Shown here piece by piece: positions 1 to 64,000 of a stretch of 64,000 nucleotides of DNA. Source of the stretch: Nitrospirota bacterium (GTDB lineage Bacteria > Nitrospirota > Thermodesulfovibrionia > UBA6902); NCBI GenBank assembly GCA_016214845.1, contig JACRMS010000016.1:84488-148487 (forward strand), given 5' to 3'. Each line of letters starts with the position of its first letter. Within the stretch, counting starts at the first letter, position 1. Both the position numbers and the translations under genes were made by a program. Below the pieces are notes generated by a model. The model ran no database searches, was not told where the DNA came from, and saw only the letters and a list, made by a program, of their open reading frames with translations.

Positions 1-306
1 GAATGGGTGGACTTCCATGACTGGGAAGACAGCGTTATCAGTTTTGTCAGAAAAGGGAAAAACACGCAGGACATCATCCTCGTAGTATGTAATTTCACTC
101 CTGTGCCCAGGCTGAATTACAGGGTGGGAGTCCCACGCGGCGGCTACTGGAGAGAGATGATGAACAGCGACGCGGAAATGTACTGGGGAAGCAACGTCGG
201 CAATTCCGGCGGCGTTCAAGCAGAAGAGATGCCTGCGCACGGGATGGGACATTCCCTGTCACTTACCCTGCCTCCGCTGGGCATAATATTTCTCAAGAGT
301 GCATGA
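1..306 (+). CDS. glgB: 1,4-alpha-glucan branching enzyme GlgB, C-terminal fragment
   Basis: Only the last 101 codons are in the window; the reading frame is open from base 1, so the gene begins upstream. The fragment has the C-terminal all-beta domain of GlgB. It shows the NFTPVPR block, the YRVGVP stretch, a NSDAEMYWGS segment (usually NSDA..YGGS) and the final LTLPPLG motif. GlgB makes alpha-1,6 branches in glycogen in the cytoplasm. The catalytic barrel is outside the window and cannot be checked. The family assignment is from conserved motifs and is confident. Confidence 0.9.
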   Translation, partial: EWVDFHDWEDSVISFVRKGKNTQDIILVVCNFTPVPRLNYRVGVPRGGYWREMMNSDAEMYWGSNVGNSGGVQAEEMPAHGMGHSLSLTLPPLGIIFLKSA

Positions 307-370
307 TACCGAAACGGGGCGTTCATCAAATACAAAAACAGCGTTTAGTCGGCGATGGGACATTCAGCGC

Positions 371-395
371 TTTTACTCTTTTGAACTATTGCTCC
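371..395. repeat. Short CTTTTGAACT-type repeat (family G, weak copy)
   Basis: A 25-bp stretch with CTTTTGAACTATTGC resembles the longer copies at 3231-3316 and 9549-9588. It lies immediately before the start codon of the ABC ATPase gene, where a ribosome binding site would be expected. Weak copy, assigned by similarity only. Confidence 0.3.
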
Positions 396-396
396 G

Positions 397-1167
397 ATGA
401 TTATTGACATCAAAAACGTCTCCTGCATATTGGGGAATAAACATGTTCTGCGTAATATCAACTGGACCGTAAGGCCCGGCGAGCACTGGGCCATTATCGG
501 ACTGAACGGCTCCGGCAAGACAACCCTTTTGAAGATGATCAACGGATACGTGTTTCCATCAACTGGTGAGATGAGCGTTTTGGGGAAACCCTTCGGCTCA
601 TATGATTGGCGGGAATTGCGCAGGGAAATAGGCTTCATCAGCTCCTCGCTCCAGGAAATTTTTTACGCAAACGAAACCGCGAAGGAGATTGTGCTCAGCG
701 GTATTTTTTCGACGATCGGGCTTTATGATAAACCAAAGGCAAAGGATGTTGAAAAGGCCTTGTCCCTGCTGCGCCAACTCGACTGCTCCCACGCTGCAAA
801 CCAGCCTTACGCTGAGTTGTCACAGGGAGAAAGGCAGAAGGTCCTCATCGCCCGTGCCCTGATCAGCTCTCCGCAATTACTTGTCATGGATGAGCCTTGC
901 GCGGGACTGGATATCTTTTCAAGGGAACATCTTTTATCGTCCATTGAAAATCTGGGCAAGAGCGCCTCTGCCCCTACCCTCATTTATGTCTCTCATCACA
1001 TAGAAGAAATACTGCCGGTCTTTACGCACACACTGCTGCTGCGCCGGGGCAGGATCCATTCCTCCGGCAGAACTATGGAAATCCTTACCAAGGCCAATCT
1101 CTCATCTTTTTTTGAGACACCCGTGGATGTAAAAAGGCATAAGGGCCGGGTGCGGGTGGAGATATGA
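397..1167 (+). CDS. ABC transporter ATP-binding protein (YlmA/ModF-like)
   Basis: A 256-residue single ABC ATPase domain. It has Walker A GLNGSGKTT near residue 36, a signature LSQGERQKV near residue 140 and Walker B LLVMDEPCAGLD near residue 162, followed by the H-loop histidine in VSHH. No permease gene is adjacent, so the transported substrate is unknown. The overall pattern (WTVRPGEHWAIIGLNGSGKTT) is close to the stand-alone YlmA/ModF-type ATPases rather than to a classical importer. The ATG at 397 begins the conserved first strand; no clear Shine-Dalgarno precedes it because a short repeat fills that position. Confidence 0.85.
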   Translation: MIIDIKNVSCILGNKHVLRNINWTVRPGEHWAIIGLNGSGKTTLLKMINGYVFPSTGEMSVLGKPFGSYDWRELRREIGFISSSLQEIFYANETAKEIVLSGIFSTIGLYDKPKAKDVEKALSLLRQLDCSHAANQPYAELSQGERQKVLIARALISSPQLLVMDEPCAGLDIFSREHLLSSIENLGKSASAPTLIYVSHHIEEILPVFTHTLLLRRGRIHSSGRTMEILTKANLSSFFETPVDVKRHKGRVRVEI

Positions 1168-1177
1168 GCATGCGGAT

Positions 1178-2113
1178 TTAGCCCGGTTTTTGCGCTGTCA
1201 CCAGGAAGGTCAGTCCTGTTTCATCTTTCTCTATTTTAAAATCGCTGGGTGAGAAACCCGCGGCGGTCAGAAGGCCGATAATTTCATCTTCATCCCTGTA
1301 GATCAGTTTCCAGTCCGCCAGGTATTCCTGCCAGACTTTGTAGGGATTGCCTCTTTTGATATTTGTAAAAAACAGGATGCCGTTTTGATTCAGCATTTTA
1401 TTGAAGGCGTACTTCAGGAAAAAAGAGATGTGTTTGTCCGACAAATAATCAAACAGGCCTCCCGCGAGTATTACGTCAAAAGGCCCTGACATTTCTATCG
1501 TTCTCAGCGATTGCAGGAAGTTGCCTTTGATCAGGTGTATCCCTGCGCTGAGACCATTAAGCCTTTCCCTCGATAGTTCCAGTGCGTCGCTGTCTATGTC
1601 ATGAAGGACTATTTCGCACCGGACATCATGGATGTATTTTTTTATCTTTAAGAAATCCCGGCTCCCACCGCAGCCCACCGACAATATCTTCCGGCCCGGC
1701 CCGCCGTTTAAAAGCGCGTCAAGAATGATCTCTGACTGGCGCTGCACTTTATTTCTGTGCTGCTGCGCCATCGCGCTGTTCAGTGCGTATTCTTCAATGT
1801 AATACTCGACTTTCCCGTACGTTGATCTGTTCTCAAGATCACATATGTATTCCACGGTCTCAAAATCACCGGGGTATTTTCTCGGCCAGTCCTGCATACG
1901 TTTAACAAAGACCGAGCGGCTGTGAATGTCCCGCGCGGGCTTTATGGTCTCTTCTATCTCTGAAAGAGACATGCCGTTTCGTTCAGCTTCAAGGATATGG
2001 AAGCAGAGGTCATGCATACCTGAAACAACCTTATGGAACAGTTGGGCATTGCCGTCCGTGATGAGGTTTTCAAGAGATGTGAAGTTTGTTACGCTCTGGC
2101 GCAGTTTGTCCAT
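1178..2113 (-). CDS. Class I SAM-dependent methyltransferase
   Basis: A 311-residue protein. The N-terminal half (residues 1-130) is helical and lacks motifs I know. The C-terminal half is a Rossmann-fold methyltransferase: motif I reads ILSVGCGGSRDF near residue 142, then an acidic end of strand 2 (VLHDID), a GNFLQ post-motif and FDVILAGGLFDYL near residue 213. This helical-N plus MTase architecture is found in proteins annotated as 3-hydroxypalmitate methyl ester synthases (PhcB-like), but that substrate is only a possibility here. It converges on the upstream ABC gene with 10 bp between stops. Confidence 0.75.
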   Translation of the reverse strand: MDKLRQSVTNFTSLENLITDGNAQLFHKVVSGMHDLCFHILEAERNGMSLSEIEETIKPARDIHSRSVFVKRMQDWPRKYPGDFETVEYICDLENRSTYGKVEYYIEEYALNSAMAQQHRNKVQRQSEIILDALLNGGPGRKILSVGCGGSRDFLKIKKYIHDVRCEIVLHDIDSDALELSRERLNGLSAGIHLIKGNFLQSLRTIEMSGPFDVILAGGLFDYLSDKHISFFLKYAFNKMLNQNGILFFTNIKRGNPYKVWQEYLADWKLIYRDEDEIIGLLTAAGFSPSDFKIEKDETGLTFLVTAQKPG

Positions 2114-2327
2114 AAAATACCTGCAAGGAATTTTGTTAAATTAATTCAATCAATAAAACAGGGTTTAAGAAGCAGGCTGAATTGTTTTTTATTCTATAAG
2201 AGATATATTAATTTTTCAATGCGCCGCACGACAGGCGTCACACTGACCGGTTGACCCGCCAGGAAACTGTGATAGTATTGAAATATGAAACCGGCCTGAG
2301 TCAAACTTTTATTGAAGGAGCTTTTTC

Positions 2328-3230
2328 ATGAGCGCTGTCAGAAAAATAAAAAAGATATTTAAGAGCAAACCCACCATTGAAGGCGCGGGGGTGCATTTAA
2401 AGCGCGCCTTCGGATATTATCAGGTTCCCCTGCTTGATCCGTTCTTGCTGCTTGACGATTTCCATTCCGACAACGAGGATGATTACATAAAAGGCTTCCC
2501 GTGGCATCCGCACAGGGGGATCGAAACGATCACCTATATGCTTCATGGAAAAGCCGAGCACGGCGACAGCATGGGGAACAAAGGAGTGATACATGCCGGA
2601 GATGTCCAGTGGATGACCGCGGGCAGCGGGATCATTCATCAGGAAATGCCTAAAGGACAAGAGGACGGACTGATGTGGGGATTTCAGCTTTGGGCGAACC
2701 TTCCCGCCTCTGACAAGATGATGGAGCCGAGGTACCGTGATGTAAAAAAAGAGACTATCCCGGAGATTACCGCTGACAATGGAACGAAGATCAAGATTAT
2801 ATGCGGTGATGTCAAAGGCACGAAAGGGCCTGTCAAAGATATTGTGATCGACCCTGAGTATCTCGACATCACTGTTCAGGCAAGGTCGAATTTCAGGCAC
2901 CGGGTAAAGACCGGGCATACGGTCTTTGCCTATGTTGTAGAAGGCGCGGGATATTTTGATGAGAGACGCGACCCGTACGCATTCGAAGTGGAAGGGGCCA
3001 ATTATTTCGATCTGAACAGGTCCTGTTTATTGGCCAATGAAAACCTCATAGTCTTCGATGACGGCAATGAGGTTTCTGTTACAACCGAAGATAAGCCGGT
3101 AAGGTTTCTTCTGGTATCGGGCAAACCAATTGGAGAGCCGGTGGCCTGGTACGGCCCTATCGTTATGAACACGCAGGAAGAGCTCAGGATAGCCTTTGAG
3201 GAATACCGCAACGGGACCTTCATTAAGTAA
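2328..3230 (+). CDS. Pirin family protein
   Basis: A 300-residue bicupin of the pirin family. The N-terminal cupin has the metal-binding signature: WHPHRGIET near residue 60 and H-G-D in KAEHGDSMG, then the TAGSGIIHQEMP motif with the last ligands. The C-terminal cupin (after residue 180) lacks the ligand set, as is usual. Pirins bind iron or nickel; some have quercetinase activity or act as redox-sensing cofactors, and the in vivo role here is unknown. A good ribosome binding site (AAGGAG) lies 8 bp before the ATG. Confidence 0.9.
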   Translation: MSAVRKIKKIFKSKPTIEGAGVHLKRAFGYYQVPLLDPFLLLDDFHSDNEDDYIKGFPWHPHRGIETITYMLHGKAEHGDSMGNKGVIHAGDVQWMTAGSGIIHQEMPKGQEDGLMWGFQLWANLPASDKMMEPRYRDVKKETIPEITADNGTKIKIICGDVKGTKGPVKDIVIDPEYLDITVQARSNFRHRVKTGHTVFAYVVEGAGYFDERRDPYAFEVEGANYFDLNRSCLLANENLIVFDDGNEVSVTTEDKPVRFLLVSGKPIGEPVAWYGPIVMNTQEELRIAFEEYRNGTFIK

Positions 3231-3316
3231 TTTTTGAACTTCCGTGCTTTTGTTTTTTTTTGCTCTTCTGAACTTTTGCTCTTCTGAACTTTTGCACTTT
3301 TGTACTTTTGCACTTG
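3231..3316. repeat. AACTTTTGC tandem-like repeat (family G)
   Basis: About 86 bp after the pirin stop codon is built from reiterations of 9-15 bp words such as GAACTTTTGC, CTCTTCTGAAC and GCACTTTTG. The same words appear at 9549-9588 and weakly at 371-395, each time directly next to a gene end or start. No protein is encoded. It is strongly pyrimidine-biased on the plus strand. Confidence 0.65.
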
Positions 3317-3379
3317 CATATCCCGCACCGTCTCTGCTACATTCATCGCATTAAATAAAAATATATGTGAGGTATCATC

Positions 3380-3694
3380 ATGTCTGAGTTTAAAAATGTA
3401 ACGGTTGTGAAGAAGGCGAATATCTATTTTGACGGCAAGGTGACGAGCAGGACCGTCATTTCCGGCGATGGCTCCAGGAAGACCCTTGGGGTGATGCTGC
3501 CCGGAGAGTACGAGTTTAATACCGCTGACAAAGAGATAATGGAAATCCTTTCAGGGGATTTAGACGTGCTCCTGCCCGGAGAGAGCGGCTGGAAGACGAT
3601 CAAAGGCGGAGAGTCATTTGAAGTTAAAGCTAATGCTAAATTCTCCCTCAAGGTCAGGGCGCTTACCGATTACTGCTGCTCCTTTGTCCGCTGA
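3380..3694 (+). CDS. ppnP: Pyrimidine/purine nucleoside phosphorylase PpnP (DUF1255)
   Basis: A 104-residue protein matching the small cupin family PpnP (formerly YaiE/DUF1255, about 94-105 residues). It shows the family landmarks: F-K-NV near the start, [15 protein letters not shown] at 12-26, [12 protein letters not shown] at 36-47, and the E-SG-D-V-LP segment at 55-66, ending with the CCSF tail. Characterised members phosphorolyse a range of nucleosides to base and ribose-1-phosphate in the cytosol. A GTGAGG element 9 bp upstream supports the ATG chosen. Confidence 0.88.
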
Positions 3695-3712
3695 AAGTGT
3701 TATCAAAGCAGT

Positions 3713-3843
3713 TAACCACGGAGACACAGAGGCACCGAGTTAAAAAATAAGAGGAAAACCCGGAACTCATTCTTCCCCGTGTGGTGATACAAAACTTACC
3801 GGAATCCCGTTGTCTTCTCCGTGTCTCTGTGCCTCAGTGGTAA
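3713..3843. repeat. Inverted-arm repeat of the CCACGGAGACACAGAG type (family D, copy 1)
   Basis: Two arms face each other: TTAACCACGGAGACACAGAG at the left end (from 3714) and CTCCGTGTCTCTGTGCCTCA ending at 3843. They are separated by about 75 bp of unrelated sequence. Together they would form a long imperfect hairpin. Related copies lie at 23430-23503, 38420-38524 and 57383-57426. The element fills the gap between ppnP and recQ. Confidence 0.8.
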
Positions 3844-3963
3844 ATAAATTGCCGTTTTAAGGTTATGCGTAATAATTAAGTCTAAAGATGCTGCCTTGTT
3901 CATGCAGAACTATTCCCTCTTTATGTTAGAATAACGGTCTAATGGGGGGCAGCGAAAGACACC

Positions 3964-6126
3964 TTGAATTCATCGATATTCGATACGCTTAAAAACGTTT
4001 TCGGTTTTCAGACATTCCGTCCGAACCAGGAATCCATTATCAAGAACATCCTTGGCGGCAAAGACGTATTTGCGGTAATGCCGACCGGCGGCGGGAAATC
4101 ATTGTGCTACCAGTTGCCCGCGAGGCTTATGCCCGGCACCGTGGTCGTCATCAGCCCGCTCATCTCTCTGATGAAAGACCAGGTGGATGCAGCGGTTGAG
4201 AACGGAATATCCGCTGCGTTCATGAACAGCTCGATGAATGCCGAAGAGGTCTCCGACGTTTATCGTAAATTACAATCCGGCAAGCTCAATCTGCTTTATA
4301 TCGCTCCTGAGAGATTTGCCATGCCGCACTTCCTTGATAAGCTGAAGGCCTCTCCGGTCTCACTCTTTGCGATTGACGAGGCGCACTGCATATCCGAATG
4401 GGGGCATGATTTCCGTCCTGACTATCTCGGCCTTTCTCGCATTCCTGAGATGTTCCCTGCTGTGCCGGTTGCGGCCTTTACCGCGACAGCTACCGAGAAG
4501 GTGCAATCCGATATTATCAGGAAGATCGGCCTCAGAAACCCGCATACCGTGCGCGCGTCTTTTAACCGCCCGAACCTCTTCTATGAGGTTAAGACGAAAT
4601 CAGGAGTGGATGAGCAGATACTCGAATTTCTCATGGAACATCCAGGTGAATCAGGGATCATCTACCGCACGACCCGTGATTCCGTGATGGAGACCGCGGA
4701 CTTCCTTATATCAAAGGGCATCTCCGCACTGCCGTACCATGCCGGGTTGTCCGCCGAGGAACGGAGCAAAAACCAGGAGGCCTTCAACAGGGATGAGGTC
4801 CAGGTGATAACGGCGACCATTGCCTTCGGCATGGGCATTGATAAATCGAATGTGCGCTTTGTCCTTCACGCCGACCTACCGAAAAATATCGAAAGCTATT
4901 ATCAGGAGACCGGCCGGGCAGGCCGTGACGGAAGCTCAGCGCGCTGCCTCCTGTTCTTCAGCAGAGGGGACATACCGAAGATCAGATATTTCATCGACAG
5001 GATAACGGATGATAATGAGCGCTCCATCGCCATGGGGAAGCTCAACCAGATGGCGGGATACGCGTCGCATAATGTATGCAGGAGGAAACAGCTCCTCGGA
5101 TTCTTCGGGGAGGACTACACCTCCGGCAATTGCGCGGCCTGCGATATCTGCTCCGGGAACGTTGAACAGATCGACATCACTATCGAGGCACAGAAGATAA
5201 TGTCGGCAGTGTCACGGACAGGGCAGAGGTTCGGGGCGGGGCATATTGTGGACATTGTAACAGGCGCGGACACCAAGCGTATCCGGGAGCTTAAACATAA
5301 CGAGATAAAGACCTACGGCGTCGGCAAAGACAGGGACAAGAGATACTGGCGTACCATTGTTGATGAGCTTATTGCGCAGGAGGCGCTTATGCAGGAAGGC
5401 GATCCATATCCTGTGCTGAATATTACGAAAAAGGGTTCAGACATACTGTTCGGCAGGGAAAAGATCACGGCCTTGATAAAGGAAGAGGTGAAGACGAAGG
5501 CACTTGCAGAAAAGGGCGGGGAATATGACCGGACGCTTTTTGAAAGACTCCGCAGTGTCAGAAAAAGGCTGGCGGATATTCAGCAGGTCCCTCCCTATAT
5601 CATTTTCTCTGACAAAACCTTACAGGACATGTGCAGGCGTTTCCCGTCAACCCTGCCAGAGCTTAAAAAGATCAGCGGCGTAGGCGATACGAAACTCGAA
5701 CGGTATGGGGAGGATTTTGTCGCTGAGATAAAACGGTATCTTAATGAAAACCCCGGTATATCTATACCAGCGGATGTTCCCGTGTATACACACAGTGCTG
5801 CGTCTTCGCAAAAAAAGAAAAAGAGTCAGACTGTCGAAGATACCTATGAGCTTTCCAGTAAAGGGATGTCTCTTGAAGACATCGCGAAACAGCGCAATCT
5901 CTCGCCTGCAACCATAGCGTCCCATATGGAACGTCTGATCATGGAGGGACGCGAGGTTGATATCGACCGCCTCATTGATCCGGCAAAGCGTAAGTTGATA
6001 GAGGAATTCTTTTTATCCGGCCAACAGTGGGCGCTTAAGCCGGTAGTGGAGCAGTTCGCCGGCACAGTAAGCTACGAAGAAGCCCGCCTTGTAAGGGCGT
6101 GCCTGGTTCGTAAACGTCAGGTTTAA
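3964..6126 (+). CDS. recQ: ATP-dependent DNA helicase RecQ
   Basis: A 720-residue RecQ helicase. Helicase motifs in order: the Q-like FRPNQESII, Walker A MPTGGGKS near residue 40, DEAHCISEWGHDFRP near residue 139, TATA, and motif VI QETGRAGRDG. A zinc module (CRRKQLLGFFGE...CAACDIC) follows, then a winged-helix RQC, an HRDC-like segment (residues ~515-590) and a C-terminal helix-turn-helix (LSSKGMSLEDIAKQRNLSP). It unwinds DNA in recombination repair. The start is a TTG at 3964, with no in-frame ATG nearby and a weak G-rich upstream site. Confidence 0.95.
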   Translation: MNSSIFDTLKNVFGFQTFRPNQESIIKNILGGKDVFAVMPTGGGKSLCYQLPARLMPGTVVVISPLISLMKDQVDAAVENGISAAFMNSSMNAEEVSDVYRKLQSGKLNLLYIAPERFAMPHFLDKLKASPVSLFAIDEAHCISEWGHDFRPDYLGLSRIPEMFPAVPVAAFTATATEKVQSDIIRKIGLRNPHTVRASFNRPNLFYEVKTKSGVDEQILEFLMEHPGESGIIYRTTRDSVMETADFLISKGISALPYHAGLSAEERSKNQEAFNRDEVQVITATIAFGMGIDKSNVRFVLHADLPKNIESYYQETGRAGRDGSSARCLLFFSRGDIPKIRYFIDRITDDNERSIAMGKLNQMAGYASHNVCRRKQLLGFFGEDYTSGNCAACDICSGNVEQIDITIEAQKIMSAVSRTGQRFGAGHIVDIVTGADTKRIRELKHNEIKTYGVGKDRDKRYWRTIVDELIAQEALMQEGDPYPVLNITKKGSDILFGREKITALIKEEVKTKALAEKGGEYDRTLFERLRSVRKRLADIQQVPPYIIFSDKTLQDMCRRFPSTLPELKKISGVGDTKLERYGEDFVAEIKRYLNENPGISIPADVPVYTHSAASSQKKKKSQTVEDTYELSSKGMSLEDIAKQRNLSPATIASHMERLIMEGREVDIDRLIDPAKRKLIEEFFLSGQQWALKPVVEQFAGTVSYEEARLVRACLVRKRQV

Positions 6127-6142
6127 TCCTCTTATATTCAAG

Positions 6143-6168
6143 GTAGGGGCGGGTTTCAAACCCGCCCT
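6143..6168. repeat. GTAGGGGCG palindrome (family A, copy 1)
   Basis: A 26-bp near-perfect palindrome, core GGGCGGGTTTCAAACCCGCC, sits between the recQ stop and the convergent ABC-F gene. Other copies of this family occur at 20587, 29011, 30189, 31138, 31692 and 41357; some are intergenic and some lie within genes. It could also act as a hairpin between the two convergent transcripts. Confidence 0.85.
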
Positions 6169-6178
6169 GCAAACCGTT

Positions 6179-8035
6179 CTACACCATCTCCATATTGCTG
6201 AGCTTTTCTTCAAACTCCTTTGTCTTGTCTTCAATCTCAGTCTGCAGGCGTTCGAGCTCAGAGAAGAGGGAATCGATCTTTGATTGAGAATCGTGGAGAG
6301 TCTTTGACAGTTTCTTTATAGTGTCGCCGTCGCCCTTAGCTGAGGCGTCCATTATATCTTTATTGCTCTGCTCTACAATCGCTTCAAGGCTGACGATCTC
6401 GCGTTCAATTTCAGCGCTTCTCTTTTGCAAGGCGCTGAGGGTCCTTGATTTCTCGTTGACAAGTTCAGCTCGCAGGCGGCGGCGGAGTTTCTTGTCCACG
6501 GCTTTGCCGCCGTTCGTTTTAGTGTCGCGAGGCGTTGGGGGGGCTTCATTGCTCCAACCCACCCTGTCAAGGAAGTCCTGATACGTGCCTTCAAAAAGGG
6601 TCGCCTTCCCGCCGTCAAAGATAATGAGCCGTGTTGCGATGGCATGGAGGATCATTTCACTGTGGGTAACGATGACTACAGCGCCGCTGAAGTCTTCTAT
6701 CGCTTCGACCAGGGAATCGGTGGACTCCATATCGAGGTGGTTCGTTGGTTCATCAAGCAGCAGCATGTTGGCGGGGCTGACGAGCAGTTTGCCAAGAAGC
6801 ACACGGCTCTTCTCTCCGCCGGAGAGGACGCTGATCTTTTTCAGCGCATCGTCCTTCGGGAACATCATGATCCCGCATATCGCGCGCGCCGGTCCCCTGC
6901 TATGGTCGGGGTGCGCGTCCATGATCTCTTCTTCAATGGTCTTCTGCGGGTCCAGGCGGTTTATATTTGTCTGACCGAAATACGCAAACTTAAGGTCATT
7001 GTGACAGCGCACCTCGCCGCTCAAAGGAGTTAATTCCCCGGCCAGAAGGTTCAGGAGCGTTGTCTTGCCCTTGCCGTTCTTTCCTATTATCGCGATGCGG
7101 TCCTTCTTTCCGACAAAAAAGCTCAACCTGTCAATCAGCGGTTCGCCGAATTTATATCCGAAGTACAGGTCTTTCACTTCCATGAGCTGTTTGCTGCTGA
7201 AGGGGGCGGAGTTAAAGCTGAAGTCAAGGTTCTTTGTGTCTGATAATTTTTCGAGCTTCTCCTTTTTCTGCAATGCCTTGACCCTCGACTGGACCGCCTT
7301 TGCCTTGGTGGCCTTTGCCCTGAAACGGTTTATGAACTGTTCGATCTCCGCCCGTTTTTTCTCGTCGTTGACCCTGGTTTTTTCATATATCTCTTCTTCC
7401 AGCATTAATTGCTGATACACATTTTCCGTAGGTCCGGCTATCTTTCTCACCCCGCAGCGATGGATCGCCATTGTGTGTGTGGTAACAGAGTCCATGATCG
7501 AACGGTCATGGGTAATTATCATCAGCTCTTTTCTCCAGCTTCGTAAAAATTGCACAAGCCAGCGGAGCGACACGATATCGAGATAGTTCGTGGGTTCGTC
7601 AAGCAGCAGGAGGTTCGGGTCAGAGACGAGTACCTTCGCGAGGTTCAGCCTCACCTGATACCCGCCGGACAACTGCGCTGGGGATAGAACGAGATCTTCA
7701 ACGGAGAACCCGAGACCCATTAGTATGGCTTCCGCCTTGTAGCTTTCGTCCCTGCCGTCTTCGTACTTCGGCAGGCTCAGGCACGCCTCTTTCAATACGC
7801 TCTCTTCGGTAAACCGGATGTGCTGTGATAGATGCCCGATCCTGTAGCCGTTTGGAATGCTGATAGTCCCGGAGTCCTGATGCTCCTGTCCTAATATGAG
7901 CCTGAACAGCGTGGTCTTGCCGTGGCCGTTCCTGCCGACCAACCCTACACGCTCTCCGGGATTTATTATAAAGCCGATCTTATCGAAGAGCACCTGACGC
8001 CCGTATGATTTTTCTAAATTGCTTATCTGGATCAT
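6179..8035 (-). CDS. ABC-F family ATP-binding protein
   Basis: A 618-residue protein with two ABC domains and no membrane segments, the ABC-F layout. Domain 1 has GLVGRNGHGKTT, LSGGYQVRL and LLLLDEPTNYLD. The linker (residues ~235-300) is a charged coiled coil with the ABC-F type RFRAKATKAKAVQSR block. Domain 2 has AIIGKNGKGKTT, LSGGEKSRV and LLLDEPTNHLD. A second coiled coil of about 80 residues ends the protein. ABC-F proteins act on ribosomes. I place the start at the ATG at 8035, giving MIQISNLEKSYG, the conserved first strand. The frame is open to a TTG at 8089, but that adds a non-conserved tail. Confidence 0.88.
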   Translation of the reverse strand: MIQISNLEKSYGRQVLFDKIGFIINPGERVGLVGRNGHGKTTLFRLILGQEHQDSGTISIPNGYRIGHLSQHIRFTEESVLKEACLSLPKYEDGRDESYKAEAILMGLGFSVEDLVLSPAQLSGGYQVRLNLAKVLVSDPNLLLLDEPTNYLDIVSLRWLVQFLRSWRKELMIITHDRSIMDSVTTHTMAIHRCGVRKIAGPTENVYQQLMLEEEIYEKTRVNDEKKRAEIEQFINRFRAKATKAKAVQSRVKALQKKEKLEKLSDTKNLDFSFNSAPFSSKQLMEVKDLYFGYKFGEPLIDRLSFFVGKKDRIAIIGKNGKGKTTLLNLLAGELTPLSGEVRCHNDLKFAYFGQTNINRLDPQKTIEEEIMDAHPDHSRGPARAICGIMMFPKDDALKKISVLSGGEKSRVLLGKLLVSPANMLLLDEPTNHLDMESTDSLVEAIEDFSGAVVIVTHSEMILHAIATRLIIFDGGKATLFEGTYQDFLDRVGWSNEAPPTPRDTKTNGGKAVDKKLRRRLRAELVNEKSRTLSALQKRSAEIEREIVSLEAIVEQSNKDIMDASAKGDGDTIKKLSKTLHDSQSKIDSLFSELERLQTEIEDKTKEFEEKLSNMEMV

Positions 8036-8155
8036 TTTATTATCGATTGTAATGAGGCGAGATATTTTGTGTTCAGTAATGCGCAGCAAAACTACCCGCA
8101 GGTATTATTGTAAGCTTTATGATGGAGTTAATTCAAATCTGTCATTACTGACGGA

Positions 8156-8185
8156 TTGAAATATTGTATTTGGTTCCTTTAAGAT
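8156..8185 (+). promoter_or_regulatory. Possible promoter upstream of the ExeA-like gene
   Basis: TTGAAA at 8156-8161 and TAAGAT at 8180-8185, 18 bp apart, match the sigma-70 consensus at 5 of 6 and 4 of 6 positions. They lie about 110 bp before the ATG of the ExeA-like gene in a non-coding divergent region. Sequence match only. Confidence 0.3.
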
Positions 8186-8292
8186 AACCCTATGCATGAT
8201 AAATTAATCTCTCTGCTAACCAGATTTATAGTTGAGGATTAAAGTCCGTTGAAGTAAATCCCGTTTATCTAAACAAGGAATTTTAAGATACA

Positions 8293-9468
8293 ATGTACAC
8301 TGAACACTTTGGCCTGAAAATACTGCCTTTTGAAAATGTCCCTGACACAAGGTTCTTTTTTGATCAGGGAGAACATGCCAGGGTGCATAAGAGGATAACA
8401 GACTCTTTCAAAGCAGGTCGGGGATTGATGGTGGTAACAGGGCCTATCGGGTCAGGCAAGACAACCCTGAGCCGGATGATAATATCTGATTTTTTAAATA
8501 ATATAACCCTCATATGGATGGCCTTGCCTCCTGAGAACAGCACCGACCTTTTTCTTTTTATCGCGCATGAGCTTGAGCTGAAACCTTCATCAACCGAGAA
8601 GGTCTTCCTTTTAAGGGACATTAAGGACGCCCTCTTAAAGATTAATTCTGAAGGCGGCAAATGTCTGCTGATGATAGACGAATCGCATCTTATGACAGAG
8701 GACACGCTTAACGGCATCCGCCTGCTGAACAATCTTGAAGAAGATTCGACCAAACTTATTCAGCTCCTTCTGCTCGGACAGGAGGAATTAATGGGAATAA
8801 TCAACAAGCCGGAGATGGAACCTTTCAGGCAGCGCATCGCGGTTTTGGAAAATATGGGAAAGATGAACGTCGACAGGATACGTGAATACATCTCGCATCG
8901 TATTAAGATAGCCGGCGGAAACCCTTCCATATTCTCAGACACCGGGTGGGAAGCCTTGGCCGTCGCCTTCGGCCCGGGAAGTACGCCTCGTGTAATCAAT
9001 TCATTGTGCGACAGGTCACTCCATGCAGCCTTTGAAAAGAAAAAAACAATAGCAGAGGTCGATGATGTCTATGAGGCTGCGCAGGGGATGGGATTAGAGA
9101 AAGATATTTTTTTCTATAAGATTTCACTCAAGCAAAAGGAGAGAAAAGAACAAACCGCATTTGCCGTGCCTGATAATGCTCTAAAGGGACCTCAAACACC
9201 TGGTAAAGAGCCGGTGCCTTCATTTAGCAGGAAACCGGTGGTGACCGGCATTGAACATCTAATAAAACAACCGGAGATATCTCAAGCAGCTCAGACGGGC
9301 TCAGGGGCCGGCCATTTAATATCCGGGACAATTCGAAAAGTCATAAAGAAACCGGCGCTGCTACTCTTGTTATCCATAGCAGCGCTCCTCTTAAGTGTCT
9401 TTTTCTACTGTGAACGGTCCGGCTCAATTGACTTAATGACCTGCCTTCAGGAGTTAATCGGTTTTTAG
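8293..9468 (+). CDS. ExeA-like AAA ATPase with a C-terminal membrane anchor
   Basis: A 391-residue protein. It opens with MYTEHFGLKILPFENVPD, the hallmark of the ExeA/MshM secretion ATPases. Walker A is TGPIGSGKTT (~48-57) and Walker B is CLLMIDESHLM (~122-132). An arginine-containing sensor region follows, then a low-complexity linker (~290-350) and one hydrophobic helix near the C-terminus (ALLLLLSIAALLLSVFFYC). ExeA forms an inner-membrane complex with the peptidoglycan-binding ExeB to place type II secretion or pilus machinery. No ExeB or secretion genes are adjacent, and the expected C-terminal peptidoglycan-binding domain is absent. Confidence 0.82.
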   Translation: MYTEHFGLKILPFENVPDTRFFFDQGEHARVHKRITDSFKAGRGLMVVTGPIGSGKTTLSRMIISDFLNNITLIWMALPPENSTDLFLFIAHELELKPSSTEKVFLLRDIKDALLKINSEGGKCLLMIDESHLMTEDTLNGIRLLNNLEEDSTKLIQLLLLGQEELMGIINKPEMEPFRQRIAVLENMGKMNVDRIREYISHRIKIAGGNPSIFSDTGWEALAVAFGPGSTPRVINSLCDRSLHAAFEKKKTIAEVDDVYEAAQGMGLEKDIFFYKISLKQKERKEQTAFAVPDNALKGPQTPGKEPVPSFSRKPVVTGIEHLIKQPEISQAAQTGSGAGHLISGTIRKVIKKPALLLLLSIAALLLSVFFYCERSGSIDLMTCLQELIGF

Positions 9469-9473
9469 ATAAA

Positions 9474-9491
9474 GGCGTTTTAACAAACGCC
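9474..9491 (+). terminator. Hairpin after the ExeA-like gene
   Basis: A perfect 7-bp stem (GGCGTTT/AAACGCC) with a 4-base loop begins 5 bp after the stop codon. The following sequence is only weakly T-rich, so termination efficiency is uncertain. Confidence 0.4.
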
Positions 9492-9548
9492 CTTCATTGC
9501 GCTTGACCGTGCATACACAGGGGGCGGCCCTGCTTCCACGCTTCGCTT

Positions 9549-9588
9549 TATGACTTTTGCACTATTGCACTTTTGAACTATGGTACTA
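9549..9588. repeat. ACTTTTGCACTATTGCAC repeat (family G, copy 3)
   Basis: The same CACTTTTGAAC words as at 3231-3316 fill the region immediately before the RlmL-like gene. They overlap its first possible ATG (9580), which favours the in-frame ATG at 9595 as the original start. Confidence 0.55.
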
Positions 9589-9594
9589 TTATCT

Positions 9595-10734
9595 ATGTAT
9601 GAATATCAGAAAGATAAGATTTACTTTGCTCAAGTTGCCAATGACATTAGAGAGCTGGCAGCAGAGGAGCTCTCCGAACTTGGCGCAAGAGAAATCAGAT
9701 CTGAATACGGGGGAGTCTACTTTAATGCGGAAAAGGAAGCGCTTTACCGGATCAATTACTTCACAAGACTCGCATCGAGGGTACTTGCGCCCCTGCTGTC
9801 TTTTCATTGCCGCACTACCGATGAACTATACAAGAAGGCAAAGAAGATAAAGTGGACGGATTTTATTTCCCTGAAAAAAACCTTTGCCATTTTCGCCAAC
9901 GTATCAAACAGCATGATAAATAATTCTCACTATGCGTCTCTGTGTTTGAAAGACGCAATTGTCGATTCATTCCGGGAGATGTCAGGGGAAAGGCCTGATG
10001 TCGATCCGGGCGATCCGGATATATGGCTGAACCTTTACATCAGAAAGGACTACGCAGTCATAAGCCTGGACACATCAGGAGGTTCTCTGCATCGCCGGGG
10101 ATACAGGAAAGACTCCGTGTCCGCTCCCATGCAGGAAACGGTTGCCGCCGCGATTATGAAATATTCACAATGGGACGGCTCTGTCCCGCTTTACGACCCG
10201 ATGTGCGGCTCCGGCACGCTGCTCTGTGAAGCGCTGATGCATTACTGCAAAATCCCTTCGGGTGTTTTCCGTGAACGCTTCGGATTTGAATTCCTGCCTG
10301 ACTATGATAAACCGTTGTGGACAAAAGTAAAGAAAGAACTCGACCTGCAAATCCGGCAATTGCCGGACGGACTTATCGCGGGAAGCGATATATCCCCGGA
10401 AGCTGTTAAGATATCAAGGACGAACATAACGAATCTGCCGCACGGGAAAAAAATAAAGCTTGACGCGCTTGACTTCAGAGAAAGCGGAGGTTTGCAAAAT
10501 GGGGTCATTATCACAAATCCTCCTTACGGCGTCCGCATGGGAGACAGGGAGGACCTCGATCTCTTTTATGAATCGCTTGGGGATTTCCTGAAGCAGAAGT
10601 GCAAGGGTTCTTCCGCGTATATTTATTTCGGAGAGCGGGAGTTTATCAAAAAGATCGGACTGAAAGCGACGTGGAAAAAGCCTTTGAAAGCAGGCGGCCT
10701 TGACGGCAGGCTGGTAAAGTATGAGATGTTTTAA
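9595..10734 (+). CDS. RlmL/YcbY-like THUMP-domain rRNA guanine-N2 methyltransferase
   Basis: A 379-residue protein with an N-terminal ferredoxin-like/THUMP region (residues ~1-160) and a C-terminal class I methyltransferase (UPF0020 type). It shows YRKDS-APM-ET, the motif I region LYDPMCGSGTLLCEAL near residue 200, SDIS at the end of strand 2, and the catalytic ITNPPYGVRMG near residue 308. The NPPY motif marks base N-methylation; E. coli RlmL makes m2G2445 in 23S rRNA. The second RlmK methyltransferase domain of the E. coli fusion is missing. I chose ATG 9595; ATG 9580 lies in a repeat. Confidence 0.85.
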   Translation: MYEYQKDKIYFAQVANDIRELAAEELSELGAREIRSEYGGVYFNAEKEALYRINYFTRLASRVLAPLLSFHCRTTDELYKKAKKIKWTDFISLKKTFAIFANVSNSMINNSHYASLCLKDAIVDSFREMSGERPDVDPGDPDIWLNLYIRKDYAVISLDTSGGSLHRRGYRKDSVSAPMQETVAAAIMKYSQWDGSVPLYDPMCGSGTLLCEALMHYCKIPSGVFRERFGFEFLPDYDKPLWTKVKKELDLQIRQLPDGLIAGSDISPEAVKISRTNITNLPHGKKIKLDALDFRESGGLQNGVIITNPPYGVRMGDREDLDLFYESLGDFLKQKCKGSSAYIYFGEREFIKKIGLKATWKKPLKAGGLDGRLVKYEMF

Positions 10735-10740
10735 AAAATC

Positions 10741-10815
10741 TACCCCTCTGTATCTCCCCTTAAAAAAGGGGCGAATTAAAATCCCCGCCTTGATAAGGAG
10801 GGGCAAGGGGAGGTC
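10741..10815. repeat. CCCCTT/AAGGGG nested hairpin repeat (family B, copy 1)
   Basis: The stretch contains a small hairpin (CCCCTTAAAAAAGGGG) and an outer pair of arms (CTCCCC and GGGGAG types). It occupies the whole gap between the RlmL-like gene and darP. Family members at 42146, 50243 and 52234 are inside coding genes. Confidence 0.75.
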
Positions 10816-10832
10816 AGGAAAAGTGCAGATAA

Positions 10833-11318
10833 ATGGAAATTAAAAGCAAAACACAGAGAAAAAAAGAAGCTGAAGCTTTACAGAAGCTTGGGAAAAAGCT
10901 TATGGAACTTCCGCCTGAACAGCTCAAGGGGATTAAGCTGCCGGAGGAAATTTTCAATGCCATTAAACATGCAAAGACAATCAAGGCGCGCGGCGGACTC
11001 CGGAGGCAGATGCAGTATATCGGCGTCCTGATGCGAAGATATGACCCTGCGCCTATTCAGGAAGCGATGCAGAACATTGAAGAGGGGAACTACAAAAAGA
11101 CCACGGCCTTCAAAGAAATTGAACAGTGGCGGGATGAGCTTGTGGCAGGGAATGAATCGCTAATTGAAGTCATTTTAGAGAAATGCCCTGATGCAGACCC
11201 GCAGCAATTAACTCAGCTCGTACGTAACGCCGTAACTGAAAGAGATCACAATCACCCTCCCAAAGTATTCAGAGAGTTATTCCGGTATCTGAAAAAAATC
11301 CGGACGGACGCAGGGTAA
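10833..11318 (+). CDS. darP: Ribosome biogenesis factor DarP (YjgA, DUF615)
   Basis: A 161-residue charged helical protein matching the DUF615/YjgA family. It shows the KTQRKKEAEALQKLGKKLMEL opening, L-PEEIFNAIKHA-TIKARGGLRRQMQYIGVLMR at residues 36-70, and a second helical half with E-WRDEL, then P-ADPQQLTQLVR and FRELFRYLK at the end. E. coli DarP associates with late 50S precursors and helps shape the peptidyl transferase centre. Its position next to an rRNA methyltransferase gene fits a shared role in large-subunit maturation. Confidence 0.9.
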   Translation: MEIKSKTQRKKEAEALQKLGKKLMELPPEQLKGIKLPEEIFNAIKHAKTIKARGGLRRQMQYIGVLMRRYDPAPIQEAMQNIEEGNYKKTTAFKEIEQWRDELVAGNESLIEVILEKCPDADPQQLTQLVRNAVTERDHNHPPKVFRELFRYLKKIRTDAG

Positions 11319-11341
11319 ACATTTATTGCCGGCAGATGAAC

Positions 11342-12109
11342 TTAAACGTGTATCAACACTTTAGCGAGCAGCGATATTGCGATATCAAGATGTTCCTCAG
11401 GATTGAACAAAGGCCCGAGCATCTGTGCCTGGCTGCCACGGTTTAACAAACGGTCATCGAACACGGCGACAGGGCTTTGCCTCCTCAGTTCCGCGACGAT
11501 ATGATTGAAGTTTGCCGCCCGTGACATCTGGAGCGCTTTTCCAAGAGACCCATACTGGAGTGCATTTTCGCGGAGCACAATCGTTTGCAGATTTGACGCA
11601 CAAACATAAAGAAATCTTTCACGGTTTTCCTCCGCGGTGCGGACTTCATGACTTGTGTCCCTGGTCATTGCCAGCCCGCTTGTCATAAGGGCCCTGCCCA
11701 TGCTGAACTTGCGTGCCTTTACAGTTTCTTTTTCCGTGTGGACGGTGATACCGATACCGTACAGTATAAGCCTGATATCACGATATGGCAGTATAAGGTC
11801 CTGCCGCTGGCGGGATTTGACATTCAGCGATTCCCCGGTAAGTTCAAAGCTCCCAGCGAGGAAGCGTTCTTTATCAGACCCGATCTCGTCATGACGGAGA
11901 ATAACAGTGTCAAATCCGTTTGTCCTGAGTTTTGCCGCGCAGTCTTCCGCTGTTTGATATTCCTGAAAAACGGCGATGATCGAGGGGCCGCCGTTAGGAA
12001 CGCGCAGACGGGAACGCGCTTCATATACCGTCTTGCCGAGCGCTGCCGCAAGGGCTTTCGAGAGCCTGCCTTCGTCTTTATCCAGATTATAAATCGCTAC
12101 AATGTTCAT
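11342..12109 (-). CDS. Conserved-looking protein of unknown function, 255 aa
   Basis: I do not recognise this family. The 255-residue protein has no signal peptide and no membrane helix. The first 80 residues (MNIVAIYNLDKDEGRLSKAL...) look like a Rossmann-type or swapped-hairpin domain with AEDCAAKLRTNGFDTVILR, a pattern seen in domains named for inhibitor or regulatory folds. The middle (residues ~105-190) is beta-rich with a KARKFSMGRALMTSGLAMT segment. The C-terminus is helical and contains FNHIVAELRRQSPVAVFDDRLL. Start at ATG 12109. It stands alone between darP (convergent) and the helicase gene (divergent). Codon use looks like its neighbours. Confidence 0.7.
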   Translation of the reverse strand: MNIVAIYNLDKDEGRLSKALAAALGKTVYEARSRLRVPNGGPSIIAVFQEYQTAEDCAAKLRTNGFDTVILRHDEIGSDKERFLAGSFELTGESLNVKSRQRQDLILPYRDIRLILYGIGITVHTEKETVKARKFSMGRALMTSGLAMTRDTSHEVRTAEENRERFLYVCASNLQTIVLRENALQYGSLGKALQMSRAANFNHIVAELRRQSPVAVFDDRLLNRGSQAQMLGPLFNPEEHLDIAISLLAKVLIHV

Positions 12110-12375
12110 ACAGTCAGTAAGTAGTCCGGTTATATTCTCTTTTAAACGGCTATTACCGGGTGCAGCTTAACCCGGATCTATTCATGGTGAACTTTGTTCC
12201 ATGGTTGCTTTGCTGGTCCTTGCGCGCTTCCTATACTTGACAGGGCCCCCACAAAGCTGGTACTCTTAGTCAACAAACAACTGCAGTACACGGATGAGAA
12301 CTACGTCATTGTAATCCTCTCAATACACCCTGGCTTTTTTCCCCCGAACGCAGAACAAACAGAAAAAGGAGTTTT

Positions 12376-13731
12376 ATGGAATTTATCGATTTTAATTTTC
12401 ACCCCAATGTTGCGGCCGGGGTAAAGGCCGCAGGTTATGTAACGCCGACACCGATCCAGGCCCAGGCGGTCCCGCCGGTCCTGAAAGGAAGCGACGTAAT
12501 GGGACTTGCACAGACCGGAACAGGAAAGACAGCGGCCTTCGTGCTGCCGATCCTGCATCGCCTGATGCAGGGACCGCGCGGCTGTGTGCGCGCCCTTATT
12601 GTCGCGCCTACGCGCGAACTGGCTGAACAGACCCACGAGGCGATCGGAATTCTGGGACGGCAGACCCGCCTCAGGAGCGTTACAGTTTACGGCGGCGTTG
12701 GGATAAGTCTGCAGATACAGAAACTGCGCAGCGGAGTCGAGATTGTTGTTGCATGTCCGGGCCGTTTGCTCGATCACATTAATCAGCGCACTATCAATCT
12801 GTCGCATCTGGAGGTGCTCGTGCTTGACGAGGCAGACCGTATGTTCGACATGGGCTTTCTGCCTGATATCAAAAAGATCATCAAACACATACCGGAAAAA
12901 AGACAGACGCTGATGTTTTCTGCGACCATGCCCGATGATATACGGAGGCTGGCGCACGAAGTCCTCAACACCCCGGTCACGGTGCAGGTTGATCACGCAG
13001 CGCCGGCGAACACGGTCGCACACGCTCTTTATCCGGTCGAGCAGCAGCTCAAAACCGCGCTTCTCATGGAACTGCTGCGCCATACCGACACGGACTCTGT
13101 ACTGATCTTTACCCGCACCAAGCACCGCGCCAAGCGCGTGGGACAGCAGTTGGTAAATGCGGGCTACCGCGCTGCATCGCTGCAGGGAAACTTATCGCAG
13201 AACAAACGGCAGGCCGCGCTCGACGGATTCCGTAAAGGCGCTTATCAGATACTTGTCGCGACAGACATCGCGGCGCGCGGCATAGATGTCTCAAGCATTT
13301 CACACGTCATAAACTACGATATGCCCGATACCGCGGACGCGTATACACACCGGATTGGACGCACGGGACGTGCCGCGAAGACCGGCGACGCTTTTACTTT
13401 CATTACCGGTGAAGACAATGACATGGTGCGCGCCATTGAACGCGTCCTCGGTGAAAAAGTGGAGCGCCGCATGCTGGAGGGCTTTGATTATAAAAAGTCG
13501 ATGCCTGCGCGCGACACTGAATTCGCCCGCCCTCCACGCGAACCGCAGCGCCGCAGGGTCCATGCCGCAGCAACCCATAAACAACCAGGGCATAACACGG
13601 GAAGACCGGAAAAGCGGAAACAGGTAACTGCGGAAGTCAAAAATAAATCCCATCGTGTTCCTGCTTCACGGCGTTTCACATGGTCAAAGGCAGACACAAG
13701 CAATAGCCGGACACACCATCCCGTCGTTTGA
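12376..13731 (+). CDS. DEAD-box RNA helicase, RhlE-like
   Basis: A 451-residue DEAD-box helicase. Ordered motifs: F-PNVAAGVKAAGYVTPTPIQ (Q motif), AQTGTGKT (I), PTRELAEQ (Ia), VACPGRLLD, VLDEADRMFDMGF (II), FSATMP (III), the C-terminal RecA lobe with VATDIAARGIDVSSISHVINYD and HRIGRTGRA (VI). A basic, proline- and arginine-rich tail of about 75 residues follows, as in RhlE proteins. It would remodel RNA duplexes, often in ribosome assembly or cold adaptation. An AAAAAGGAG site 6 bp before the ATG fixes the start. The 266-bp upstream gap has no gene and could carry a long leader. Confidence 0.93.
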   Translation: MEFIDFNFHPNVAAGVKAAGYVTPTPIQAQAVPPVLKGSDVMGLAQTGTGKTAAFVLPILHRLMQGPRGCVRALIVAPTRELAEQTHEAIGILGRQTRLRSVTVYGGVGISLQIQKLRSGVEIVVACPGRLLDHINQRTINLSHLEVLVLDEADRMFDMGFLPDIKKIIKHIPEKRQTLMFSATMPDDIRRLAHEVLNTPVTVQVDHAAPANTVAHALYPVEQQLKTALLMELLRHTDTDSVLIFTRTKHRAKRVGQQLVNAGYRAASLQGNLSQNKRQAALDGFRKGAYQILVATDIAARGIDVSSISHVINYDMPDTADAYTHRIGRTGRAAKTGDAFTFITGEDNDMVRAIERVLGEKVERRMLEGFDYKKSMPARDTEFARPPREPQRRRVHAAATHKQPGHNTGRPEKRKQVTAEVKNKSHRVPASRRFTWSKADTSNSRTHHPVV

Positions 13732-13763
13732 TGTAGACTGGTATCCAGAACTTTCTTAATAAG

Positions 13764-13796
13764 AATGTCATTCCGCACTTGATGCGGAATGACATT
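13764..13796. terminator. Palindromic hairpin between convergent genes (family H, copy 1)
   Basis: A perfect 14-bp inverted repeat (AATGTCATTCCGCA and its complement) with a 5-base loop lies between the helicase and greB, which converge. A-rich sequence precedes it and TTTCTT follows, so it could terminate in both directions. The GTCATTCC...GGAATGAC arms also identify it as a dispersed repeat; variants occur at 18230, 50696 and 60421. Confidence 0.7.
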
Positions 13797-13822
13797 TCTT
13801 CGTATGGTTCATTGCCGGGTGA

Positions 13823-14317
13823 TTAATAGCGGATGGATGTCACAACAAAGGCAGATGTGCCGTTCGGCCTGCTTACGATAACGTCGTCACCTTCCGCCTT
13901 GCGCAATAATGCCTTTGCCATGGGTGAGTCAATACTTATAAAATTCTTGTCGGGGACAATTTCATCCGGCCCGACAATGCGGTACTCGTACACGTTGCCG
14001 TCGTTGTCCTCAATCTCAACCCATGCGCCAAAAAATACCCTTGAAGTATCATCAGGTGTCCTGTCCACAACGATCAGGGCGTCCAATCGTTTCTGAAGAA
14101 ACCGCATTCGGGCATCGATCTCCCGTAACTGTTTTTTGCCGTAAATATATTCCGCATTCTCTGAACGGTCTCCCATGGCAGCAGCCTCGGCAACGGCCTG
14201 AGTGACCTGGGGACGCTTGACCTTCCAGAGATAGGAAAGCTCATCATTTAACTGCTTTTGGCCAGCGGGCGTGATATACGGGGAGATGTTTGGTTTATCG
14301 CGTAATGGTTCTTTCAT
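13823..14317 (-). CDS. greB: Transcription elongation factor GreB
   Basis: A 164-residue Gre factor. The N-terminal coiled coil carries the acidic tip motif GDRSENAEYIYGKKQLREID (residues 49-68). The C-terminal FKBP-like domain has VFFGAWVEIEDNDG, SPMAKALLRKAEGDDVIV at ~131-149, and the final beta strand. The long basic N-terminus (ITPAGQKQLNDELSYLW) and lysine- and arginine-rich coiled coil favour GreB over GreA. It reactivates backtracked RNA polymerase by stimulating transcript cleavage. ATG at 14317. Confidence 0.9.
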   Translation of the reverse strand: MKEPLRDKPNISPYITPAGQKQLNDELSYLWKVKRPQVTQAVAEAAAMGDRSENAEYIYGKKQLREIDARMRFLQKRLDALIVVDRTPDDTSRVFFGAWVEIEDNDGNVYEYRIVGPDEIVPDKNFISIDSPMAKALLRKAEGDDVIVSRPNGTSAFVVTSIRY

Positions 14318-14488
14318 ATAGTGATATCATATCATCATTCCATTGAAAAGGTGCGAGTTTTCCATTTTCTCTGCCAATCCGCCTGGTTCTAAGATATTAT
14401 CAGTTGAACAGTTTTTTAAAATAAAGATATGCTGCAATTAGTCCGATATATTAATTATTGCTGGGACGTAGTTAGTGGAGGACAATTT

Positions 14489-14761
14489 ATGAGTGATACG
14501 ATGCTGGCTGAATGCATTTATGTAAAACGAAGAAAAAGTGACTTCGGAGAAGGCCGCACCTCAAGGGAGTGTGTTTTAGAAACGCTCTGGTTCCCGCATA
14601 AAGCCGGAGAGGGCTTCGTGGAGCTTTTCCCCATAACGGATGATCTTAAGCGTGTCTTGATGATAACGGAAAAGATCCCTGTCGACGAATTCAATGAGGA
14701 ATTTTCCATGAGGGAAAACAGCAGGGACATCTATCTTGAGTTGAAAAAGACAATCCCATAG
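14489..14761 (+). CDS. Small protein of unknown function, 90 aa
   Basis: A 90-residue protein beginning MSDTMLAECIYVKRR. I recognise no family. It is acidic overall with alternating beta-type hydrophobics (GFVELFPITDDLKRVLMIT) and no signal peptide or membrane segment. A TGGAGG ribosome binding site 8 bp upstream of the ATG at 14489 supports this start over the open-frame ATG at 14429. It stands alone, convergent with the ferritin-like gene. Confidence 0.6.
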   Translation: MSDTMLAECIYVKRRKSDFGEGRTSRECVLETLWFPHKAGEGFVELFPITDDLKRVLMITEKIPVDEFNEEFSMRENSRDIYLELKKTIP

Positions 14762-14773
14762 CATTCAATGGAA

Positions 14774-14797
14774 TCTGGAAACATCGATCTTTCCAGA
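14774..14797. terminator. Hairpin between convergent genes
   Basis: A perfect 8-bp stem (TCTGGAAA/TTTCCAGA) with an 8-base loop lies 12 bp after the small unknown gene and 60 bp from the ferritin-like stop. No strong T tract follows, so this is a candidate only. Confidence 0.4.
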
Positions 14798-14856
14798 CTC
14801 AAAGAATAAATACCCTGCCTTCAATCAACAATCAAACTACTTTCCCGATACGCAGG

Positions 14857-15285
14857 TCAATCAGTGTCCTTTGCCATGTAAACCTTAAGCCCATTGAGTT
14901 CCGACATGTATGCGTCATGGCTCTTTTCGTCTTCCAGTAAATGCGACAAGAGCAATTTAGGGATAGGCAGGGTGGTCATATTAACCGCCTGCTCGGCAGT
15001 AGCTATGGCATTTTTCTCGATCTCGATATGTTTCTCTATGAAGGTATCCACTATCCTCATATCATCAGTGCTGAACGTGACTGTTGAATCAAGACTGAGC
15101 CGGATTGCCTCCAGGATATGTTTGTGTTTTTCCGAGTCGAGCTTTAACAGATCAATCATCGCCTTGACCATGGGATTCTTGCTGCTGTTCATTAAGCTGT
15201 TCGCCGTATTGATAGTGCCTTCCTCCATCACTATCCACCTTTTTATCAGCTCTTCAAATTTTTGTCTGTTTGCAGATGAAGTCAT
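14857..15285 (-). CDS. Ferritin-like helical protein
   Basis: A 142-residue, all-helical protein without a signal peptide. Glutamates and histidines recur at positions expected for a four-helix di-iron bundle: VMEEGTIN (helix 1), DSEKHKHILEAI (helix 2, an ExxH-like set), HIEIEKNAIATAE (helix 3) and HLLEDEKSHDAYM (helix 4). This resembles rubrerythrin and ferritin-like domains. Storage, peroxide reduction or another role cannot be told apart here. An AGGAGGA site precedes the ATG at 15285. Confidence 0.7.
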   Translation of the reverse strand: MTSSANRQKFEELIKRWIVMEEGTINTANSLMNSSKNPMVKAMIDLLKLDSEKHKHILEAIRLSLDSTVTFSTDDMRIVDTFIEKHIEIEKNAIATAEQAVNMTTLPIPKLLLSHLLEDEKSHDAYMSELNGLKVYMAKDTD

Positions 15286-15474
15286 AAACTTTCCTCCTTT
15301 ATTTGTTGGCTTTAGAAAATTGTATCACATGATTTGCCCCGCCGCAAAAATATTTTCGATGTGAAGTTAATTTTCAGCGAACTGACCTGACGGGACAGTT
15401 GACAACCCATCCGTCATGTGTTAATTAACCAGTATAATTTGAAATAGTTTTGTATTTTCCAAAGGAGGACCCAA

Positions 15475-15804
15475 ATGGACAGCAATGCAAATAAGAAAAT
15501 AGCAGGGGCATTAGTGATCGGAGGCCTTGTGGGCGCAGGGCTTGCTTTGCTTTTTGCGCCGCAGTCAGGGAAAAAGACAAGAAAAGACATTTCGAGGTTC
15601 ACGAGGAATGTTGTTGATGAGGCAAAGGACATGATCGAAGACGCAACAGAATCCGTTAAGGAACTGACTGACAGGATCAGCGACAGGATATCGGACCTTT
15701 CGTCATCGCGCAGAGAGCTTGCAGAGGACGCAAAGAAAAAGATTGCAAAGACGCTTGAAAACGTACAGAGGTCTATTGAAAAGCAGAAAGAGAAATTCAT
15801 CTGA
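15475..15804 (+). CDS. YtxH domain-containing protein
   Basis: A 109-residue protein with one N-terminal glycine-rich hydrophobic segment (ALVIGGLVGAGLALLFAPQSG, residues 12-32) followed by GKKTR, the YtxH signature. A long amphipathic helical tail with repeated heptads follows (DEAKDMIEDATESVKELTDR...). It is probably membrane-anchored with a cytoplasmic or periplasmic coiled coil. YtxH proteins are general-stress proteins of unknown mechanism. The ribosome binding site AAAGGAGG is excellent. A TATAAT box at 15433-15438 lies upstream, but no well-spaced -35 is visible. Confidence 0.85.
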   Translation: MDSNANKKIAGALVIGGLVGAGLALLFAPQSGKKTRKDISRFTRNVVDEAKDMIEDATESVKELTDRISDRISDLSSSRRELAEDAKKKIAKTLENVQRSIEKQKEKFI

Positions 15805-15942
15805 GAACTTTCTCTATTCCCTCTTTTTCATCTCTCCTCTGCAACCCTTCACCCTTAGTAGTAATTAAACAGGTGAGGCCCCGCTCCTGCAGGGGCATGG
15901 TGTACTTCCATTGACACGTGCATATCAGGCCTATGCAGGAAG

Positions 15943-16341
15943 ATGGGCCGGCGAAGGATGTATTGTCCTGGACAAGGAAACAAGAGAAAAGAAGATGATG
16001 AGACCACTAATAAGCTGCTTCAGGCCCTCCTCAAAAAAGAGGGCGCCGTTGAATCCGCGTTAAACGGCAGGGAGGCGCTCGATAAAGTCACCCATGGGTT
16101 TTTTAACGCCATCATTTCCGATATTGAAATGCCTGTAATGGACGGAATTGAATTTTATAAAGAAGTCTCAAGGGCCGACCCGTTAATGCAGGAGCGGTTC
16201 CTTTTTTTCACTGGCTCCTATTCCCCTGAGCATCTCGACTTTCTGCGCGAGAACCATCTGCGGCATCTTAAAAAGCCTGTGCCGATGAAGAGCATAATAC
16301 AGGCTGTTCATGAAATACTCTACAGTTCTAAAGTGCCCTGA
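15943..16341 (+). CDS. Response regulator receiver domain, N-terminally defective
   Basis: The protein from about residue 18 on is a CheY-like receiver. The acidic pair appears in EDDET, the phosphoacceptor in IISDIEMPVMDGIEF, the conserved threonine in FFTGS and the lysine in LKKP. The usual hydrophobic first strand before DDE (ILVVDDE) is replaced by a basic stretch (GNKRKEDDE), and the preceding 17 residues look non-native. No output domain follows. The gene may be a degraded remnant or have an unrecognised start. No kinase gene is nearby. The start given is the most 5-prime ATG in frame. Confidence 0.45.
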   Translation: MGRRRMYCPGQGNKRKEDDETTNKLLQALLKKEGAVESALNGREALDKVTHGFFNAIISDIEMPVMDGIEFYKEVSRADPLMQERFLFFTGSYSPEHLDFLRENHLRHLKKPVPMKSIIQAVHEILYSSKVP

Positions 16342-16432
16342 AAAATCATTGGCCGGTTGACCTGTCTGCTTGTTCTGAAAATTTGTTAAAATAATGCGGA
16401 CACTACGCAAGGACAGCTCGTTTTTATTTAAC

Positions 16433-16678
16433 ATGGTCAGGTTAACGTTTTATTATAAAGATGGATGCTGGTTATGCGATACAGCAGAAGAGCTGTTGAA
16501 CGGGCTCAAGGCGAGGTACGACATCAGAATTGACAAAAAAGCTATTGACTCCAATGATGAACTCTATGAAATGTACAGGTTTGACATCCCCGTGTTTGAA
16601 TTCAGGGACGGTTCAATGCTTCACGGGCGTATAAAGAAACAGGACCTTCTGGATAAACTCGAAGAAAACAAAGAATAA
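16433..16678 (+). CDS. Glutaredoxin-like thiol protein
   Basis: An 81-residue thioredoxin-fold protein of the glutaredoxin/DUF836 type. It has a CWLC active-site motif right after the first strand (RLTFYYKDGCWLC), a cis-proline at the expected position (FDIPVFEF), and a short C-terminal helix. It probably acts in cytoplasmic disulfide exchange. The ATG at 16433 starts the conserved first strand; an in-frame ATG at 16394 would add 13 residues without homology appearance. Neither has a strong ribosome binding site. Confidence 0.75.
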   Translation: MVRLTFYYKDGCWLCDTAEELLNGLKARYDIRIDKKAIDSNDELYEMYRFDIPVFEFRDGSMLHGRIKKQDLLDKLEENKE

Positions 16679-16777
16679 AGTAACGCCGGCATTTATCCGA
16701 TAATAAACCTGTTGATAGTCAAAGGGAAAGAGGCTTGATGCAGTTTATCAGGAAAGAAGAGGACCGCGAAGGGAGAA

Positions 16778-17341
16778 ATGCTTAACAGGTTATATATTGT
16801 AACAGTCTTTTTATTGATATCAGGCTGTGTAACTGTGCCGCCCATACAGCATGACTTGCAGGCTGAAGAGAAGTATGCCGCGGTTTACGGCGACGTCTGG
16901 CAGCTGGTAACTGGCTTTCTCTCGGATGAAAATATCTCTGTGAAGACCGGAAATAAAGAATCGGGGGCAATACTGACCTCCGAGGTCGAGGTCCCATACG
17001 AAGGTTTTCAGTATGTGTCGGACTATTGCGACTGCGGCCGGCTTGGAGGTTTATATGTTTATCATGAAATCAAGGGAGAATATAAAATCCAGATATCGAG
17101 GCTCGCAGAAAAGGTAGCCGCCATTAGAATAGATTCGCGCTACAGGGCGTCTTTATGGCTTGGGGAGGACTTCGTCGGCTGGGTGCCGTGTGAATCGAAA
17201 GGATATTTCGAGAAGAAGTTATTTGAGCAGCTGACTTCCAAGTTTAAAACCTACCAGGAGGAGAAAGATAAAAAACCTGCAATAAAAGAAAACATTCCAA
17301 CCTCCCCCCCGGATAAAAATGAGCCGGATGTTTCTCCCTAA
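16778..17341 (+). CDS. Putative lipoprotein of unknown function
   Basis: A 187-residue protein with a type II signal peptide: MLNRLYIVTVFLLISGC, where LISGC is the lipobox and C17 the lipidated residue. The mature part has a short mixed domain (residues ~35-150) with a C-D-C-G-R segment and an aromatic-rich WLGEDFVGWVPCESKGYFEKKLFEQL region, which resembles BamC-like or DUF-type outer-membrane lipoproteins. The C-terminus is low-complexity (K, E, P). A GGGAG site precedes the ATG. The family is not recognised. Confidence 0.7.
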   Translation: MLNRLYIVTVFLLISGCVTVPPIQHDLQAEEKYAAVYGDVWQLVTGFLSDENISVKTGNKESGAILTSEVEVPYEGFQYVSDYCDCGRLGGLYVYHEIKGEYKIQISRLAEKVAAIRIDSRYRASLWLGEDFVGWVPCESKGYFEKKLFEQLTSKFKTYQEEKDKKPAIKENIPTSPPDKNEPDVSP

Positions 17342-17370
17342 GAAAGTATCGAACTTCGCAGTGAAGTCAA

Positions 17371-17475
17371 TTATTGATTTCTTAGAGTGTCTTCGATTTT
17401 TCCGGCAGCACATAAGGCCATGAGAAACATGCCCAGCATGCTTCCGACTACTAATCCCAGCACAAACATTATCAT
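17371..17475 (-). CDS. 34-residue membrane microprotein, DUF3789-like
   Basis: A short open frame on the minus strand encodes MIMFVLGLVVGSMLGMFLMA followed by LCAAGKIEDTLRNQ, then TAA. The first 24 residues form one glycine- and methionine-rich hydrophobic helix with G-xxx-G spacing. A short charged tail follows. This matches the pattern of the very small DUF3789 proteins (hydrophobic glycine-zipper helix, a cysteine near its end, a short polar tail). A GGGGG run 7 bp before the ATG could act as ribosome binding site. It has its own transcription unit, antisense to nothing, between the lipoprotein gene and the end of the nap operon. Confidence 0.6.
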   Translation of the reverse strand: MIMFVLGLVVGSMLGMFLMALCAAGKIEDTLRNQ

Positions 17476-17922
17476 GGGGCCCCCAATGTTTAATTGTTTA
17501 CACTTAAATTAAGTTCTATAAAATTATTAAAATTATAGTGCAAATAATATACCCGAACAAATAAATTATATTTATAATTTTATGCTCCTACAGGGACTTG
17601 GATAAAAAAGAGCATGTCATTTTATTTATCAATTTTAGACTTATTTTTTTGATGAAAATTAACAGTCATATTGGCAGCATTTTGTCAGTATGACAGTGAT
17701 AAAACCGCACGCAAATTAATGCCTGCGCCGGTTTATTTATGAATTTTTGGAGTAAGCCATGGTTCAAAGACATCTTGAACCGTAATGCGTGATGCGTAAA
17801 GTGTAATGGGTTGAAATGAATAACTCATTACGACTGGGTAAAGGATTCAAGGGTTAGAGGGGGGATTCGGTGGGAAACCCCTTGAACCCTTACCAGTTTG
17901 ATTTTTTCCGTGCTACCGCACA
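17476..17922. other. AT-rich intergenic region downstream of napD
   Basis: About 450 bp without a gene. The first 230 bp are very AT-rich. Three inverted structures follow: a hairpin with AAACCG/CGGTTT arms at 17702-17735, a perfect 7-bp stem (GGTTCAA/TTGAACC) at 17761-17781, and an imperfect pair (TTCAAGGG/CCCTTGAA) at 17845-17887 that faces the 3-prime end of napD. None has a clear T tract. An 8-codon frame with a GGAG site (ATG at 17759) runs through the second hairpin; I do not call it a gene. Confidence 0.5.
17781..17832. repeat. CGTAATGCGT / ACTCATTACG inverted-arm repeat (family F, copy 1)
   Basis: Left arm CGTAATGCGTGATGCGTAAA and right arm TAACTCATTACG enclose a short spacer. A longer relative with the same words lies at 53371-53443. 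Confidence 0.65.
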
Positions 17923-18195
17923 TCAACTCCCGGATCTATTGATCTTGCCAAGCGCATCCCTTAGCTCATCTTCACAGTATGAATATACCAGATTTGCATT
18001 CAGCACAAACGGAATGTTCTGGATACGCTTCATATTTTCCATTTGATCATAGATGCTCTTGCCTTCGATCGTTACGATAATCTTCCCCTGAGCGTCGTAA
18101 AAGTGCACCTCGCAGAAGTCAATCGCATCAATTTCTGCTATTACTCTTTCAGTATGTACAGGAGCTGTCCTCACAACAATACTCGATACATTCAT
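17923..18195 (-). CDS. napD: Nitrate reductase chaperone NapD
   Basis: A 90-residue protein of the NapD family. It has a beta-alpha-beta ferredoxin-like fold pattern: MNVSSIVVRTAPVHTERVIAEI, then DFCEVHFYDAQGKIIVTIEG, then YDQMENMKRIQNIPFVLNANLVYSYCE. NapD binds the Tat signal peptide of NapA in the cytoplasm and holds export until the molybdenum cofactor is inserted. It is the last gene of the operon, separated from napB by 154 bp that contain a dispersed repeat. A GGGAG site precedes the ATG. Confidence 0.88.
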   Translation of the reverse strand: MNVSSIVVRTAPVHTERVIAEIDAIDFCEVHFYDAQGKIIVTIEGKSIYDQMENMKRIQNIPFVLNANLVYSYCEDELRDALGKINRSGS

Positions 18196-18229
18196 GTCTT
18201 ACTCCCTGTTTATTTTTATAAGGTTTGAT

Positions 18230-18326
18230 GTCATTCACGCAAGCGAAGCGCGTCGGGGATCCTGCTTCAAGAAGATTCCGGACATTCATCCTTCGCAGTG
18301 CTATGGAGAACGGAAGCCGGAATGAC
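18230..18326. repeat. GTCATTC...GAATGAC inverted-arm repeat (family H, copy 2)
   Basis: Outer arms GTCATTC and GAATGAC bracket about 80 bp with internal GC-rich words (CTTCGCAGTGCTATGGAGAA). This is the long form of the family H repeat and fills most of the napB-napD gap. Confidence 0.6.
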
Positions 18327-18349
18327 AGATAAGTATCTTTCAACTTCAT

Positions 18350-18898
18350 CTATTCCGCCTTAACGCCTTCATTCAGGGTGTCCAATAAATTGGACCTGTA
18401 TTTGCCTTTCTTGCTCCTGAACTCGCTCTTGAAAAGGTTCTTCACCGGGGGCGTTATAGTCGTCTGTATGGCATGACACTGCATGCAGTTGTAGCGTTTG
18501 CCGTCGAGATTGCCTGCGAGGTCTTTCCCCGTGTCAAGATCGAAAAAGTGTGATTGAGGTATCGCGGTTGCCCCCGTGGCTGACACGGCATCAGGCATAT
18601 GGCAGCCCATGCACATGTTGTCGGTCCGAGCTATCGGCAGCATTCCAGTTATGTCGTGTGAGATAAGAGGAGGGCTGTTCTCAAATGACCTCTCGAATTT
18701 CTTCCCTGTTCCCGGTTCTTTTGTAATAGGCGCTCCACGGGCCGGAAGCTCCTTGCTTTCATCATAAAGTGTCTCTTTCCTCAAGCCGAGCTCCTCCTCT
18801 GTAAATGCCTTCCCGGTCTGCGCATATACAAGGGCCGCCCATAATAAAACAATTGCGGTCAGGGCGACCGTCAGCACTATGTAGATTTTTCTTGACAT
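18350..18898 (-). CDS. napB: Periplasmic nitrate reductase cytochrome subunit NapB
   Basis: A 182-residue protein with a cleavable signal peptide (IYIVLTVALTAIVLLWAALVYA) and two CXXCH heme c motifs, CMGCH and CMQCH, near residues 102 and 145. The conserved NapB features are present: GA-PI near the first third, PP-I-H-I, and histidines upstream of the heme sites (SHDI, SHFFD) as axial ligands. NapB carries electrons to NapA in the periplasm. The start is fixed by a very strong GGAGGAGG site before ATG 18898; the open frame extends 35 codons further but lacks support. The gene follows napH by 23 bp. Confidence 0.92.
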   Translation of the reverse strand: MSRKIYIVLTVALTAIVLLWAALVYAQTGKAFTEEELGLRKETLYDESKELPARGAPITKEPGTGKKFERSFENSPPLISHDITGMLPIARTDNMCMGCHMPDAVSATGATAIPQSHFFDLDTGKDLAGNLDGKRYNCMQCHAIQTTITPPVKNLFKSEFRSKKGKYRSNLLDTLNEGVKAE

Positions 18899-18921
18899 GG
18901 ATACCTCCTCCTTCATTCTCA

Positions 18922-19719
18922 TTAATATTTTTTTGAATATATATTGCCGAACTGTACGGCATTGTCCTTGCAAACCTCTACGCACCTTCCGCAGTTTATG
19001 CATTCACCTGAAAGGACCGCGCCGCTCTGTTTGCCGACCATGTGCAGGACCTGGCGTTCAGGACAGATGTCCAGGCATTTCATACACAACGTGCATTTGT
19101 CTTTATCGTAGCAAATCCTCAAAAAACCGAACCTGCCTGTCAGGGCGTAAAAGCCGCCTAATGGGCAGACATGTCCGCAGAAGCCGTTCTTTACCGCAAA
19201 GAGATCAAACAGGAATACAATTAGCATAAAGCTCCATCCAAAGCCCATTCCGTAAATTATCCCCCTGTGCAGCGCGCCTATCGGGCTTACCCATTCAAAG
19301 GCGGCTACGCCGAGAACAGCGGAAAGTATCAGCGACAATCCGGTCATCCAATACCGCGTTTGTCTTTTGATCTCCCATGATTTCCATTGTTCGTCAAACT
19401 TAAACAGCCTTCTTAATTTATTAGCTAAGTCACTCAACATGTTTACGGGACAGACCCAGCCGCAAAAGAGCCTGCCGCCGGTTAAGGCATAGAAGAGAAA
19501 AATTATTACTGCCCCGATAATTGCATCTTTAGCAAGCGCGGCCCCGGCGAATGAATTCTGCAGGACCGCAAAAGGGTCAGACAGCGGAATTGCATTAAGC
19601 GCCCTGGCGGAACTCAGATCGCCTCTTAAGACCTTCCAGTCAAACGCATTGCCCGCAAAAAAGAGGAATAGTATTCCGACCTGCGAGAACCTTCGTGCTA
19701 TGAGATATTTATGTTTCAT
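18922..19719 (-). CDS. napH: Quinol dehydrogenase membrane subunit NapH
   Basis: A 265-residue inner-membrane protein with four predicted helices and the NapH cysteine motifs CGWVCPVNML and CGHVCPLGG in membrane-proximal loops. It ends with two ferredoxin-type [4Fe-4S] motifs, CTLCMKCLDICPE and CINCGRCVEVCKD. With NapG it oxidises menaquinol and passes electrons to NapB/NapA. There is no napC in this cluster, so NapGH is the likely sole quinol route, as in epsilonproteobacterial nap operons. Length and layout match the family. Confidence 0.92.
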   Translation of the reverse strand: MKHKYLIARRFSQVGILFLFFAGNAFDWKVLRGDLSSARALNAIPLSDPFAVLQNSFAGAALAKDAIIGAVIIFLFYALTGGRLFCGWVCPVNMLSDLANKLRRLFKFDEQWKSWEIKRQTRYWMTGLSLILSAVLGVAAFEWVSPIGALHRGIIYGMGFGWSFMLIVFLFDLFAVKNGFCGHVCPLGGFYALTGRFGFLRICYDKDKCTLCMKCLDICPERQVLHMVGKQSGAVLSGECINCGRCVEVCKDNAVQFGNIYSKKY

Positions 19720-19740
19720 AGTTTTTTTTAGTTGTTAGTC

Positions 19741-19774
19741 AAAAACCAATCCCTAACCCCTAATCCCCAATCCC
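19741..19774. repeat. CCCTAACCCCTAATCCCC repeat (family I, copy 1)
   Basis: Pyrimidine-rich reiterations of the words CCCTAACCCC and AATCCCC fill the napG-napH gap. Similar copies lie at 55421-55449 (inside holB) and 59877-59935. Confidence 0.65.
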
Positions 19775-19779
19775 TTTTT

Positions 19780-20565
19780 TCAAAACTCCTCATTCAGATA
19801 ATCCTCCGGCTTTTTACTGCTCCGTGGGGTCTGCGTTGTAACGTCCTCAGTAACATCTTTCAAACGCTCTTCATCGCGTTTGTCCCAGCCTTTCGAGTAT
19901 CTCAAACTTGACTCTCCCATTGCTATCTCTCGCGGAAGGACGAAGATAGACGCCTTTTGAGTGACACATGCCTTTTCACAAAGCCCGCACCCCGTGCATG
20001 CGCTGCTGTGAACAACAGGGGCCAGTATTGCATGTTTTCCTGTCCTCTCATTTCTTGTGTAATCAACTGTAATGGCTTTATCAATGAGGGGACACGTCCG
20101 GTAGCAGGCGTCGCACTGGATCCCGAAATAGGCGATACATGTTTCCCTGTCAATTACCGCAAGCCCCATCTTTGCCAGATTAATATTCAGTCTCATTTCT
20201 CCGCCTTCGTCCTTTTCACTGACAAGGGATTTATCAAGCGCGCCTGTAGGACAGGCCGGTATGCACGGGATGTCCTTGCACATGCGGCATGGAGCTGTCC
20301 TTGGGGTGAAGTAAGGAGTTCCAATCGGCTTATGGTCTCCCGGTTTGGCGAGCGCAAGAGCATCATAGGGACATGCCTCAACGCACATGCCGCATTTTAT
20401 GCAGGAGGCGAGAAACTCTTTTTCGCGCAGCGCTCCGGGCGGCCTCAATATTAAAGGAGCTGATTTGCCTTCTTCAATAAACCCGGCCCACCCAAGTCCT
20501 CCAGCGGTTGCAAGGCCGAGGCTTTTGATACTGTTAAGTAGAAATTTTCTTCTTTCAGGCATCAT
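19780..20565 (-). CDS. napG: Periplasmic ferredoxin-type protein NapG
   Basis: A 261-residue protein with a Tat signal peptide (ERRKFLLNSIKSLGLATAGG) and four [4Fe-4S] sites in the mature part. The cysteine motifs are CIKCGMCVEACP, CRMCKDIPCIPACP, a C-D-A-C-Y-RTCP group and CTGCGLCEKACV. NapG sits on the periplasmic face and transfers electrons from NapH to the NapAB complex. The twin MM at the start makes 20562 and 20565 equally possible. A 29-bp palindrome separates it from napA. Confidence 0.92.
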   Translation of the reverse strand: MMPERRKFLLNSIKSLGLATAGGLGWAGFIEEGKSAPLILRPPGALREKEFLASCIKCGMCVEACPYDALALAKPGDHKPIGTPYFTPRTAPCRMCKDIPCIPACPTGALDKSLVSEKDEGGEMRLNINLAKMGLAVIDRETCIAYFGIQCDACYRTCPLIDKAITVDYTRNERTGKHAILAPVVHSSACTGCGLCEKACVTQKASIFVLPREIAMGESSLRYSKGWDKRDEERLKDVTEDVTTQTPRSSKKPEDYLNEEF

Positions 20566-20586
20566 GTCTCTCGTTGTGTTTTCACA

Positions 20587-20615
20587 GTAGGGGCGGGTTT
20601 CAAACCCGCCCCTAC
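20587..20615. repeat. GTAGGGGCG palindrome (family A, copy 2)
   Basis: A 29-bp palindrome running from GTAGGGGCGG to CCGCCCCTAC occupies the napA-napG gap. It would form a stable hairpin in the operon transcript just after the napA stop. Confidence 0.85.
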
Positions 20616-20619
20616 GTTC

Positions 20620-23391
20620 TCATGCCTTGTAGATTTTCACCGCGCATTTTTTATAATCCGTCTCTTTGGAGATTGGGCAGGTAGCGTCGAGCGTTACCTT
20701 GTTTATCAGGACGTGCTCATCAAACCACGGGACAAAGATCAAACCCGTCGGCGGGTTATTGCGTCCCCTTGTATCAACGTGCGCCTTGACCTTTCCCCTC
20801 CTTGATTCTATCCAGATGAGGTCGCCGTCTTTGACTTCATATGACTTAGCGTCTTTCGGGTTCATGAAACAGACCGCCTCAGGCACTGCGCGGTATAATT
20901 CAGGCACGCGCATTGTCATTGTCCCGCTGTGCCAGTGTTCAAGCACTCTTCCGGTAGAAAGCCACAACGGATATTCGTTATTCGGTATCTCGGCGGGTTC
21001 AATGTAGTGTCTCAGGAATATCTTCGCCTTGTTTGGAAGCTTGACCTTCTCAGTGCCCTTTGGACCCATGAGGTCACCGGACGGAAGTTCCTTGAACGCC
21101 TTTCCGTAGAAGGCGAATTGCCCGCGGTTCTCCGCTTTGGCGTACGGGTCATACTCCGCGTTGAATCTCCAGAGCGTCTCTTTACCGTCAACCACAGGCC
21201 ATCTCAATCCCCGCACATTGAGATATGTGTCAAAGTCCGCGAGGTCATGCCCGTGCCCGAGGCCGAATTTCCTGTATTCCTCCCAGAGATATTTCTGGAG
21301 GAAGAAGCCGTAACCTTTAAAGCCCTCGACCTTTCTCTTGTCGCCTGCGGCTTCCGAATTCAGAAACCCTTTGCCCACAGGGTCAGGCCATTTAAATGTC
21401 TTCGCGTCACTGTTTGCAAACAGCACATCAAAGAGTGTGTCGGTCTCTTTATATCCCATGGCCTTTGCCTTTTCCATAACATTCGGGATGGTGACCTCAG
21501 GTGAGATTTTAAACTCCTTCCACACTTCAGCCAATGTGAACATCTTTGAGAACTCAACCATCTGCCACGTGTCGGACATCGCATGGCCGACAGGCGTGAC
21601 CTGTTGACGCCAGTGTTGTGTTCTTCTTTCGGCATTGCCGTACGCGCCCCATTTCTCAAATATCATCGCGCTCGGCAAGATCAGGTCCGCTACCTTCGCG
21701 GAGATCCCCGGATACGCCTCCGACACAACGATGAAGTTGTCCATCTCCCTTGCCGCGGTTATCCAGTGATTTACATTGGCGGTGTTCTGCCACGGGTTGT
21801 TTACCTGGACCCATACCCACTTTATCTTTCCGTCTTCAAGATCTCTCATGATCTTTACATAGTGCGAACCCGGCACGGGATTCAAAGTGCCCTCGGGCAG
21901 CTTCCATATTTTTTCCGTGACCTCCCGGTGCTTTGGATTTGCGACAACCATGTCCGCGGGAAGCCTGTGTGAAAAGGTGCCGACCTCTCTCGCGGTGCCG
22001 CAGGCGCTGGGCTGTCCTGTCAGGCTGAACGCGCCGTTGCCCGGCATGGACTGTTTGCCAAGAAGCAGATGCACCGTGTAAGCCTGTTCGTTGACCCAGG
22101 TGCCGCGCACGTGCTGGTTAAATCCCATGGTCCAGAAACTGACGACCTTTCTGTCCTTAGCAGCGTAAAGGTCTACGAGCGTAACGAGTTTCTTTTTGAA
22201 CTCCTCAAGAGGCTCATCAGCGTCTCCCTTTGCAAGCTCCGCCACAAAATCCAGCGTGTACGGCTCAAGCCCCTTTTTGAAATCATCAAAGCTTATCAGC
22301 CAGTGATTGTCCGGCGTCTTGGCGTTCTTCATTTCCATCTTCTGCCCCTCCTGGATGCCGAGGGAGCTCATGGCCTGCGCCTCTTCTTTCGTGATTATTT
22401 TGAACGCCTCCATGCCCGCGGTATCAAGCTCGCCGGGTTTGTATTTAGCATGAGTTACTTGGGGGCGCAGTCCGTACCCGATGTCTACGGGGCCGGTTGC
22501 GAACACGCAGTTGTTGTCAACGAAATTCCGGTCAATCGCGTCAGGACGGTTATAAACGATCTCACGCGTAATGTAATTTAGTATTGCAAGATCAGTGTTG
22601 GGTTTAATTATGATCTCCACGTCCGAGATGCTGGAGCACCTGTTTGCGAAGGTAGAAATATTTACGATCTTTACCCAATCGGGTTTGCTCAGTTTTCTAT
22701 CGGTCACTTTTGACCAGAGCACAGGGTGCATCTCAGCCATGTTCGCGCCCCATAGAATGATTGAATCCGCATAATGCATATCGTCATAATTCCCGGCCGG
22801 CTCATCAATGCCGAAGGTCTGCATGAATGCCGCGACAGCGCTCGCCATGCAGTGTCTCGCGTTCGGGTCAATATTGTTGCTCCTGAATCCACCCTTCATT
22901 AATTTAACAGCAGCGATCCCCTCCATGATCGTATACTGTCCCGAACCGAAGACCGCTACTCCGGTGGGACCGAGCTCGGTGTAAGATTTTTTGAATTGCT
23001 TTGACATTTCCTCAAAGGCCCTTTTCCATGTGACCGGTTTGAATTTCCCCTTCTTGTCGAACTCGCCTTTTTCATTTACTCTCAAAAGGGGTTCGGTAAG
23101 ACGGTCCGCGCCGTACATGATCTTTGCGTTGAAATAACCCTTGATGCAGTTAAGCCCCATGTTTACAGGCGCGGCAGGGTCTCCCTTGACTGCGACGATC
23201 ATGTCGTTCTTTGTCGCGACCATGATGCCGCACCCCGTACCGCAGAACCTGCATACGGCCTTGTCCCATTTCCATCCTGCCTGCGTCTCTTTCGCAGCAG
23301 CTAATAATTCATCCGGCACGGCCATTCCGATGGCCGTTGCAGCGCTTACCGCCGCAGTGGTCTTTAGAAAATCTCTCCTTGACACCAACAT
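20620..23391 (-). CDS. napA: Periplasmic nitrate reductase catalytic subunit NapA
   Basis: A 923-residue molybdenum enzyme. It has a Tat signal ([19 protein letters not shown]) and an N-terminal [4Fe-4S] site with C47, C50, C54 and C82 (CRFCGTGC ... LNCIKGY). The Mo-coordinating cysteine is C181 in the diagnostic NapA block [12 protein letters not shown]. The remaining domains bind bis-MGD; a C-terminal beta-barrel closes the protein. It reduces nitrate to nitrite in the periplasm. At 923 residues it is longer than the ~830-residue proteobacterial form and close in size to the ~924-residue epsilonproteobacterial NapA. A strong GGAGG site precedes ATG 23391. Confidence 0.96.
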
Positions 23392-23429
23392 GGTGGCCTC
23401 CTAACCCGGCGATGCCGGAATAAATTTTT

Positions 23430-23503
23430 TTACCACAGAGGGCACAGAGGACAGAGGAAATGATGGAAAAAGAACTCCGTGCCTCAGTGCGCTCTGTGGT
23501 TAA
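23430..23503. repeat. CCACAGAGGGCACAGAGG inverted-arm repeat (family D, copy 2)
   Basis: Arms TACCACAGAGGGCACAGAGG and CTCAGTGCGCTCTGTGGTTA face each other across about 30 bp. The element fills the gap between the hao-like gene and napA. Confidence 0.75.
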
Positions 23504-23511
23504 TTTTTAAA

Positions 23512-24972
23512 CTACTTGTAGCGTTCCTGAAATTCCTTGACGCGTTTCGCGCGGTCGGCTTTGGCAGCCGGGTCCTCTTTGCCGATAGCCCAGTTATGAT
23601 TCGGGGTATTCATAACTTCAGTAAGCATCGCCTCAAGCTCACCCGCGAACTTCTGCGCGTTTGCATCTTTGCTGGTCTTGCCCATTTCTATGACTTCCTT
23701 TAATTCAGGAACATATGAGCCGTACCAGTTCCTTGCAAGGTCGTAATTGCCGTGCCACTGCGTGTAGTCCGGAGCCATCATCGAAGCTGCATGACGCACA
23801 CGGCGGCCTTCATGATGCCAGAGCTCAAACCAGGTGTAGTCGATCTTCTGGGCGAATGCCGCATACTCACTGCCCTTGACAGCCTTCAGCACGTCAGTTG
23901 CCTTCTTGAAAAGCTTCTCGCCGGGCTTGGCCCATTTGTCGCTGTAAAGGTCAAGCTGGGCCTCGTATTGGATATAGAACGCCTTGACGAAGTTTACGTT
24001 ATGGCATGACGCGCACACTTTTTCCATGTTCGCCTTGCGCATATCACCCGTGATAGCGGCTGAGGGAAGATTCCACGCCTTGTCGGTTTCATGGGCCTGC
24101 TTTAACTGCGGCGGACGGTTGTTCCATTTAATGCGCAGCCCGACGTTGTGTGTGACCGGCATGTCACTGGTTGCCGACATATGGCAGGTTGCGCATGTAG
24201 GGGCCGCGGAATAATCCTCGCCCGAGATCCATTTGGCGGATTCGAGGTTCATCCTCTCCTTGTTAGCGTAATAATTGATGCCGTGCTTTGATTCCTGGTA
24301 GATTTCTATCTGCGGATGGTCGGGGCCCATGTGGCATCTGCCGCAGTTTTCAGGCTGGCGCGCCTGCGCCACTGAAAATTCATGACGCTGGTGGCATGCC
24401 GTGCAGCTGCCCTCAGAGCCGTCAGGATTTACACGTCCCATGCCTGTGTTGGGCCACACAGCCGGGTCCGGCTTTCCGTTCTTGTTGATCTTTACAACAG
24501 AGCCGTGGCACTGCCAGCAGCCGTTTACAGCCGCCGCTGAAATGCCTTCAGGAAACGCCTCTGTCTTCATGCCCCGGTTGCCTTCAGCGACTTCGGCAAG
24601 CGTGTTGTCCAGGGAACCCATGATACGGCCTGCCTTTGAGTGATGCGAATTCTCAAATTCGTCCACTTCCCTTTCATGGCATTTGGAGCAGTCCTTTGGC
24701 GACACGATAACTGAAATCAATTTACCTTCATGCTCGAAGGCATCCACGTCTCCTTTTTGCGCCTCATGGCATTCAAAGCAACCCACATTGGCGCGATAAT
24801 GTTTGCTCCTGCCCCACTCCTGATAAATATTGACCGTGGTCTGGGTGTGGCAGGTTACACATTCCTGGCTGGCTTTAGAGAGTTCTTTTGGTATATTGAT
24901 CCTTGTCTCGGCGAATACGCTTGTTGTCCAGATGAGCATGATACCTATTAATAACTTAACTATTTTTGACAT
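23512..24972 (-). CDS. Octaheme cytochrome c, hydroxylamine oxidoreductase-like
   Basis: A 486-residue periplasmic protein with a signal peptide (residues 1-21) and eight CXXCH sites starting at C38, C65, C95, C152, C190, C210, C260 and C320. The eight-heme pattern and the C-terminal helical segment RVRHAASMMAPDYTQWHG (391-408) match the HAO family. No C-terminal membrane helix is present, so it should be soluble. HAO-family enzymes oxidise hydroxylamine or hydrazine, or run in reverse to reduce nitrite to hydroxylamine (epsilon-type Hao). Placement first in a nap operon favours the reductive role; Y403 should be tested as the heme-crosslinking tyrosine. A GGGAGGG site precedes the ATG. Confidence 0.85.
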   Translation of the reverse strand: MSKIVKLLIGIMLIWTTSVFAETRINIPKELSKASQECVTCHTQTTVNIYQEWGRSKHYRANVGCFECHEAQKGDVDAFEHEGKLISVIVSPKDCSKCHEREVDEFENSHHSKAGRIMGSLDNTLAEVAEGNRGMKTEAFPEGISAAAVNGCWQCHGSVVKINKNGKPDPAVWPNTGMGRVNPDGSEGSCTACHQRHEFSVAQARQPENCGRCHMGPDHPQIEIYQESKHGINYYANKERMNLESAKWISGEDYSAAPTCATCHMSATSDMPVTHNVGLRIKWNNRPPQLKQAHETDKAWNLPSAAITGDMRKANMEKVCASCHNVNFVKAFYIQYEAQLDLYSDKWAKPGEKLFKKATDVLKAVKGSEYAAFAQKIDYTWFELWHHEGRRVRHAASMMAPDYTQWHGNYDLARNWYGSYVPELKEVIEMGKTSKDANAQKFAGELEAMLTEVMNTPNHNWAIGKEDPAAKADRAKRVKEFQERYK

Positions 24973-25085
24973 CTTACCCTCCCAAGTATTTGTCCGCCCC
25001 TGAATCTGAAAAATTCAGGCGCAATGTTTGTAAGTTAATTGAATTAATAAACTAAGACTTGATCACCCCCTTTTTTCAGTTCCGG

Positions 25086-25120
25086 GACAAGAGGGCACTC
25101 AACCTGTTCCTCCTCTTGTC
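25086..25120 (-). promoter_or_regulatory. Leader hairpin candidate of the hao-nap operon
   Basis: A perfect 9-bp inverted repeat (GACAAGAGG and CCTCTTGTC) with a 17-base loop. If the promoter just upstream is right, this hairpin lies at or just after the transcription start. No T tract follows, so it is not a plain terminator. It could bind protein as DNA or stabilise the 5-prime end of the RNA. Confidence 0.4.
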
Positions 25121-25122
25121 TT

Positions 25123-25152
25123 CCATTAGCACAATGAATCCGTCGAGTCAAT
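25123..25152 (-). promoter_or_regulatory. Candidate promoter of the hao-nap operon
   Basis: Read on the minus strand, TTGACT (25152-25147) is separated by 17 bp from TAATGG (25128-25123), preceded by TG as in extended -10 promoters. The -35 is strong and the -10 weak, which fits an activated promoter. Predicted start near 25116, about 143 bases before the ATG. Confidence 0.35.
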
Positions 25153-25185
25153 ATTTATAACAGTTGCTTATTCCGCAATTTGTAT

Positions 25186-25200
25186 TTGCATCAATTGCAA
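25186..25200. promoter_or_regulatory. TTGCA-N5-TGCAA inverted repeat
   Basis: A perfect 5-bp inverted repeat with a 5-bp spacer, lying about 35 bp upstream of the candidate -35 box. It is a possible binding site for a dimeric regulator. The identity of that regulator is unknown. Confidence 0.35.
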
Positions 25201-25265
25201 TTTCAAATGGCCGTGCGGCGTCTTTAAATTTGCTGACTATCTGATTAAAGGTTAACAGGTAGTTT

Positions 25266-25303
25266 TGTAAATGTGATGTAAAAGTGTGTAAAGGATCTGT
25301 AAA
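25266..25303. promoter_or_regulatory. Four phased TGTAAA direct repeats
   Basis: TGTAAA occurs at 25266, 25277, 25287 and 25298, spacings 11, 10 and 11 bp, so all copies face the same side of the helix. OmpR/PhoB-family regulators bind such tandem half-sites as head-to-tail dimers. The gene ending 28 bp away encodes exactly this type of regulator. Two head-to-tail dimers would fit on the array. Confidence 0.6.
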
Positions 25304-25330
25304 TTTTGGAAGGTGTGATTCAGCAGGCTG

Positions 25331-26014
25331 TTATTCTTTAAACATATAGCCCGCGCCGGACACAGTGAGGATGTATTTTGGATTTGAAGGGTCTTTCTCG
25401 ATCTTTTGCCTGAGATGCTGGATATGCACGTCTATCACCCTGCTCCATGAATAAATCTGGGAGCCTTTCCAGGCGGATTTCCTGATCGTGTCCCTGCTTA
25501 ATGCCTCCCCCCGGTGGTTTATAAAAAAACAAAGCAGCTCAAATTCCTTTGGAGTAAGGTCAATCTTCTTCCCTGAGACAGTGACAAGGTGTTTTTTGAA
25601 ATCGACCTTGATGCTGCCGATGCTAATTTCTTCTTTTGTGACCTGAGGGCCCGCCCGCCTGAGGCAGGCCTTTATTCTTGCCAGAAGCTCAAGAGTCTCA
25701 AAGGGCTTTACCACGTAATCATCAGCTCCGCTTTCAAGGCCGATGACCTTGTCAGAGACCTTGTCCCTCGCGGTAAGCATTATGACCGGAATTTGTGGAA
25801 AATCTTTTCTCAAACCCCGGCAGATCTCAATGCCGTCTCCATCGGGCAGGGTAAGGTCAAGAAGTATGAGGTCGGGGGGGTATTCAGATATCAGGGACTG
25901 CGCCTTTGCCCAGTTGTCTGCCGTATCAACCTCATATTCATTGAGCTGAAGATTTGCCTTGAGCACCTTTAATATGTCTTTGTCGTCGTCAACAGCAAGG
26001 ATTCTGTGGTGCAT
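25331..26014 (-). CDS. OmpR/PhoB-family response regulator
   Basis: A 227-residue two-domain regulator. Receiver: VDDDKDI near the start, phosphoacceptor D53 in LILLDLTLPDGDG, MLTARD with the conserved threonine, and KPFE with the conserved lysine. Output: a C-terminal winged helix (LTPKEFELLCFFINHRGEALSRDTI ... SRVIDVHIQHLRQKIE). It is encoded just after its likely partner kinase and just before the hao-nap operon, on the same strand. The phased TGTAAA repeats next to its 3-prime end are its best candidate target. It would be a DNA-binding activator or repressor in the cytoplasm. Confidence 0.93.
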   Translation of the reverse strand: MHHRILAVDDDKDILKVLKANLQLNEYEVDTADNWAKAQSLISEYPPDLILLDLTLPDGDGIEICRGLRKDFPQIPVIMLTARDKVSDKVIGLESGADDYVVKPFETLELLARIKACLRRAGPQVTKEEISIGSIKVDFKKHLVTVSGKKIDLTPKEFELLCFFINHRGEALSRDTIRKSAWKGSQIYSWSRVIDVHIQHLRQKIEKDPSNPKYILTVSGAGYMFKE

Positions 26015-26038
26015 CTTCTTATCCTGAAAAAAACTTAT

Positions 26039-26194
26039 TAGCCACGAATTTTCACGAATTGACTCGAATAAAATCAGGAACAGATTTCGCTGATACGCAG
26101 ATAAGTTTATTTTCTTTCATCTTGATAATCTGCGTTTTCGCGTCCGGTTTTATTTCTTGTTTCTTTCGTGATTATTCGTGCATATTCGTGGCTA
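26039..26194. repeat. TTAGCCACGAATTTTCACGAATT inverted-arm repeat (family L)
   Basis: The left arm (TAGCCACGAATTTTCACGAA, from 26040) and the right arm (TTATTCGTGCATATTCGTGG, ending near 26191) are opposed across about 110 bp. The right arm overlaps the last 7 codons of the kinase gene, so the repeat supplies the C-terminal residues VATNMHE and the stop codon. Confidence 0.7.
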
Positions 26195-27842
26195 CCTTCC
26201 TTCTCTTAGGCAATGTGAAATAAAACGTGCTGCCCTTCACATCTTCACCGCTTATCACGTTAATTTCACCGTGATGCGCCTCGATTATACCTTTGCATAT
26301 CGCAAGTCCGAGGCCGGTGCCCTGTTTTCTGCCTATTGTATAAAATTTGTCAAAGATTTTTTTCTGGACCTCAGCCGGGATGCCGGGGCCTTCGTCTTTT
26401 ATCGAGACTGTAACGTTATCTTTATCCTCTGTAAATGAGACAGTTATCTCCGAGTCATCAGGGCTGTAGTTAATCGCGTTTGAGAGGAGATTTATCAAGA
26501 CCTGTCTTATCCTGTCTTCATCGGCATGAATAAATATACCTGCGGCAGCCGTTATCCTGAACGTGATATTTCTTTCAATTGCTGTGGCGTGGAAACCAGT
26601 GACCACCTCTTTAATAAGAGATGGCAAGTCAACCTCTCTGAACTCCAGATCAAAGATCCCTGACTCAATACGCTCGATATCCAGAGTGTCATTAACCATC
26701 CGTATCAATCTGTCGGAGTTGTTTTTTATCACATCAAAAAATTCCTGAAGGTCATCTGCGCTTTTGCCGGTTTTGGGGAGCATTGAAAACCTTGCCGTTA
26801 TATAATCCATCGCACCTTTAATGGAGGTCAACGGGGTCCTGAGCTCGTGTGATACCTTTGCGATAAAATCGGATTTTCTCTCATTCAATTCAGTAAGCCG
26901 CGCGTTCGCGTCCGCAAGGCTTTTCGTTGCGCTCTGCACCTTGTTTTCAAGGTCGGTATGATATTCCCCCAGAGATTTTGACATCGCAACAAAGGCCGTG
27001 GTGAGGTCCTCAAGCTCATCGCCGGTCCTCGTCACAGGGACCCCGGTCCCCCTGCCTTTTGAGAGGTCCCTCATGGACAGCTTCAACTGGTTTACGGGGC
27101 GCAGCACAAGCTCCTTCATCATAATAAACAGGACCAGCATCAGGGTCGCAATAGTGGCTGCGCTTGATAAAATGATAGTCCTTTTTTCAGAGTCTATCAT
27201 TGAGAGGGCGTAATCCATGGGAATAGACACGCTGATAGCCCCCCTTATGTCTCCGACTTTATAGCCTTGATGCTCATGACATTTAAGGCAGGGCTGCTCA
27301 ACATACAGCGGCGCTATGTAGCGGTAAAAATGTGACGGCCCTATTTTCTCCACGGTTGAAGATTCCTTTGTCCGGTTTGATTCAAACGCCATCAACGCGG
27401 TCCTCTCGAACTCATCAGGCGCGTTCTTAGGATTTATCAGTTTCAGGCTCGTTATATTGAACCAGTAGGCCCCTGACTTTTTGGCGTATTCCGACAGTTC
27501 CTTGGTCACCATGGCAGGGCTTTCTTTTATATATTTTTTGCCACTGATGGCCTCCATTTCCGGCTCGGAGAGATAGGGGTTCGGTTTTTTCCAGGGCATT
27601 TTCTCTACAAAAATGCCGCCGTGGTCTGCGATCCATCTCCGGGTAAGCACGATTTGCGCAAACAAAGTCTTTGCCTGCGTATCAAGCTGTTCAATGACGA
27701 GTTTCCTGTCCTTCTCCAGGATCAGGTAGGTTGACAAGCTCATGGCTATGGTCAGTACGACAGCCGTGCCTATAACGAATTTAAGGCTGAGGCTGATCTT
27801 TAACGCCCTGAACTCTCTTAAGAATGTCCTTATTTTTCGCAT
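26172..27842 (-). CDS. Sensor histidine kinase with periplasmic c-heme (DUF3365/Tll0287-like) domain
   Basis: A 556-residue membrane kinase. TM1 is at ~21-42 and TM2 at ~222-246. The ~180-residue periplasmic part carries one CXXCH site (C185, C188, H189, in QPCLKCHEHQGYKVGDIRGA), the pattern of DUF3365/Tll0287-like heme domains. A HAMP-like linker and coiled coil follow. The kinase core has the H box SHELRTP (H332), N box NLLSNAINYS, and G boxes DEGPGIP and GTGLGLA. A covalent heme would let it sense redox state or a small ligand such as NO. It is first in line with the regulator and hao-nap operon. Its last 7 residues come from a dispersed repeat. Confidence 0.9.
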   Translation of the reverse strand: MRKIRTFLREFRALKISLSLKFVIGTAVVLTIAMSLSTYLILEKDRKLVIEQLDTQAKTLFAQIVLTRRWIADHGGIFVEKMPWKKPNPYLSEPEMEAISGKKYIKESPAMVTKELSEYAKKSGAYWFNITSLKLINPKNAPDEFERTALMAFESNRTKESSTVEKIGPSHFYRYIAPLYVEQPCLKCHEHQGYKVGDIRGAISVSIPMDYALSMIDSEKRTIILSSAATIATLMLVLFIMMKELVLRPVNQLKLSMRDLSKGRGTGVPVTRTGDELEDLTTAFVAMSKSLGEYHTDLENKVQSATKSLADANARLTELNERKSDFIAKVSHELRTPLTSIKGAMDYITARFSMLPKTGKSADDLQEFFDVIKNNSDRLIRMVNDTLDIERIESGIFDLEFREVDLPSLIKEVVTGFHATAIERNITFRITAAAGIFIHADEDRIRQVLINLLSNAINYSPDDSEITVSFTEDKDNVTVSIKDEGPGIPAEVQKKIFDKFYTIGRKQGTGLGLAICKGIIEAHHGEINVISGEDVKGSTFYFTLPKRRKVATNMHE

Positions 27843-27928
27843 AACATCTTAAAAAGATTATACATTACATTTCCGTGAAAATAGTCAGTAGATTTTATTG
27901 AATTGAATATCATAAACTAAGGTCAGTT

Positions 27929-28666
27929 ATGTTAGCGGCAGTTTGTTTTATATCAATTCTTCTTGTCCCATCACTCGCCCACGCATGGGGCCCCCTTACA
28001 CATGTTTATCTCGGTTATCAGGTGCTGGACGTGGGAGCGGCCCTTATTCCCGCAGGTGTATACGGTATTTTAAAAAGATATAAAAGCGATTTCCTGTACG
28101 GCAATGTAATAGCCGACATAATCCTCGGCAGGAGGTTTCAGGGGCATGAGAAAAATTCCCACAGCTGGGACATCGCATGGAAGTTACTTGAAGCCTCAAA
28201 GACAAACCGGCAAAAGGCATTCGCTTACGGTTACCTGACCCATCTTTGCGCGGACACTGTTGTTCATAACAACAGGTCAACAATGATGCCTTTTGGACAT
28301 CCGATTTTTGAGGTAAAGGCTGACAGCCTGATCGACAAGAAATATAGAACAGCGCTCAGAGAACTTGACAAGGTCATGCAAAAAAGACATGACCTTTTTC
28401 TTGAGGACAATCTTGAAAGCCACTTCTTTTCTTTTAAAACCAATAAAAGGATATTCAAGAGCTTTCTCGTGCTGTCGCGGCTGCCCAATTACTCCCCGAT
28501 CTCCAATTTTATCGATGACCGGTTCCCCTATGAGATACCTGTGGAGGATATCAATAATTTCCAGCAGGAGGCTGTCTCAAGGATGCTGGAATTGCTGAGT
28601 AACGGCAAAGATTCAGAAGTGTTAAAAGAGCACCCCCTGGGAAGATATCAAAGAAAAGCCTCTTAG
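27929..28666 (+). CDS. Zinc-dependent phospholipase C family protein
   Basis: A 245-residue protein with a signal peptide (MLAAVCFISILLVPSLAHA, cleaved before WGPLTH). The mature protein is helical with the histidine and aspartate set of the zinc-dependent PLC family: W at the mature N-terminus, GPLTHVYLG, GNVIADI, HEKNSHSWDIAWK, and YLTHLCADTVVHNN. These match the three-zinc site pattern of bacterial PLC (PF00882), in which the mature N-terminal tryptophan is itself a ligand. It is divergent from the kinase gene by 86 bp. Substrate unknown. Confidence 0.78.
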   Translation: MLAAVCFISILLVPSLAHAWGPLTHVYLGYQVLDVGAALIPAGVYGILKRYKSDFLYGNVIADIILGRRFQGHEKNSHSWDIAWKLLEASKTNRQKAFAYGYLTHLCADTVVHNNRSTMMPFGHPIFEVKADSLIDKKYRTALRELDKVMQKRHDLFLEDNLESHFFSFKTNKRIFKSFLVLSRLPNYSPISNFIDDRFPYEIPVEDINNFQQEAVSRMLELLSNGKDSEVLKEHPLGRYQRKAS

Positions 28667-28762
28667 TCCGGCCCGGTTGCCCCAAATGAAAACCGGTTTC
28701 GATTTCTTATTTGAAGCAACGATTCCCTTTCATCGCGTTTTTGGATGAGGCCATCCGGTTTG

Positions 28763-28791
28763 TTGACTTACTTTTAATCTATCTTTAAACT
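28763..28791 (+). promoter_or_regulatory. Candidate argS promoter
   Basis: TTGACT at 28763-28768 and TAAACT at 28786-28791 are 17 bp apart (5 of 6 and 4 of 6 consensus matches). The predicted start of transcription is about 28798, two bases before the argS ATG, and no ribosome binding site is visible. The mRNA may therefore be leaderless or nearly so. Confidence 0.35.
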
Positions 28792-28799
28792 TATTGTTC

Positions 28800-30533
28800 A
28801 TGAAACAGATCGTTATTGACAACGTCCGGAACGCACTGGAAAACCTTAAAGAAAAGTGGGGCCTTGCCGGGATCCCCGATGTCGATGTTGAGGTCCCTAA
28901 AAATGAAGCAATGGGAGACTTCGCCACCACAGTGGCAATGGGGCTGACTAAGACCCTAAAAAAACCTCCGAGAAAAATTGCCGAGGAGATTGTTGAAGCC
29001 ATAAAAGCAGGGGCACGTCGTGACGTGCCCGATGGCATCTTTGAAAGTATCGAAATAGCAGGGCCCGGATTTATTAATTTCAAATTCAGGAGGGAATTTT
29101 TTTACAGGGAATTTGAAAGGCTCCTGACAGAAAGGCATTCAGCGCTGAGGACTGATATCGGGAAAGGCAGAAGGGTGCAGGTCGAATTTGTCAGCGCAAA
29201 TCCCACAGGGCCGCTTCATATCGGTCACGGAAGAGGCGCGGCTGTAGGCAATGCGCTGTGCAATATTTTGAAGGCGGCAGGCTTTGATGTGCAAAGGGAA
29301 TTCTACATCAATGACGCCGGGCTTCAGGTCAAACACCTTGGGAGGTCTGTGTACGCGCGCTATCAGCAATCACTGGGGAACAATGTCCCATTCCCTGAAG
29401 ACGGGTATAAGGGCGGGTATATTCAATCCATTGCTGATGAGTTTATTAAAAGGGCCGGCGATAAGTATCTTAACAAAACGTTTGAAGAGTGCGGGGCATT
29501 TTTCACAAACGTTGCTTACAAGAAGATGCTCGCCGATATCGCGCAGGACCTGAGAGACTTCGGCATTGTCTTTGACAGATGGCAAAGTGAAAAAGATCTT
29601 TATGAGAAGCCGGAAGACAAAAGTCAGAAGCCGGAAGTGGAAAGATCGATAGACGATTTGGCGGGCCGTGGATATATTTATCAAAAAGATGGAGCTGTGT
29701 GGTTCAAGTCTACTCTCTTTGGGGATGATAAAGACAGGGTAGTTGTGAAGCGGGACGGCGAATACACATACTTCGCCTCTGACATCGCATATCATAAAGA
29801 CAAGCTCGACAGGGGATTTGATACAATTATTGATATATGGGGGGCTGACCACCACGGTTATATACCAAGGCTTAAATCGGTGCTTGAGGCGTTCGGCCTG
29901 CCCAGGGAAAAATTCAGGGTCATACTTATTCAGATGGTGGCGTTACTAAGGCATGGCGAGCCGGTCCAGATGTCGAAAAGGTCCGGGGAATTTGTAACTT
30001 TGCGCGAGGTAATTGACGAGGTCGGCGCGGATACCACGAAATTCATTTTCCTTACCCGGCGGGCAGACAGCCAGCTTGAATTTGACATAGAGGTTGCGAA
30101 AGAACAGTCAGCGGAGAACCCGGTCTTTTATGTCCAGTACGCGTTTGCAAGGATATCGAGCATCTTCAGGCAGGCGATGGAACGAGGCGTAGGGGCGGGT
30201 TTCAAACCCGCCCTGGCAGAAGAAGCAAAAGAAGACGTATGGGCGAATCTTGCTCCCGCCCTGTTAAAAGAAGATGAAGAACTTTCCATCATCAAAAGGC
30301 TCCTTCAATACCCGATGGTTTTTGAAGGAGCGGCGCTTTCAATGGAGCCGCACAGGATAACATATTATCTCCAGGAGCTTGCCGGCATGTTTCACTCGTA
30401 CTACAATAAGCACAGAGTGATATCGGATGACGCGGAACTAACAAAGGCACGGCTCTCTCTTTGCAGCGCCGTTCAGATAGTGCTTGAAGAAGGCCTGAAA
30501 ATTTTAGGCGTCAGCGCACCGGAGAGGATGTAG
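28800..30533 (+). CDS. argS: Arginyl-tRNA synthetase with three in-frame repeat insertions
   Basis: A 577-residue class I aminoacyl-tRNA synthetase. It has the N-terminal ArgRS-specific domain, HIGH motif HIGH at 140-143 (PTGPLHIGHGRGAAVGN), MSKRS at 391-395 and a C-terminal anticodon-binding DALR domain. It charges tRNA-Arg in the cytoplasm. Three segments look inserted by comparison with the usual family pattern. They are AGARRDVPDG (69-78), from a family A palindrome; EDKSQKPEVE (272-281), from a family C repeat; and GVGAGFKPAL (463-472), from a second family A palindrome. ATG at 28800; an upstream TTG at 28794 is less likely. Confidence 0.96.
   Translation: MKQIVIDNVRNALENLKEKWGLAGIPDVDVEVPKNEAMGDFATTVAMGLTKTLKKPPRKIAEEIVEAIKAGARRDVPDGIFESIEIAGPGFINFKFRREFFYREFERLLTERHSALRTDIGKGRRVQVEFVSANPTGPLHIGHGRGAAVGNALCNILKAAGFDVQREFYINDAGLQVKHLGRSVYARYQQSLGNNVPFPEDGYKGGYIQSIADEFIKRAGDKYLNKTFEECGAFFTNVAYKKMLADIAQDLRDFGIVFDRWQSEKDLYEKPEDKSQKPEVERSIDDLAGRGYIYQKDGAVWFKSTLFGDDKDRVVVKRDGEYTYFASDIAYHKDKLDRGFDTIIDIWGADHHGYIPRLKSVLEAFGLPREKFRVILIQMVALLRHGEPVQMSKRSGEFVTLREVIDEVGADTTKFIFLTRRADSQLEFDIEVAKEQSAENPVFYVQYAFARISSIFRQAMERGVGAGFKPALAEEAKEDVWANLAPALLKEDEELSIIKRLLQYPMVFEGAALSMEPHRITYYLQELAGMFHSYYNKHRVISDDAELTKARLSLCSAVQIVLEEGLKILGVSAPERM
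29011..29030. repeat. Family A palindrome inside argS (copy 3)
   Basis: A 20-bp palindrome (GGGCACGTC, GT centre, GACGTGCCC) is read in frame as GARRDVP within argS. It has the same phase as the other coding copies (GGG GCN codons at the left arm). Confidence 0.8.
29606..29640. repeat. Family C GAAGACAAAAGTCAGAAG repeat inside argS
   Basis: A GAAG-rich segment with the words GGAAGACA and AGTCAGAAG, like 52592-52626, is read as EDKSQKPE between the ArgRS catalytic core helices. Purine-rich and free of stops in this frame. Confidence 0.6.
30189..30214. repeat. Family A palindrome inside argS (copy 4)
   Basis: A 26-bp palindrome (GTAGGGGCGG ... CCGCCCT) is read as VGAGFKPAL before the anticodon-binding domain of ArgRS. 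The peptide is the same as in the GT2 gene at 41357. Confidence 0.88.
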
Positions 30534-30559
30534 AGACACAGAAGAAATTATAGAAATAT

Positions 30560-30649
30560 ATCCACAGATTACACAGATGTGCACAGATTCTTAAAATAGA
30601 ATTCCCATGTTAAGATTTTTTATCTGTGTCATCTGCGAAATCTGTGGAT
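30560..30649. repeat. ATCCACAGATTACACAGATG inverted-arm repeat (family E, copy 1)
   Basis: Arms ATCCACAGATTACACAGAT and ATCTGCGAAATCTGTGGAT face each other across about 50 bp between argS and the next gene. Copy 2 lies at 37720-37796. Confidence 0.75.
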
Positions 30650-30678
30650 GAATTCTTTGAAACGAGAATGGAGGCACA

Positions 30679-31122
30679 GTGTTATACATTACAGCTTTAA
30701 TCATTCACGTAGTCGCTGTTATTGTCTGGATCGGAGGGGTGGCGTTCGTCACCATGATCACGTTCCCGATGATACAGAGGGGAAGCAGCTCTCTTGAACA
30801 GGTGATGATGTTTCAGGGAGTGGAACACCGCTTCTCAAAGATAGCGAAGGCGATGGTCATACTCGTCGGGCTTTCAGGCCTGTATTTAATTAATGAAAAA
30901 GGGTTGAGCTTCGGCGCGTGGGTAATGATTATCGTCTGGGCCTTTTACGCGTCTCTTTTATTCGGCCTCGAAAAAATTATCTTCAAGAAGATCTTCGCAG
31001 CGCCCACGGGGGAAGAAATCGACACAAAGAGGATATTTTTAATACTGCAGGTCTTTCACTGGGTCATACTCGCGCTGAGCTTTACCGCTGTTGCCGCGGG
31101 GATATGGACAGCGCACTATTAA
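30679..31122 (+). CDS. Four-helix membrane protein, CopD-like
   Basis: A 147-residue hydrophobic protein with four predicted helices: LYITALIIHVVAVIVWIGGVAF, KAMVILVGLSGLYLI, AWVMIIVWAFYASLLFGL and VFHWVILALSFTAVAAGIW. The H9 and W17-I-G-G pattern in helix 1 and the HR-S-A-M segment resemble CopD and related DUF-type membrane proteins. A transport or heme role cannot be assigned from sequence alone. The start is a GTG at 30679 with a good GGAGG site. Confidence 0.65.
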   Translation: MLYITALIIHVVAVIVWIGGVAFVTMITFPMIQRGSSSLEQVMMFQGVEHRFSKIAKAMVILVGLSGLYLINEKGLSFGAWVMIIVWAFYASLLFGLEKIIFKKIFAAPTGEEIDTKRIFLILQVFHWVILALSFTAVAAGIWTAHY

Positions 31123-31137
31123 GTTTATCAGGAGTTA

Positions 31138-31165
31138 GTACGGGCGAACAGCCGTTCGCCCGTAC
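31138..31165. repeat. GTACGGGCGAAC palindrome (family A, copy 5)
   Basis: A 28-bp palindrome (GTACGGGCGAAC ... GTTCGCCCGTAC) ends 10 bp before the tgt start codon, where a ribosome binding site would normally lie. Confidence 0.82.
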
Positions 31166-31175
31166 ACGATCATAA

Positions 31176-32297
<1,122 letters not shown>

Positions 32298-32300
32298 TTT

Positions 32301-33257
32301 ATGAAGATATTGATCATAGGCGGGACCGGGTTTATCGGGACACCTTTAAGCCGTGAACTGCGTAATGCCGGGCATACGGTTGTCGTCACCACAAGACGCC
32401 CGTCAGGTTCAAAAGATAAACTGACATGGAACCCGCCCGCCCTTATTTCTGCCGACACAATCTCAGGATTTGATGCCGTCATCAACCTTGCCGGTGAGCC
32501 GATTGCGCCGGGACGCTGGACAAAAGAGCGCAAAGAGCTCATCATGTCAAGCCGCATAAATACGACGCGCGCGCTTGTAGATTCAATGGAACCGGTATCT
32601 CCCTGTCTGATGCTGGCAAGAGGTGAGAGGAGAGATTTTCGCCCCGGAAAAACAGGGCCGAAAATTTTAATCAATGCCTCTGCTATCGGCTACTACGGCG
32701 CTCACTGGGATGAATACGTTACCGAGGAAACCCCGCCTGCCTCAGACTTCCTCGCAGAGGTCTGCAAGGCATGGGAGGCTGAGGCTTTGAGGGCGCGGGA
32801 TTTTGACACTCGAGTTGTGCTTGTCAGGATCGGAGGTGTGTTGGAATCTGACGGAGGCGCGCTGCCTGAGATGATGGTCCCGTTTAAATTTTTTTTAGGC
32901 GGCCCTATCGGGAGCGGGAAACAATGGTTTTCATGGGTCCACAGGGATGACGTTGTCGGCATCATAAAATACGCGCTTGAAAATGAATCAGTCTCGGGCC
33001 CTGTGAATGCTGCCGCGCCTAATCCGGTCACAAACAAGGAATTCAGCTCCGCGCTCGGCAAGGCCCTTGGCAGGCCGTCGTGGCTTGCGGTTCCGGGTTT
33101 TGTTGTAAAATTAACTCTCGGAGAGCTCGGCGGCGTGCTCCTTACAGGGCAGCGGGTCCTGCCGGAGAAGGCATTAAAAGCCGGGTATCATTTTAAATAT
33201 TCAGAAGTGAATGGAGCGCTAAATGCAATATTAAAGAAGGAGAAAATAAAATCATGA
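32301..33257 (+). CDS. TIGR01777 family NAD-binding oxidoreductase (YfcH-like)
   Basis: A 318-residue extended SDR-like protein. The N-terminal Rossmann motif is IIGGTGFIGTPL. The family-specific blocks are INLAGEPIAPGRWT (61-74), ILINASAIGYYG (122-133), EAEALRA with LVRIG-VLE-DGGAL, and WVHRDDVVGII. The C-terminal DUF1731 region (PSWLAVPGFVVKLTLGELGGVLLTGQRV-P) is complete. The function of TIGR01777 proteins is not established beyond probable nucleotide binding. Residues ~97-119 (PVSPCLMLARGERRDFRPGK...) look like extra sequence, perhaps another repeat. The ATG follows tgt by 3 bp. Confidence 0.88.
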   Translation: MKILIIGGTGFIGTPLSRELRNAGHTVVVTTRRPSGSKDKLTWNPPALISADTISGFDAVINLAGEPIAPGRWTKERKELIMSSRINTTRALVDSMEPVSPCLMLARGERRDFRPGKTGPKILINASAIGYYGAHWDEYVTEETPPASDFLAEVCKAWEAEALRARDFDTRVVLVRIGGVLESDGGALPEMMVPFKFFLGGPIGSGKQWFSWVHRDDVVGIIKYALENESVSGPVNAAAPNPVTNKEFSSALGKALGRPSWLAVPGFVVKLTLGELGGVLLTGQRVLPEKALKAGYHFKYSEVNGALNAILKKEKIKS

Positions 33258-33664
33258 AGCTTGTCATGTTTTATGTACACGAGTGGTGGTATAAGACCGC
33301 GTCCAAGACTTTGCCTGATGTGCCTGATTTTGATAAAGAGGAATCCATGAAAGATGCAGAGGTAGTTTTTTACCACTCTGAGGCGGAGGATGAAACTAAC
33401 AGAGACAGCGTCATTCAGAAGTTCGTCAAGAACACGAAATGGATTGCCGGTAAATTCAATACAAAAAATGTCGTGCTCCATTCATTCAATCACCTGTCTG
33501 CGAGCAAGTCGTCCCCGGAATTTGCGCAAGCCCTTCTTCAAGAAGTTGTGGAGAGATTAACAAGGACTGGCTATACGGTCATGACCACGCCGTTTGGTTA
33601 TTTCAATGAATTCAAAATGCACGTGGCCGGGGATTCATTGGCAAAAGTGTATAAGGAGTTCTAA
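33254..33664 (+). CDS. Stand-alone threonyl-tRNA synthetase editing domain (archaeal type)
   Basis: A 136-residue protein resembling the N-terminal editing domain of archaeal ThrRS (PF08915), a fold related to D-Tyr-tRNA deacylase. Recognisable parts are MKLVMFYVHEWWYKTASKTL at the N-terminus, the central KNVVLHSFNHLSASKSSPEFA block, which carries the substrate-binding H-S-F-x-H-L pattern, and TPFGYFNEFKMHVAGDSLAKVYKE at the end. Such domains hydrolyse mis-charged Ser-tRNA-Thr. It starts within the TGA of the previous gene (ATGA overlap), so the two are translationally coupled. No ThrRS catalytic domain follows. Confidence 0.8.
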   Translation: MKLVMFYVHEWWYKTASKTLPDVPDFDKEESMKDAEVVFYHSEAEDETNRDSVIQKFVKNTKWIAGKFNTKNVVLHSFNHLSASKSSPEFAQALLQEVVERLTRTGYTVMTTPFGYFNEFKMHVAGDSLAKVYKEF

Positions 33665-34668
33665 TCTTTCCACTCCAAACTCTTCAGAAACTTTTTGTTC
33701 TCCAAAAACCAGTTGACCGTGTTTTCTACGCCCTTTTCAAGCGGCATCTTCGGCTTCCAGCCTAACATCTTTTTGGCCTTTTCTATGTGCGCCCAGGTGG
33801 CGGTTACGTCGGCAGGATGTCTCCTGAGGACTTTTCTTCTGGCTTTTTTACCGAGATGCTTTTCAAGAAGCCCGATCACATAATTGAGTTTCACGGGGTG
33901 GTCGCTGCCGAGGTTGATTATCTCGTAACCCATAGGCTTCAACGCCCTGATCGTGCCGTCGGCTATATCGTCAATATATGTAAAATCCCTTGTCTGGGTA
34001 CCGTCTCCAAAAACCGGAATGGGCTTTCCCGCATCCATGTTCTTTACGAACTTGAAAATGCTCATGTCGGGTCTTCCGGCGGGACCATACACTGTGAAGT
34101 ACCTCAACACGGTTATATCGAGGCCATAAAGATAATGATACGCATAACATAAAGCCTCGGCGCCTTTTTTAGTTGCAGAATACGGAGCAAGAGGGGTGTC
34201 GGTAATTGAGGTCTCCTTAAACGGCATATCCAGGGACGCGTATAAACTTGAGGTGGATGCCAGGACAAATTTTTTGACTTTATGGTCCTTGCAGCACTCA
34301 AGCAGGTTTAATGTGCCTTTTGTGTTCGTATCAAGATATACCCACGGGTCTTCCACGGACGCCCGTACTCCTGCCCTTGCCGCAAGATTAATGACCGCGT
34401 CGATTTTATTTTCCATAAAAACTTTTTTGAGCTTTTTATAATCACCGATGTCCACTTTATAAAAACTGAAATTCGGTCGGCTTTTTAATTTCCTGAGCCT
34501 CCATATCTTCAGGGCAGGGTCGTAGTAGTTATTGATATTGTCAACGCCTATCACCTTCCTGTTCTTCTCAAGCAGAAGCTGGGAGACCTTCCACCCTATA
34601 AATCCTGCGCAGCCTGTAACGAGAATGGTCCTGCCTTTAAAAACTGTTTTTGCCGATGGTTTCTTCAT
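33661..34668 (-). CDS. NAD-dependent nucleotide-sugar epimerase (UDP-glucuronate epimerase-like)
   Basis: A 335-residue extended SDR enzyme. The nucleotide-binding motif is VTGCAGFIGWKVSQLLLE, then DNINNYYDP typical of UDP-glucuronate and UDP-glucose epimerases, NLAARAGVRAS, the active-site YSATKKGAE (Y-x3-K), and RYFTVYGPAGRPDMSIFKF. It would interconvert nucleotide sugars in the cytoplasm for the adjacent polysaccharide cluster. The ATG at 34668 has an AGAGGA site; the frame is open for 60 more codons without homology appearance. It is divergent from msbA. Confidence 0.88.
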   Translation of the reverse strand: MKKPSAKTVFKGRTILVTGCAGFIGWKVSQLLLEKNRKVIGVDNINNYYDPALKIWRLRKLKSRPNFSFYKVDIGDYKKLKKVFMENKIDAVINLAARAGVRASVEDPWVYLDTNTKGTLNLLECCKDHKVKKFVLASTSSLYASLDMPFKETSITDTPLAPYSATKKGAEALCYAYHYLYGLDITVLRYFTVYGPAGRPDMSIFKFVKNMDAGKPIPVFGDGTQTRDFTYIDDIADGTIRALKPMGYEIINLGSDHPVKLNYVIGLLEKHLGKKARRKVLRRHPADVTATWAHIEKAKKMLGWKPKMPLEKGVENTVNWFLENKKFLKSLEWKD

Positions 34669-34846
34669 AGAAAATCCTCTTTCCCTTCTAAAAATATATG
34701 ATTTGTTATAATACAGCAGAAAAACGTACAAAGACAATACATGCGAGATATAAACAAAGTTTAAGGGAGTGTATCTTGCTGGGCGGTTGATGAATTCGTC
34801 CCGGCTTTCTTTTTCTATAATTGTACAGGTTGAGCATACTATTGAC

Positions 34847-36562
34847 ATGCAATTTTTCAGGAAGATAATCAGGCTTACAAAGCCCTACTGGCGGAAGGTT
34901 GTGATTGGAATTGTCCTCAGCCTTCTTGTTTCCGGCATAACCGCGGCAATCGCATGGGCTGTCAAACCGGCGCTTGATGAAATATTAGCTGACAAAAACT
35001 ATAAGTATCTGAAGCTCTTCCCGCTCGGTATTTTTCTGCTTATTTCATTTAAGGGTGTTTTGAACTATGGACAGAATTATTTAATGAAGGCCGCCGGCCT
35101 GCAGCTTGTGAGAGATATGAGGAACAGGCTGTTTAACCACGTACTTAACCTTCCGGTCGGCTATTTCACAAAAGAATCTTCTGGCGTGATCATTTCAAGG
35201 ATCATGTATGACGCGGAAGCCCTGAGAAGCTTGATGTCGGATATCTTAAAAGCTTTTGTGCTTGAAATACCCACGGTAATATTCCTTCTTGGCCTCGCGT
35301 TTTACAGGAGCTGGAGCTTGACTTTGATGACTCTGGCGCTGCTTCCTTTAATGGCGTACAGCACAAGAACATTGGGCAAGAGCGTCAAGAAAAAAAGAAA
35401 AGAGGCCCAGAGGAAATTGTCCTTCCTGACACAAAAAGTCGGTGAGAGTATTTTGGGAGTGCGAATAATCAAGGTCTTCAACCGTGAGAGATCAAAGGGC
35501 GATAATTTCAGCGACGAAAACCGCAGATACTACAGGGAGTTGTTGAGGGTTGAAAGATATAAAGAGTTCATAAAACTTGCAATTGAGATCATTACCGGCC
35601 TGGGCATTGCCGTTATTTTGTGGTACGGCGGCAATATGGTGATGAAAGGGACTATTACCCCCGGTGATTTCGCGTCAATACTTGTCGCAATCTATATGAT
35701 TTTTGGTCCGACAAGAAAAATAAGCGAGGCATATACCTCACTTCAGGAGACAAGGGCGTCTATTGAAAGGGTTGACACCCTGCTTGATGCCTCGCAAGAG
35801 GAAAGCGGGGAAATAAAAATAGACAGTTTCAAGAATTCAATCAGATTTAAAAACGTATCTTTTGCGTACCCGGGGAGAAATTCTTCGGTTTTAAAGGATG
35901 TAAATCTCGAAATAATGCATGGAGAAGTGATCGCTGTTGTCGGGCACAGCGGGGTCGGAAAGTCAACACTTGTTGATTTAATACCCGGATTTCTTAAACC
36001 TTCAAACGGACAAATAACAATCGACGGACTTGATATTAATGAAGTGGAATTACTTTCCCTCAGAAAGCTGATAGGCATTGTAAGTCAGGACATTATACTT
36101 TTTAATGATACAGTGAGGGAGAATATAGGCTTTGGTCGTGAAGGCGCCCCGGAAGCGGAACTTATCGGGGCGGCAAGACTCTCTCACGCCGATGCCTTCA
36201 TAGAGGAACTGCCTGAAAAATACGATACCGTGATAGGCGAAAGAGGTCTCAAACTCTCCGGCGGGCAAAAGCAGAGGATCGCCATCGCAAGGGCTATACT
36301 GAAAAACCCTCCGATACTGATACTTGATGAAGCCACATCTTCGCTCGATTCAGTATCCGAGGCGATTGTGCAGGAGGCGCTGGAGAAATTAATGAAGGGC
36401 CGGACGACCATCGTAATAGCGCACAGGCTTTCTACAATCAGAAATGCGGACAGGATAGTGGTCCTTGATAAAGGCAGGATAGCTGACATTGGTTCACATG
36501 AGCAGCTTATTTCGAGGAACGACACGTACATGAAGCTCTATAATGCCTTTGCTCACGCCTGA
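34847..36562 (+). CDS. msbA: Lipid A export ABC transporter MsbA
   Basis: A 571-residue half-transporter. Six membrane helices precede residue ~310, with the coupling segment GYFTKESSGVIISRIMYD. The ATPase domain has Walker A GHSGVGKST, Q-loop, LSGGQKQR signature and ILDEATSSLD. Length and layout match MsbA and related lipid-linked glycan exporters. It would flip lipid A-core across the inner membrane. The start at 34847 (MQFFRKIIRLTKPYWRK) is the family-typical N-terminus; an earlier open frame adds 26 unrelated residues. It heads the plus-strand envelope cluster. Confidence 0.9.
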   Translation: MQFFRKIIRLTKPYWRKVVIGIVLSLLVSGITAAIAWAVKPALDEILADKNYKYLKLFPLGIFLLISFKGVLNYGQNYLMKAAGLQLVRDMRNRLFNHVLNLPVGYFTKESSGVIISRIMYDAEALRSLMSDILKAFVLEIPTVIFLLGLAFYRSWSLTLMTLALLPLMAYSTRTLGKSVKKKRKEAQRKLSFLTQKVGESILGVRIIKVFNRERSKGDNFSDENRRYYRELLRVERYKEFIKLAIEIITGLGIAVILWYGGNMVMKGTITPGDFASILVAIYMIFGPTRKISEAYTSLQETRASIERVDTLLDASQEESGEIKIDSFKNSIRFKNVSFAYPGRNSSVLKDVNLEIMHGEVIAVVGHSGVGKSTLVDLIPGFLKPSNGQITIDGLDINEVELLSLRKLIGIVSQDIILFNDTVRENIGFGREGAPEAELIGAARLSHADAFIEELPEKYDTVIGERGLKLSGGQKQRIAIARAILKNPPILILDEATSSLDSVSEAIVQEALEKLMKGRTTIVIAHRLSTIRNADRIVVLDKGRIADIGSHEQLISRNDTYMKLYNAFAHA

Positions 36563-36576
36563 AAACAATACGTCTT

Positions 36577-36596
36577 ATAAGTCGTATACGACTTAT
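36577..36596. repeat. Perfect 20-bp palindrome ATAAGTCGTATACGACTTAT
   Basis: An exact AT-rich palindrome between msbA and the next gene, preceded by GTCTTATAAG. A relative (GTCTTATAAGAC) lies at 40408-40427. Could be an operator or a minor repeat family. Confidence 0.7.
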
Positions 36597-36609
36597 TTCT
36601 TCTAAGAAG

Positions 36610-37716
36610 ATGCGAATACTTCATACAGAATGGTCTGACGGTCTGGGCGGACAGGAAAAGAGGGTGCTTTCAGAGGCAGCCGGCCTGATTGAAAGGGGGC
36701 ACTACGTTTCCATCGTGTGCAGGGGACACGCAAAGATAAAAAGTGAGGCCGCCCGGCTCGGAATCAGCGCGCACACACTTCCGCTGCGAAAACCTTATGA
36801 CATAGTTAGCATCATGGGCCTGGTGAAGTTTTTGAAGGACAATAAATTCGATATTGTCAATACGCACAGCGGCGTTGATTCGTGGATAGGAGGCATTGCG
36901 TCAAAGATCGCAAACGTCCCTGTGCTCGTAAGAACGAGGCATCTGAATATTCCACTGAAGCGGAATATTCTCAATTTCATCCATTACCTTCCGGACGTCT
37001 ATATTTCCTGCGGCGATAATATGCGGAATAACCTCGTGAACCAGTGCGGTTTCCCTGAGGACAAGGTTGTAAGTATTCCAACGGGGGTTGGTATGGAATT
37101 CTTTGACGTGAAAAAGAACAGAGAGGCAAAAAAGAAATATGGACTGGATATTAATTCGCCTGTGATAACGAAGGTAGGGATATTAAGGAGTGTCAAAGGA
37201 CACGAGGTGACCCTGCAATCAGTAAAGGCCGTTACAGATGTCTTCCCTGACGCTAAATTCCTGATAGTGGGCGACGGCCCGAGGCAGGAGGCGCTTGTGA
37301 AATTTGCAAATGACCTCGGTATCGCAAAGCACGTAATATTCACCGGCTTTGTTAAAGACATTCCCGGAATTTATTCATTCACTGATGTAGCAATACTGAG
37401 TTCCTGGTCTGAGGGATTGCCCCAGGGCCTTCTCCAGGCCATGGCCGCAGGCGTTCCGGTTGTCGCTACAAAAGTCGGCGGCGTGCCTGAAGTTGTTATT
37501 AATGAAAAAACAGGACTTCTCATCGCCCCCGGAGATCATGAGGGACTTGCAAAAGGCATAATCCGGATGCTTAATAATCCCGATGAGGCCAAAATTTTTT
37601 CTGAGAACGCAAGAGAGCTTGTAATGAGAGGACATTCCGTGGATCATATGATCGATAAGATTGAGTATCTTTACAAAAATTTATTGAAACAAAAAAAATC
37701 CGGGGATGATAATTAA
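36610..37716 (+). CDS. Glycosyltransferase family 4
   Basis: A 368-residue GT-B enzyme. N-lobe: RILHTEWSDGLGGQEKRVLSEA with the glycine-rich acceptor loop. C-lobe: VGDGPRQE, then the GT4 EX7E motif in SEGLPQGLLQAMAAGVPVVATKVGG. It would transfer a sugar from a nucleotide donor to the growing LPS core or O-chain at the cytoplasmic membrane face. It shares a THS-VD-W-GG block with the gene at 38539, so the two look like diverged duplicates. Donor and linkage unknown. Confidence 0.88.
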   Translation: MRILHTEWSDGLGGQEKRVLSEAAGLIERGHYVSIVCRGHAKIKSEAARLGISAHTLPLRKPYDIVSIMGLVKFLKDNKFDIVNTHSGVDSWIGGIASKIANVPVLVRTRHLNIPLKRNILNFIHYLPDVYISCGDNMRNNLVNQCGFPEDKVVSIPTGVGMEFFDVKKNREAKKKYGLDINSPVITKVGILRSVKGHEVTLQSVKAVTDVFPDAKFLIVGDGPRQEALVKFANDLGIAKHVIFTGFVKDIPGIYSFTDVAILSSWSEGLPQGLLQAMAAGVPVVATKVGGVPEVVINEKTGLLIAPGDHEGLAKGIIRMLNNPDEAKIFSENARELVMRGHSVDHMIDKIEYLYKNLLKQKKSGDDN

Positions 37717-37719
37717 TTC

Positions 37720-37796
37720 AATCCGCAGATTTCGCAGATTGCACAGATCAAAATAAGGTCTATAAAAATCTGTGTGAATCTGAGTAATCTGCGGAT
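37720..37796. repeat. ATCCGCAGATTTCGCAGATT inverted-arm repeat (family E, copy 2)
   Basis: Arms AATCCGCAGATTTCGCAGAT and AATCTGAGTAATCTGCGGAT are opposed across about 35 bp and end 12 bp before the next start codon. Confidence 0.78.
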
Positions 37797-37807
37797 ATTT
37801 TTAACAA

Positions 37808-38413
37808 ATGGACAAAACTTATCTAACACTTGAATACAATTCAAAGTCCCGCTGGCTTAGTTACTGGCATCAGATCTCGGAAGCCCTTGAGGTCTCTCCG
37901 GGCAGCGTTCTGATAGTCGGGAAAGGAAGCGGCATTACAGAGAACGCGATCAAACAACTCAGCGCGGGTAATACAAAGGTTGTAACCGTGGACATTAACA
38001 GCGAGGTCAACCCTGATGTCGTGGGAGATGTGACCCGACTTCCTTTTGAAGACGACGCCTTTGATGTGGCAATATGCTGCCAGGTCCTGGAGCATCTCCC
38101 CTTTGATAAATTCCCTGACGCGCTGAGTGAATTACGCAGGGTCGCAAAAAAGAGGGTAATCATCTCTTTGCCGCATAAGAGGAAGCACCTCAAGCTGGTT
38201 TTCAAGGTACCATTTTTAGAAGAGAAAACGATTATAATAAAACACCCTTCCACGTTGAAACGTTGCACGAGCGGACAGCACCACTGGGAGATCACAAGGG
38301 GAGTGTCAAGGAGGAAGGTCAAAAAAGAGATGGAAAAGTTTTTTGATATCGAGAAAGAGTTTTTAAATGAAATGAATTGCGAACACAGATTTTTTATATT
38401 GAGGAGAAAGTGA
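37808..38413 (+). CDS. Class I SAM-dependent methyltransferase
   Basis: A 201-residue protein with the Methyltransf_11 pattern. Motif I is SVLIVGKGSGITENAI, then VTVDIN, a DVTRLPFEDDAFDVAICCQVLEHLP segment (motifs II-III), and RVAKKRVIISLPHK. Its place between two paralogous glycosyltransferases suggests methylation of a glycan or of a precursor, though that is inference. The C-terminal part has a basic region before the final strand FILRRK. Confidence 0.85.
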   Translation: MDKTYLTLEYNSKSRWLSYWHQISEALEVSPGSVLIVGKGSGITENAIKQLSAGNTKVVTVDINSEVNPDVVGDVTRLPFEDDAFDVAICCQVLEHLPFDKFPDALSELRRVAKKRVIISLPHKRKHLKLVFKVPFLEEKTIIIKHPSTLKRCTSGQHHWEITRGVSRRKVKKEMEKFFDIEKEFLNEMNCEHRFFILRRK

Positions 38414-38419
38414 ATTAAA

Positions 38420-38524
38420 TTAACCACAGAGGTCACAGAGACTAATAGAGGATGAGCGGACTGCATTTTTTATCTTCATAACTTCTTATCATCTCAACTT
38501 CTTTTCTCTGTGTTCTCTGTGGTG
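38420..38524. repeat. TAACCACAGAGGTCACAGAG inverted-arm repeat (family D, copy 3)
   Basis: Arms TAACCACAGAGGTCACAGAG and TTCTCTGTGTTCTCTGTGGT face each other across about 60 bp. The element ends 15 bp before the start codon of the next glycosyltransferase. Confidence 0.78.
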
Positions 38525-38538
38525 AAGAAAGATCCCAA

Positions 38539-39621
38539 ATGAATATCCTTCACACAGAGACATTGAAGAAATGGGGCGGCCAGCAGAACAGGATCCTGGC
38601 CGAAGCAACCGGCTTCATTAAAAGAGGTCATAAGGTTGTTATCGCATGTCACACAGGCAGTGTTCTTGCGCAGAAGGCAAAACAGGCAGGCGTAAAAGTG
38701 CATGAGATGAACATGACAAAGAATGGTTATCTTCCGATCTTCCTGAAGGTGAAGAAGATCATCAAGGATGAGCAGATCGATCTGGTCTCGACCCACAGCT
38801 CCGTAGACACCTGGGCGGGCGGGACAGCGGCAAAACTTTCCGGGAAGAAACTCGTAAGGTTCCGCCAGAACCTCTACCCTATCGGCAGGGGCCTGCTTGC
38901 GAAATTTATTTATTCAATACCTGACAGGCTTATCGCCAGCAGCGGCGCCATTAAACACCTGCTCATGCAGCGGGGTTTTAAAGAAGAAAAAATAGCGGTC
39001 ATTCCCGAAACCTTTGATATGCAGATATTCAATCCTGACGTTAAAGACCTCCGGGAAGAATTAAAAATATCGCCGGAGACGCTTATCATCGGCAATACAT
39101 CCACATTCACGGAGGTAAAAGGGCAGGAATATCTTTTACAGGCGTTTAACAGTATCAGCAAAAAAGTCCCATGTATATTATTATTTGCCGGCAGGCTGAT
39201 GGAGCCGGCCAGGAGCAGGTATCTTTCCCACGTTAGCCCGGAGTTCAGGGACAAAGTCATCTTCCTGGGACACAGGGACGACGTGCAAAGGGTCTTAAAG
39301 ACAATTAATATTTTTGTGTATCCATCGTGGCTGGAGGGGCTGGGTACCGCGCTTGTTGAAGCAATGGCAATGGAAAGGGCTGTGGCTGTTTCCGATATCC
39401 CTACGTTCAGGGAATTCGTAGAAGACAATGTGAACGGCGTGTATTTCAAAGTCAAGGACCCGGATGATATAGCTGAAAAAGTCATCCTCCTTGCTCAGGA
39501 TAAAGATCTAAGAAAACAGCTTGGCAGCGGGGCAAGGGCCACCGCGCTTGAAAGGTTTACCCTTGACAGGATGATCGATCTGACAGAGGCATGTTATAAG
39601 GAGGTCCTTGATGTTGCATGA
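38539..39621 (+). CDS. Glycosyltransferase family 4
   Basis: A 360-residue GT-B enzyme related to the product of 36610: NILHTETLKKWGGQQNRILAEA at the N-terminus, THSSVDTWAGGTAAKLSGKK, an N-lobe acceptor region, and the C-lobe EX7E motif in WLEGLGTALVEAMAMERAVAVSD. It would add one sugar to LPS or a related glycan. The gene overlaps the next start codon by 11 bp. No strong ribosome binding site is present, because a family D repeat lies directly upstream. Confidence 0.88.
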   Translation: MNILHTETLKKWGGQQNRILAEATGFIKRGHKVVIACHTGSVLAQKAKQAGVKVHEMNMTKNGYLPIFLKVKKIIKDEQIDLVSTHSSVDTWAGGTAAKLSGKKLVRFRQNLYPIGRGLLAKFIYSIPDRLIASSGAIKHLLMQRGFKEEKIAVIPETFDMQIFNPDVKDLREELKISPETLIIGNTSTFTEVKGQEYLLQAFNSISKKVPCILLFAGRLMEPARSRYLSHVSPEFRDKVIFLGHRDDVQRVLKTINIFVYPSWLEGLGTALVEAMAMERAVAVSDIPTFREFVEDNVNGVYFKVKDPDDIAEKVILLAQDKDLRKQLGSGARATALERFTLDRMIDLTEACYKEVLDVA

Positions 39622-40402
39622 TTCCATCCCTGTTACAATGTACCATCACATAGCTCCTACAGACAGGGAGCTGAACGTATTTCCCAAAAACTTTGAGGAC
39701 CACTTAAGGGTTTTATCAAAAAAAGGCTGGAAGACTCTTTCCGCCGATGAGTTTCTGTATTTCCTTCAGGACCCTAAAGACAAGCCCAAGAAATGTATCC
39801 TGCTGTCCCTTGACGACGGGTTTGCCGACAACTATGTTTACGCGTATCCCCTTTTGAAGAAATTTAATATGAAGGCCACAATTTTTATTGCCACTGATTT
39901 TATCAGGGACGCGGACATCGACAGGAGCTCTTTTGTCCCGCTCTCCCACAATCCCGCATGGGCACTGGCCCCTACTGAAAGGAGTCCCGAGGTCATGTGC
40001 ACATGGAAAGAGCTTCATGAAATGGAAGACAGCGGACTGGTCGATATACAGTCTCACGGGATGACGCACAAGACCTGGCAGTATATGAAGGAGAAAAAAT
40101 ACGCGGAGTTAAAGGAAGACCTTGCAGGCAGCAAGGCATTACTTGAGAAAAGGTTTTCAAAAAAAATAAACCATCTATGCTGGCCCAGGGGGCATTATGA
40201 TGAAGACGGCATAAGGATAGCTTGTGACGCGGGATATAAAGCTCTCTACACGACAGAGCGCGGCTGCAACACCGTCAATAATTTAAAAGAGGTCAGCAGG
40301 CTGCCGGTCAGAAACAATAAGGGCGGATGGCTCTTGAAAAATGCCAGGATATATTCGTCTGTTCTACTGACAAAACTTTATCTTGCGATAAGAACAGGAT
40401 GA
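39611..40402 (+). CDS. Polysaccharide deacetylase family protein
   Basis: A 263-residue NodB-homology protein. It has MYHHI near the start, the catalytic LSLDDGFADNY (base D and metal D), the metal histidines in DIQSHGMTHKTW, and LCWPRGHYDEDGIRIA toward the C-terminus. It lacks a signal peptide, so it would act in the cytoplasm or at the membrane on a lipid-linked sugar, removing an N- or O-acetyl group. AAGGAGG lies 5 bp before the ATG at 39611 and inside the previous gene, which couples the two. Confidence 0.85.
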   Translation: MLHDSIPVTMYHHIAPTDRELNVFPKNFEDHLRVLSKKGWKTLSADEFLYFLQDPKDKPKKCILLSLDDGFADNYVYAYPLLKKFNMKATIFIATDFIRDADIDRSSFVPLSHNPAWALAPTERSPEVMCTWKELHEMEDSGLVDIQSHGMTHKTWQYMKEKKYAELKEDLAGSKALLEKRFSKKINHLCWPRGHYDEDGIRIACDAGYKALYTTERGCNTVNNLKEVSRLPVRNNKGGWLLKNARIYSSVLLTKLYLAIRTG

Positions 40403-40407
40403 AAAAA

Positions 40408-40427
40408 ATAAGTCTTATAAGACCTAT
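40408..40427. repeat. GTCTTATAAGAC palindrome
   Basis: A perfect 12-bp palindrome extended by ATA/TAT arms, just after the deacetylase stop codon and before the next ATG. Related to 36577-36596. Confidence 0.55.
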
Positions 40428-40436
40428 TACGAAACT

Positions 40437-41216
40437 ATGAAGCACATTAACAACGACGCGGCGTCTTTTCATTGCAGCGAAGACATCCTGACCTCTCTTG
40501 CCAGATTTTGTGAAATCATAAAACGCTATCCAGTCTCTCTTGAGCCGTACAGGGGCATGAATGAAAAAGCGCGGGCGGCGTTTCAGGAGGGAGGCTTTCA
40601 GCTCTATTCAACAGTGAAAAAGACAACGCTTGTTTACGATCCTTCAGGGGACTGTTTTATAAAGGTCCTTCATCCGATGAATATCAAGGACAAGCTCTCT
40701 TTTCTTTTTATAGACAAGGCAAGGGCCATTTACAACATCTCGGAACAGTTGCTCACTAAAGGTGTAAAGGCAATGAAGGTGACAGCGTACGGGTCTTTGA
40801 AAAAGGGGAAGCAGCCTTTCTTTGCCGTGAAAAAGGCTGAAGGCGAATCGCTTTACGAGATTATGATAAGGGGCAAGATGACGCTTGACACACAAACTCT
40901 TAAAAATGTTCTTGACGAAGTGGCAGGACTCCACCGTCTCGGGTACTGGTTCGGTGACGCTCATCTTTCGCATATCTTCATAAAAGGCCCCGGGGTGTCT
41001 GCTTTGATAGACATTGACGGCATCAGGAGGAACAGGCCTTACATGCTCAAGCGCCTCGCAAAAGACATTGCCGGTCTGAATCACCCGGAGCTGCCTTTAA
41101 CAAAAGATGAAAAGGAATCTCTCCTGGACTACTACCTGAACACATTAACCATAAAAGATAAAGTGAAGTTCACACGGCTTTTAAAATACTACACGGAGCG
41201 GAGATGGAAGGATTAA
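40437..41216 (+). CDS. Lipopolysaccharide kinase (WaaP/InaA-like)
   Basis: A 259-residue protein with the RIO/WaaP kinase fold. It has a nucleotide-binding strand pair near residue 60-80 (TTLVYDPSGDCFIKVLHP with the invariant lysine), FAVKKAEGESLYEIM, the catalytic-loop block LHRLGYWFGDAHLSHIFI, and IDIDGIRRNRP where the metal-binding DFG-like aspartate would be. It would phosphorylate a core sugar such as heptose or Kdo. It overlaps the next gene by 13 bp. Confidence 0.75.
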   Translation: MKHINNDAASFHCSEDILTSLARFCEIIKRYPVSLEPYRGMNEKARAAFQEGGFQLYSTVKKTTLVYDPSGDCFIKVLHPMNIKDKLSFLFIDKARAIYNISEQLLTKGVKAMKVTAYGSLKKGKQPFFAVKKAEGESLYEIMIRGKMTLDTQTLKNVLDEVAGLHRLGYWFGDAHLSHIFIKGPGVSALIDIDGIRRNRPYMLKRLAKDIAGLNHPELPLTKDEKESLLDYYLNTLTIKDKVKFTRLLKYYTERRWKD

Positions 41217-41998
41217 GCATAATCATCCCGGTCTTCAACAAGCTTGAGACAACCGTGAAGTGCGTAAATTTCATAAATGAACATAATAAAGATTGTTCAT
41301 TTGAAATTATTGTCGTTGATAACGGGTCAACAGATGAAACACCACGGACATTCGAGGTAGGGGCGGGTTTTAAACCCGCCCTTGATTCCGGGCAAATAAC
41401 CTACATCCGCAACGAACAAAACCTCGGCGTGGCAAAGGCGCTGAATATCGGAGCAAAGGCGGCAAAGTACGATGTCCTGTGTTTCATGCATAACGATGTC
41501 TTTGTTTTCAGAGAAGGCTGGACAGGCGCGATACATAATTTTATCTCAACCACTGTAAATGCCGGAGTGGCCGGACTTTACGGCGCAAAGACCCTGCGAA
41601 AAGACGGCAGTTTCAGGGGCAGGACAATAGTGCACGCAAAAAAGGACAGCCCCGCAATAAAAAGGCCCTTTGAAAAAGTGGCGGTTGTTGACGGCCTGCT
41701 CATGGCAATGAGTAAAACCGTGTTTGAAAAGATCGGCGGATTTCATGAGGACTTCAGGATGCATTATTATGACAAAGATATCTCAATGCGGGCTGTCAAG
41801 GACCGGCTGGATAATTATGTCCTTAACATTGCATTTGAGCACGCCTGCGGAACAACGAGAGAGCAGATAAAAACTGATGACTCGATACGCGATGAGGCGC
41901 AGGAAAAATTTATTGAAATATGGAAACATTCCCTGCCGGTGGATGTCAGCACCTGGCGGGAGAGGATAGGGTATTTGCTTAAAAAAGCTGAAAGCTGA
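41204..41998 (+). CDS. Glycosyltransferase family 2 with an in-frame palindrome
   Basis: A 264-residue GT-A enzyme: LSIIIPVFNKLETTVKCV, EIIVVDNGSTDETP, a NLGVAKALNIGAK block, FMHNDVFVF in the position of the DXD motif, and VDGLLMAMSKTVFEKIGGFHEDF. It resembles rhamnosyl- or galactosyl-type GT2 enzymes. Residues 52-60 (VGAGFKPAL) come from a family A palindrome that splits the usual linker after the first strand-helix pair. Its last codons (KKAES) and stop come from another repeat, at 41983. Confidence 0.88.
   Translation: MEGLSIIIPVFNKLETTVKCVNFINEHNKDCSFEIIVVDNGSTDETPRTFEVGAGFKPALDSGQITYIRNEQNLGVAKALNIGAKAAKYDVLCFMHNDVFVFREGWTGAIHNFISTTVNAGVAGLYGAKTLRKDGSFRGRTIVHAKKDSPAIKRPFEKVAVVDGLLMAMSKTVFEKIGGFHEDFRMHYYDKDISMRAVKDRLDNYVLNIAFEHACGTTREQIKTDDSIRDEAQEKFIEIWKHSLPVDVSTWRERIGYLLKKAES
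41357..41382. repeat. Family A palindrome inside the GT2 gene (copy 7)
   Basis: A 26-bp palindrome with GGGCGGGTTTTAAACCCGCC core, read as VGAGFKPAL in frame. This is the same peptide as in argS at 30189. Confidence 0.9.
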
Positions 41999-42019
41999 CA
42001 GCTATCAGCTAATAGCTAA
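41983..42019. repeat. AGCTGAAAGCTGACAGCT repeat (family J)
   Basis: Reiterated words AGCTGA, AGCTGACAGCT and AGCTAATAGCT overlap the last codons and stop of the GT2 gene and run up to the asnB start. The TGA stop is part of the repeat. Confidence 0.6.
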
Positions 42020-42024
42020 AAACT

Positions 42025-43977
42025 ATGTGCGGAATATTCGGATTTTTTTCAAAGAGCAGGAAGATAACGACAAAGGAACTCCACATGTCTTTGAAGGCCC
42101 TCCATCACCGGGGGCCTGACAACGCAGGAGTTGCGATTTTTAAAACCCCTCACCCTAACCCTCTCCCGCAAGGGGAGAGGGAAATTCAGGAGGCATTCAA
42201 ATATTACTCTGCCGCTTCTGTCCCCGATGGCGAGTGGTCTTCATTGTTGGCCCACAAACGATTGAGCATCATCGACCTCTCTGAAGCAGCCAGCCAGCCG
42301 ATGTGCAATGAAGACGGGACGGTCTGGATCTCATACAACGGGGAGATATACAACTTTCAGGAGATAAGAAGCGATCTGCAGTCACGGGGGCACACGTTTA
42401 AATCCAGGTCGGACACAGAGGTAATAATTCACGGTTACGAGGAATGGGGGATTGATGTTATAGCCAGGCTGCGGGGGATGTTCGCGTTCGCCCTGCTGGA
42501 CAAGAGGAACAACCTTCTCTTTCTTGTGCGGGACAGGCTCGGCGTTAAACCCCTGAAGTATTTTTACGATGACGATACGTTTATCTTTGCGTCGGAATTG
42601 AAAGGACTCATCCACCTGATACCCCGCAAGCTCGACCTTGATTCCGTTAACAGGTTCCTTTCCCTCAAGTACATCCCTTCGCCGGACACCATTCTTGAGG
42701 GGGTCAAGAAGATTTCCCCTGGGCAATATTTAAAGCTTGATCTGGGCGCTGGAAGACTGACCACTGAAACATACTGGAAGCCGAAGTTTTACCCCAAATC
42801 ACGTCTCTCCTTTGATGAGGCAAAAAGTGGTTTCAGGAAACTCCTGTCGGATTCCGTAGTTATGCGGACGATTTCTGATGTGCCCATCGGCGTCTATTTA
42901 AGCGGCGGGATGGATTCAAGCGCCATGGTTGCTATATTAAAAGACAACGGCGTAAAAGACATCAACACCTTCACGATAAAGTTCGACAGGCCGGGTTACG
43001 ACGAATCGGAATACGCAAAAGCTGTTTCATACCGTTTTCAAACCAGGCACCACGAATACAGGACGCCGGCCCTCTCGTATAACGGCGTTCAGGAGATCGT
43101 GGATTCGCTGGACGAGCCGTTCGGAGACCCCTCATATATTCCGACTTATTACCTTTCAAAGTTCACTTCAGAGCACGTCAAGGTCATACTTTCAGGAGAC
43201 GGCGGCGATGAAATCCTCGGCGGGTATAAAAGATATTTTATTCACGCGCGCGGCAGGATACTGAAATTCCTGCCGCGCATTCAGTGGAATCTCATGAAAA
43301 AGCTTCCGCCGGAGATCAACAAGAGGAAATTCATCGGCAGGCTTCAGAGGATTGCCGGGGACCTGTCAGCGGGCTATTGGGGATCATACCTTCTGAGATT
43401 CAACGGCTTCAGCGACAGCTTTAAAAGATACACGATGGCCCCCGAATTCTACGGCGCTCTCAAGGGTTTTTCATTAGAAGACCTTGTTGATGATCTTGAC
43501 GACTTCAATAAAATATCGGACACCATTGAACGGCTTATCTGGATAGACATGCAAACATACCTGCCGGATTATATTCTCACAAAGACCGACCTTGCCCTGA
43601 TGGCGCATTCAGTGGAAGGCAGGAACCCGTTCGTTGATTATCGTCTCATGGAATTTACCAACAGCCTGCCGCCTGAATACAAATTTAAAGAAGGCGGCAA
43701 ATACATCCTAAAAAAGATCCTTGAAGATTATGTCCCCAGAGAGATAATCTACCGGAAGAAGATGGGCTTCAGCCCTCCGATAAAATACTGGTTCAGGGAC
43801 AACCCCGGCCTGTTGAATGATATCTTTGCGGGAGGCGATTTCGTATCAAAAGACATCTTTGATCTGAAGCGGACACAGAACGTAATTGAGAAATTCAGGA
43901 CAACCGAGATCAATATCTCCGAGCAATTGTGGCTGTTGATAGTGCTGGAGTTATGGAGACGAACATACAGGGTCTGA
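42025..43977 (+). CDS. asnB: Asparagine synthase, glutamine-hydrolysing, with an in-frame repeat
   Basis: A 650-residue AsnB. The N-terminal class II glutaminase begins MCGIFGFF with catalytic C2, and carries LAHKRLSIIDLS, YNGEIYNFQE, and RSDTEVIIHGYEEWG. The C-terminal synthetase domain has PIGVYLSGGMDSS (pyrophosphatase loop), SGDGGDEILGGYKRY and the ATP-binding tail. Residues ~40-53 (KTPHPNPLPQGERE) are an insertion encoded by a family B hairpin, between two strands of the glutaminase. In polysaccharide clusters such enzymes often amidate sugar acids. Confidence 0.92.
   Translation: MCGIFGFFSKSRKITTKELHMSLKALHHRGPDNAGVAIFKTPHPNPLPQGEREIQEAFKYYSAASVPDGEWSSLLAHKRLSIIDLSEAASQPMCNEDGTVWISYNGEIYNFQEIRSDLQSRGHTFKSRSDTEVIIHGYEEWGIDVIARLRGMFAFALLDKRNNLLFLVRDRLGVKPLKYFYDDDTFIFASELKGLIHLIPRKLDLDSVNRFLSLKYIPSPDTILEGVKKISPGQYLKLDLGAGRLTTETYWKPKFYPKSRLSFDEAKSGFRKLLSDSVVMRTISDVPIGVYLSGGMDSSAMVAILKDNGVKDINTFTIKFDRPGYDESEYAKAVSYRFQTRHHEYRTPALSYNGVQEIVDSLDEPFGDPSYIPTYYLSKFTSEHVKVILSGDGGDEILGGYKRYFIHARGRILKFLPRIQWNLMKKLPPEINKRKFIGRLQRIAGDLSAGYWGSYLLRFNGFSDSFKRYTMAPEFYGALKGFSLEDLVDDLDDFNKISDTIERLIWIDMQTYLPDYILTKTDLALMAHSVEGRNPFVDYRLMEFTNSLPPEYKFKEGGKYILKKILEDYVPREIIYRKKMGFSPPIKYWFRDNPGLLNDIFAGGDFVSKDIFDLKRTQNVIEKFRTTEINISEQLWLLIVLELWRRTYRV
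42146..42181. repeat. Family B hairpin inside asnB (copy 2)
   Basis: The stretch starts CCCCTCACCCTAACC and closes with an 8-bp stem (CCTCTCCC/GGGGAGAGG, small mismatch) around GCAA. Read as TPHPNPLPQGER, the same type of peptide as the copies at 50243 and 52234. Confidence 0.82.
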
Positions 43978-43978
43978 A

Positions 43979-45082
43979 ATGATAAACTGGAAATCCTCAA
44001 ATTCAGATGAGAAGGGTCGGCTCCTTGAAGCCTTCGATAAAGGGAAGATCAAAAACATATTATTATTCAGGTGTCAAAAATTAGGTGACATGCTGACTTT
44101 CCTCCCGGCCATTCTATGCGTCCGTGAATTGTTCCCATTGGCACAGATAACGCTTGCCTGCCGCAAGGAAGGCCTGGAGATCGCCGAACGTGTCCCCGGT
44201 ATAGATATTGTATTAGCTGATGACCTGCTGAAAGATAAGCGCCACTGCTCGCGTTATGATTTGATGATAACATCCTCCCAGGATGCAGGCTGGATAAGAT
44301 TAAAGAAAAAACTTAATATCAAATTTGCCCTCGGTGTCCTTTCAGAATCGCTCAGGGGGGTATGTTTAAAACATCGCTGGCAGTACCGTAATTTTACCGC
44401 TGTTGAGAGATATACAGACAGTGAGCATGATGTGGACCGCAACCTGAAAGTGCTGAAATTATTTACGCCTGATTGCCGTTTGCAGAAAAGAAGCCTCTGG
44501 ACCAGACAGTCTGAAAGGCAGGCGGTTTCAAAATATTTCCCGTCCCCGTCTGCCCGTCTGGTGGTGGTCTCACCGAGCGGGAGTAAGTCCTCTAAAAACT
44601 GGCCCCCCGGTTCTTTCTCGGTCCTTTGCGACAAACTAATTCAGGAAAGCGGGGCCGGCATTGTGATTGTCGGAAAGGGAAAACTCGCGCGGGAACAATC
44701 GGACAGTATACTCAAGATGATGAAAAGGCAAGCGTTGTCCCTCGTTGACAGGACTTCTTTTGGCGAACTCTGCGCCCTTATTGAAAAGGCCGATCTTGTT
44801 GTCAGCGTTGATTCCGGGACAGCACATATAGCATCGTATCTTAATCGTCCTTTAGTCGTGATCTTTGGCCCCGGAGATTTTGAACAATGGAGACCGTGGC
44901 AGAGTGACAGAGCTCTTGGGCAGGCGCTGAAGGCTGACTGCAAGTGCGGAACAACGCTTTACAGATGCCGGGAGAAAAAACATTGCCTGGACTCTATAAC
45001 CCCTGAACAGGTTTTTGAAGAAGCGCGCAAGATGCTGGACCGTGCGAAAGACAGCGGGAAGGGTTTACGTGAAAAAATATAA
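43979..45082 (+). CDS. Glycosyltransferase family 9 (heptosyltransferase-like)
   Basis: A 367-residue GT9 enzyme. N-lobe: ILLFRCQKLGDMLTFLPAI, the L-GD-L motif of heptosyltransferases. C-lobe: VVVSPSGSKSSKNWPPGSFSVL, an LIEKADLVVSVDSGTAHIASYLNRPLVVIFGPGDFEQWRPW block with the donor-binding D-SG-H. Likely transfers ADP-heptose or a related sugar to LPS inner core. The ATG is 1 bp after the asnB stop. Its end overlaps the next gene by 14 bp. Confidence 0.88.
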   Translation: MINWKSSNSDEKGRLLEAFDKGKIKNILLFRCQKLGDMLTFLPAILCVRELFPLAQITLACRKEGLEIAERVPGIDIVLADDLLKDKRHCSRYDLMITSSQDAGWIRLKKKLNIKFALGVLSESLRGVCLKHRWQYRNFTAVERYTDSEHDVDRNLKVLKLFTPDCRLQKRSLWTRQSERQAVSKYFPSPSARLVVVSPSGSKSSKNWPPGSFSVLCDKLIQESGAGIVIVGKGKLAREQSDSILKMMKRQALSLVDRTSFGELCALIEKADLVVSVDSGTAHIASYLNRPLVVIFGPGDFEQWRPWQSDRALGQALKADCKCGTTLYRCREKKHCLDSITPEQVFEEARKMLDRAKDSGKGLREKI

Positions 45083-46049
45083 GGTGCTTCTGGTCACCGA
45101 ATTCGGCAAGCCGTACAACAGCGGCTGGTACTACAAGTCCGGCCTTGAGAAAAACGGGCACACGGTAATTCCCTTTGACCCGGAAACTGTAGAAGACCCC
45201 AAAAGCAAGGTTATTGAGATAGTAAAGGCGAGCAGTCCTGACTTTATTCTCCACACAAAAGATGAACTTCCAGCAGAGACGCTCCAGGAATTGAGACAGC
45301 TCACGAAAGTAGTCATGTGGTATCCTGACCCGGTGATTCCGGAGTGGCTGGTCCCGTATGTGAAAGCATGCGATATTTTTTTTACCATGTCCGAGGGGCT
45401 TATCCAGGATTTCAAAAAGTATAATGAAAATGTCTTGTGGCTGTCGCAGGCGTTTGAGCCTTCATTTTTTGAAGTAAAAGAAATTACGGGGGAAGACAAA
45501 AGAATATTTTCCGCGGATGTTGCCTTTGTCGGCAACCTCGGCTCAAAGGGACAGTATCTTTCACGGAGGGCTTCTCTTGAAAAGGTCATTGACGCGGGTT
45601 TTAAATTCAGATGGTGGGGGCCGAAGATACCGCGCAAGTTCTCCACGGTCCCGCTGCTCCTCGGCAAGATCGGAAGGGCTTACGGCGGAAGGTTTGTCTG
45701 GGGAGAAGGATATGCGAAAGTCGCGAGGCTTTCAAAAATATTCCTCGCCTTTGATTCCATGCCCCATATCAGGAAATCCATGAGCGCAAGGATGTACACC
45801 GCTGTGGGGTGCGGGGCCTTCTACATGTGCCGGCACGTGGAGGGGATCGAGGAGGTTTTACTGCCGGGCAAGGAGATTATCACTTTTCGTTCTGAAAATG
45901 AAATGACAGACCTGATAAGATATTACCTTGAAAACGATGCATTAAGGATGAAGATCGCGGAGGCAGGCAGGATGCGCGTGTTGAAGGACCACACTTATGA
46001 GGTAAGGGCAAGGCAGATGCTGGAACTGCTGAAAGGAACGGGGATTTAA
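45069..46049 (+). CDS. CgeB-like glycosyltransferase
   Basis: A 326-residue GT-B-like protein. The N-lobe starts VKKYKVLLVTEFGKPYNSGWYY (GTG start at 45069). The C-lobe has ADVAFVGNLGSKGQYLSRRASLEKV and the family block PHIRKSMSARMYTAVGCGAFYMCRHVEGIEEVL, typical of Glyco_trans_1_2/CgeB proteins. It probably adds a sugar to LPS or a surface glycan. The reading frame is open from 45015, but the GTG start is at the conserved first strand and overlaps the preceding gene. Confidence 0.8.
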   Translation: MKKYKVLLVTEFGKPYNSGWYYKSGLEKNGHTVIPFDPETVEDPKSKVIEIVKASSPDFILHTKDELPAETLQELRQLTKVVMWYPDPVIPEWLVPYVKACDIFFTMSEGLIQDFKKYNENVLWLSQAFEPSFFEVKEITGEDKRIFSADVAFVGNLGSKGQYLSRRASLEKVIDAGFKFRWWGPKIPRKFSTVPLLLGKIGRAYGGRFVWGEGYAKVARLSKIFLAFDSMPHIRKSMSARMYTAVGCGAFYMCRHVEGIEEVLLPGKEIITFRSENEMTDLIRYYLENDALRMKIAEAGRMRVLKDHTYEVRARQMLELLKGTGI

Positions 46050-46054
46050 CGGAG

Positions 46055-47083
46055 ATGCAATTAAGTGCCGCCACCTTTATGAGGGAGAACGCGCCTTCGT
46101 ATCACTTAAGGTTTAAAAGTATTTTTGAATTGTTGAGGACCAATGGAAAGCTTAGTTATCACGAAATCATTAAAACATACTTTGGGAAATACAGGACAAT
46201 TTCGTTTAAAAAAGAAACTGATGCTGTTTTTATTGCAAGAATTACCGGTCCGGATTATTTGAAGAGAATAATTGGGCATGCTTCCGATAACCACATTCCT
46301 GTAATATATGAGACGGATGATTTGCTGCTGTTTGACAGAAGGAATGATGGGCCGGTAAAGGAACATGCGGTGCTGTCAGGGTATCTGGCGAAGGTTTCGG
46401 GTGTTATAACTTCGACCCAGTATCTTGCAGATGAATTAAGAAATTATAATTGCAGGGTATTCCTGTTCCCGAACCTGCTGGACCCCAAAATATGGAATGC
46501 GAACAGGCCGGAAAGGCGCAGCAGTTCCGGCTGCCTTAATATCTGCTGCATTGGCACAGGCATTATGCCTGAAAATTTAAGACTTATTGTCCCTGCTATG
46601 GAATATTGTCAGAAGGCATACGGGAGAGATGTTATCTTTCATCTATGGGGGAATGACAGATATATTGATGAGCGGGTCAGAAAGCTGAAAAATGTGAAGA
46701 TAATTAATAAAAAAACGCCGTATGTAAAATATGCAAGGAAACTGCAGGAGCGGCATTTCGATTTGGCGGTTGTTCCTCTCAATGATTCCCGTTTTAATCG
46801 CGCCAAAAGCAATATAAAATTTCTTGAATACTCCATATCCGGGATCCCATCCTTATTTTCCCGGGTCAAGCCTTACGAGTCCCTCAATGACGGGGTCACT
46901 TGCATACTTGCTGAGAATGACCCTGATGACTGGCGGGATAAAATAGCGAAGCTGACAGGGAGTGTGGAATTAAGACAACGTTTGGCCGCTCAGGCGCTTG
47001 ATGACGTTTTAAAGAACTATATGCTTAATGAAGCATGGGCAGAAAATTATCTGTCTATATTGAGAAACTTTCATGAACATTAA
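46055..47083 (+). CDS. Glycosyltransferase (GT4-like)
   Basis: A 342-residue GT-B protein. The N-terminal half contains VIYETDDLLLFDRRNDG. The C-lobe contains an IGTG loop, NVKIINKKTPYVKYARKLQERHFDLAVVPLND and the donor-binding SNIKFLEYSISGIPSLFSRVKPYESLNDG. The pattern fits GT4-type enzymes that add a late sugar. It ends inside the start of the ligase gene (11-bp overlap), so translation of the two is coupled. Confidence 0.78.
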   Translation: MQLSAATFMRENAPSYHLRFKSIFELLRTNGKLSYHEIIKTYFGKYRTISFKKETDAVFIARITGPDYLKRIIGHASDNHIPVIYETDDLLLFDRRNDGPVKEHAVLSGYLAKVSGVITSTQYLADELRNYNCRVFLFPNLLDPKIWNANRPERRSSSGCLNICCIGTGIMPENLRLIVPAMEYCQKAYGRDVIFHLWGNDRYIDERVRKLKNVKIINKKTPYVKYARKLQERHFDLAVVPLNDSRFNRAKSNIKFLEYSISGIPSLFSRVKPYESLNDGVTCILAENDPDDWRDKIAKLTGSVELRQRLAAQALDDVLKNYMLNEAWAENYLSILRNFHEH

Positions 47084-48350
47084 AGATAAGCCATACAATC
47101 AGAAGACCGTTAATATTATTGAAGCGCTGCTCAGGTATTCAACATTCATATTTATCTTCTATATTCTTACAGATTTGAGGAAAGGGGGGGACCTAAGGGT
47201 TCTCATTCCCTATATATCTCTTGCCCTTATCATCCTGCATCTTATAGTAAGGCAAGATTACACGTGCTTAAAATCGCATCTTTTTTACGCCCTGCTTGGA
47301 TATGTCCTGATAAGCTATCTCCTCGTGCCATTGTCATTTGATCCGGAGGTCTCGCTGAAAGCGCTCAACAGGGAGATACTAACCGGGATACCTCTGTTCC
47401 TTGCCGTGCACCTGCAGACAAGCTCAAACCGGAAAATCGAAGCTGTAACGGTATTTTTAATCTTACTCGCCGTTTTTATTGCAGGCGCCGGGTATTTCAC
47501 ATTTCTTTATAAATACTTCTCGGAAGGCGTATTGGACCACATGTTCCCCGACGTAAGATCCATAAAATTCTACCTGTATCATAACAGGTTCGCGATGGTC
47601 CTTAATCTGCTGCTGTCATTTGTCATATCATATGCGGTATCCCGTGATAAAAAGAAAACTATATGGCTGCCCGGTTTGATAATTGTACTTTCAGCGGTCG
47701 CCGTCATACTCAGCCTGTCCCGCGGCGGATGGGTCAGCCTTGCTGTCTCATCTGTTTTATGGATCACTTATTTCAGAAAAAATATCAGGCAATTTTCAGT
47801 CCGGCTGACTGTTGCAACTCTGATAATCTCTACCTGTTTATTGCTTCTCGTGCCGTCCTTTCAGCAGAGGATCGTCAAAACAACAGAGCAAATATCAACG
47901 TTCAACGAGCGAACGGAGATATGGAGCAACAAACTCTCGGCAATCAGGAAGTCGCCTCTTATAGGCTGGGGATACGGGGACAATATAGTATGGGACAGTG
48001 CGCCATTTCTTCTGAACGAGACCAATAAAGAAGCTCTCCCGAGAGAGGTCAAAATCGGCAGTCATAATACAATGCTGCACGTGTTATTTCATCAGGGATT
48101 AATCGGCTGCGCATTTTTCATGTATCTTTTTATCACAGGTATCATTATGACACTGAAAGAGTTAAAGCTTTTAAATGGCAGCCACCCGGCATCGTATGCA
48201 GTCTTTTGCGTATTTATCAGTGTGTTTATTGTGCATTCATTTGTTGAGACCGTCCCTTTCCAGTATATTTGTATGGTCCTGGGGTTCTGCAGCGGCATAA
48301 AAGAAACACTTAAGGTTGAAGATTTTGAATATTTTAAAGATCACGCATAG
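47073..48350 (+). CDS. O-antigen ligase family protein (WaaL-like)
   Basis: A 425-residue protein with about 10-12 predicted membrane helices. The Wzy_C region runs from residue ~205 with LSRGGWVSLAVSSVLW, then a large periplasmic loop with WSNKLSAIRKSPLIGWGYGDN and the conserved HNTMLHVLFHQGLIG. O-antigen ligases move the O-chain from undecaprenyl pyrophosphate to the lipid A-core at the periplasmic face. Wzy-type polymerase activity is the main alternative. Confidence 0.82.
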   Translation: MNIKDKPYNQKTVNIIEALLRYSTFIFIFYILTDLRKGGDLRVLIPYISLALIILHLIVRQDYTCLKSHLFYALLGYVLISYLLVPLSFDPEVSLKALNREILTGIPLFLAVHLQTSSNRKIEAVTVFLILLAVFIAGAGYFTFLYKYFSEGVLDHMFPDVRSIKFYLYHNRFAMVLNLLLSFVISYAVSRDKKKTIWLPGLIIVLSAVAVILSLSRGGWVSLAVSSVLWITYFRKNIRQFSVRLTVATLIISTCLLLLVPSFQQRIVKTTEQISTFNERTEIWSNKLSAIRKSPLIGWGYGDNIVWDSAPFLLNETNKEALPREVKIGSHNTMLHVLFHQGLIGCAFFMYLFITGIIMTLKELKLLNGSHPASYAVFCVFISVFIVHSFVETVPFQYICMVLGFCSGIKETLKVEDFEYFKDHA

Positions 48351-49530
48351 CTATTACCCCGAAAATAACGCAGGCGTTGAGATGTATGTCCATGCTTTAG
48401 CGTCAGAGTTGTCAAAAAAAAACCATGTCATGCTCTATACCCGGAGCAAATCGCTCAAGGACCCCGTCCTGGGACCAAAGGGGCCTTATAAGATTTTCAA
48501 AATTCCGAAAAAGTTTGCAAAAAGAAGAATACTCAAATCTCTTAAGCAATGTATTCAATCTTTCAAACCCGGCATAGTGCATATCCATCACCTGATGGGA
48601 CTAGGCCTGAGCATACCATTGTTCCTTCAGAAGTATAACATCCCTTATGTGATTTCACTTCACGATTACTGGTTTGTATGCCCGCAGGTAAGATTGATGA
48701 AAGAGGACGGCAGCACATGCAACTTCCCGATTGACAACTGCGCAGATTGCATGTACCGGAAAGGGATATTTAAAAAGATACTATTTAAATATAAACTCGG
48801 AATACGGCGAAGAAGGGTTTTGGATGTGCTTAATAACGCGGCATATCTGATTACACCATCAAAAACTATCAAAAAAAGATTCCTGGATTACGGCGTCCGG
48901 AATGAAAAATTTAATGTCCTCCCTCTTGGTTTAAACATGGAAGTCTTCAGGAAGCGGGAGAATTATGTTTTAAACAGGTCTGATATCAGGATAGGGTTTA
49001 TAGGCACTGTAAGCATTTTCAAGGGGGTTTTGGTCTTGCTGAAGGCATTTGAGTTATTAAGTTCTAATAATGTGTTATATCTCTACGGCAAAATGTTGAA
49101 AGGCGATGAAAAACAAATCGGAGAAATGATGAAAAAGAACAGCAGAGTAATGTACAAAGGCGAATTTGACCACAATGACATAATGCGGATACTTGGGAAT
49201 ATTGACATATTGGTTGTACCGTCAATCTGCGAGGAATCACACGCAATAGTAATAGATGAAGGACGAGCTGCAGGAGTGCCGGTTATAGCCTCTGCCGTCG
49301 GCGCTATTCCTGAAAGGATAGAAGACGGTGTAAACGGCTTTCTTGCCGAGCCGGGAAACATCGCTTCATTAAGGGAGAAGCTGCAATGGTTGATTGATAA
49401 TTATAATAATGTTGCAAGCCGCATGGAGTTTACTTATAAGTTAACGAGCATTCGGGAAGACGCTGACTATCATGATAATGTTTACAAGATGATAGTAACA
49501 GGAAATCGTTGTGAAGATAGCCATAATTAG
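48316..49530 (+). CDS. Glycosyltransferase family 4
   Basis: A 404-residue GT-B enzyme: ILKITHSYYPENNAGVEMYVHALA at the N-terminus, VHIHHLMGLGLSIPLFL, a C-lobe IGFIGTVSIFKG loop, and the EX7E motif in EESHAIVIDEGRAAGVPVIASAVGA. It would build part of the same glycan. The TTG start at 48316 overlaps the ligase gene by 35 bp. A second in-frame TTG is at 48325. The gene carries no evident repeat. Confidence 0.87.
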   Translation: MKILNILKITHSYYPENNAGVEMYVHALASELSKKNHVMLYTRSKSLKDPVLGPKGPYKIFKIPKKFAKRRILKSLKQCIQSFKPGIVHIHHLMGLGLSIPLFLQKYNIPYVISLHDYWFVCPQVRLMKEDGSTCNFPIDNCADCMYRKGIFKKILFKYKLGIRRRRVLDVLNNAAYLITPSKTIKKRFLDYGVRNEKFNVLPLGLNMEVFRKRENYVLNRSDIRIGFIGTVSIFKGVLVLLKAFELLSSNNVLYLYGKMLKGDEKQIGEMMKKNSRVMYKGEFDHNDIMRILGNIDILVVPSICEESHAIVIDEGRAAGVPVIASAVGAIPERIEDGVNGFLAEPGNIASLREKLQWLIDNYNNVASRMEFTYKLTSIREDADYHDNVYKMIVTGNRCEDSHN

Positions 49531-50674
49531 AAAAAAATACACCTTCCACGGAGGGGCGGAGAGCTTTTCAGGCAGTTTCATTGAGAAGCTCGCGGATGAC
49601 GGACACGAGATGCATATATTCGCGATAAAATGGGAGGCAGGCGGTACGCACAAAAATATCCATTTTCATAAAGTGCCCGCGATCACGTTCAATTCATTTC
49701 TCAGGGACCTCTCTTTTGCTGTGTCTTCATACTTCCTTCTGAAGAAACAGAGAAAGTATTTCGACATAATCCAGACCCACGACAAGACAATTTATCAGGA
49801 CATCTACCGCGCAGGGGACGGATGTCACATTGAGTGGTTGAGGCAGAGGTGGAAGAGGATTGGTATTTTGGGAAAACTTTCCATGGTCCTTAATCCTTAT
49901 CACTGGCTCATCCTTGATCTGGAGCATAAAATTTTCAGCAGGCGCAGGTATAAAAAGATCATCGCCATTTCTGAGATGGTCAAAAAGAACATCATCGACA
50001 ATTACAAGGTCCCTCCTTCCGATATCGAGGTGATTTACAACGGCGTGGACACAAATAAATTTCATCCGGCGAACAGAGAAAAGTTCAGACATGAAATCAG
50101 ACGGAAGCACGGATTGACTGAAAATGATTTTGTCGTGCTCTTCATGGGTTCGGGTTTTGAAAGGAAAGGGGTCGGGGCTTTGATACAGGCTGTTGAGAGG
50201 GTAAAGGAGCCGGTTGCGGTTTTGATAGTGGGAAAGGGGAAACACCCCCCTGTGTCCCCCCTTAATAAGGGGGGAATTAAAGGGGGGGCTTTTCAGTACA
50301 AGCACAAAATCATTTTCTGCGGGCCGCAGAAGGACAATTATAAATACTACGCCGCTGCTGACATATTCGTCTTCCCGACAATCTATGAGCCTTTCGGCAA
50401 TGTCCATCTTGAGGCGCTGGCAAGCGGGCTTCCGGTGATAACAACAAGAAACAGCGGCGCCTCTGAGACAATCAAAGACGGTTTGCATGGTTTTGTTATA
50501 GAGCGGCCGGAGGACGTCGCAGCTATTTCGGAGAAGATAAAATATTTCATGGATAACAGAGACAAGCTGGAGTCAATGAGCCAAAACGCAAGGCAGCTTG
50601 CCGGGGAGTTTACTTTTGAAAAGCATATTGAGAAAATACGAGAGTTGTATCAGAGGGTAATTGAAGCGTCATAG
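49511..50674 (+). CDS. Glycosyltransferase family 4 with an in-frame hairpin repeat
   Basis: A 387-residue GT-B enzyme: KIAIIRKKYTFHGGAESFSGSFIEKL, a WaaG-like DIIQTHDKT and DGCHIEWL, and the C-lobe EX7E motif in EPFGNVHLEALASGLPVITTRNSG. This pattern is close to WaaG-type core glucosyltransferases. Residues ~244-260 (KHPPVSPLNKGGIKGGA) are coded by a family B hairpin between strands of the C-lobe. The start is a GTG at 49511, overlapping the preceding gene by 20 bp. Confidence 0.88.
   Translation: MKIAIIRKKYTFHGGAESFSGSFIEKLADDGHEMHIFAIKWEAGGTHKNIHFHKVPAITFNSFLRDLSFAVSSYFLLKKQRKYFDIIQTHDKTIYQDIYRAGDGCHIEWLRQRWKRIGILGKLSMVLNPYHWLILDLEHKIFSRRRYKKIIAISEMVKKNIIDNYKVPPSDIEVIYNGVDTNKFHPANREKFRHEIRRKHGLTENDFVVLFMGSGFERKGVGALIQAVERVKEPVAVLIVGKGKHPPVSPLNKGGIKGGAFQYKHKIIFCGPQKDNYKYYAAADIFVFPTIYEPFGNVHLEALASGLPVITTRNSGASETIKDGLHGFVIERPEDVAAISEKIKYFMDNRDKLESMSQNARQLAGEFTFEKHIEKIRELYQRVIEAS
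50243..50290. repeat. Family B hairpin inside a glycosyltransferase gene (copy 3)
   Basis: Contains the exact hairpin CCCCCCTTAATAAGGGGGG (50256-50274) within longer C- and G-rich arms. Read as HPPVSPLNKGGIKGG in frame. Confidence 0.9.
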
Positions 50675-50695
50675 GTAAAGACACATGAATGAGTC

Positions 50696-50737
50696 GTCAT
50701 GCCCGAAGTTTCCCCGCTTACTGACTGCGGGAATGAC
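50696..50737. repeat. GTCATGCCCG ... GCGGGAATGAC repeat (family H, copy 3)
   Basis: Imperfect inverted arms enclose a short spacer between two glycosyltransferase genes. Confidence 0.6.
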
Positions 50738-50792
50738 AAATAGTATGGCTTACTTATGAACAACTTAGTGATTGACAAGAGAGGAAAGAGCT

Positions 50793-51536
50793 TTGTTTCC
50801 AGTATCCGTTGCGATAATAACTAAGAATGAAGAGCACAACATCGAAGACGCGCTGGAAAGCGTAGCCGACGCAAAGGAGATTATTGTTGTTGATTCATTC
50901 AGCAGCGACAGGACGGTTGAGATCTGCCGGAAGTTCACTGACAAGGTTTTTCAGCACCAGTGGGACGGGTACGCCAGGCAGAAACAAAGGGCGGTTGATC
51001 TTGCAGGGGGCCAGTGGGTCTTGATACTCGATGCGGATGAGAGGGTAACGCCTGACCTCAAAGCGGAAATTGTGAAAACCATAGCACAGACAGACTGCAA
51101 TGGTTTCTACATGTCGAGGGAAAACTACTTTATCGGTAAATGGATAAAGCACGGAGGCTGGTGGCCTGACAATACACTGAGGCTTTTCAAAAAGGACAAA
51201 GGTCGGTTTGAGATCAGAGAGGTTCATGAGAAGATAGTTGTAGAGGGCAGGACCGGATATTTAAAAAATCCGCTCAGGCATTACACGTACCGGAGCATCC
51301 CGGATTTTACCGCGAGAATGGAGCGCTATTCCACGCTTGCCGCCAGGGAGATATTGAAAAGCTCAGGGAAGGCCGGCGCATTTTCTCTTACCGTAAAGCC
51401 GCTATCAACTTTTCTTAAAATGTACGTGCTGCGCCTTGGGGTCCTGGATGGAAAGCGCGGGTTGATTCTCGCCGTTCTTTACAGCTACTACACGTTTTTA
51501 AAATACGCAAAGACGTGGGAAAAGCAGATTAGATGA
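50793..51536 (+). CDS. Glycosyltransferase family 2, WaaE/KdtX-like
   Basis: A 247-residue GT-A enzyme. It has SVAIITKNEEHNIEDALESV, EIIVVDSFSSDRTVEI, the DADERVTPDL block where DXD-type metal binding occurs, and FYMSRENYFIGKWIKHGGWWPD with RLFKKDKGRFEIREVHEK. These are hallmarks of LPS core beta-1,4-glucosyltransferases of the WaaE/KdtX group. I use the TTG at 50793 because a GAGGAAAG site is 5-8 bp upstream; the open frame extends to a TTG at 50772 without support. It overlaps waaC by 4 bp. Confidence 0.88.
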   Translation: MFPVSVAIITKNEEHNIEDALESVADAKEIIVVDSFSSDRTVEICRKFTDKVFQHQWDGYARQKQRAVDLAGGQWVLILDADERVTPDLKAEIVKTIAQTDCNGFYMSRENYFIGKWIKHGGWWPDNTLRLFKKDKGRFEIREVHEKIVVEGRTGYLKNPLRHYTYRSIPDFTARMERYSTLAAREILKSSGKAGAFSLTVKPLSTFLKMYVLRLGVLDGKRGLILAVLYSYYTFLKYAKTWEKQIR

Positions 51537-52585
51537 AAATACTTATCATCAAGCCGAGCTCGCTGGGCGATGTCATCCATGCACTGCCTTTTCTGAACGC
51601 AGTGAAGGATACCTTCCCAAAGGCCCGAATAGACTGGGTGATAAGCGAGAATTTTAAAGACATACTCGCAGGCAATCCACTTATTAACAGGCTTATTGTC
51701 TTTGATAAAGACGCATTAAAAAAGGCAGGCGGGATGTTACACGTTGCAAAAACCTTGCATAAGGAATTGAAGGCGCAGCGCTATGATATTGTTGTTGATC
51801 TTCAGGGGCTATTGAGAAGCGGGGTGATGACAGTATTCGCACAGGCCCCGTTGAAAGTAGGTTTTGCCGATGCGCGGGAAGGGAGCACATTTTTTTATGA
51901 TAAAAAAGTTTCCGTTGATAAAAACATGCATGCTGTAGACAAATGCCTTGAGGTAGCAAAGGCAATCGACGCAAAGGTAAACAAGGCAGCGTTCCCGCTC
52001 CATGTTGACAAAGCATCAAAGGGGAAAGTAAAAGAGCTTGTCGGCAATATCGGGGAATATCTTGTGATAGTTCCATCCGCGAGATGGGAAACGAAAAGGT
52101 GGCCTGCTGAAAATTTCGCCGAGTTGATATTGAAAGTTGCTGTTCCATGCGTTATTGTTGGAAGTAAGAGTGATAAAAAGATAGCACAGGAGATTATGGA
52201 CAGAAGACAGAAGACAGAAGACAGAGGACAGATACCCCCCCATCCCCCCCTTGCCAAGGGGGGGCAAAGGGGGGTTATCGACCTTTGTGGTAAAACCGAT
52301 CTGAAAGAGCTCGTTGCCTTGATTGCCGGGGCGCGGGCAGTGGTGAGCAATGATTCAGGCCCAATGCACATTGCCGCCGCACTCAACAAACCCCTTGTCG
52401 CGATCTTCGGCCCCACTGATCCGGCAAAGACCGGCCCGTACGGCTGGCAAAAAAATAAAAATATGAAAGTAATAAGGGCAAACGTCACATGCGGCCCCTG
52501 CAGAAAGAGGAAATGCAGGGAGCTTATCTGCATGGAAAAAATAAGTGTTGAGGAAGTAACTAAGGCGGTGAAGGAACTGCTATGA
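51533..52585 (+). CDS. waaC: Lipopolysaccharide heptosyltransferase I with an in-frame repeat pair
   Basis: A 350-residue GT9 enzyme: KILIIKPSSLGDVIHALPFLNA with the conserved SLGD motif, VVDLQGLLRSG, PSARWETKRWPAENFAELI, then VVSNDSGPMHIAAALNKPLVAIFGPTDPAKTGPYG. It transfers the first heptose to Kdo2-lipid A, or a closely related step. Residues ~223-248 (DRRQKTEDRGQIPPHPPLAK and the next 6) are not family-like. They derive from adjacent family C and family B repeats. The ATG lies in the stop of the previous gene (ATGA overlap). Confidence 0.88.
   Translation: MKILIIKPSSLGDVIHALPFLNAVKDTFPKARIDWVISENFKDILAGNPLINRLIVFDKDALKKAGGMLHVAKTLHKELKAQRYDIVVDLQGLLRSGVMTVFAQAPLKVGFADAREGSTFFYDKKVSVDKNMHAVDKCLEVAKAIDAKVNKAAFPLHVDKASKGKVKELVGNIGEYLVIVPSARWETKRWPAENFAELILKVAVPCVIVGSKSDKKIAQEIMDRRQKTEDRGQIPPHPPLAKGGQRGVIDLCGKTDLKELVALIAGARAVVSNDSGPMHIAAALNKPLVAIFGPTDPAKTGPYGWQKNKNMKVIRANVTCGPCRKRKCRELICMEKISVEEVTKAVKELL
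52198..52275. repeat. Adjacent family C and family B repeats inside waaC
   Basis: The first part (52198-52232) is purine-rich with ACAGAAGACAGAAGACAG reiterations. The second (52234-52275) has the hairpin CCCCCCCTTGCCAAGGGGGG within longer arms. Both are read in frame as DRRQKTEDRGQ and IPPHPPLAKGGQRGV. Confidence 0.88.
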
Positions 52586-53361
52586 CAAAACAAAGAAGAC
52601 AGAAGTCAGAAGTCAGAAGTCAGAAAAAAATTATCATGGTCCTCATTCTGTGCTCTGTCCTCTGTCTTCTGTCTTCTGTTTTCTGTCTTTCCATCGACGC
52701 CGGGCAGCCGGTCAATAATAAATTCGTCTACTACATATACTGGTCAGGCATCAAGGCCGGTACCGCGGAATTTACATTTGAAAACTCTCCTGAAGGCCTT
52801 ACGCTCACTACATACGCAACCTCCGCGCCGGTGATCTCCATCTTTTATAAAGTAGAAGATTTCGCGCAAAGCACTTTGGACCCTGACGGCTATCCGAAGA
52901 GTTTTATCCTGAAGGCAAGCGAAGGAAGGCACAAAAGGGACAAGGAGACGTATTTTGAATCTATGCCGGACGGAAAGCATAAGGTAAATTATTACGACAA
53001 AATAAAAGACAAGAGGGCTGAATTCTTCTTCGATCAACCGGCATATGACCCGTTGTCGGCTTTCTTCGCAATGACAAAGATGTCCCTGGAGGAGGGGCAG
53101 TCGAAATTTATCGACATATTTGACAGCAAGAAACTCTATCATACGGAAATTCAGGTTTTGAAAAAAGAAAAGGTCCGCGTGCCCGCCGGAGAGTTCAACA
53201 CTATCCTTGTGAAACCCCTCCTGAAATCAGAGGGGCTTTTCCGCAAGACAGGAGATATCTTCATCTGGGCGACTGATGACGATAGAAAACTCCCTGTCCT
53301 CTTAAAAAGCAAGGCCGTAATCGGCTCCTTCACCGTTGAACTGGCCGAAGGGGATTATTAA
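52582..53361 (+). CDS. DUF3108 domain-containing exported protein
   Basis: A 259-residue protein. The N-terminus (MTKQRRQKSEVRSQKK) is basic and the next ~22 residues (IIMVLILCSVLCLLSSVFCL) hydrophobic, which is a signal peptide or anchor. The mature part is a DUF3108 beta-rich domain: FVYYIYWSGIKAGTAEF, YKVEDFAQSTLDPDGYPKSF, YDPLSAFFAM, and a KEKVRVPAGEFNTILVKP block near the end. The function of DUF3108 proteins is unknown. The ATG overlaps the waaC stop by 4 bp. Both the basic and hydrophobic parts of the signal peptide are coded by opposed arms of a family C repeat. Confidence 0.85.
   Translation: MTKQRRQKSEVRSQKKIIMVLILCSVLCLLSSVFCLSIDAGQPVNNKFVYYIYWSGIKAGTAEFTFENSPEGLTLTTYATSAPVISIFYKVEDFAQSTLDPDGYPKSFILKASEGRHKRDKETYFESMPDGKHKVNYYDKIKDKRAEFFFDQPAYDPLSAFFAMTKMSLEEGQSKFIDIFDSKKLYHTEIQVLKKEKVRVPAGEFNTILVKPLLKSEGLFRKTGDIFIWATDDDRKLPVLLKSKAVIGSFTVELAEGDY
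52592..52688. repeat. Family C inverted arms coding a signal peptide
   Basis: The left arm is purine-rich (GAAGACAGAAGTCAGAAGTC, from 52594). The right arm (52646-52688) is its pyrimidine-rich counterpart (CTGTCCTCTGTCTTCTGTC). The two arms can pair. The left arm encodes RRQKSEVRSQK and the right arm LCSVLCLLSSVFCL. Confidence 0.88.
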
Positions 53362-53370
53362 ACTAAAAGC

Positions 53371-53443
53371 CGTAATGCGTAATGCGTAATCCGTAATGCG
53401 TAAAGAGTTACTGAGTTATTCTTTTTACCCATCACGCGTTACG
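53371..53443. repeat. CGTAATGCGTAATGCG inverted-arm repeat (family F, copy 2)
   Basis: Left arm CGTAATGCGTAATGCGTAAT, right arm ATCACGCGTTACG, spacer about 30 bp. It follows the DUF3108 stop codon by 9 bp. Confidence 0.7.
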
Positions 53444-53556
53444 ATAATAAACCTATCGTTTTCATGATCCAGGCCTGCGCTGGTGCAGGAGGTTTATGAT
53501 CAGGTTTTGAAGGTCCTGCGAAGTTTGCAACTTGTTACAATCATGAAGTATCATTA

Positions 53557-54576
53557 ATGACTATGTTTCAGAGCTTCAGCACAACAGGTATCGGCAGCCT
53601 GCCTCATACGGATTCTACAGAGGCATGTAATGTCATTTTAAACTCGGTGGATATTCCCTTCTGGCCGCAGTTGCCGCACAGGAGTTTTCTCGAACTCATG
53701 GTCCCTCAATACTCCGAGGGGTTCCCCTTTATAAAGATTGAAGGCGAGCATGTAAATATAATACCGGGTGAGGAACAGGCGGTCTCGGCATTTTACGAGA
53801 CGATTGCCGGTAACACCGGTTTCCCTATCTCCCAGGAAAATGCTGCCGGGTTTTATGCATTCCTTGAGATCCTGAAAAAGCAGGACAGGAAACTCGATGC
53901 GGTCAAAGGCCACATCACAGGGCCGCTGACCTTTTCATTGTCAGTAACGGATGATCAAAAGCGTCCCCTTTTTTTCAATGACGAGCTTAGAGAGCTTTCG
54001 CTTGAACTTCTCAAGGGCAAGGCAACCTGGCAGATAAATAAGCTAAAGCCCTTTGCCGAAAAAGTTCTGGTCTTTATTGACGAGCCGATCCTTTCAGCTC
54101 TGGGCACGTCCACTTACATCGGAGTTAATACCGCCGAGGCCTCACGGATGCTGCAGGAGATCGTCAAACACATCAAGAACGCAGGCGGCATTGCCGGCAT
54201 TCACTGCTGCGGCAAGGCTGACTGGCCTCTGATCCTTTCTTCGGGCATTGACGTGTTCAATTTCGACGCATATTTTTACTGGGACACCCTCAGCCTGTAT
54301 CCTGAAGAAATAAAGTCGTTCATCAACAACAACGGCTTCATAGCCTGGGGAGTGGTCCCGACATCTGACATGATACGAGGAGTGACCCTTCAGGGCTTGT
54401 GCGATCAGCTTGAAAGGGGCCTGACCTCGCTTGAGAAGATCGGCATCCCCCGTGAAAAGATCAGGCGGCAGGCATTGATAACCCCCTCCTGCGGGACAGG
54501 CTCATTGGTCACCGAAGACGCGCTGAAGGTATTCTCCCTGTTAAAGGATTTAAGAAATCAATATGTCAAGGGTTAA
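53557..54576 (+). CDS. Short MetE-like (cobalamin-independent methionine synthase C-terminal domain) protein
   Basis: A 339-residue single-barrel protein related to the C-terminal half of MetE. It has TTGIGSLPHTDS at the start, KGHITGPLTFSLSV, FIDEPILSALGTS, the zinc-type ligands in GIHCCGKADW (HxC) and a late cysteine in ITPSCGTGSL. It lacks the N-terminal folate-binding half of MetE, so it belongs with the short 'core MetE' proteins. Those use methylcorrinoid proteins or unknown methyl donors. The methyl acceptor is probably homocysteine or a related thiol. Two close in-frame ATGs (53557 and 53563). Confidence 0.78.
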   Translation: MTMFQSFSTTGIGSLPHTDSTEACNVILNSVDIPFWPQLPHRSFLELMVPQYSEGFPFIKIEGEHVNIIPGEEQAVSAFYETIAGNTGFPISQENAAGFYAFLEILKKQDRKLDAVKGHITGPLTFSLSVTDDQKRPLFFNDELRELSLELLKGKATWQINKLKPFAEKVLVFIDEPILSALGTSTYIGVNTAEASRMLQEIVKHIKNAGGIAGIHCCGKADWPLILSSGIDVFNFDAYFYWDTLSLYPEEIKSFINNNGFIAWGVVPTSDMIRGVTLQGLCDQLERGLTSLEKIGIPREKIRRQALITPSCGTGSLVTEDALKVFSLLKDLRNQYVKG

Positions 54577-55186
54577 GGGGTTCATCTCCTTTGAAGGCAT
54601 AGAAGGCTCCGGTAAAAGCACCCAGGTAAAACTCATTGCCGCCTATTTACGCTCAAAGGGACACAATGTCATTGAGACTGTCGAGCCGGGCGGGACAAAG
54701 ATCGGGGGCAAGATCAGGGGCCTGCTCCTTGAACCTGAAAACCACATGGATCCGCTTACCGAACTTCTTCTGTACTACGCGTCACGGGCGCAGCACGTCA
54801 GGGAAGTGATTTATCCGGCGATACTCAAAAGCACGGTTGTTATCACAGACCGTTTTACAGATTCAACAATCGCTTATCAGGGCTACGCAAGAGGGCTGGA
54901 TATATCTCTTATACACGCACTCGATGAAATCGTTGTGCCTGATCTGAGACCTTCTCTCACCTTTCTGCTCGACCTTGATGTTGCGGAAGGCCTCAGGAGA
55001 AACAGGCACGCTCAGAAAGAGGACAGGTTTGAATTAGAGACAATAGAGTTTCATACCCGTGTCAGGAGCGGTTTCCTCCAGATCGCCAAAGACGAGCCTG
55101 AGAGGGTCAAGATAATCGACGCCTCAAAAAGCCCTGAAGAAGTTAGCGCGGAGATAATAAAAGTGTTAGAGGGATCATGGCATTAA
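54563..55186 (+). CDS. tmk: Thymidylate kinase
   Basis: A 207-residue dTMP kinase. It has the P-loop FEGIEGSGKST, the VEPGGTKIGGKIR segment (usually T-E-P-GGT), TDRFTDSTIAYQGYARGLD with the DR(F/Y) motif, and a LID region (RHAQKEDRFE). The function is dTMP to dTDP in the cytoplasm. The ATG lies 14 bp inside the previous gene. It overlaps holB by 10 bp, a common tmk-holB arrangement. Confidence 0.95.
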   Translation: MSRVKGFISFEGIEGSGKSTQVKLIAAYLRSKGHNVIETVEPGGTKIGGKIRGLLLEPENHMDPLTELLLYYASRAQHVREVIYPAILKSTVVITDRFTDSTIAYQGYARGLDISLIHALDEIVVPDLRPSLTFLLDLDVAEGLRRNRHAQKEDRFELETIEFHTRVRSGFLQIAKDEPERVKIIDASKSPEEVSAEIIKVLEGSWH

Positions 55187-56265
55187 AAGATATCATCGGA
55201 CAGGAAAAGGCCCTCGGCATTCTCCGGGGCTGCATTGAAAAAAACCGTATCCCTCACGCGCTTTTATTTGCAGGCGATGAAGGCATCGGCAAGAGGCTTA
55301 CCGCGATCAATTTTGCAAAAGCGCTTAATTGCCAGGGCAAAGAGCATAGAGCAAAGAGCGTGGAGGAAACCGGTCTGGATTTCGGGTTCTTTCCACCGGA
55401 GACGCAGGCTGTCAATACTGATCCCCAATCCCCAACCCCTAACCCCCTTCTCGATTCCTGCGATACTTGTCCTTCATGCGTAAAGATAGACAAGGGGATC
55501 CATCCGGACTTTTTTCTGATCGAGACTGAGGGCGACGGAGACCAGATAAAGATCGAGGCGGTAAGGCAGCTTGAAGAAGCTTTGTCCTACAAACCCTATG
55601 AAGGCAGCTATAAGGTCGCGATTGTCGACAACGCCGACAAGATGAATTCATCGGCAGCCAATGCCTTCCTGTCCACGCTTGAGTCGCCCCCGTCACAAAG
55701 CATTATAATCCTTGTTTCATCAAAACCCGACAGGCTCCTGCCGACGATCCGCTCAAGATGCCAGAGGATAAACTTCGCGCCTCTGCCCGTTGAAATGATG
55801 AGCGGCCTGGTGAAAGAGAAATATAAAAAGCTGGACGATGAGCAGGCATTACTTTTAAGTGTGCTGTCAGGCGGCCGGCTCGGATACGCGCTGAATGAAA
55901 ACCTGGTCGCACAAAGAGACAGGTCTTTCAATATTTTCAACCAAATGCTGAGCGGTTCCGAAGATGATGTGCGCGATGATAAATTATCCATGGAGGAATG
56001 GTTTGACTGGGCGCAGCTCTGGCTGAGGGACATTGCCGTATTTAAGGCGACGGGGCAAACGGCCTTCCTGATCAATAAAGACAAGGCAGGCGAGATACAG
56101 GCCCTTGCCGGAAAGGCGGCCCTAAGAGAGGTACTAAAATTGGCCCGCGAGCTTTATAATATAAGAGGACAATTAAATTTCAATCTCAACGAAAAGCTCA
56201 CGTTTAACTACACAGGCCTTTTAATGAGAAAAAGGTTAGGAAAGATAAATGCAGGAAGACAATAA
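55177..56265 (+). CDS. holB: DNA polymerase III subunit delta-prime with an enlarged zinc module
   Basis: A 362-residue delta-prime subunit of the clamp loader. It has FAGDEGIGKRLTA where a P-loop would be, the zinc cysteines C52, C95, C98 and C101 (CDTCPSC), then DADKMNSSAANAFLSTLE-like NADKMNSSAANAFLSTLESP and SRCQRINF. The distance from C52 to C95 is about 43 residues, while most family members have about 10-15. The extra sequence (QGKEHRAKSVEETGLDFG..., QSPTPNPLL) is derived from two repeat families. The subunit closes the clamp-loader ring. Confidence 0.93.
   Translation: MALKDIIGQEKALGILRGCIEKNRIPHALLFAGDEGIGKRLTAINFAKALNCQGKEHRAKSVEETGLDFGFFPPETQAVNTDPQSPTPNPLLDSCDTCPSCVKIDKGIHPDFFLIETEGDGDQIKIEAVRQLEEALSYKPYEGSYKVAIVDNADKMNSSAANAFLSTLESPPSQSIIILVSSKPDRLLPTIRSRCQRINFAPLPVEMMSGLVKEKYKKLDDEQALLLSVLSGGRLGYALNENLVAQRDRSFNIFNQMLSGSEDDVRDDKLSMEEWFDWAQLWLRDIAVFKATGQTAFLINKDKAGEIQALAGKAALREVLKLARELYNIRGQLNFNLNEKLTFNYTGLLMRKRLGKINAGRQ
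55336..55449. repeat. Repeat-derived insertion inside holB (families K and I)
   Basis: 55336-55366 has GCAAAGAGCATAGAGCAAAG reiterations and 55421-55449 has CCCCAATCCCCAACCCCTAA words as at 19741 and 59905. Both are in frame, and the intervening stretch is not conserved-looking. Together they lengthen the zinc module. Confidence 0.7.
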
Positions 56266-57367
56266 CATACTGGAAACACACGATGAGGCGGAAGCTCCCG
56301 CCAAACACACTGTGGTCGGCATCAGGTTCAGGCGTTGCGGAAAGGTGTACACCTTTGAAGTGAACGGGCTCGACGTGCATCCCGGCGCAAAGGTTGTCGT
56401 AGAATCGGAAATGGGATTGAGCATAGGCAATGTCGTAACGCCGAAGTGCTCAATTGAAAAACCGGAAGAGCCTCTGAAAAAGGTCATCAGGATGGTATCT
56501 GAGGAAGACATCGAAACAATGAAAAACAACCGCGCCCTTGAGGAAGAGGCAAAAGTTTTCTGCGCCAACAGGGCCAAGGAACTTAATCTTCCCATGAAGA
56601 TCGTGTCGGCGGAGACAACGCTTGATAAGAAGAGGCTCATCTTCTATTTCACGGCGGACGGCAGGATCGATTTCAGGGAGCTCGTCAGGGACCTTGCGGC
56701 AAGATTCAAGACCCGCATTGAAATGAGACAGATAGGCGTCAGGGACGAAGTGAAAATATTGGGCGGCATCGGCTGCTGCGGACGGCAGACGTGCTGCAGC
56801 CTTTTTCTTACGTCCTTCGAGCCTGTAACAATAAAAATGGCAAAGCAGCAGGACCTCTCGATAAACCAGAGCAAGCTGTCCGGCATCTGCGGCAGATTGA
56901 TGTGCTGCCTTGGTTATGAATGCAAAGACGCGCCGGAAGAGGAAACAGCGCCGCCTAAAGGGGAAGATTTTATAACGGTTACAGATGAGCCTTCTGTGAC
57001 CGCCCTTGAAAAGCTGGATTCGGAAGCGGTTTCCGCGCCTGAGTCAAAACAGCCTGTCGAATCGCCCCGGGGCCGTGATGAAAGGCAAAGGACAGATGTT
57101 CCAGGCAGAGAGCAGCAGCAAAGGGAGGGAGCGGCCCCTGACCAGCCCGGAAGGGACAGGCATCGCAGGAGAAGGCGTCACAGGCCGAGACAACATTCGC
57201 CGGAAAACGCTGCTCAGGCAGCGCCTCCTCAGCAAAGGCCTGCCCAGCAGGATAAGCCCGTTCAGCAGAACGAACCCCGGCAGGGTGGACAGCAGCCGGC
57301 AGATGCGGATGGGAAGGGCAAGCCCTTCAGCAAACGCAGGAGATTCTGGCATAAGAAGAAACAATAG
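56249..57367 (+). CDS. ricT: PSP1-domain protein RicT (YaaT family)
   Basis: A 372-residue protein. The core (residues ~20-240) is the PSP1/RicT domain: VVGIRFRRCGKVYTFEVNG, FYFTADGRIDFRELVRDLAARFKTRIEMRQIGVRDE, and the cysteine motifs CCGRQTCCSLFL and CGRLMCCLGYEC. These cysteines bind Fe-S clusters in the Bacillus RicAFT complex, which directs RNase Y cleavage. About 110 C-terminal residues are low-complexity, rich in Q, P and R. It starts 17 bp inside holB and follows the tmk-holB-ricT order common in many phyla. Confidence 0.9.
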   Translation: MQEDNNILETHDEAEAPAKHTVVGIRFRRCGKVYTFEVNGLDVHPGAKVVVESEMGLSIGNVVTPKCSIEKPEEPLKKVIRMVSEEDIETMKNNRALEEEAKVFCANRAKELNLPMKIVSAETTLDKKRLIFYFTADGRIDFRELVRDLAARFKTRIEMRQIGVRDEVKILGGIGCCGRQTCCSLFLTSFEPVTIKMAKQQDLSINQSKLSGICGRLMCCLGYECKDAPEEETAPPKGEDFITVTDEPSVTALEKLDSEAVSAPESKQPVESPRGRDERQRTDVPGREQQQREGAAPDQPGRDRHRRRRRHRPRQHSPENAAQAAPPQQRPAQQDKPVQQNEPRQGGQQPADADGKGKPFSKRRRFWHKKKQ

Positions 57368-57382
57368 ACTAACCATTGAATT

Positions 57383-57426
57383 GAACCACGGAGAACACAG
57401 AGGCACGGAGAGGTGACTCTGTGGTC
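57383..57426. repeat. ACCACGGAGAACACAGAGGC repeat (family D, copy 4)
   Basis: Arms ACCACGGAGAACACAGAGGC and GACTCTGTGGT face each other with a short spacer between ricT and metG. Confidence 0.7.
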
Positions 57427-57446
57427 TTTATAAATTAACACTCATA

Positions 57447-59453
57447 ATGGAAAAGTTTTACGTCACAACTCCTATTTATTACGTCAACGATGTCCCACAC
57501 ATCGGACACGCGTATACGACCATTGCCGCTGACATCCTTTCCCGGTATAACAGATTAAAGGGCAATAACGTTTTCTTCCTTACCGGAACGGATGAGCACG
57601 GGCAGAAGGTCGAGAAGGCAGCGCAGTCAAGAGGGCTTTCTCCAAAGGAACACGCCGACATAATGGTCGAGAATTTCAAATCCCTCTGGAAGAAATTAAA
57701 TATCTCAAACGACGCCTTTATCCGCACCACTGACCCTGAGCATATCAAGACCGTTCAGGGGCTCATTCAGCTCCTCTGGGACAACGGAGAGATAGAGAAG
57801 AGGCAGTACGCCGGATGGTATTGCACCCCGGATGAACGTTTCTGGACAGAGAAAGACCTTGTTGAAGGCAACTGCCCCGACTGCGGAAGGCCTGTGGAGC
57901 AGATACAGGAGGAAAACTATTTCTTCCTAATGTCAAAGTATCAGGGCAGGCTGATCAAATATATTGAGGACAATCCTTCTTACATACTTCCTGAGACGCG
58001 CAGGAACGAGGTCCTTGGATTTTTAAAGAATAATACCCTTGGAGACCTTTGCATATCAAGGCCGAAGGCAAGGCTTGCGTGGGGGATCCCCTTTCCCTTT
58101 GATGAAGCCTTTGTGACCTACGTCTGGTTTGACGCACTTGTGAATTATTTCTCAGCGACGCGCTATCTTGTCCCTCATGCTGAGAGGGCAAGGCTCGGAG
58201 ATTTCTGGTGGCCTGCGGAGCATCACCTTGTGGGAAAGGATATCCTGACCACTCATGCCGTTTACTGGTCAACTATGCTGATGGCGCTTGATCTCCCTCG
58301 GCCGAAAAATATCTTTGCCCACGGCTGGTGGACGGTTGACGGGAAAAAGATGTCGAAGTCCATCGGCAATGTCGTTGACCCCAATGAGATGGTTGAAAAG
58401 TACGGGGTGGACGCCTTCAGGTATTTTCTCTTCAGGGAAGTGCCCTTCGGACTTGACGGGAATTTTTCTGAGGACGCTTTGATAAGCCGGATCAACACCG
58501 ACCTTGCCAATGACCTTGGCAATCTCCTGAGCAGGTTCTTAACGATGGCTGAGAAATATTTCGGGGGTGACGTAGGGATCCCTGCGGGAAATACGACTGC
58601 GCTCAATCCTTTCGCAAAAGAATGTATTGAGTCAATGCTTTCCGCAATGAATGATATTCCTCATCGCCACTGGTCTACTCTTAGATTCAATGTAATCCTC
58701 GATCACATATGGGATATTATCAGTGCCGGGAATAATCATATTGCCCAGAAGGAACCTTGGAAGCTCGCCAAAACAGATACCGAAGAGCTGAAAAGTGTAA
58801 TGTTCAATATCTGGAATGCGATCAGGCTCTCGGCAGTTGCGCTTTATCCGTTCATGCCTGACACTTCAGAGAAGATGTGGAAGCAATTGGGGCTGAGGTC
58901 ATTAATTGAAGAAACTAAACAAAGCTTGCCAAAGGCTCCAGATGAAGGTTCAGACAATTATCCGGCAATATTTTCATGGGAGTGGAAGCCGGGATATGAA
59001 ATAAAGATTTCAAAAGGAGAGCAATTATTCCCAAGGATAGAGGTGAAGAAGGAGACAGAAAAAACAAAGGGAGGCAAAGGAGTGATGACTGAATCAGGAC
59101 AAACTTCTACAGAACAGAAAACAGAAGATAATTTAATTTCCATAGAAGATTTTGCAAAGGTGCAATTAAAGATCGGCAAGGTGCTTCAGGCCGAGCGGGT
59201 CCCCAAATCCAGCAAGCTCATCAAACTTCAGGTTGACACAGGCGAGCCCAGACAGGTTGTCGCCGGGATCGGGCAGGCTTACGCGCCTGAGGACCTGATC
59301 GGTAAGAGCATCGCGGTTGTAACAAACCTGAAGCCTGCGAAACTGATGGGCGTTGAATCTCAGGGAATGCTCCTTGCAGCCACAGACAGCGACGGTGTGT
59401 TGTCAATATTAATTCCCGAAAAAAACGTGAAGGAAGGGGCGAAAATAAAGTGA
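57447..59453 (+). CDS. metG: Methionyl-tRNA synthetase with C-terminal tRNA-binding domain
   Basis: A 668-residue class I synthetase. It has YYVNDVPHIGHAYTT (HIGH), a zinc knuckle region with C126 and CPDCG, GKDILTTHAVYW, the KKMSKSIGN motif and the anticodon-binding helices. A linker (residues ~545-560, ESGQTSTEQKTEDNL) rich in repeat-like CAGAA words leads to a Trbp111-type OB domain (DFAKVQLKIGKVLQAERV...VVAGIGQAYAPEDLIGK...VESQGMLLAA). It charges both initiator and elongator tRNA-Met. Confidence 0.96.
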   Translation: MEKFYVTTPIYYVNDVPHIGHAYTTIAADILSRYNRLKGNNVFFLTGTDEHGQKVEKAAQSRGLSPKEHADIMVENFKSLWKKLNISNDAFIRTTDPEHIKTVQGLIQLLWDNGEIEKRQYAGWYCTPDERFWTEKDLVEGNCPDCGRPVEQIQEENYFFLMSKYQGRLIKYIEDNPSYILPETRRNEVLGFLKNNTLGDLCISRPKARLAWGIPFPFDEAFVTYVWFDALVNYFSATRYLVPHAERARLGDFWWPAEHHLVGKDILTTHAVYWSTMLMALDLPRPKNIFAHGWWTVDGKKMSKSIGNVVDPNEMVEKYGVDAFRYFLFREVPFGLDGNFSEDALISRINTDLANDLGNLLSRFLTMAEKYFGGDVGIPAGNTTALNPFAKECIESMLSAMNDIPHRHWSTLRFNVILDHIWDIISAGNNHIAQKEPWKLAKTDTEELKSVMFNIWNAIRLSAVALYPFMPDTSEKMWKQLGLRSLIEETKQSLPKAPDEGSDNYPAIFSWEWKPGYEIKISKGEQLFPRIEVKKETEKTKGGKGVMTESGQTSTEQKTEDNLISIEDFAKVQLKIGKVLQAERVPKSSKLIKLQVDTGEPRQVVAGIGQAYAPEDLIGKSIAVVTNLKPAKLMGVESQGMLLAATDSDGVLSILIPEKNVKEGAKIK

Positions 59454-59890
59454 GCGCCAAAATTATTTCAATTAACATCAGCGAAAAAAAAGGTATGAGG
59501 AAAAAGGCAGTTGAGTACGCTGTCATAAAAGATAATTACGGCATCGAGAGCGACGCCCATGCCTCGGAAAAGTGGCACCGGCAGATCAGCCTGCTCGCTC
59601 TTGAGAGCATCAAAAAGATGCAGGACAAGGGACTGAATGTCGGCCCCGGTGATTTTGCCGAGAACATTACGACCGAGGGCATTATTCTCATGACCCTTCC
59701 TGTCGGCACAAAAATGATTATCGGGGAAGGCATTGAAGTTGAGGTCACCCAGATCGGCAAACTGTGCCATGCCCGCTGCGCGATCTATGAACAGGCCGGC
59801 GACTGCGTGATGCCGCGAGAAGGCATCTTTGTAAAAGTGCTGAAAGGCGGCACGATTAGAAAAGGAGACAGTATAGTAGTTAGGGATTAG
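59450..59890 (+). CDS. MOSC domain-containing protein
   Basis: A 146-residue MOSC domain protein: YGIESDAHASEKWHRQISLLALESI, a GDFAENITTEGI block, and the C-H-A-R-C-AIYEQAGDCVM segment with the cysteine expected to take part in sulfur transfer or pterin binding. MOSC domains act in molybdenum-cofactor sulfuration or ligand exchange. The GTG start overlaps the metG stop (GTGA). The last codons and TAG stop are inside a family I repeat. Confidence 0.85.
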   Translation: MSAKIISINISEKKGMRKKAVEYAVIKDNYGIESDAHASEKWHRQISLLALESIKKMQDKGLNVGPGDFAENITTEGIILMTLPVGTKMIIGEGIEVEVTQIGKLCHARCAIYEQAGDCVMPREGIFVKVLKGGTIRKGDSIVVRD

Positions 59891-59935
59891 GGATTAGTAA
59901 AAACCAAGCCCCAACCCCTAACCCCCAATCCCCAA
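59877..59935. repeat. TTAGGGATTAGGGATTAG ... CCCTAACCCCCAATCCCC repeat (family I, copy 3)
   Basis: Inverted arms of TTAGGGATTAGGGATTAG and CCCCTAACCCCCAATCCCC type enclose a short spacer. The left arm encodes the last residues and stop of the MOSC protein. The right arm ends 2 bp before the next start codon and replaces its ribosome binding site. Confidence 0.82.
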
Positions 59936-59936
59936 G

Positions 59937-60452
59937 ATGATCAAGGTTGCGATACTGACATTAAGCGATAAAGGCTCAAGAGGCGAGCGGGAAGACACGA
60001 GCGGGCCGGCTATCGAAAGGATGATGAAGAAGATCGGCGCAAAAGTTGTCAGCTCTGATATCCTCCCGGATGAAAAGGCATTGATAAAGAAAAAACTTCT
60101 TTCCTTATGCAATAAGGTTGACCTTATCCTCACCACCGGCGGCACGGGTGTATCACCGCGTGACGTGACTCCTGAGGTGACCCGTGAAGTCATTCAGCGG
60201 GAGATACCGGGCATTGCCGAGGCAATGCGTTACAAGGGATTGAAGAAGACCCCCTTTGCAATGCTTTCTCGGTCCGTTGCAGGTGTCAGGGGGAAGACCC
60301 TGATAATAAATCTTCCTGGAAGCCCGTCGGCGGTAAAAGAAAATCTGTCGGTGGTCCTTGACTGCCTCCCTCATGCAATTGAAAAGATCCAGGGATGTCA
60401 GAAAGATTGCGCAACCCACAGATTCCGGGGTAAGCCCGGAATGACAAAATAA
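59937..60452 (+). CDS. Molybdenum cofactor biosynthesis protein, MogA/MoaB family
   Basis: A 171-residue protein. It has KVAILTLSDKGSRGEREDTSGPAI, the nucleotide-type block LTTGGTGVSPRDVTPEVT, and INLPGSPSAVKENL near the end of the core. The family adenylates molybdopterin before molybdate insertion; MoaB and MogA cannot be told apart here. The core ends near residue 155; the last ~12 residues (ATHRFRGKPGMTK) and TAA are coded by a family H repeat. This would serve NapA, whose operon is 40 kb away. Confidence 0.9.
   Translation: MIKVAILTLSDKGSRGEREDTSGPAIERMMKKIGAKVVSSDILPDEKALIKKKLLSLCNKVDLILTTGGTGVSPRDVTPEVTREVIQREIPGIAEAMRYKGLKKTPFAMLSRSVAGVRGKTLIINLPGSPSAVKENLSVVLDCLPHAIEKIQGCQKDCATHRFRGKPGMTK
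60421..60446. repeat. GATTCCGGGGTAAGCCCGGA repeat (family H, copy 4)
   Basis: Inverted arms ATTCCGGG / CCCGGAAT with a 4-base centre overlap the 3-prime end of the MoaB/MogA gene and supply its last codons. Confidence 0.82.
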
Positions 60453-60475
60453 ATAATATCCGGTAAAATCTATTT

Positions 60476-61222
60476 ATGTCAAACGTAGGATACATAGGCG
60501 CTTTTCTCGGCGGGCTGCTCTCTTTTCTCTCGCCGTGCGTGCTGCCGCTTATCCCGTCGTACGTTTCCTATATCACCGGGATATCCTTTGAAGATTTCAA
60601 GACCGCAGACAAGGCATTCATAAGAAAACTTACGCTCATAAATTCCTCCGCGTTCGTGCTTGGCTTTTCCGTTGTGTTTATCCTGCTTGGAGTATCGTCA
60701 TCTTTTATCGGTTCTCTTTTCTCGTTCTACTATGACCAGATCAGGATAGTCGGCGGGATAATAATCATCTTCTTCGGACTGTACGTGATGGGAATCCTGA
60801 AACTCAACTTTCTTGCGTCGGACAAGAGGATCCACCTCAAGTCAAAACCTCGCGGGTATATGGGATCTTTTGTCGTCGGGCTTACCTTCGGCGCGGGATG
60901 GACGCCGTGCATCGGCCCGATACTTGGATCGATCCTGCTTATCGCGAGCACGTCAGGTTCCGCCATGTACGGCTTCAAGCTCCTGCTCGTATATTCCGCG
61001 GGACTCGCAATCCCATTTGTTACAACATCCCTTCTCATAAATACCTTCCTCAGCCATTTCAGGGCCATACAGAGCCGCATGAGAATAATAATGATCGTCA
61101 GCGGCCTGCTGCTGATCTCCTTCGGAATAATCCTCCTCACCGACTCCGTGCATCTGCTCCTGAGCATAGCGCCGGACCTGGGAGTGGAGAAATTGATCAC
61201 CCCATCGCATAAGGCCCGGTAA
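60476..61222 (+). CDS. ccdA: Cytochrome c biogenesis protein CcdA
   Basis: A 248-residue membrane protein with six predicted helices. The two redox cysteines are in LSFLSPCVLPLIPSYVSY and GAGWTPCIGPILGSIL, each followed by proline as in CcdA. It moves reducing equivalents from cytoplasmic thioredoxin to periplasmic apocytochrome-c reduction. It fits the many heme c proteins in this window. The ATG at 60476 has no strong ribosome binding site; 24 bp separate it from the MoaB/MogA stop. Confidence 0.92.
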   Translation: MSNVGYIGAFLGGLLSFLSPCVLPLIPSYVSYITGISFEDFKTADKAFIRKLTLINSSAFVLGFSVVFILLGVSSSFIGSLFSFYYDQIRIVGGIIIIFFGLYVMGILKLNFLASDKRIHLKSKPRGYMGSFVVGLTFGAGWTPCIGPILGSILLIASTSGSAMYGFKLLLVYSAGLAIPFVTTSLLINTFLSHFRAIQSRMRIIMIVSGLLLISFGIILLTDSVHLLLSIAPDLGVEKLITPSHKAR

Positions 61223-61275
61223 ATTCATTGGCCGCTTTTGACTTTTAGGGCGGAATTTCTGTATTTTACAATGTT

Positions 61276-61929
61276 ATGATTGATTTGCACACACACACAT
61301 TTCTCAGCGACGGGGTCCTTATTCCCTCGGAATTTATGCAGAGGGCTTACGCCGCGGGCTACACTGCGCTGGCGATCACCGACCACGTGGACCCGTCAAA
61401 TATGGACACTGTTGTGCCGAAGATCGTGGAGACAATCGAGGTCCTCAAAGAATATTTAAAAATAACTGTCATCCCCGGCGCGGAGATAACCCACGTGCCT
61501 GTCGGACTCATAGGGAAAATGGTTGAGAGGGCGCGCAAGCTCGGCGCGAAAATTGTGGTTGTGCACGGCGAGACCCTTGCCGAGCCTGTGGCCCCGGGAT
61601 CGAACAGGGCCGGGATAGAGGCAGGCGCTGACATACTTTCACATCCGGGGCTGATCAGCGTTGAGGATGCGATTAGGGCAAAGGAATTAGGAGTGGCCCT
61701 CGAAATAACCGCGAGAAAGGGACACAGCATCTCAAACGGCCATGTCGCAAAGGTCGCTATGGAGACGGGCGCTTCACTTGTGATAAATACGGACGCCCAT
61801 GCGCCTGAGGACCTTATCACCCTTGAGCGCGCAAAGATAATTCTGCGCGCAGCGGGCATTGCAGAGGAAAAGATAGATCAAGTTCTTGCAAATTCAAAAA
61901 AGCTTGTTGATAAAATTAGGAGGAATTAA
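61276..61929 (+). CDS. PHP-domain phosphatase (histidinol-phosphatase-like)
   Basis: A 217-residue PHP-fold protein. Metal ligands are visible: MIDLHTHTFLSDG (HTHT), AITDHVDPSN, PGAEI, the VVHGETL histidine, DILSHPG and VINTDAHAPEDL. The pattern fits histidinol-phosphatase-type PHP proteins, but other PHP phosphoesterases match equally well. It ends immediately before the next ATG (zero-bp gap), so they are probably cotranscribed. Confidence 0.85.
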   Translation: MIDLHTHTFLSDGVLIPSEFMQRAYAAGYTALAITDHVDPSNMDTVVPKIVETIEVLKEYLKITVIPGAEITHVPVGLIGKMVERARKLGAKIVVVHGETLAEPVAPGSNRAGIEAGADILSHPGLISVEDAIRAKELGVALEITARKGHSISNGHVAKVAMETGASLVINTDAHAPEDLITLERAKIILRAAGIAEEKIDQVLANSKKLVDKIRRN

Positions 61930-62682
61930 ATGCCAAAGATAATCAAGAAAAGACCTGCCAAGGCCAGGCCTGCCCAGGAGGATGAGGTAAAGCACGCCGC
62001 CTTACACGCGCTGGACGCCGTAAAGCAGAAGCAGAAACAGGTAATAACAATTGTGTCCGCAATCTTAGCTGTAGCCATATTATTTGTGGCCTTTAAGTTC
62101 TACTCATCATCGCAAAATGAAAAGGCCTATGCGCTTGAGAAAGAAGCGTACAACATTTATTACAACACCAAGTCTGATAAAACCACCCCTGAAATGGAAA
62201 GGTGGAAAAAGGCTGTGGACCTTTTCAAAAAATCCGTTGATGTGAAGGTGACCCCGACCGCGTTATATTACCTCGGCAACTGTTACTACAATCTTAATGA
62301 TAATGAAAACGCGATAAAGCAGTACAGTTTATTTATCAATAAATTCGGAGGCAATTACGAAATAGTGCCCCTTGTTTATCAGAAACTTGCGTCCGCTTAT
62401 TTTAAAACCGGCAAGAGCGACAAGGCCCTTGAGGCCCTCGGCAATCTTGCAAAAGTTAACGGCGGAATATTCAAGGATACAGCCCTGATGGCGGAAGCCA
62501 GATATTATGAAAGCACCGGGAATGCTGAAAAGGCAAAAGAAAGATACAAAACCGTAGCCGCTGAATTCCCGAATTCACCGTGGGGCGCTGAGGCCAATTC
62601 AAAGATCGCGGTAAATACGCAGGCCGCTCCGAAAGTTGAAACACAGCAGCAACCGCCCGCTGCCGGACCGGTCAAAAAATAA
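61930..62682 (+). CDS. Membrane-anchored TPR protein (YfgM-like)
   Basis: A 250-residue protein. The N-terminus is basic, followed by one membrane helix (VITIVSAILAVAILFVAFKF, residues 38-57). A periplasmic part with TPR-like helical repeats follows (ALYYLGNCYYNLNDNENAIKQY and similar at residues 105-215). The topology resembles YfgM, which helps substrates leave the Sec translocon. The C-terminus is proline- and glutamine-rich. The ATG follows the previous stop without a gap. Confidence 0.75.
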   Translation: MPKIIKKRPAKARPAQEDEVKHAALHALDAVKQKQKQVITIVSAILAVAILFVAFKFYSSSQNEKAYALEKEAYNIYYNTKSDKTTPEMERWKKAVDLFKKSVDVKVTPTALYYLGNCYYNLNDNENAIKQYSLFINKFGGNYEIVPLVYQKLASAYFKTGKSDKALEALGNLAKVNGGIFKDTALMAEARYYESTGNAEKAKERYKTVAAEFPNSPWGAEANSKIAVNTQAAPKVETQQQPPAAGPVKK

Positions 62683-62693
62683 CAGGCTGAAAA

Positions 62694-63488
62694 TTATTTG
62701 ATTACTTCATGCAGCTTTTCAGCCATTTGGGGATCAAGGGTTTTCAATATCTCATACTCCTTTGCGGCGGCGTCCTTCTGTTGCAAATTAAAATAAGAAA
62801 CCCCGAGATTGAAATGTACATCCGCCGCGTCAGGATTAATTGCCAAGGCCTTCTTGTAGGCATCAATTGCGTATTTATGCATCGCCAGTTTCCCGTAAGA
62901 TACGCCCATATTATAATATGCGTCGGCATTACGGGGTTTTATTATCAATGAGCTTTTATAAGACGATATTGCCTCTTTATACATTCCTGATTCGCTGTAG
63001 GAAATACCCAGATTATAATACGCGTCTGCGCTTTCCGGGTTAATTTTGATTACATTTTTATAAGCTTCCCGTTCCTCTTCGTTCATTCGTAATTTATTGT
63101 AGGTAATAGCGAGATTATTATACGCATTCACATAATCCGGTTTTATTTTTACTGCCTGCTTGAACGCCTCAACCGCCTCTTTATACATGCCCAATTCTAC
63201 ATATGCAGCTCCAATATCATTATGCGCATATGGGAAATCCGGTTTTAGCGCAATAACTTTTTTATAAGCTTCAATCGCCTCCTGATGTTTTCCTGATTTG
63301 CTTAATTCGTTGCCGCGATTGTAGAACATCACAGCCTTTTCAGCGTCACCGCCCTCAAGCGGTCCGATCTCCCGGCTGCTTGCGTGAGAGCTCCTTTCAA
63401 TGCCGGAATATGCAATGCCCGGGGAAAGGACCATCATAACTGCGAGAGTAAAAAAAGCAGGTATCTGTTTGATTGAATTTAAAATCAT
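62694..63488 (-). CDS. Exported TPR repeat protein
   Basis: A 264-residue protein with a signal peptide (AFFTLAVMMVLSPGIAYSG) and about six consecutive 34-residue TPR units of the pattern A-YKKVIALKPDFPYAHNDIG and AYKKALAINPDAADVHFNLG. Nearly the whole mature protein is TPR, a periplasmic scaffold for unknown partners. It converges on the YfgM-like gene with 11 bp between the stops. An AAGGAGG site before ATG 63488 fixes the start. Confidence 0.85.
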   Translation of the reverse strand: MILNSIKQIPAFFTLAVMMVLSPGIAYSGIERSSHASSREIGPLEGGDAEKAVMFYNRGNELSKSGKHQEAIEAYKKVIALKPDFPYAHNDIGAAYVELGMYKEAVEAFKQAVKIKPDYVNAYNNLAITYNKLRMNEEEREAYKNVIKINPESADAYYNLGISYSESGMYKEAISSYKSSLIIKPRNADAYYNMGVSYGKLAMHKYAIDAYKKALAINPDAADVHFNLGVSYFNLQQKDAAAKEYEILKTLDPQMAEKLHEVIK

Positions 63489-63580
63489 GTCTGCCTCCTT
63501 ATGCGGGCGAGTGTTTGCAGTTTGTAAGTTTAATTATTAAAGTATAGCAGAGCCGGGGTTTTAATTCCGTCAGCCAGTTG

Positions 63581-64000
63581 CTAAACGCTGTTGTACTGCT
63601 TCACATCAAGCTTTAATTTATCAAGCGCGTCAGGGTCGTAGTCTGAAAAAAGATGAGTGAAGACAGTGTTGTTTGTAAGAAGCGGATCTATGCCGTCATT
63701 AATTATTCCCATGCTCTTCAGTTCTTCCCAGCAGGATGTATGGGGAATCGGTGAGAATTCCGTGAGGTGGGTCCTCACGCCGGTCCCTTTCAGAAAGTCC
63801 ACTCCCTCGATGACCTCTTTAAGGCGCTGCCCCGGCATTCCGTACATGAGATAAGCGCCGATGTTCTCTTTTGTGAAGCCGTGCTTTTTCAAAATCCTTA
63901 CTGCGGAGACGAAACTCTCTGACGTGACCTTCCCTCCCGTCGTCGCCTGCCTGCCCTCGTTTATCGTCTCAAGCCCGAGGCGCAGCGTGGTGAAGCCTGA
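63581..64000 (-). CDS. Radical SAM protein, C-terminal part
   Basis: An open frame runs off the window end, so the gene starts beyond 64000. The 139 visible residues contain GFTTLRLGLETINEGRQATTGGK, with the LRLGLET motif of the radical SAM barrel, then YLMYGMPGQ and LTEFSPIPHTSCWEEL. These are typical of B12-binding-domain radical SAM enzymes. The CXXXCXXC cluster site is outside the window. Substrate unknown. Confidence 0.82.
   Translation of the reverse strand, partial: SGFTTLRLGLETINEGRQATTGGKVTSESFVSAVRILKKHGFTKENIGAYLMYGMPGQRLKEVIEGVDFLKGTGVRTHLTEFSPIPHTSCWEELKSMGIINDGIDPLLTNNTVFTHLFSDYDPDALDKLKLDVKQYNSV

Follow-up and report, generated by a model that had tools for sequence, protein, structure and literature searches.

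In PhoB class II promoters, the pho box replaces the −35 element and lies approximately 11 bp before the −10 element. The repeat structure of the pho box has been described (PMC4415409), and boxes have also been defined for other regulators of the OmpR family, i.e., TGTWAH-N5-TGTWAH for WalR/VicR (YycF; PMC4168254) and the HLR1 element (G/T)TTACA(T/A)(T/A)NN(G/T)TTACA(T/A)(T/A) for cyanobacterial RpaB (PMC11633204). Two-component control of nap and nitrite ammonification genes is known for NarX/NarL and NarQ/NarP (PMC12285233). On the sensor side, a 2026 preprint describes the Tll0287/DUF3365 domain as a c-heme Cache domain; tight NO binding was shown there for a signal-fused sCache_heme representative from P. 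azotoformans, which does not form a stable complex with oxygen (PMC12889525).

Here, we describe an array of four direct repeats in a Nitrospirota bacterium, located between a two-component system and a hao-napAGHBD operon. By analogy, it would be an operator of a known OmpR-family kind, combining a PhoB class II-like promoter with WalR-like half-sites. Like the PhoB/pho box system of E. coli, the locus has direct repeats of about 11 bp in tandem and a winged-helix response regulator, but the half-site is TTTACA/TTAACA instead of CTGTCAT, the spacing is 11-10-11, and the targets belong to nitrate reduction rather than phosphate metabolism. The WalR box is found exactly in both halves of the array (plus strand, 25287-25303 for repeats 1-2 and 25266-25282 for repeats 3-4); unlike at WalR sites, however, two boxes stand in tandem with a fixed 10-bp step and a fixed promoter offset, and no cell-wall genes are involved. 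The TTACA core as direct repeats is common to HLR1, which has two units in 10-bp steps, whereas four units at 11-10-11 are present here. The regulator stays below the equivalog cut-offs for PhoB (TIGR02154, 219 vs. 296.2 bits), WalR (NF040534, 213 vs. 340 bits) and RpaB (NF045944, 205 vs. 330 bits). NarL and NarP control comparable genes but are regulators with a LuxR-type HTH, in contrast to the OmpR-type regulator, direct repeats and heme-Cache kinase of this locus. In a non-exhaustive search of the open-access literature, no description of the array or of the nitrate-ammonification regulon was found; the literature search also returned no papers on MtrA half-sites.

Gene setting and structure of the repeat array

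The window, i.e., the whole 64-kb stretch of DNA analysed, carries on its minus strand, in this order, a histidine kinase gene, a PhoB/OmpR-type regulator gene, the array, octaheme hao, napA, napG, napH, napB and napD. The kinase (26172-27842, minus strand like all following genes) consists of a periplasmic Tll0287/DUF3365 c-heme Cache domain with the heme motif CLKCH, HAMP, HisKA and HATPase. The regulator (25331-26014) has a receiver domain (PF00072, 6e-29) and a Trans_reg_C winged helix (PF00486, 1e-24), the domain composition of the OmpR/PhoB type. The first gene after the array encodes an octaheme cytochrome of the HAO family with eight CxxCH motifs (23512-24972). It is followed by napA for the periplasmic nitrate reductase (20620-23391), which scores above curated cut-offs, napG (19780-20565), napH (18922-19719), napB (18350-19003), the true start of which is probably downstream of the first listed ATG, and a regular napD (17923-18195) at the operon end. 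Besides these genes, a 42-nt imperfect inverted repeat resembling REP/MITE elements was noticed between the regulator and kinase genes (26039-26194), and similar pieces are present at 15 other places of the genome.

A recount confirmed the four copies of TGTAAA given in the earlier note, which start at 25266, 25277, 25287 and 25298 on the plus strand (spacings 11, 10 and 11 bp). Read on the minus strand, which encodes the regulator and hao, the array is TTTACA-N5-TTTACA-N4-TTTACA-N5-TTTACA. Repeat 1 (25298-25303) is the farthest from hao, repeat 2 (25287-25292) follows after 11 bp, repeat 3 (25277-25282) after 10 bp and repeat 4 (25266-25271) after 11 bp. The array is located immediately past the stop of the regulator gene (gene end 25331) and 293 bp upstream of the ATG of hao (24972), in agreement with the distance of about 300 bp estimated before. 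TGTAAA occurs 44 times in the window. According to a simple count, approximately 1e-8 four-repeat arrays are expected by chance per 64 kb. When the window was shuffled 300 times with a first-order Markov model, 0.013 pairs per window and zero triples were obtained. An exact TGTAAA triple occurs only once in the assembly of 3,445,234 bases, in which no further four-repeat match was found at ≤3 mismatches, either with or without a −10 element.

Conservation of the array and its target genes

The order histidine kinase, response regulator, hao is present in 11 related loci of Thermodesulfovibrionia. Absence of the array from relatives with this gene order had been set beforehand as an observation that would speak against an operator; the array was found between the regulator gene and hao in 11/11. 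Its usual form in relatives is TTTACA-N5-TTTACA-N4-TTAACA-N5-TTTACA, and the third repeat is TTAACA in 91% of 68 arrays compared. In 47 hao loci, 24 sites reach a score of at least 22 of 24, while no Markov shuffle exceeded 18. The helical-phase arrangement of direct repeats of about 11 bp in the window recurs elsewhere, as the spacing 11-10-11 accounts for 63 sites and every other of 342 spacings for ≤13.

Variation around the array was seen in several relatives. In L033 (hao 91% identical), the array is kept with no regulator gene beside it, and the regulator ortholog is encoded on another contig (G007). In five loci (L035, L037, L048, L054, L067), a small NapD-like ORF is found behind the first array, and about 210–245 bp before hao there is a second one; an additional array faces a divergent napA in L035, L043, L044 and L054. 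hao loci without the array, e.g., in Nitrospinota, Calditrichota and cable bacteria, are also without this regulator nearby. L079 contains an extra receiver-domain ORF (4093-4794) between the regulator gene and the hao array.

In other genomes, napA operons, a gene for an NrfA-type (Cytochrom_C552) multiheme cytochrome and NapD-like genes are found after arrays. The array is thus retained while the downstream gene varies between hao, an NrfA/octaheme-type cytochrome gene, napA and a NapD-like gene. Since the target varies and the operator remains constant, the conservation is not mere linkage to the hao sequence.

Further genes were observed behind arrays. A short cupredoxin-like lipoprotein is encoded there in two genomes (L177, L181). 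In L178, L182 and L190, arrays with an extended −10 are followed by genes for small secreted proteins in which CDPCDYNIDYG motifs are repeated; none of these proteins has a confident Pfam match, and they are possible members of the regulon. Finally, L205 and L206 (G015, G036) show a full-score array without an extended −10 before a cluster of glutamate-synthase-like, Rieske and cytochrome b genes, with the inverted repeat GTGACTTTTGTCAC nearby; these arrays may be due to chance or may be the site of another regulator.

Promoter geometry and leader

In an alignment of 68 distinct arrays, which are phylogenetically related and not independent, an extended −10 (TG-N-TANNNT) starts 8 bp past the last repeat. 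Among these related arrays, TGNTANNNT is found at one fixed offset (46) in 31 of 68 and at any other offset at most once, the first two hexamer positions are TA in 64 of 68, and an A occupies the expected +1 in 52 of 68. The corresponding putative element in the window is TG-T-TAACCT (TGTTAACCT; 25249-25257, minus strand), with TG at 25257-25256 and the hexamer TAACCT, a weak −10, at 25254-25249. Repeat 4 occupies the −35 position, and a gap of 11 bp separates it from the −10 hexamer; therefore, the array appears to replace the −35 element, at the fixed −10 distance of a PhoB class II promoter. Generic sigma-70 matches in the region did not exceed those in shuffled sequences. Transcription is predicted to start at an A following a C (25242, minus strand), which would give a leader of 270 nt (24973-25242).

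An alignment with L034 offers an explanation for the length of the leader. In L034 (hao 88% identical), the same sequence flanks a NapD-like ORF, which is missing in the window, where its flanks are joined. Consequently, the distance between array and hao would be an untranslated remainder after gene loss. Searching with the protein of one relative, no NapD-like ORF was found elsewhere in the genome. Of the two explanations proposed earlier for this distance, the long leader is in line with the predicted +1 at 25242, whereas a second, closer promoter is not borne out, as a second array before hao is absent from the window and occurs only in relatives.

Neither a known riboswitch nor any other Rfam family was detected in the window or the leader at gathering score. 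A special leader structure was considered and rejected, as the fold is little better than that of shuffled sequences (z −1.38). Besides the ordinary Shine-Dalgarno sequence, an extended Shine-Dalgarno-like element (GGGGGTGAT, GGGGAGGTGAT or GAGGAGGTGAT; about 25060-25070 in the window, minus strand) is conserved at a distance of 80–105 nt before hao in L033–L037, L043, L048 and L079. No consistent ORF was found behind it; it may be a standby site or belong to a leader peptide.

Proposed activation or repression by the neighbouring regulator

Judging from the sequence comparison, the array is very probably an activator operator of hao-napAGHBD, which is read by the neighbouring regulator in a class II-like manner and driven by the kinase. 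The kinase with its periplasmic c-heme Cache-family domain would supply the signal, probably NO or some other redox-active compound formed when nitrite is reduced. The phosphorylated regulator (25331-26014) would occupy all four TTTACA half-sites from the same side of the helix and thereby replace a −35 element, most likely as a pair of dimers in tandem, one per WalR-type N5 box, or otherwise as four tandem subunits. In its bound state, it would touch the polymerase at the −35 region and recruit it to the extended −10 (25257-25249), so that transcription of hao-nap would begin near 25242.

Alternatively, a regulator sitting over the −35 region could block the polymerase, making the array a repressor site. 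The array does overlap the −35 position, and RpaB, which has a similar half-site, can repress (PMC11633204). However, a repressor site would allow more variable placement, whereas the strictly fixed offset to the extended −10 and the lack of a separate conserved −35 fit an activator replacing this element. We regard repression as unlikely.

Activation by the neighbouring regulator further presumes that it is the protein which recognizes the array. In 150 genomes, the array (≤2 mismatches) and the regulator ortholog were found together in 41, the array alone in 6, the ortholog alone in 11 and neither in 92 (p = 3e-20, Fisher test ignoring shared ancestry). With the same uncorrected test, the association also held when near relatives (p = 3e-8) and far relatives (p = 3e-10) were taken on their own. 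As a control, another OmpR-type regulator, a paralog found in 130 of the 150 genomes, showed no association (together with arrays in 43, array alone in 4, paralog alone in 87, neither in 16; p = 0.31), and the pattern read backwards gave 24 matches versus 114 for the array pattern at ≤3 mismatches. Four of the 11 genomes with the regulator and no array at ≤2 mismatches have none at ≤3 mismatches either. The recognition helix, SRVIDVHIQHLR, is near-invariant among orthologs down to 56% identity. Taken together, the conserved position, spacing, orientation and promoter geometry, the co-occurrence and the near-invariant helix strongly support the proposal of the earlier note that the array is the operator of the adjoining OmpR/PhoB-type regulator.

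Since several OmpR-family regulators use such half-sites, a real operator could nevertheless be bound by a different member of the family, e.g., a WalR-, RpaB- or PhoB-like paralog. Both the WalR/VicR box TGTWAH-N5-TGTWAH and the RpaB half-site (G/T)TTACA match the array, the genome encodes four or more further OmpR-type regulators of full length, and in four genomes with arrays (G017, G020, G042, G134) no ortholog of the regulator or kinase was detected; in G005, the kinase is truncated by the contig end. On the other hand, the array recurs beside the neighbouring regulator in many genomes, and the one control paralog lacks the association that the neighbour shows, which leaves little probability for another ligand. 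The weakest reading, that the repeats are neutral or part of the regulator gene end rather than of hao, could appeal to short A+T-rich words arising easily and to the position directly past the stop codon, but it is as good as refuted already because the array is conserved across genera and families, far beyond its chance expectation, and stands before hao in L033 and L055 and before napA elsewhere with no regulator gene adjoining.

Kinase sensor domain and candidate signal

With its Tll0287-like domain (PF11845, 4.8e-23) fused to a signalling module, the kinase, taken here as the partner of the regulator in activation, belongs to the sCache_heme sensor kinases. CxxCH is retained in every kinase ortholog read. 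The kinase thus shares the domain and the heme motif with sCache_heme proteins, among which NO binding has been shown for the P. azotoformans relative only (PMC12889525). The preprint tested proteins of pseudomonads, and neither a response regulator nor an operon nor a link to nitrate is named in its text (PMC12889525). By analogy, an NO cue would suit a nitrite-reduction regulon; nitrite, redox state and nitrate are also candidates.

A wider reading may be offered tentatively, although we consider it somewhat less probable than its opposite: the c-heme Cache kinase would sense NO and, via the OmpR-type regulator and the four-repeat operators, switch on nitrate ammonification across Thermodesulfovibrionia, i.e., nap together with nitrite reductases of the hao type or the NrfA/octaheme type. 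If this is true, the regulon would be cued by NO and not by nitrate, and with the arrays a set of target promoters would be known for the first time for a two-component system of the sCache_heme family.

Implications

From the array and its offset to the −10-like motif, a precise model of operator and promoter is obtained for the conversion of nitrate to ammonium in a nitrogen-cycle group with few cultured members. With the motif, members of the regulon can be predicted, among them small secreted proteins without an assigned function. Moreover, a family of heme-Cache kinases, for which NO binding was reported only in 2026, would thereby be tied to defined target promoters.
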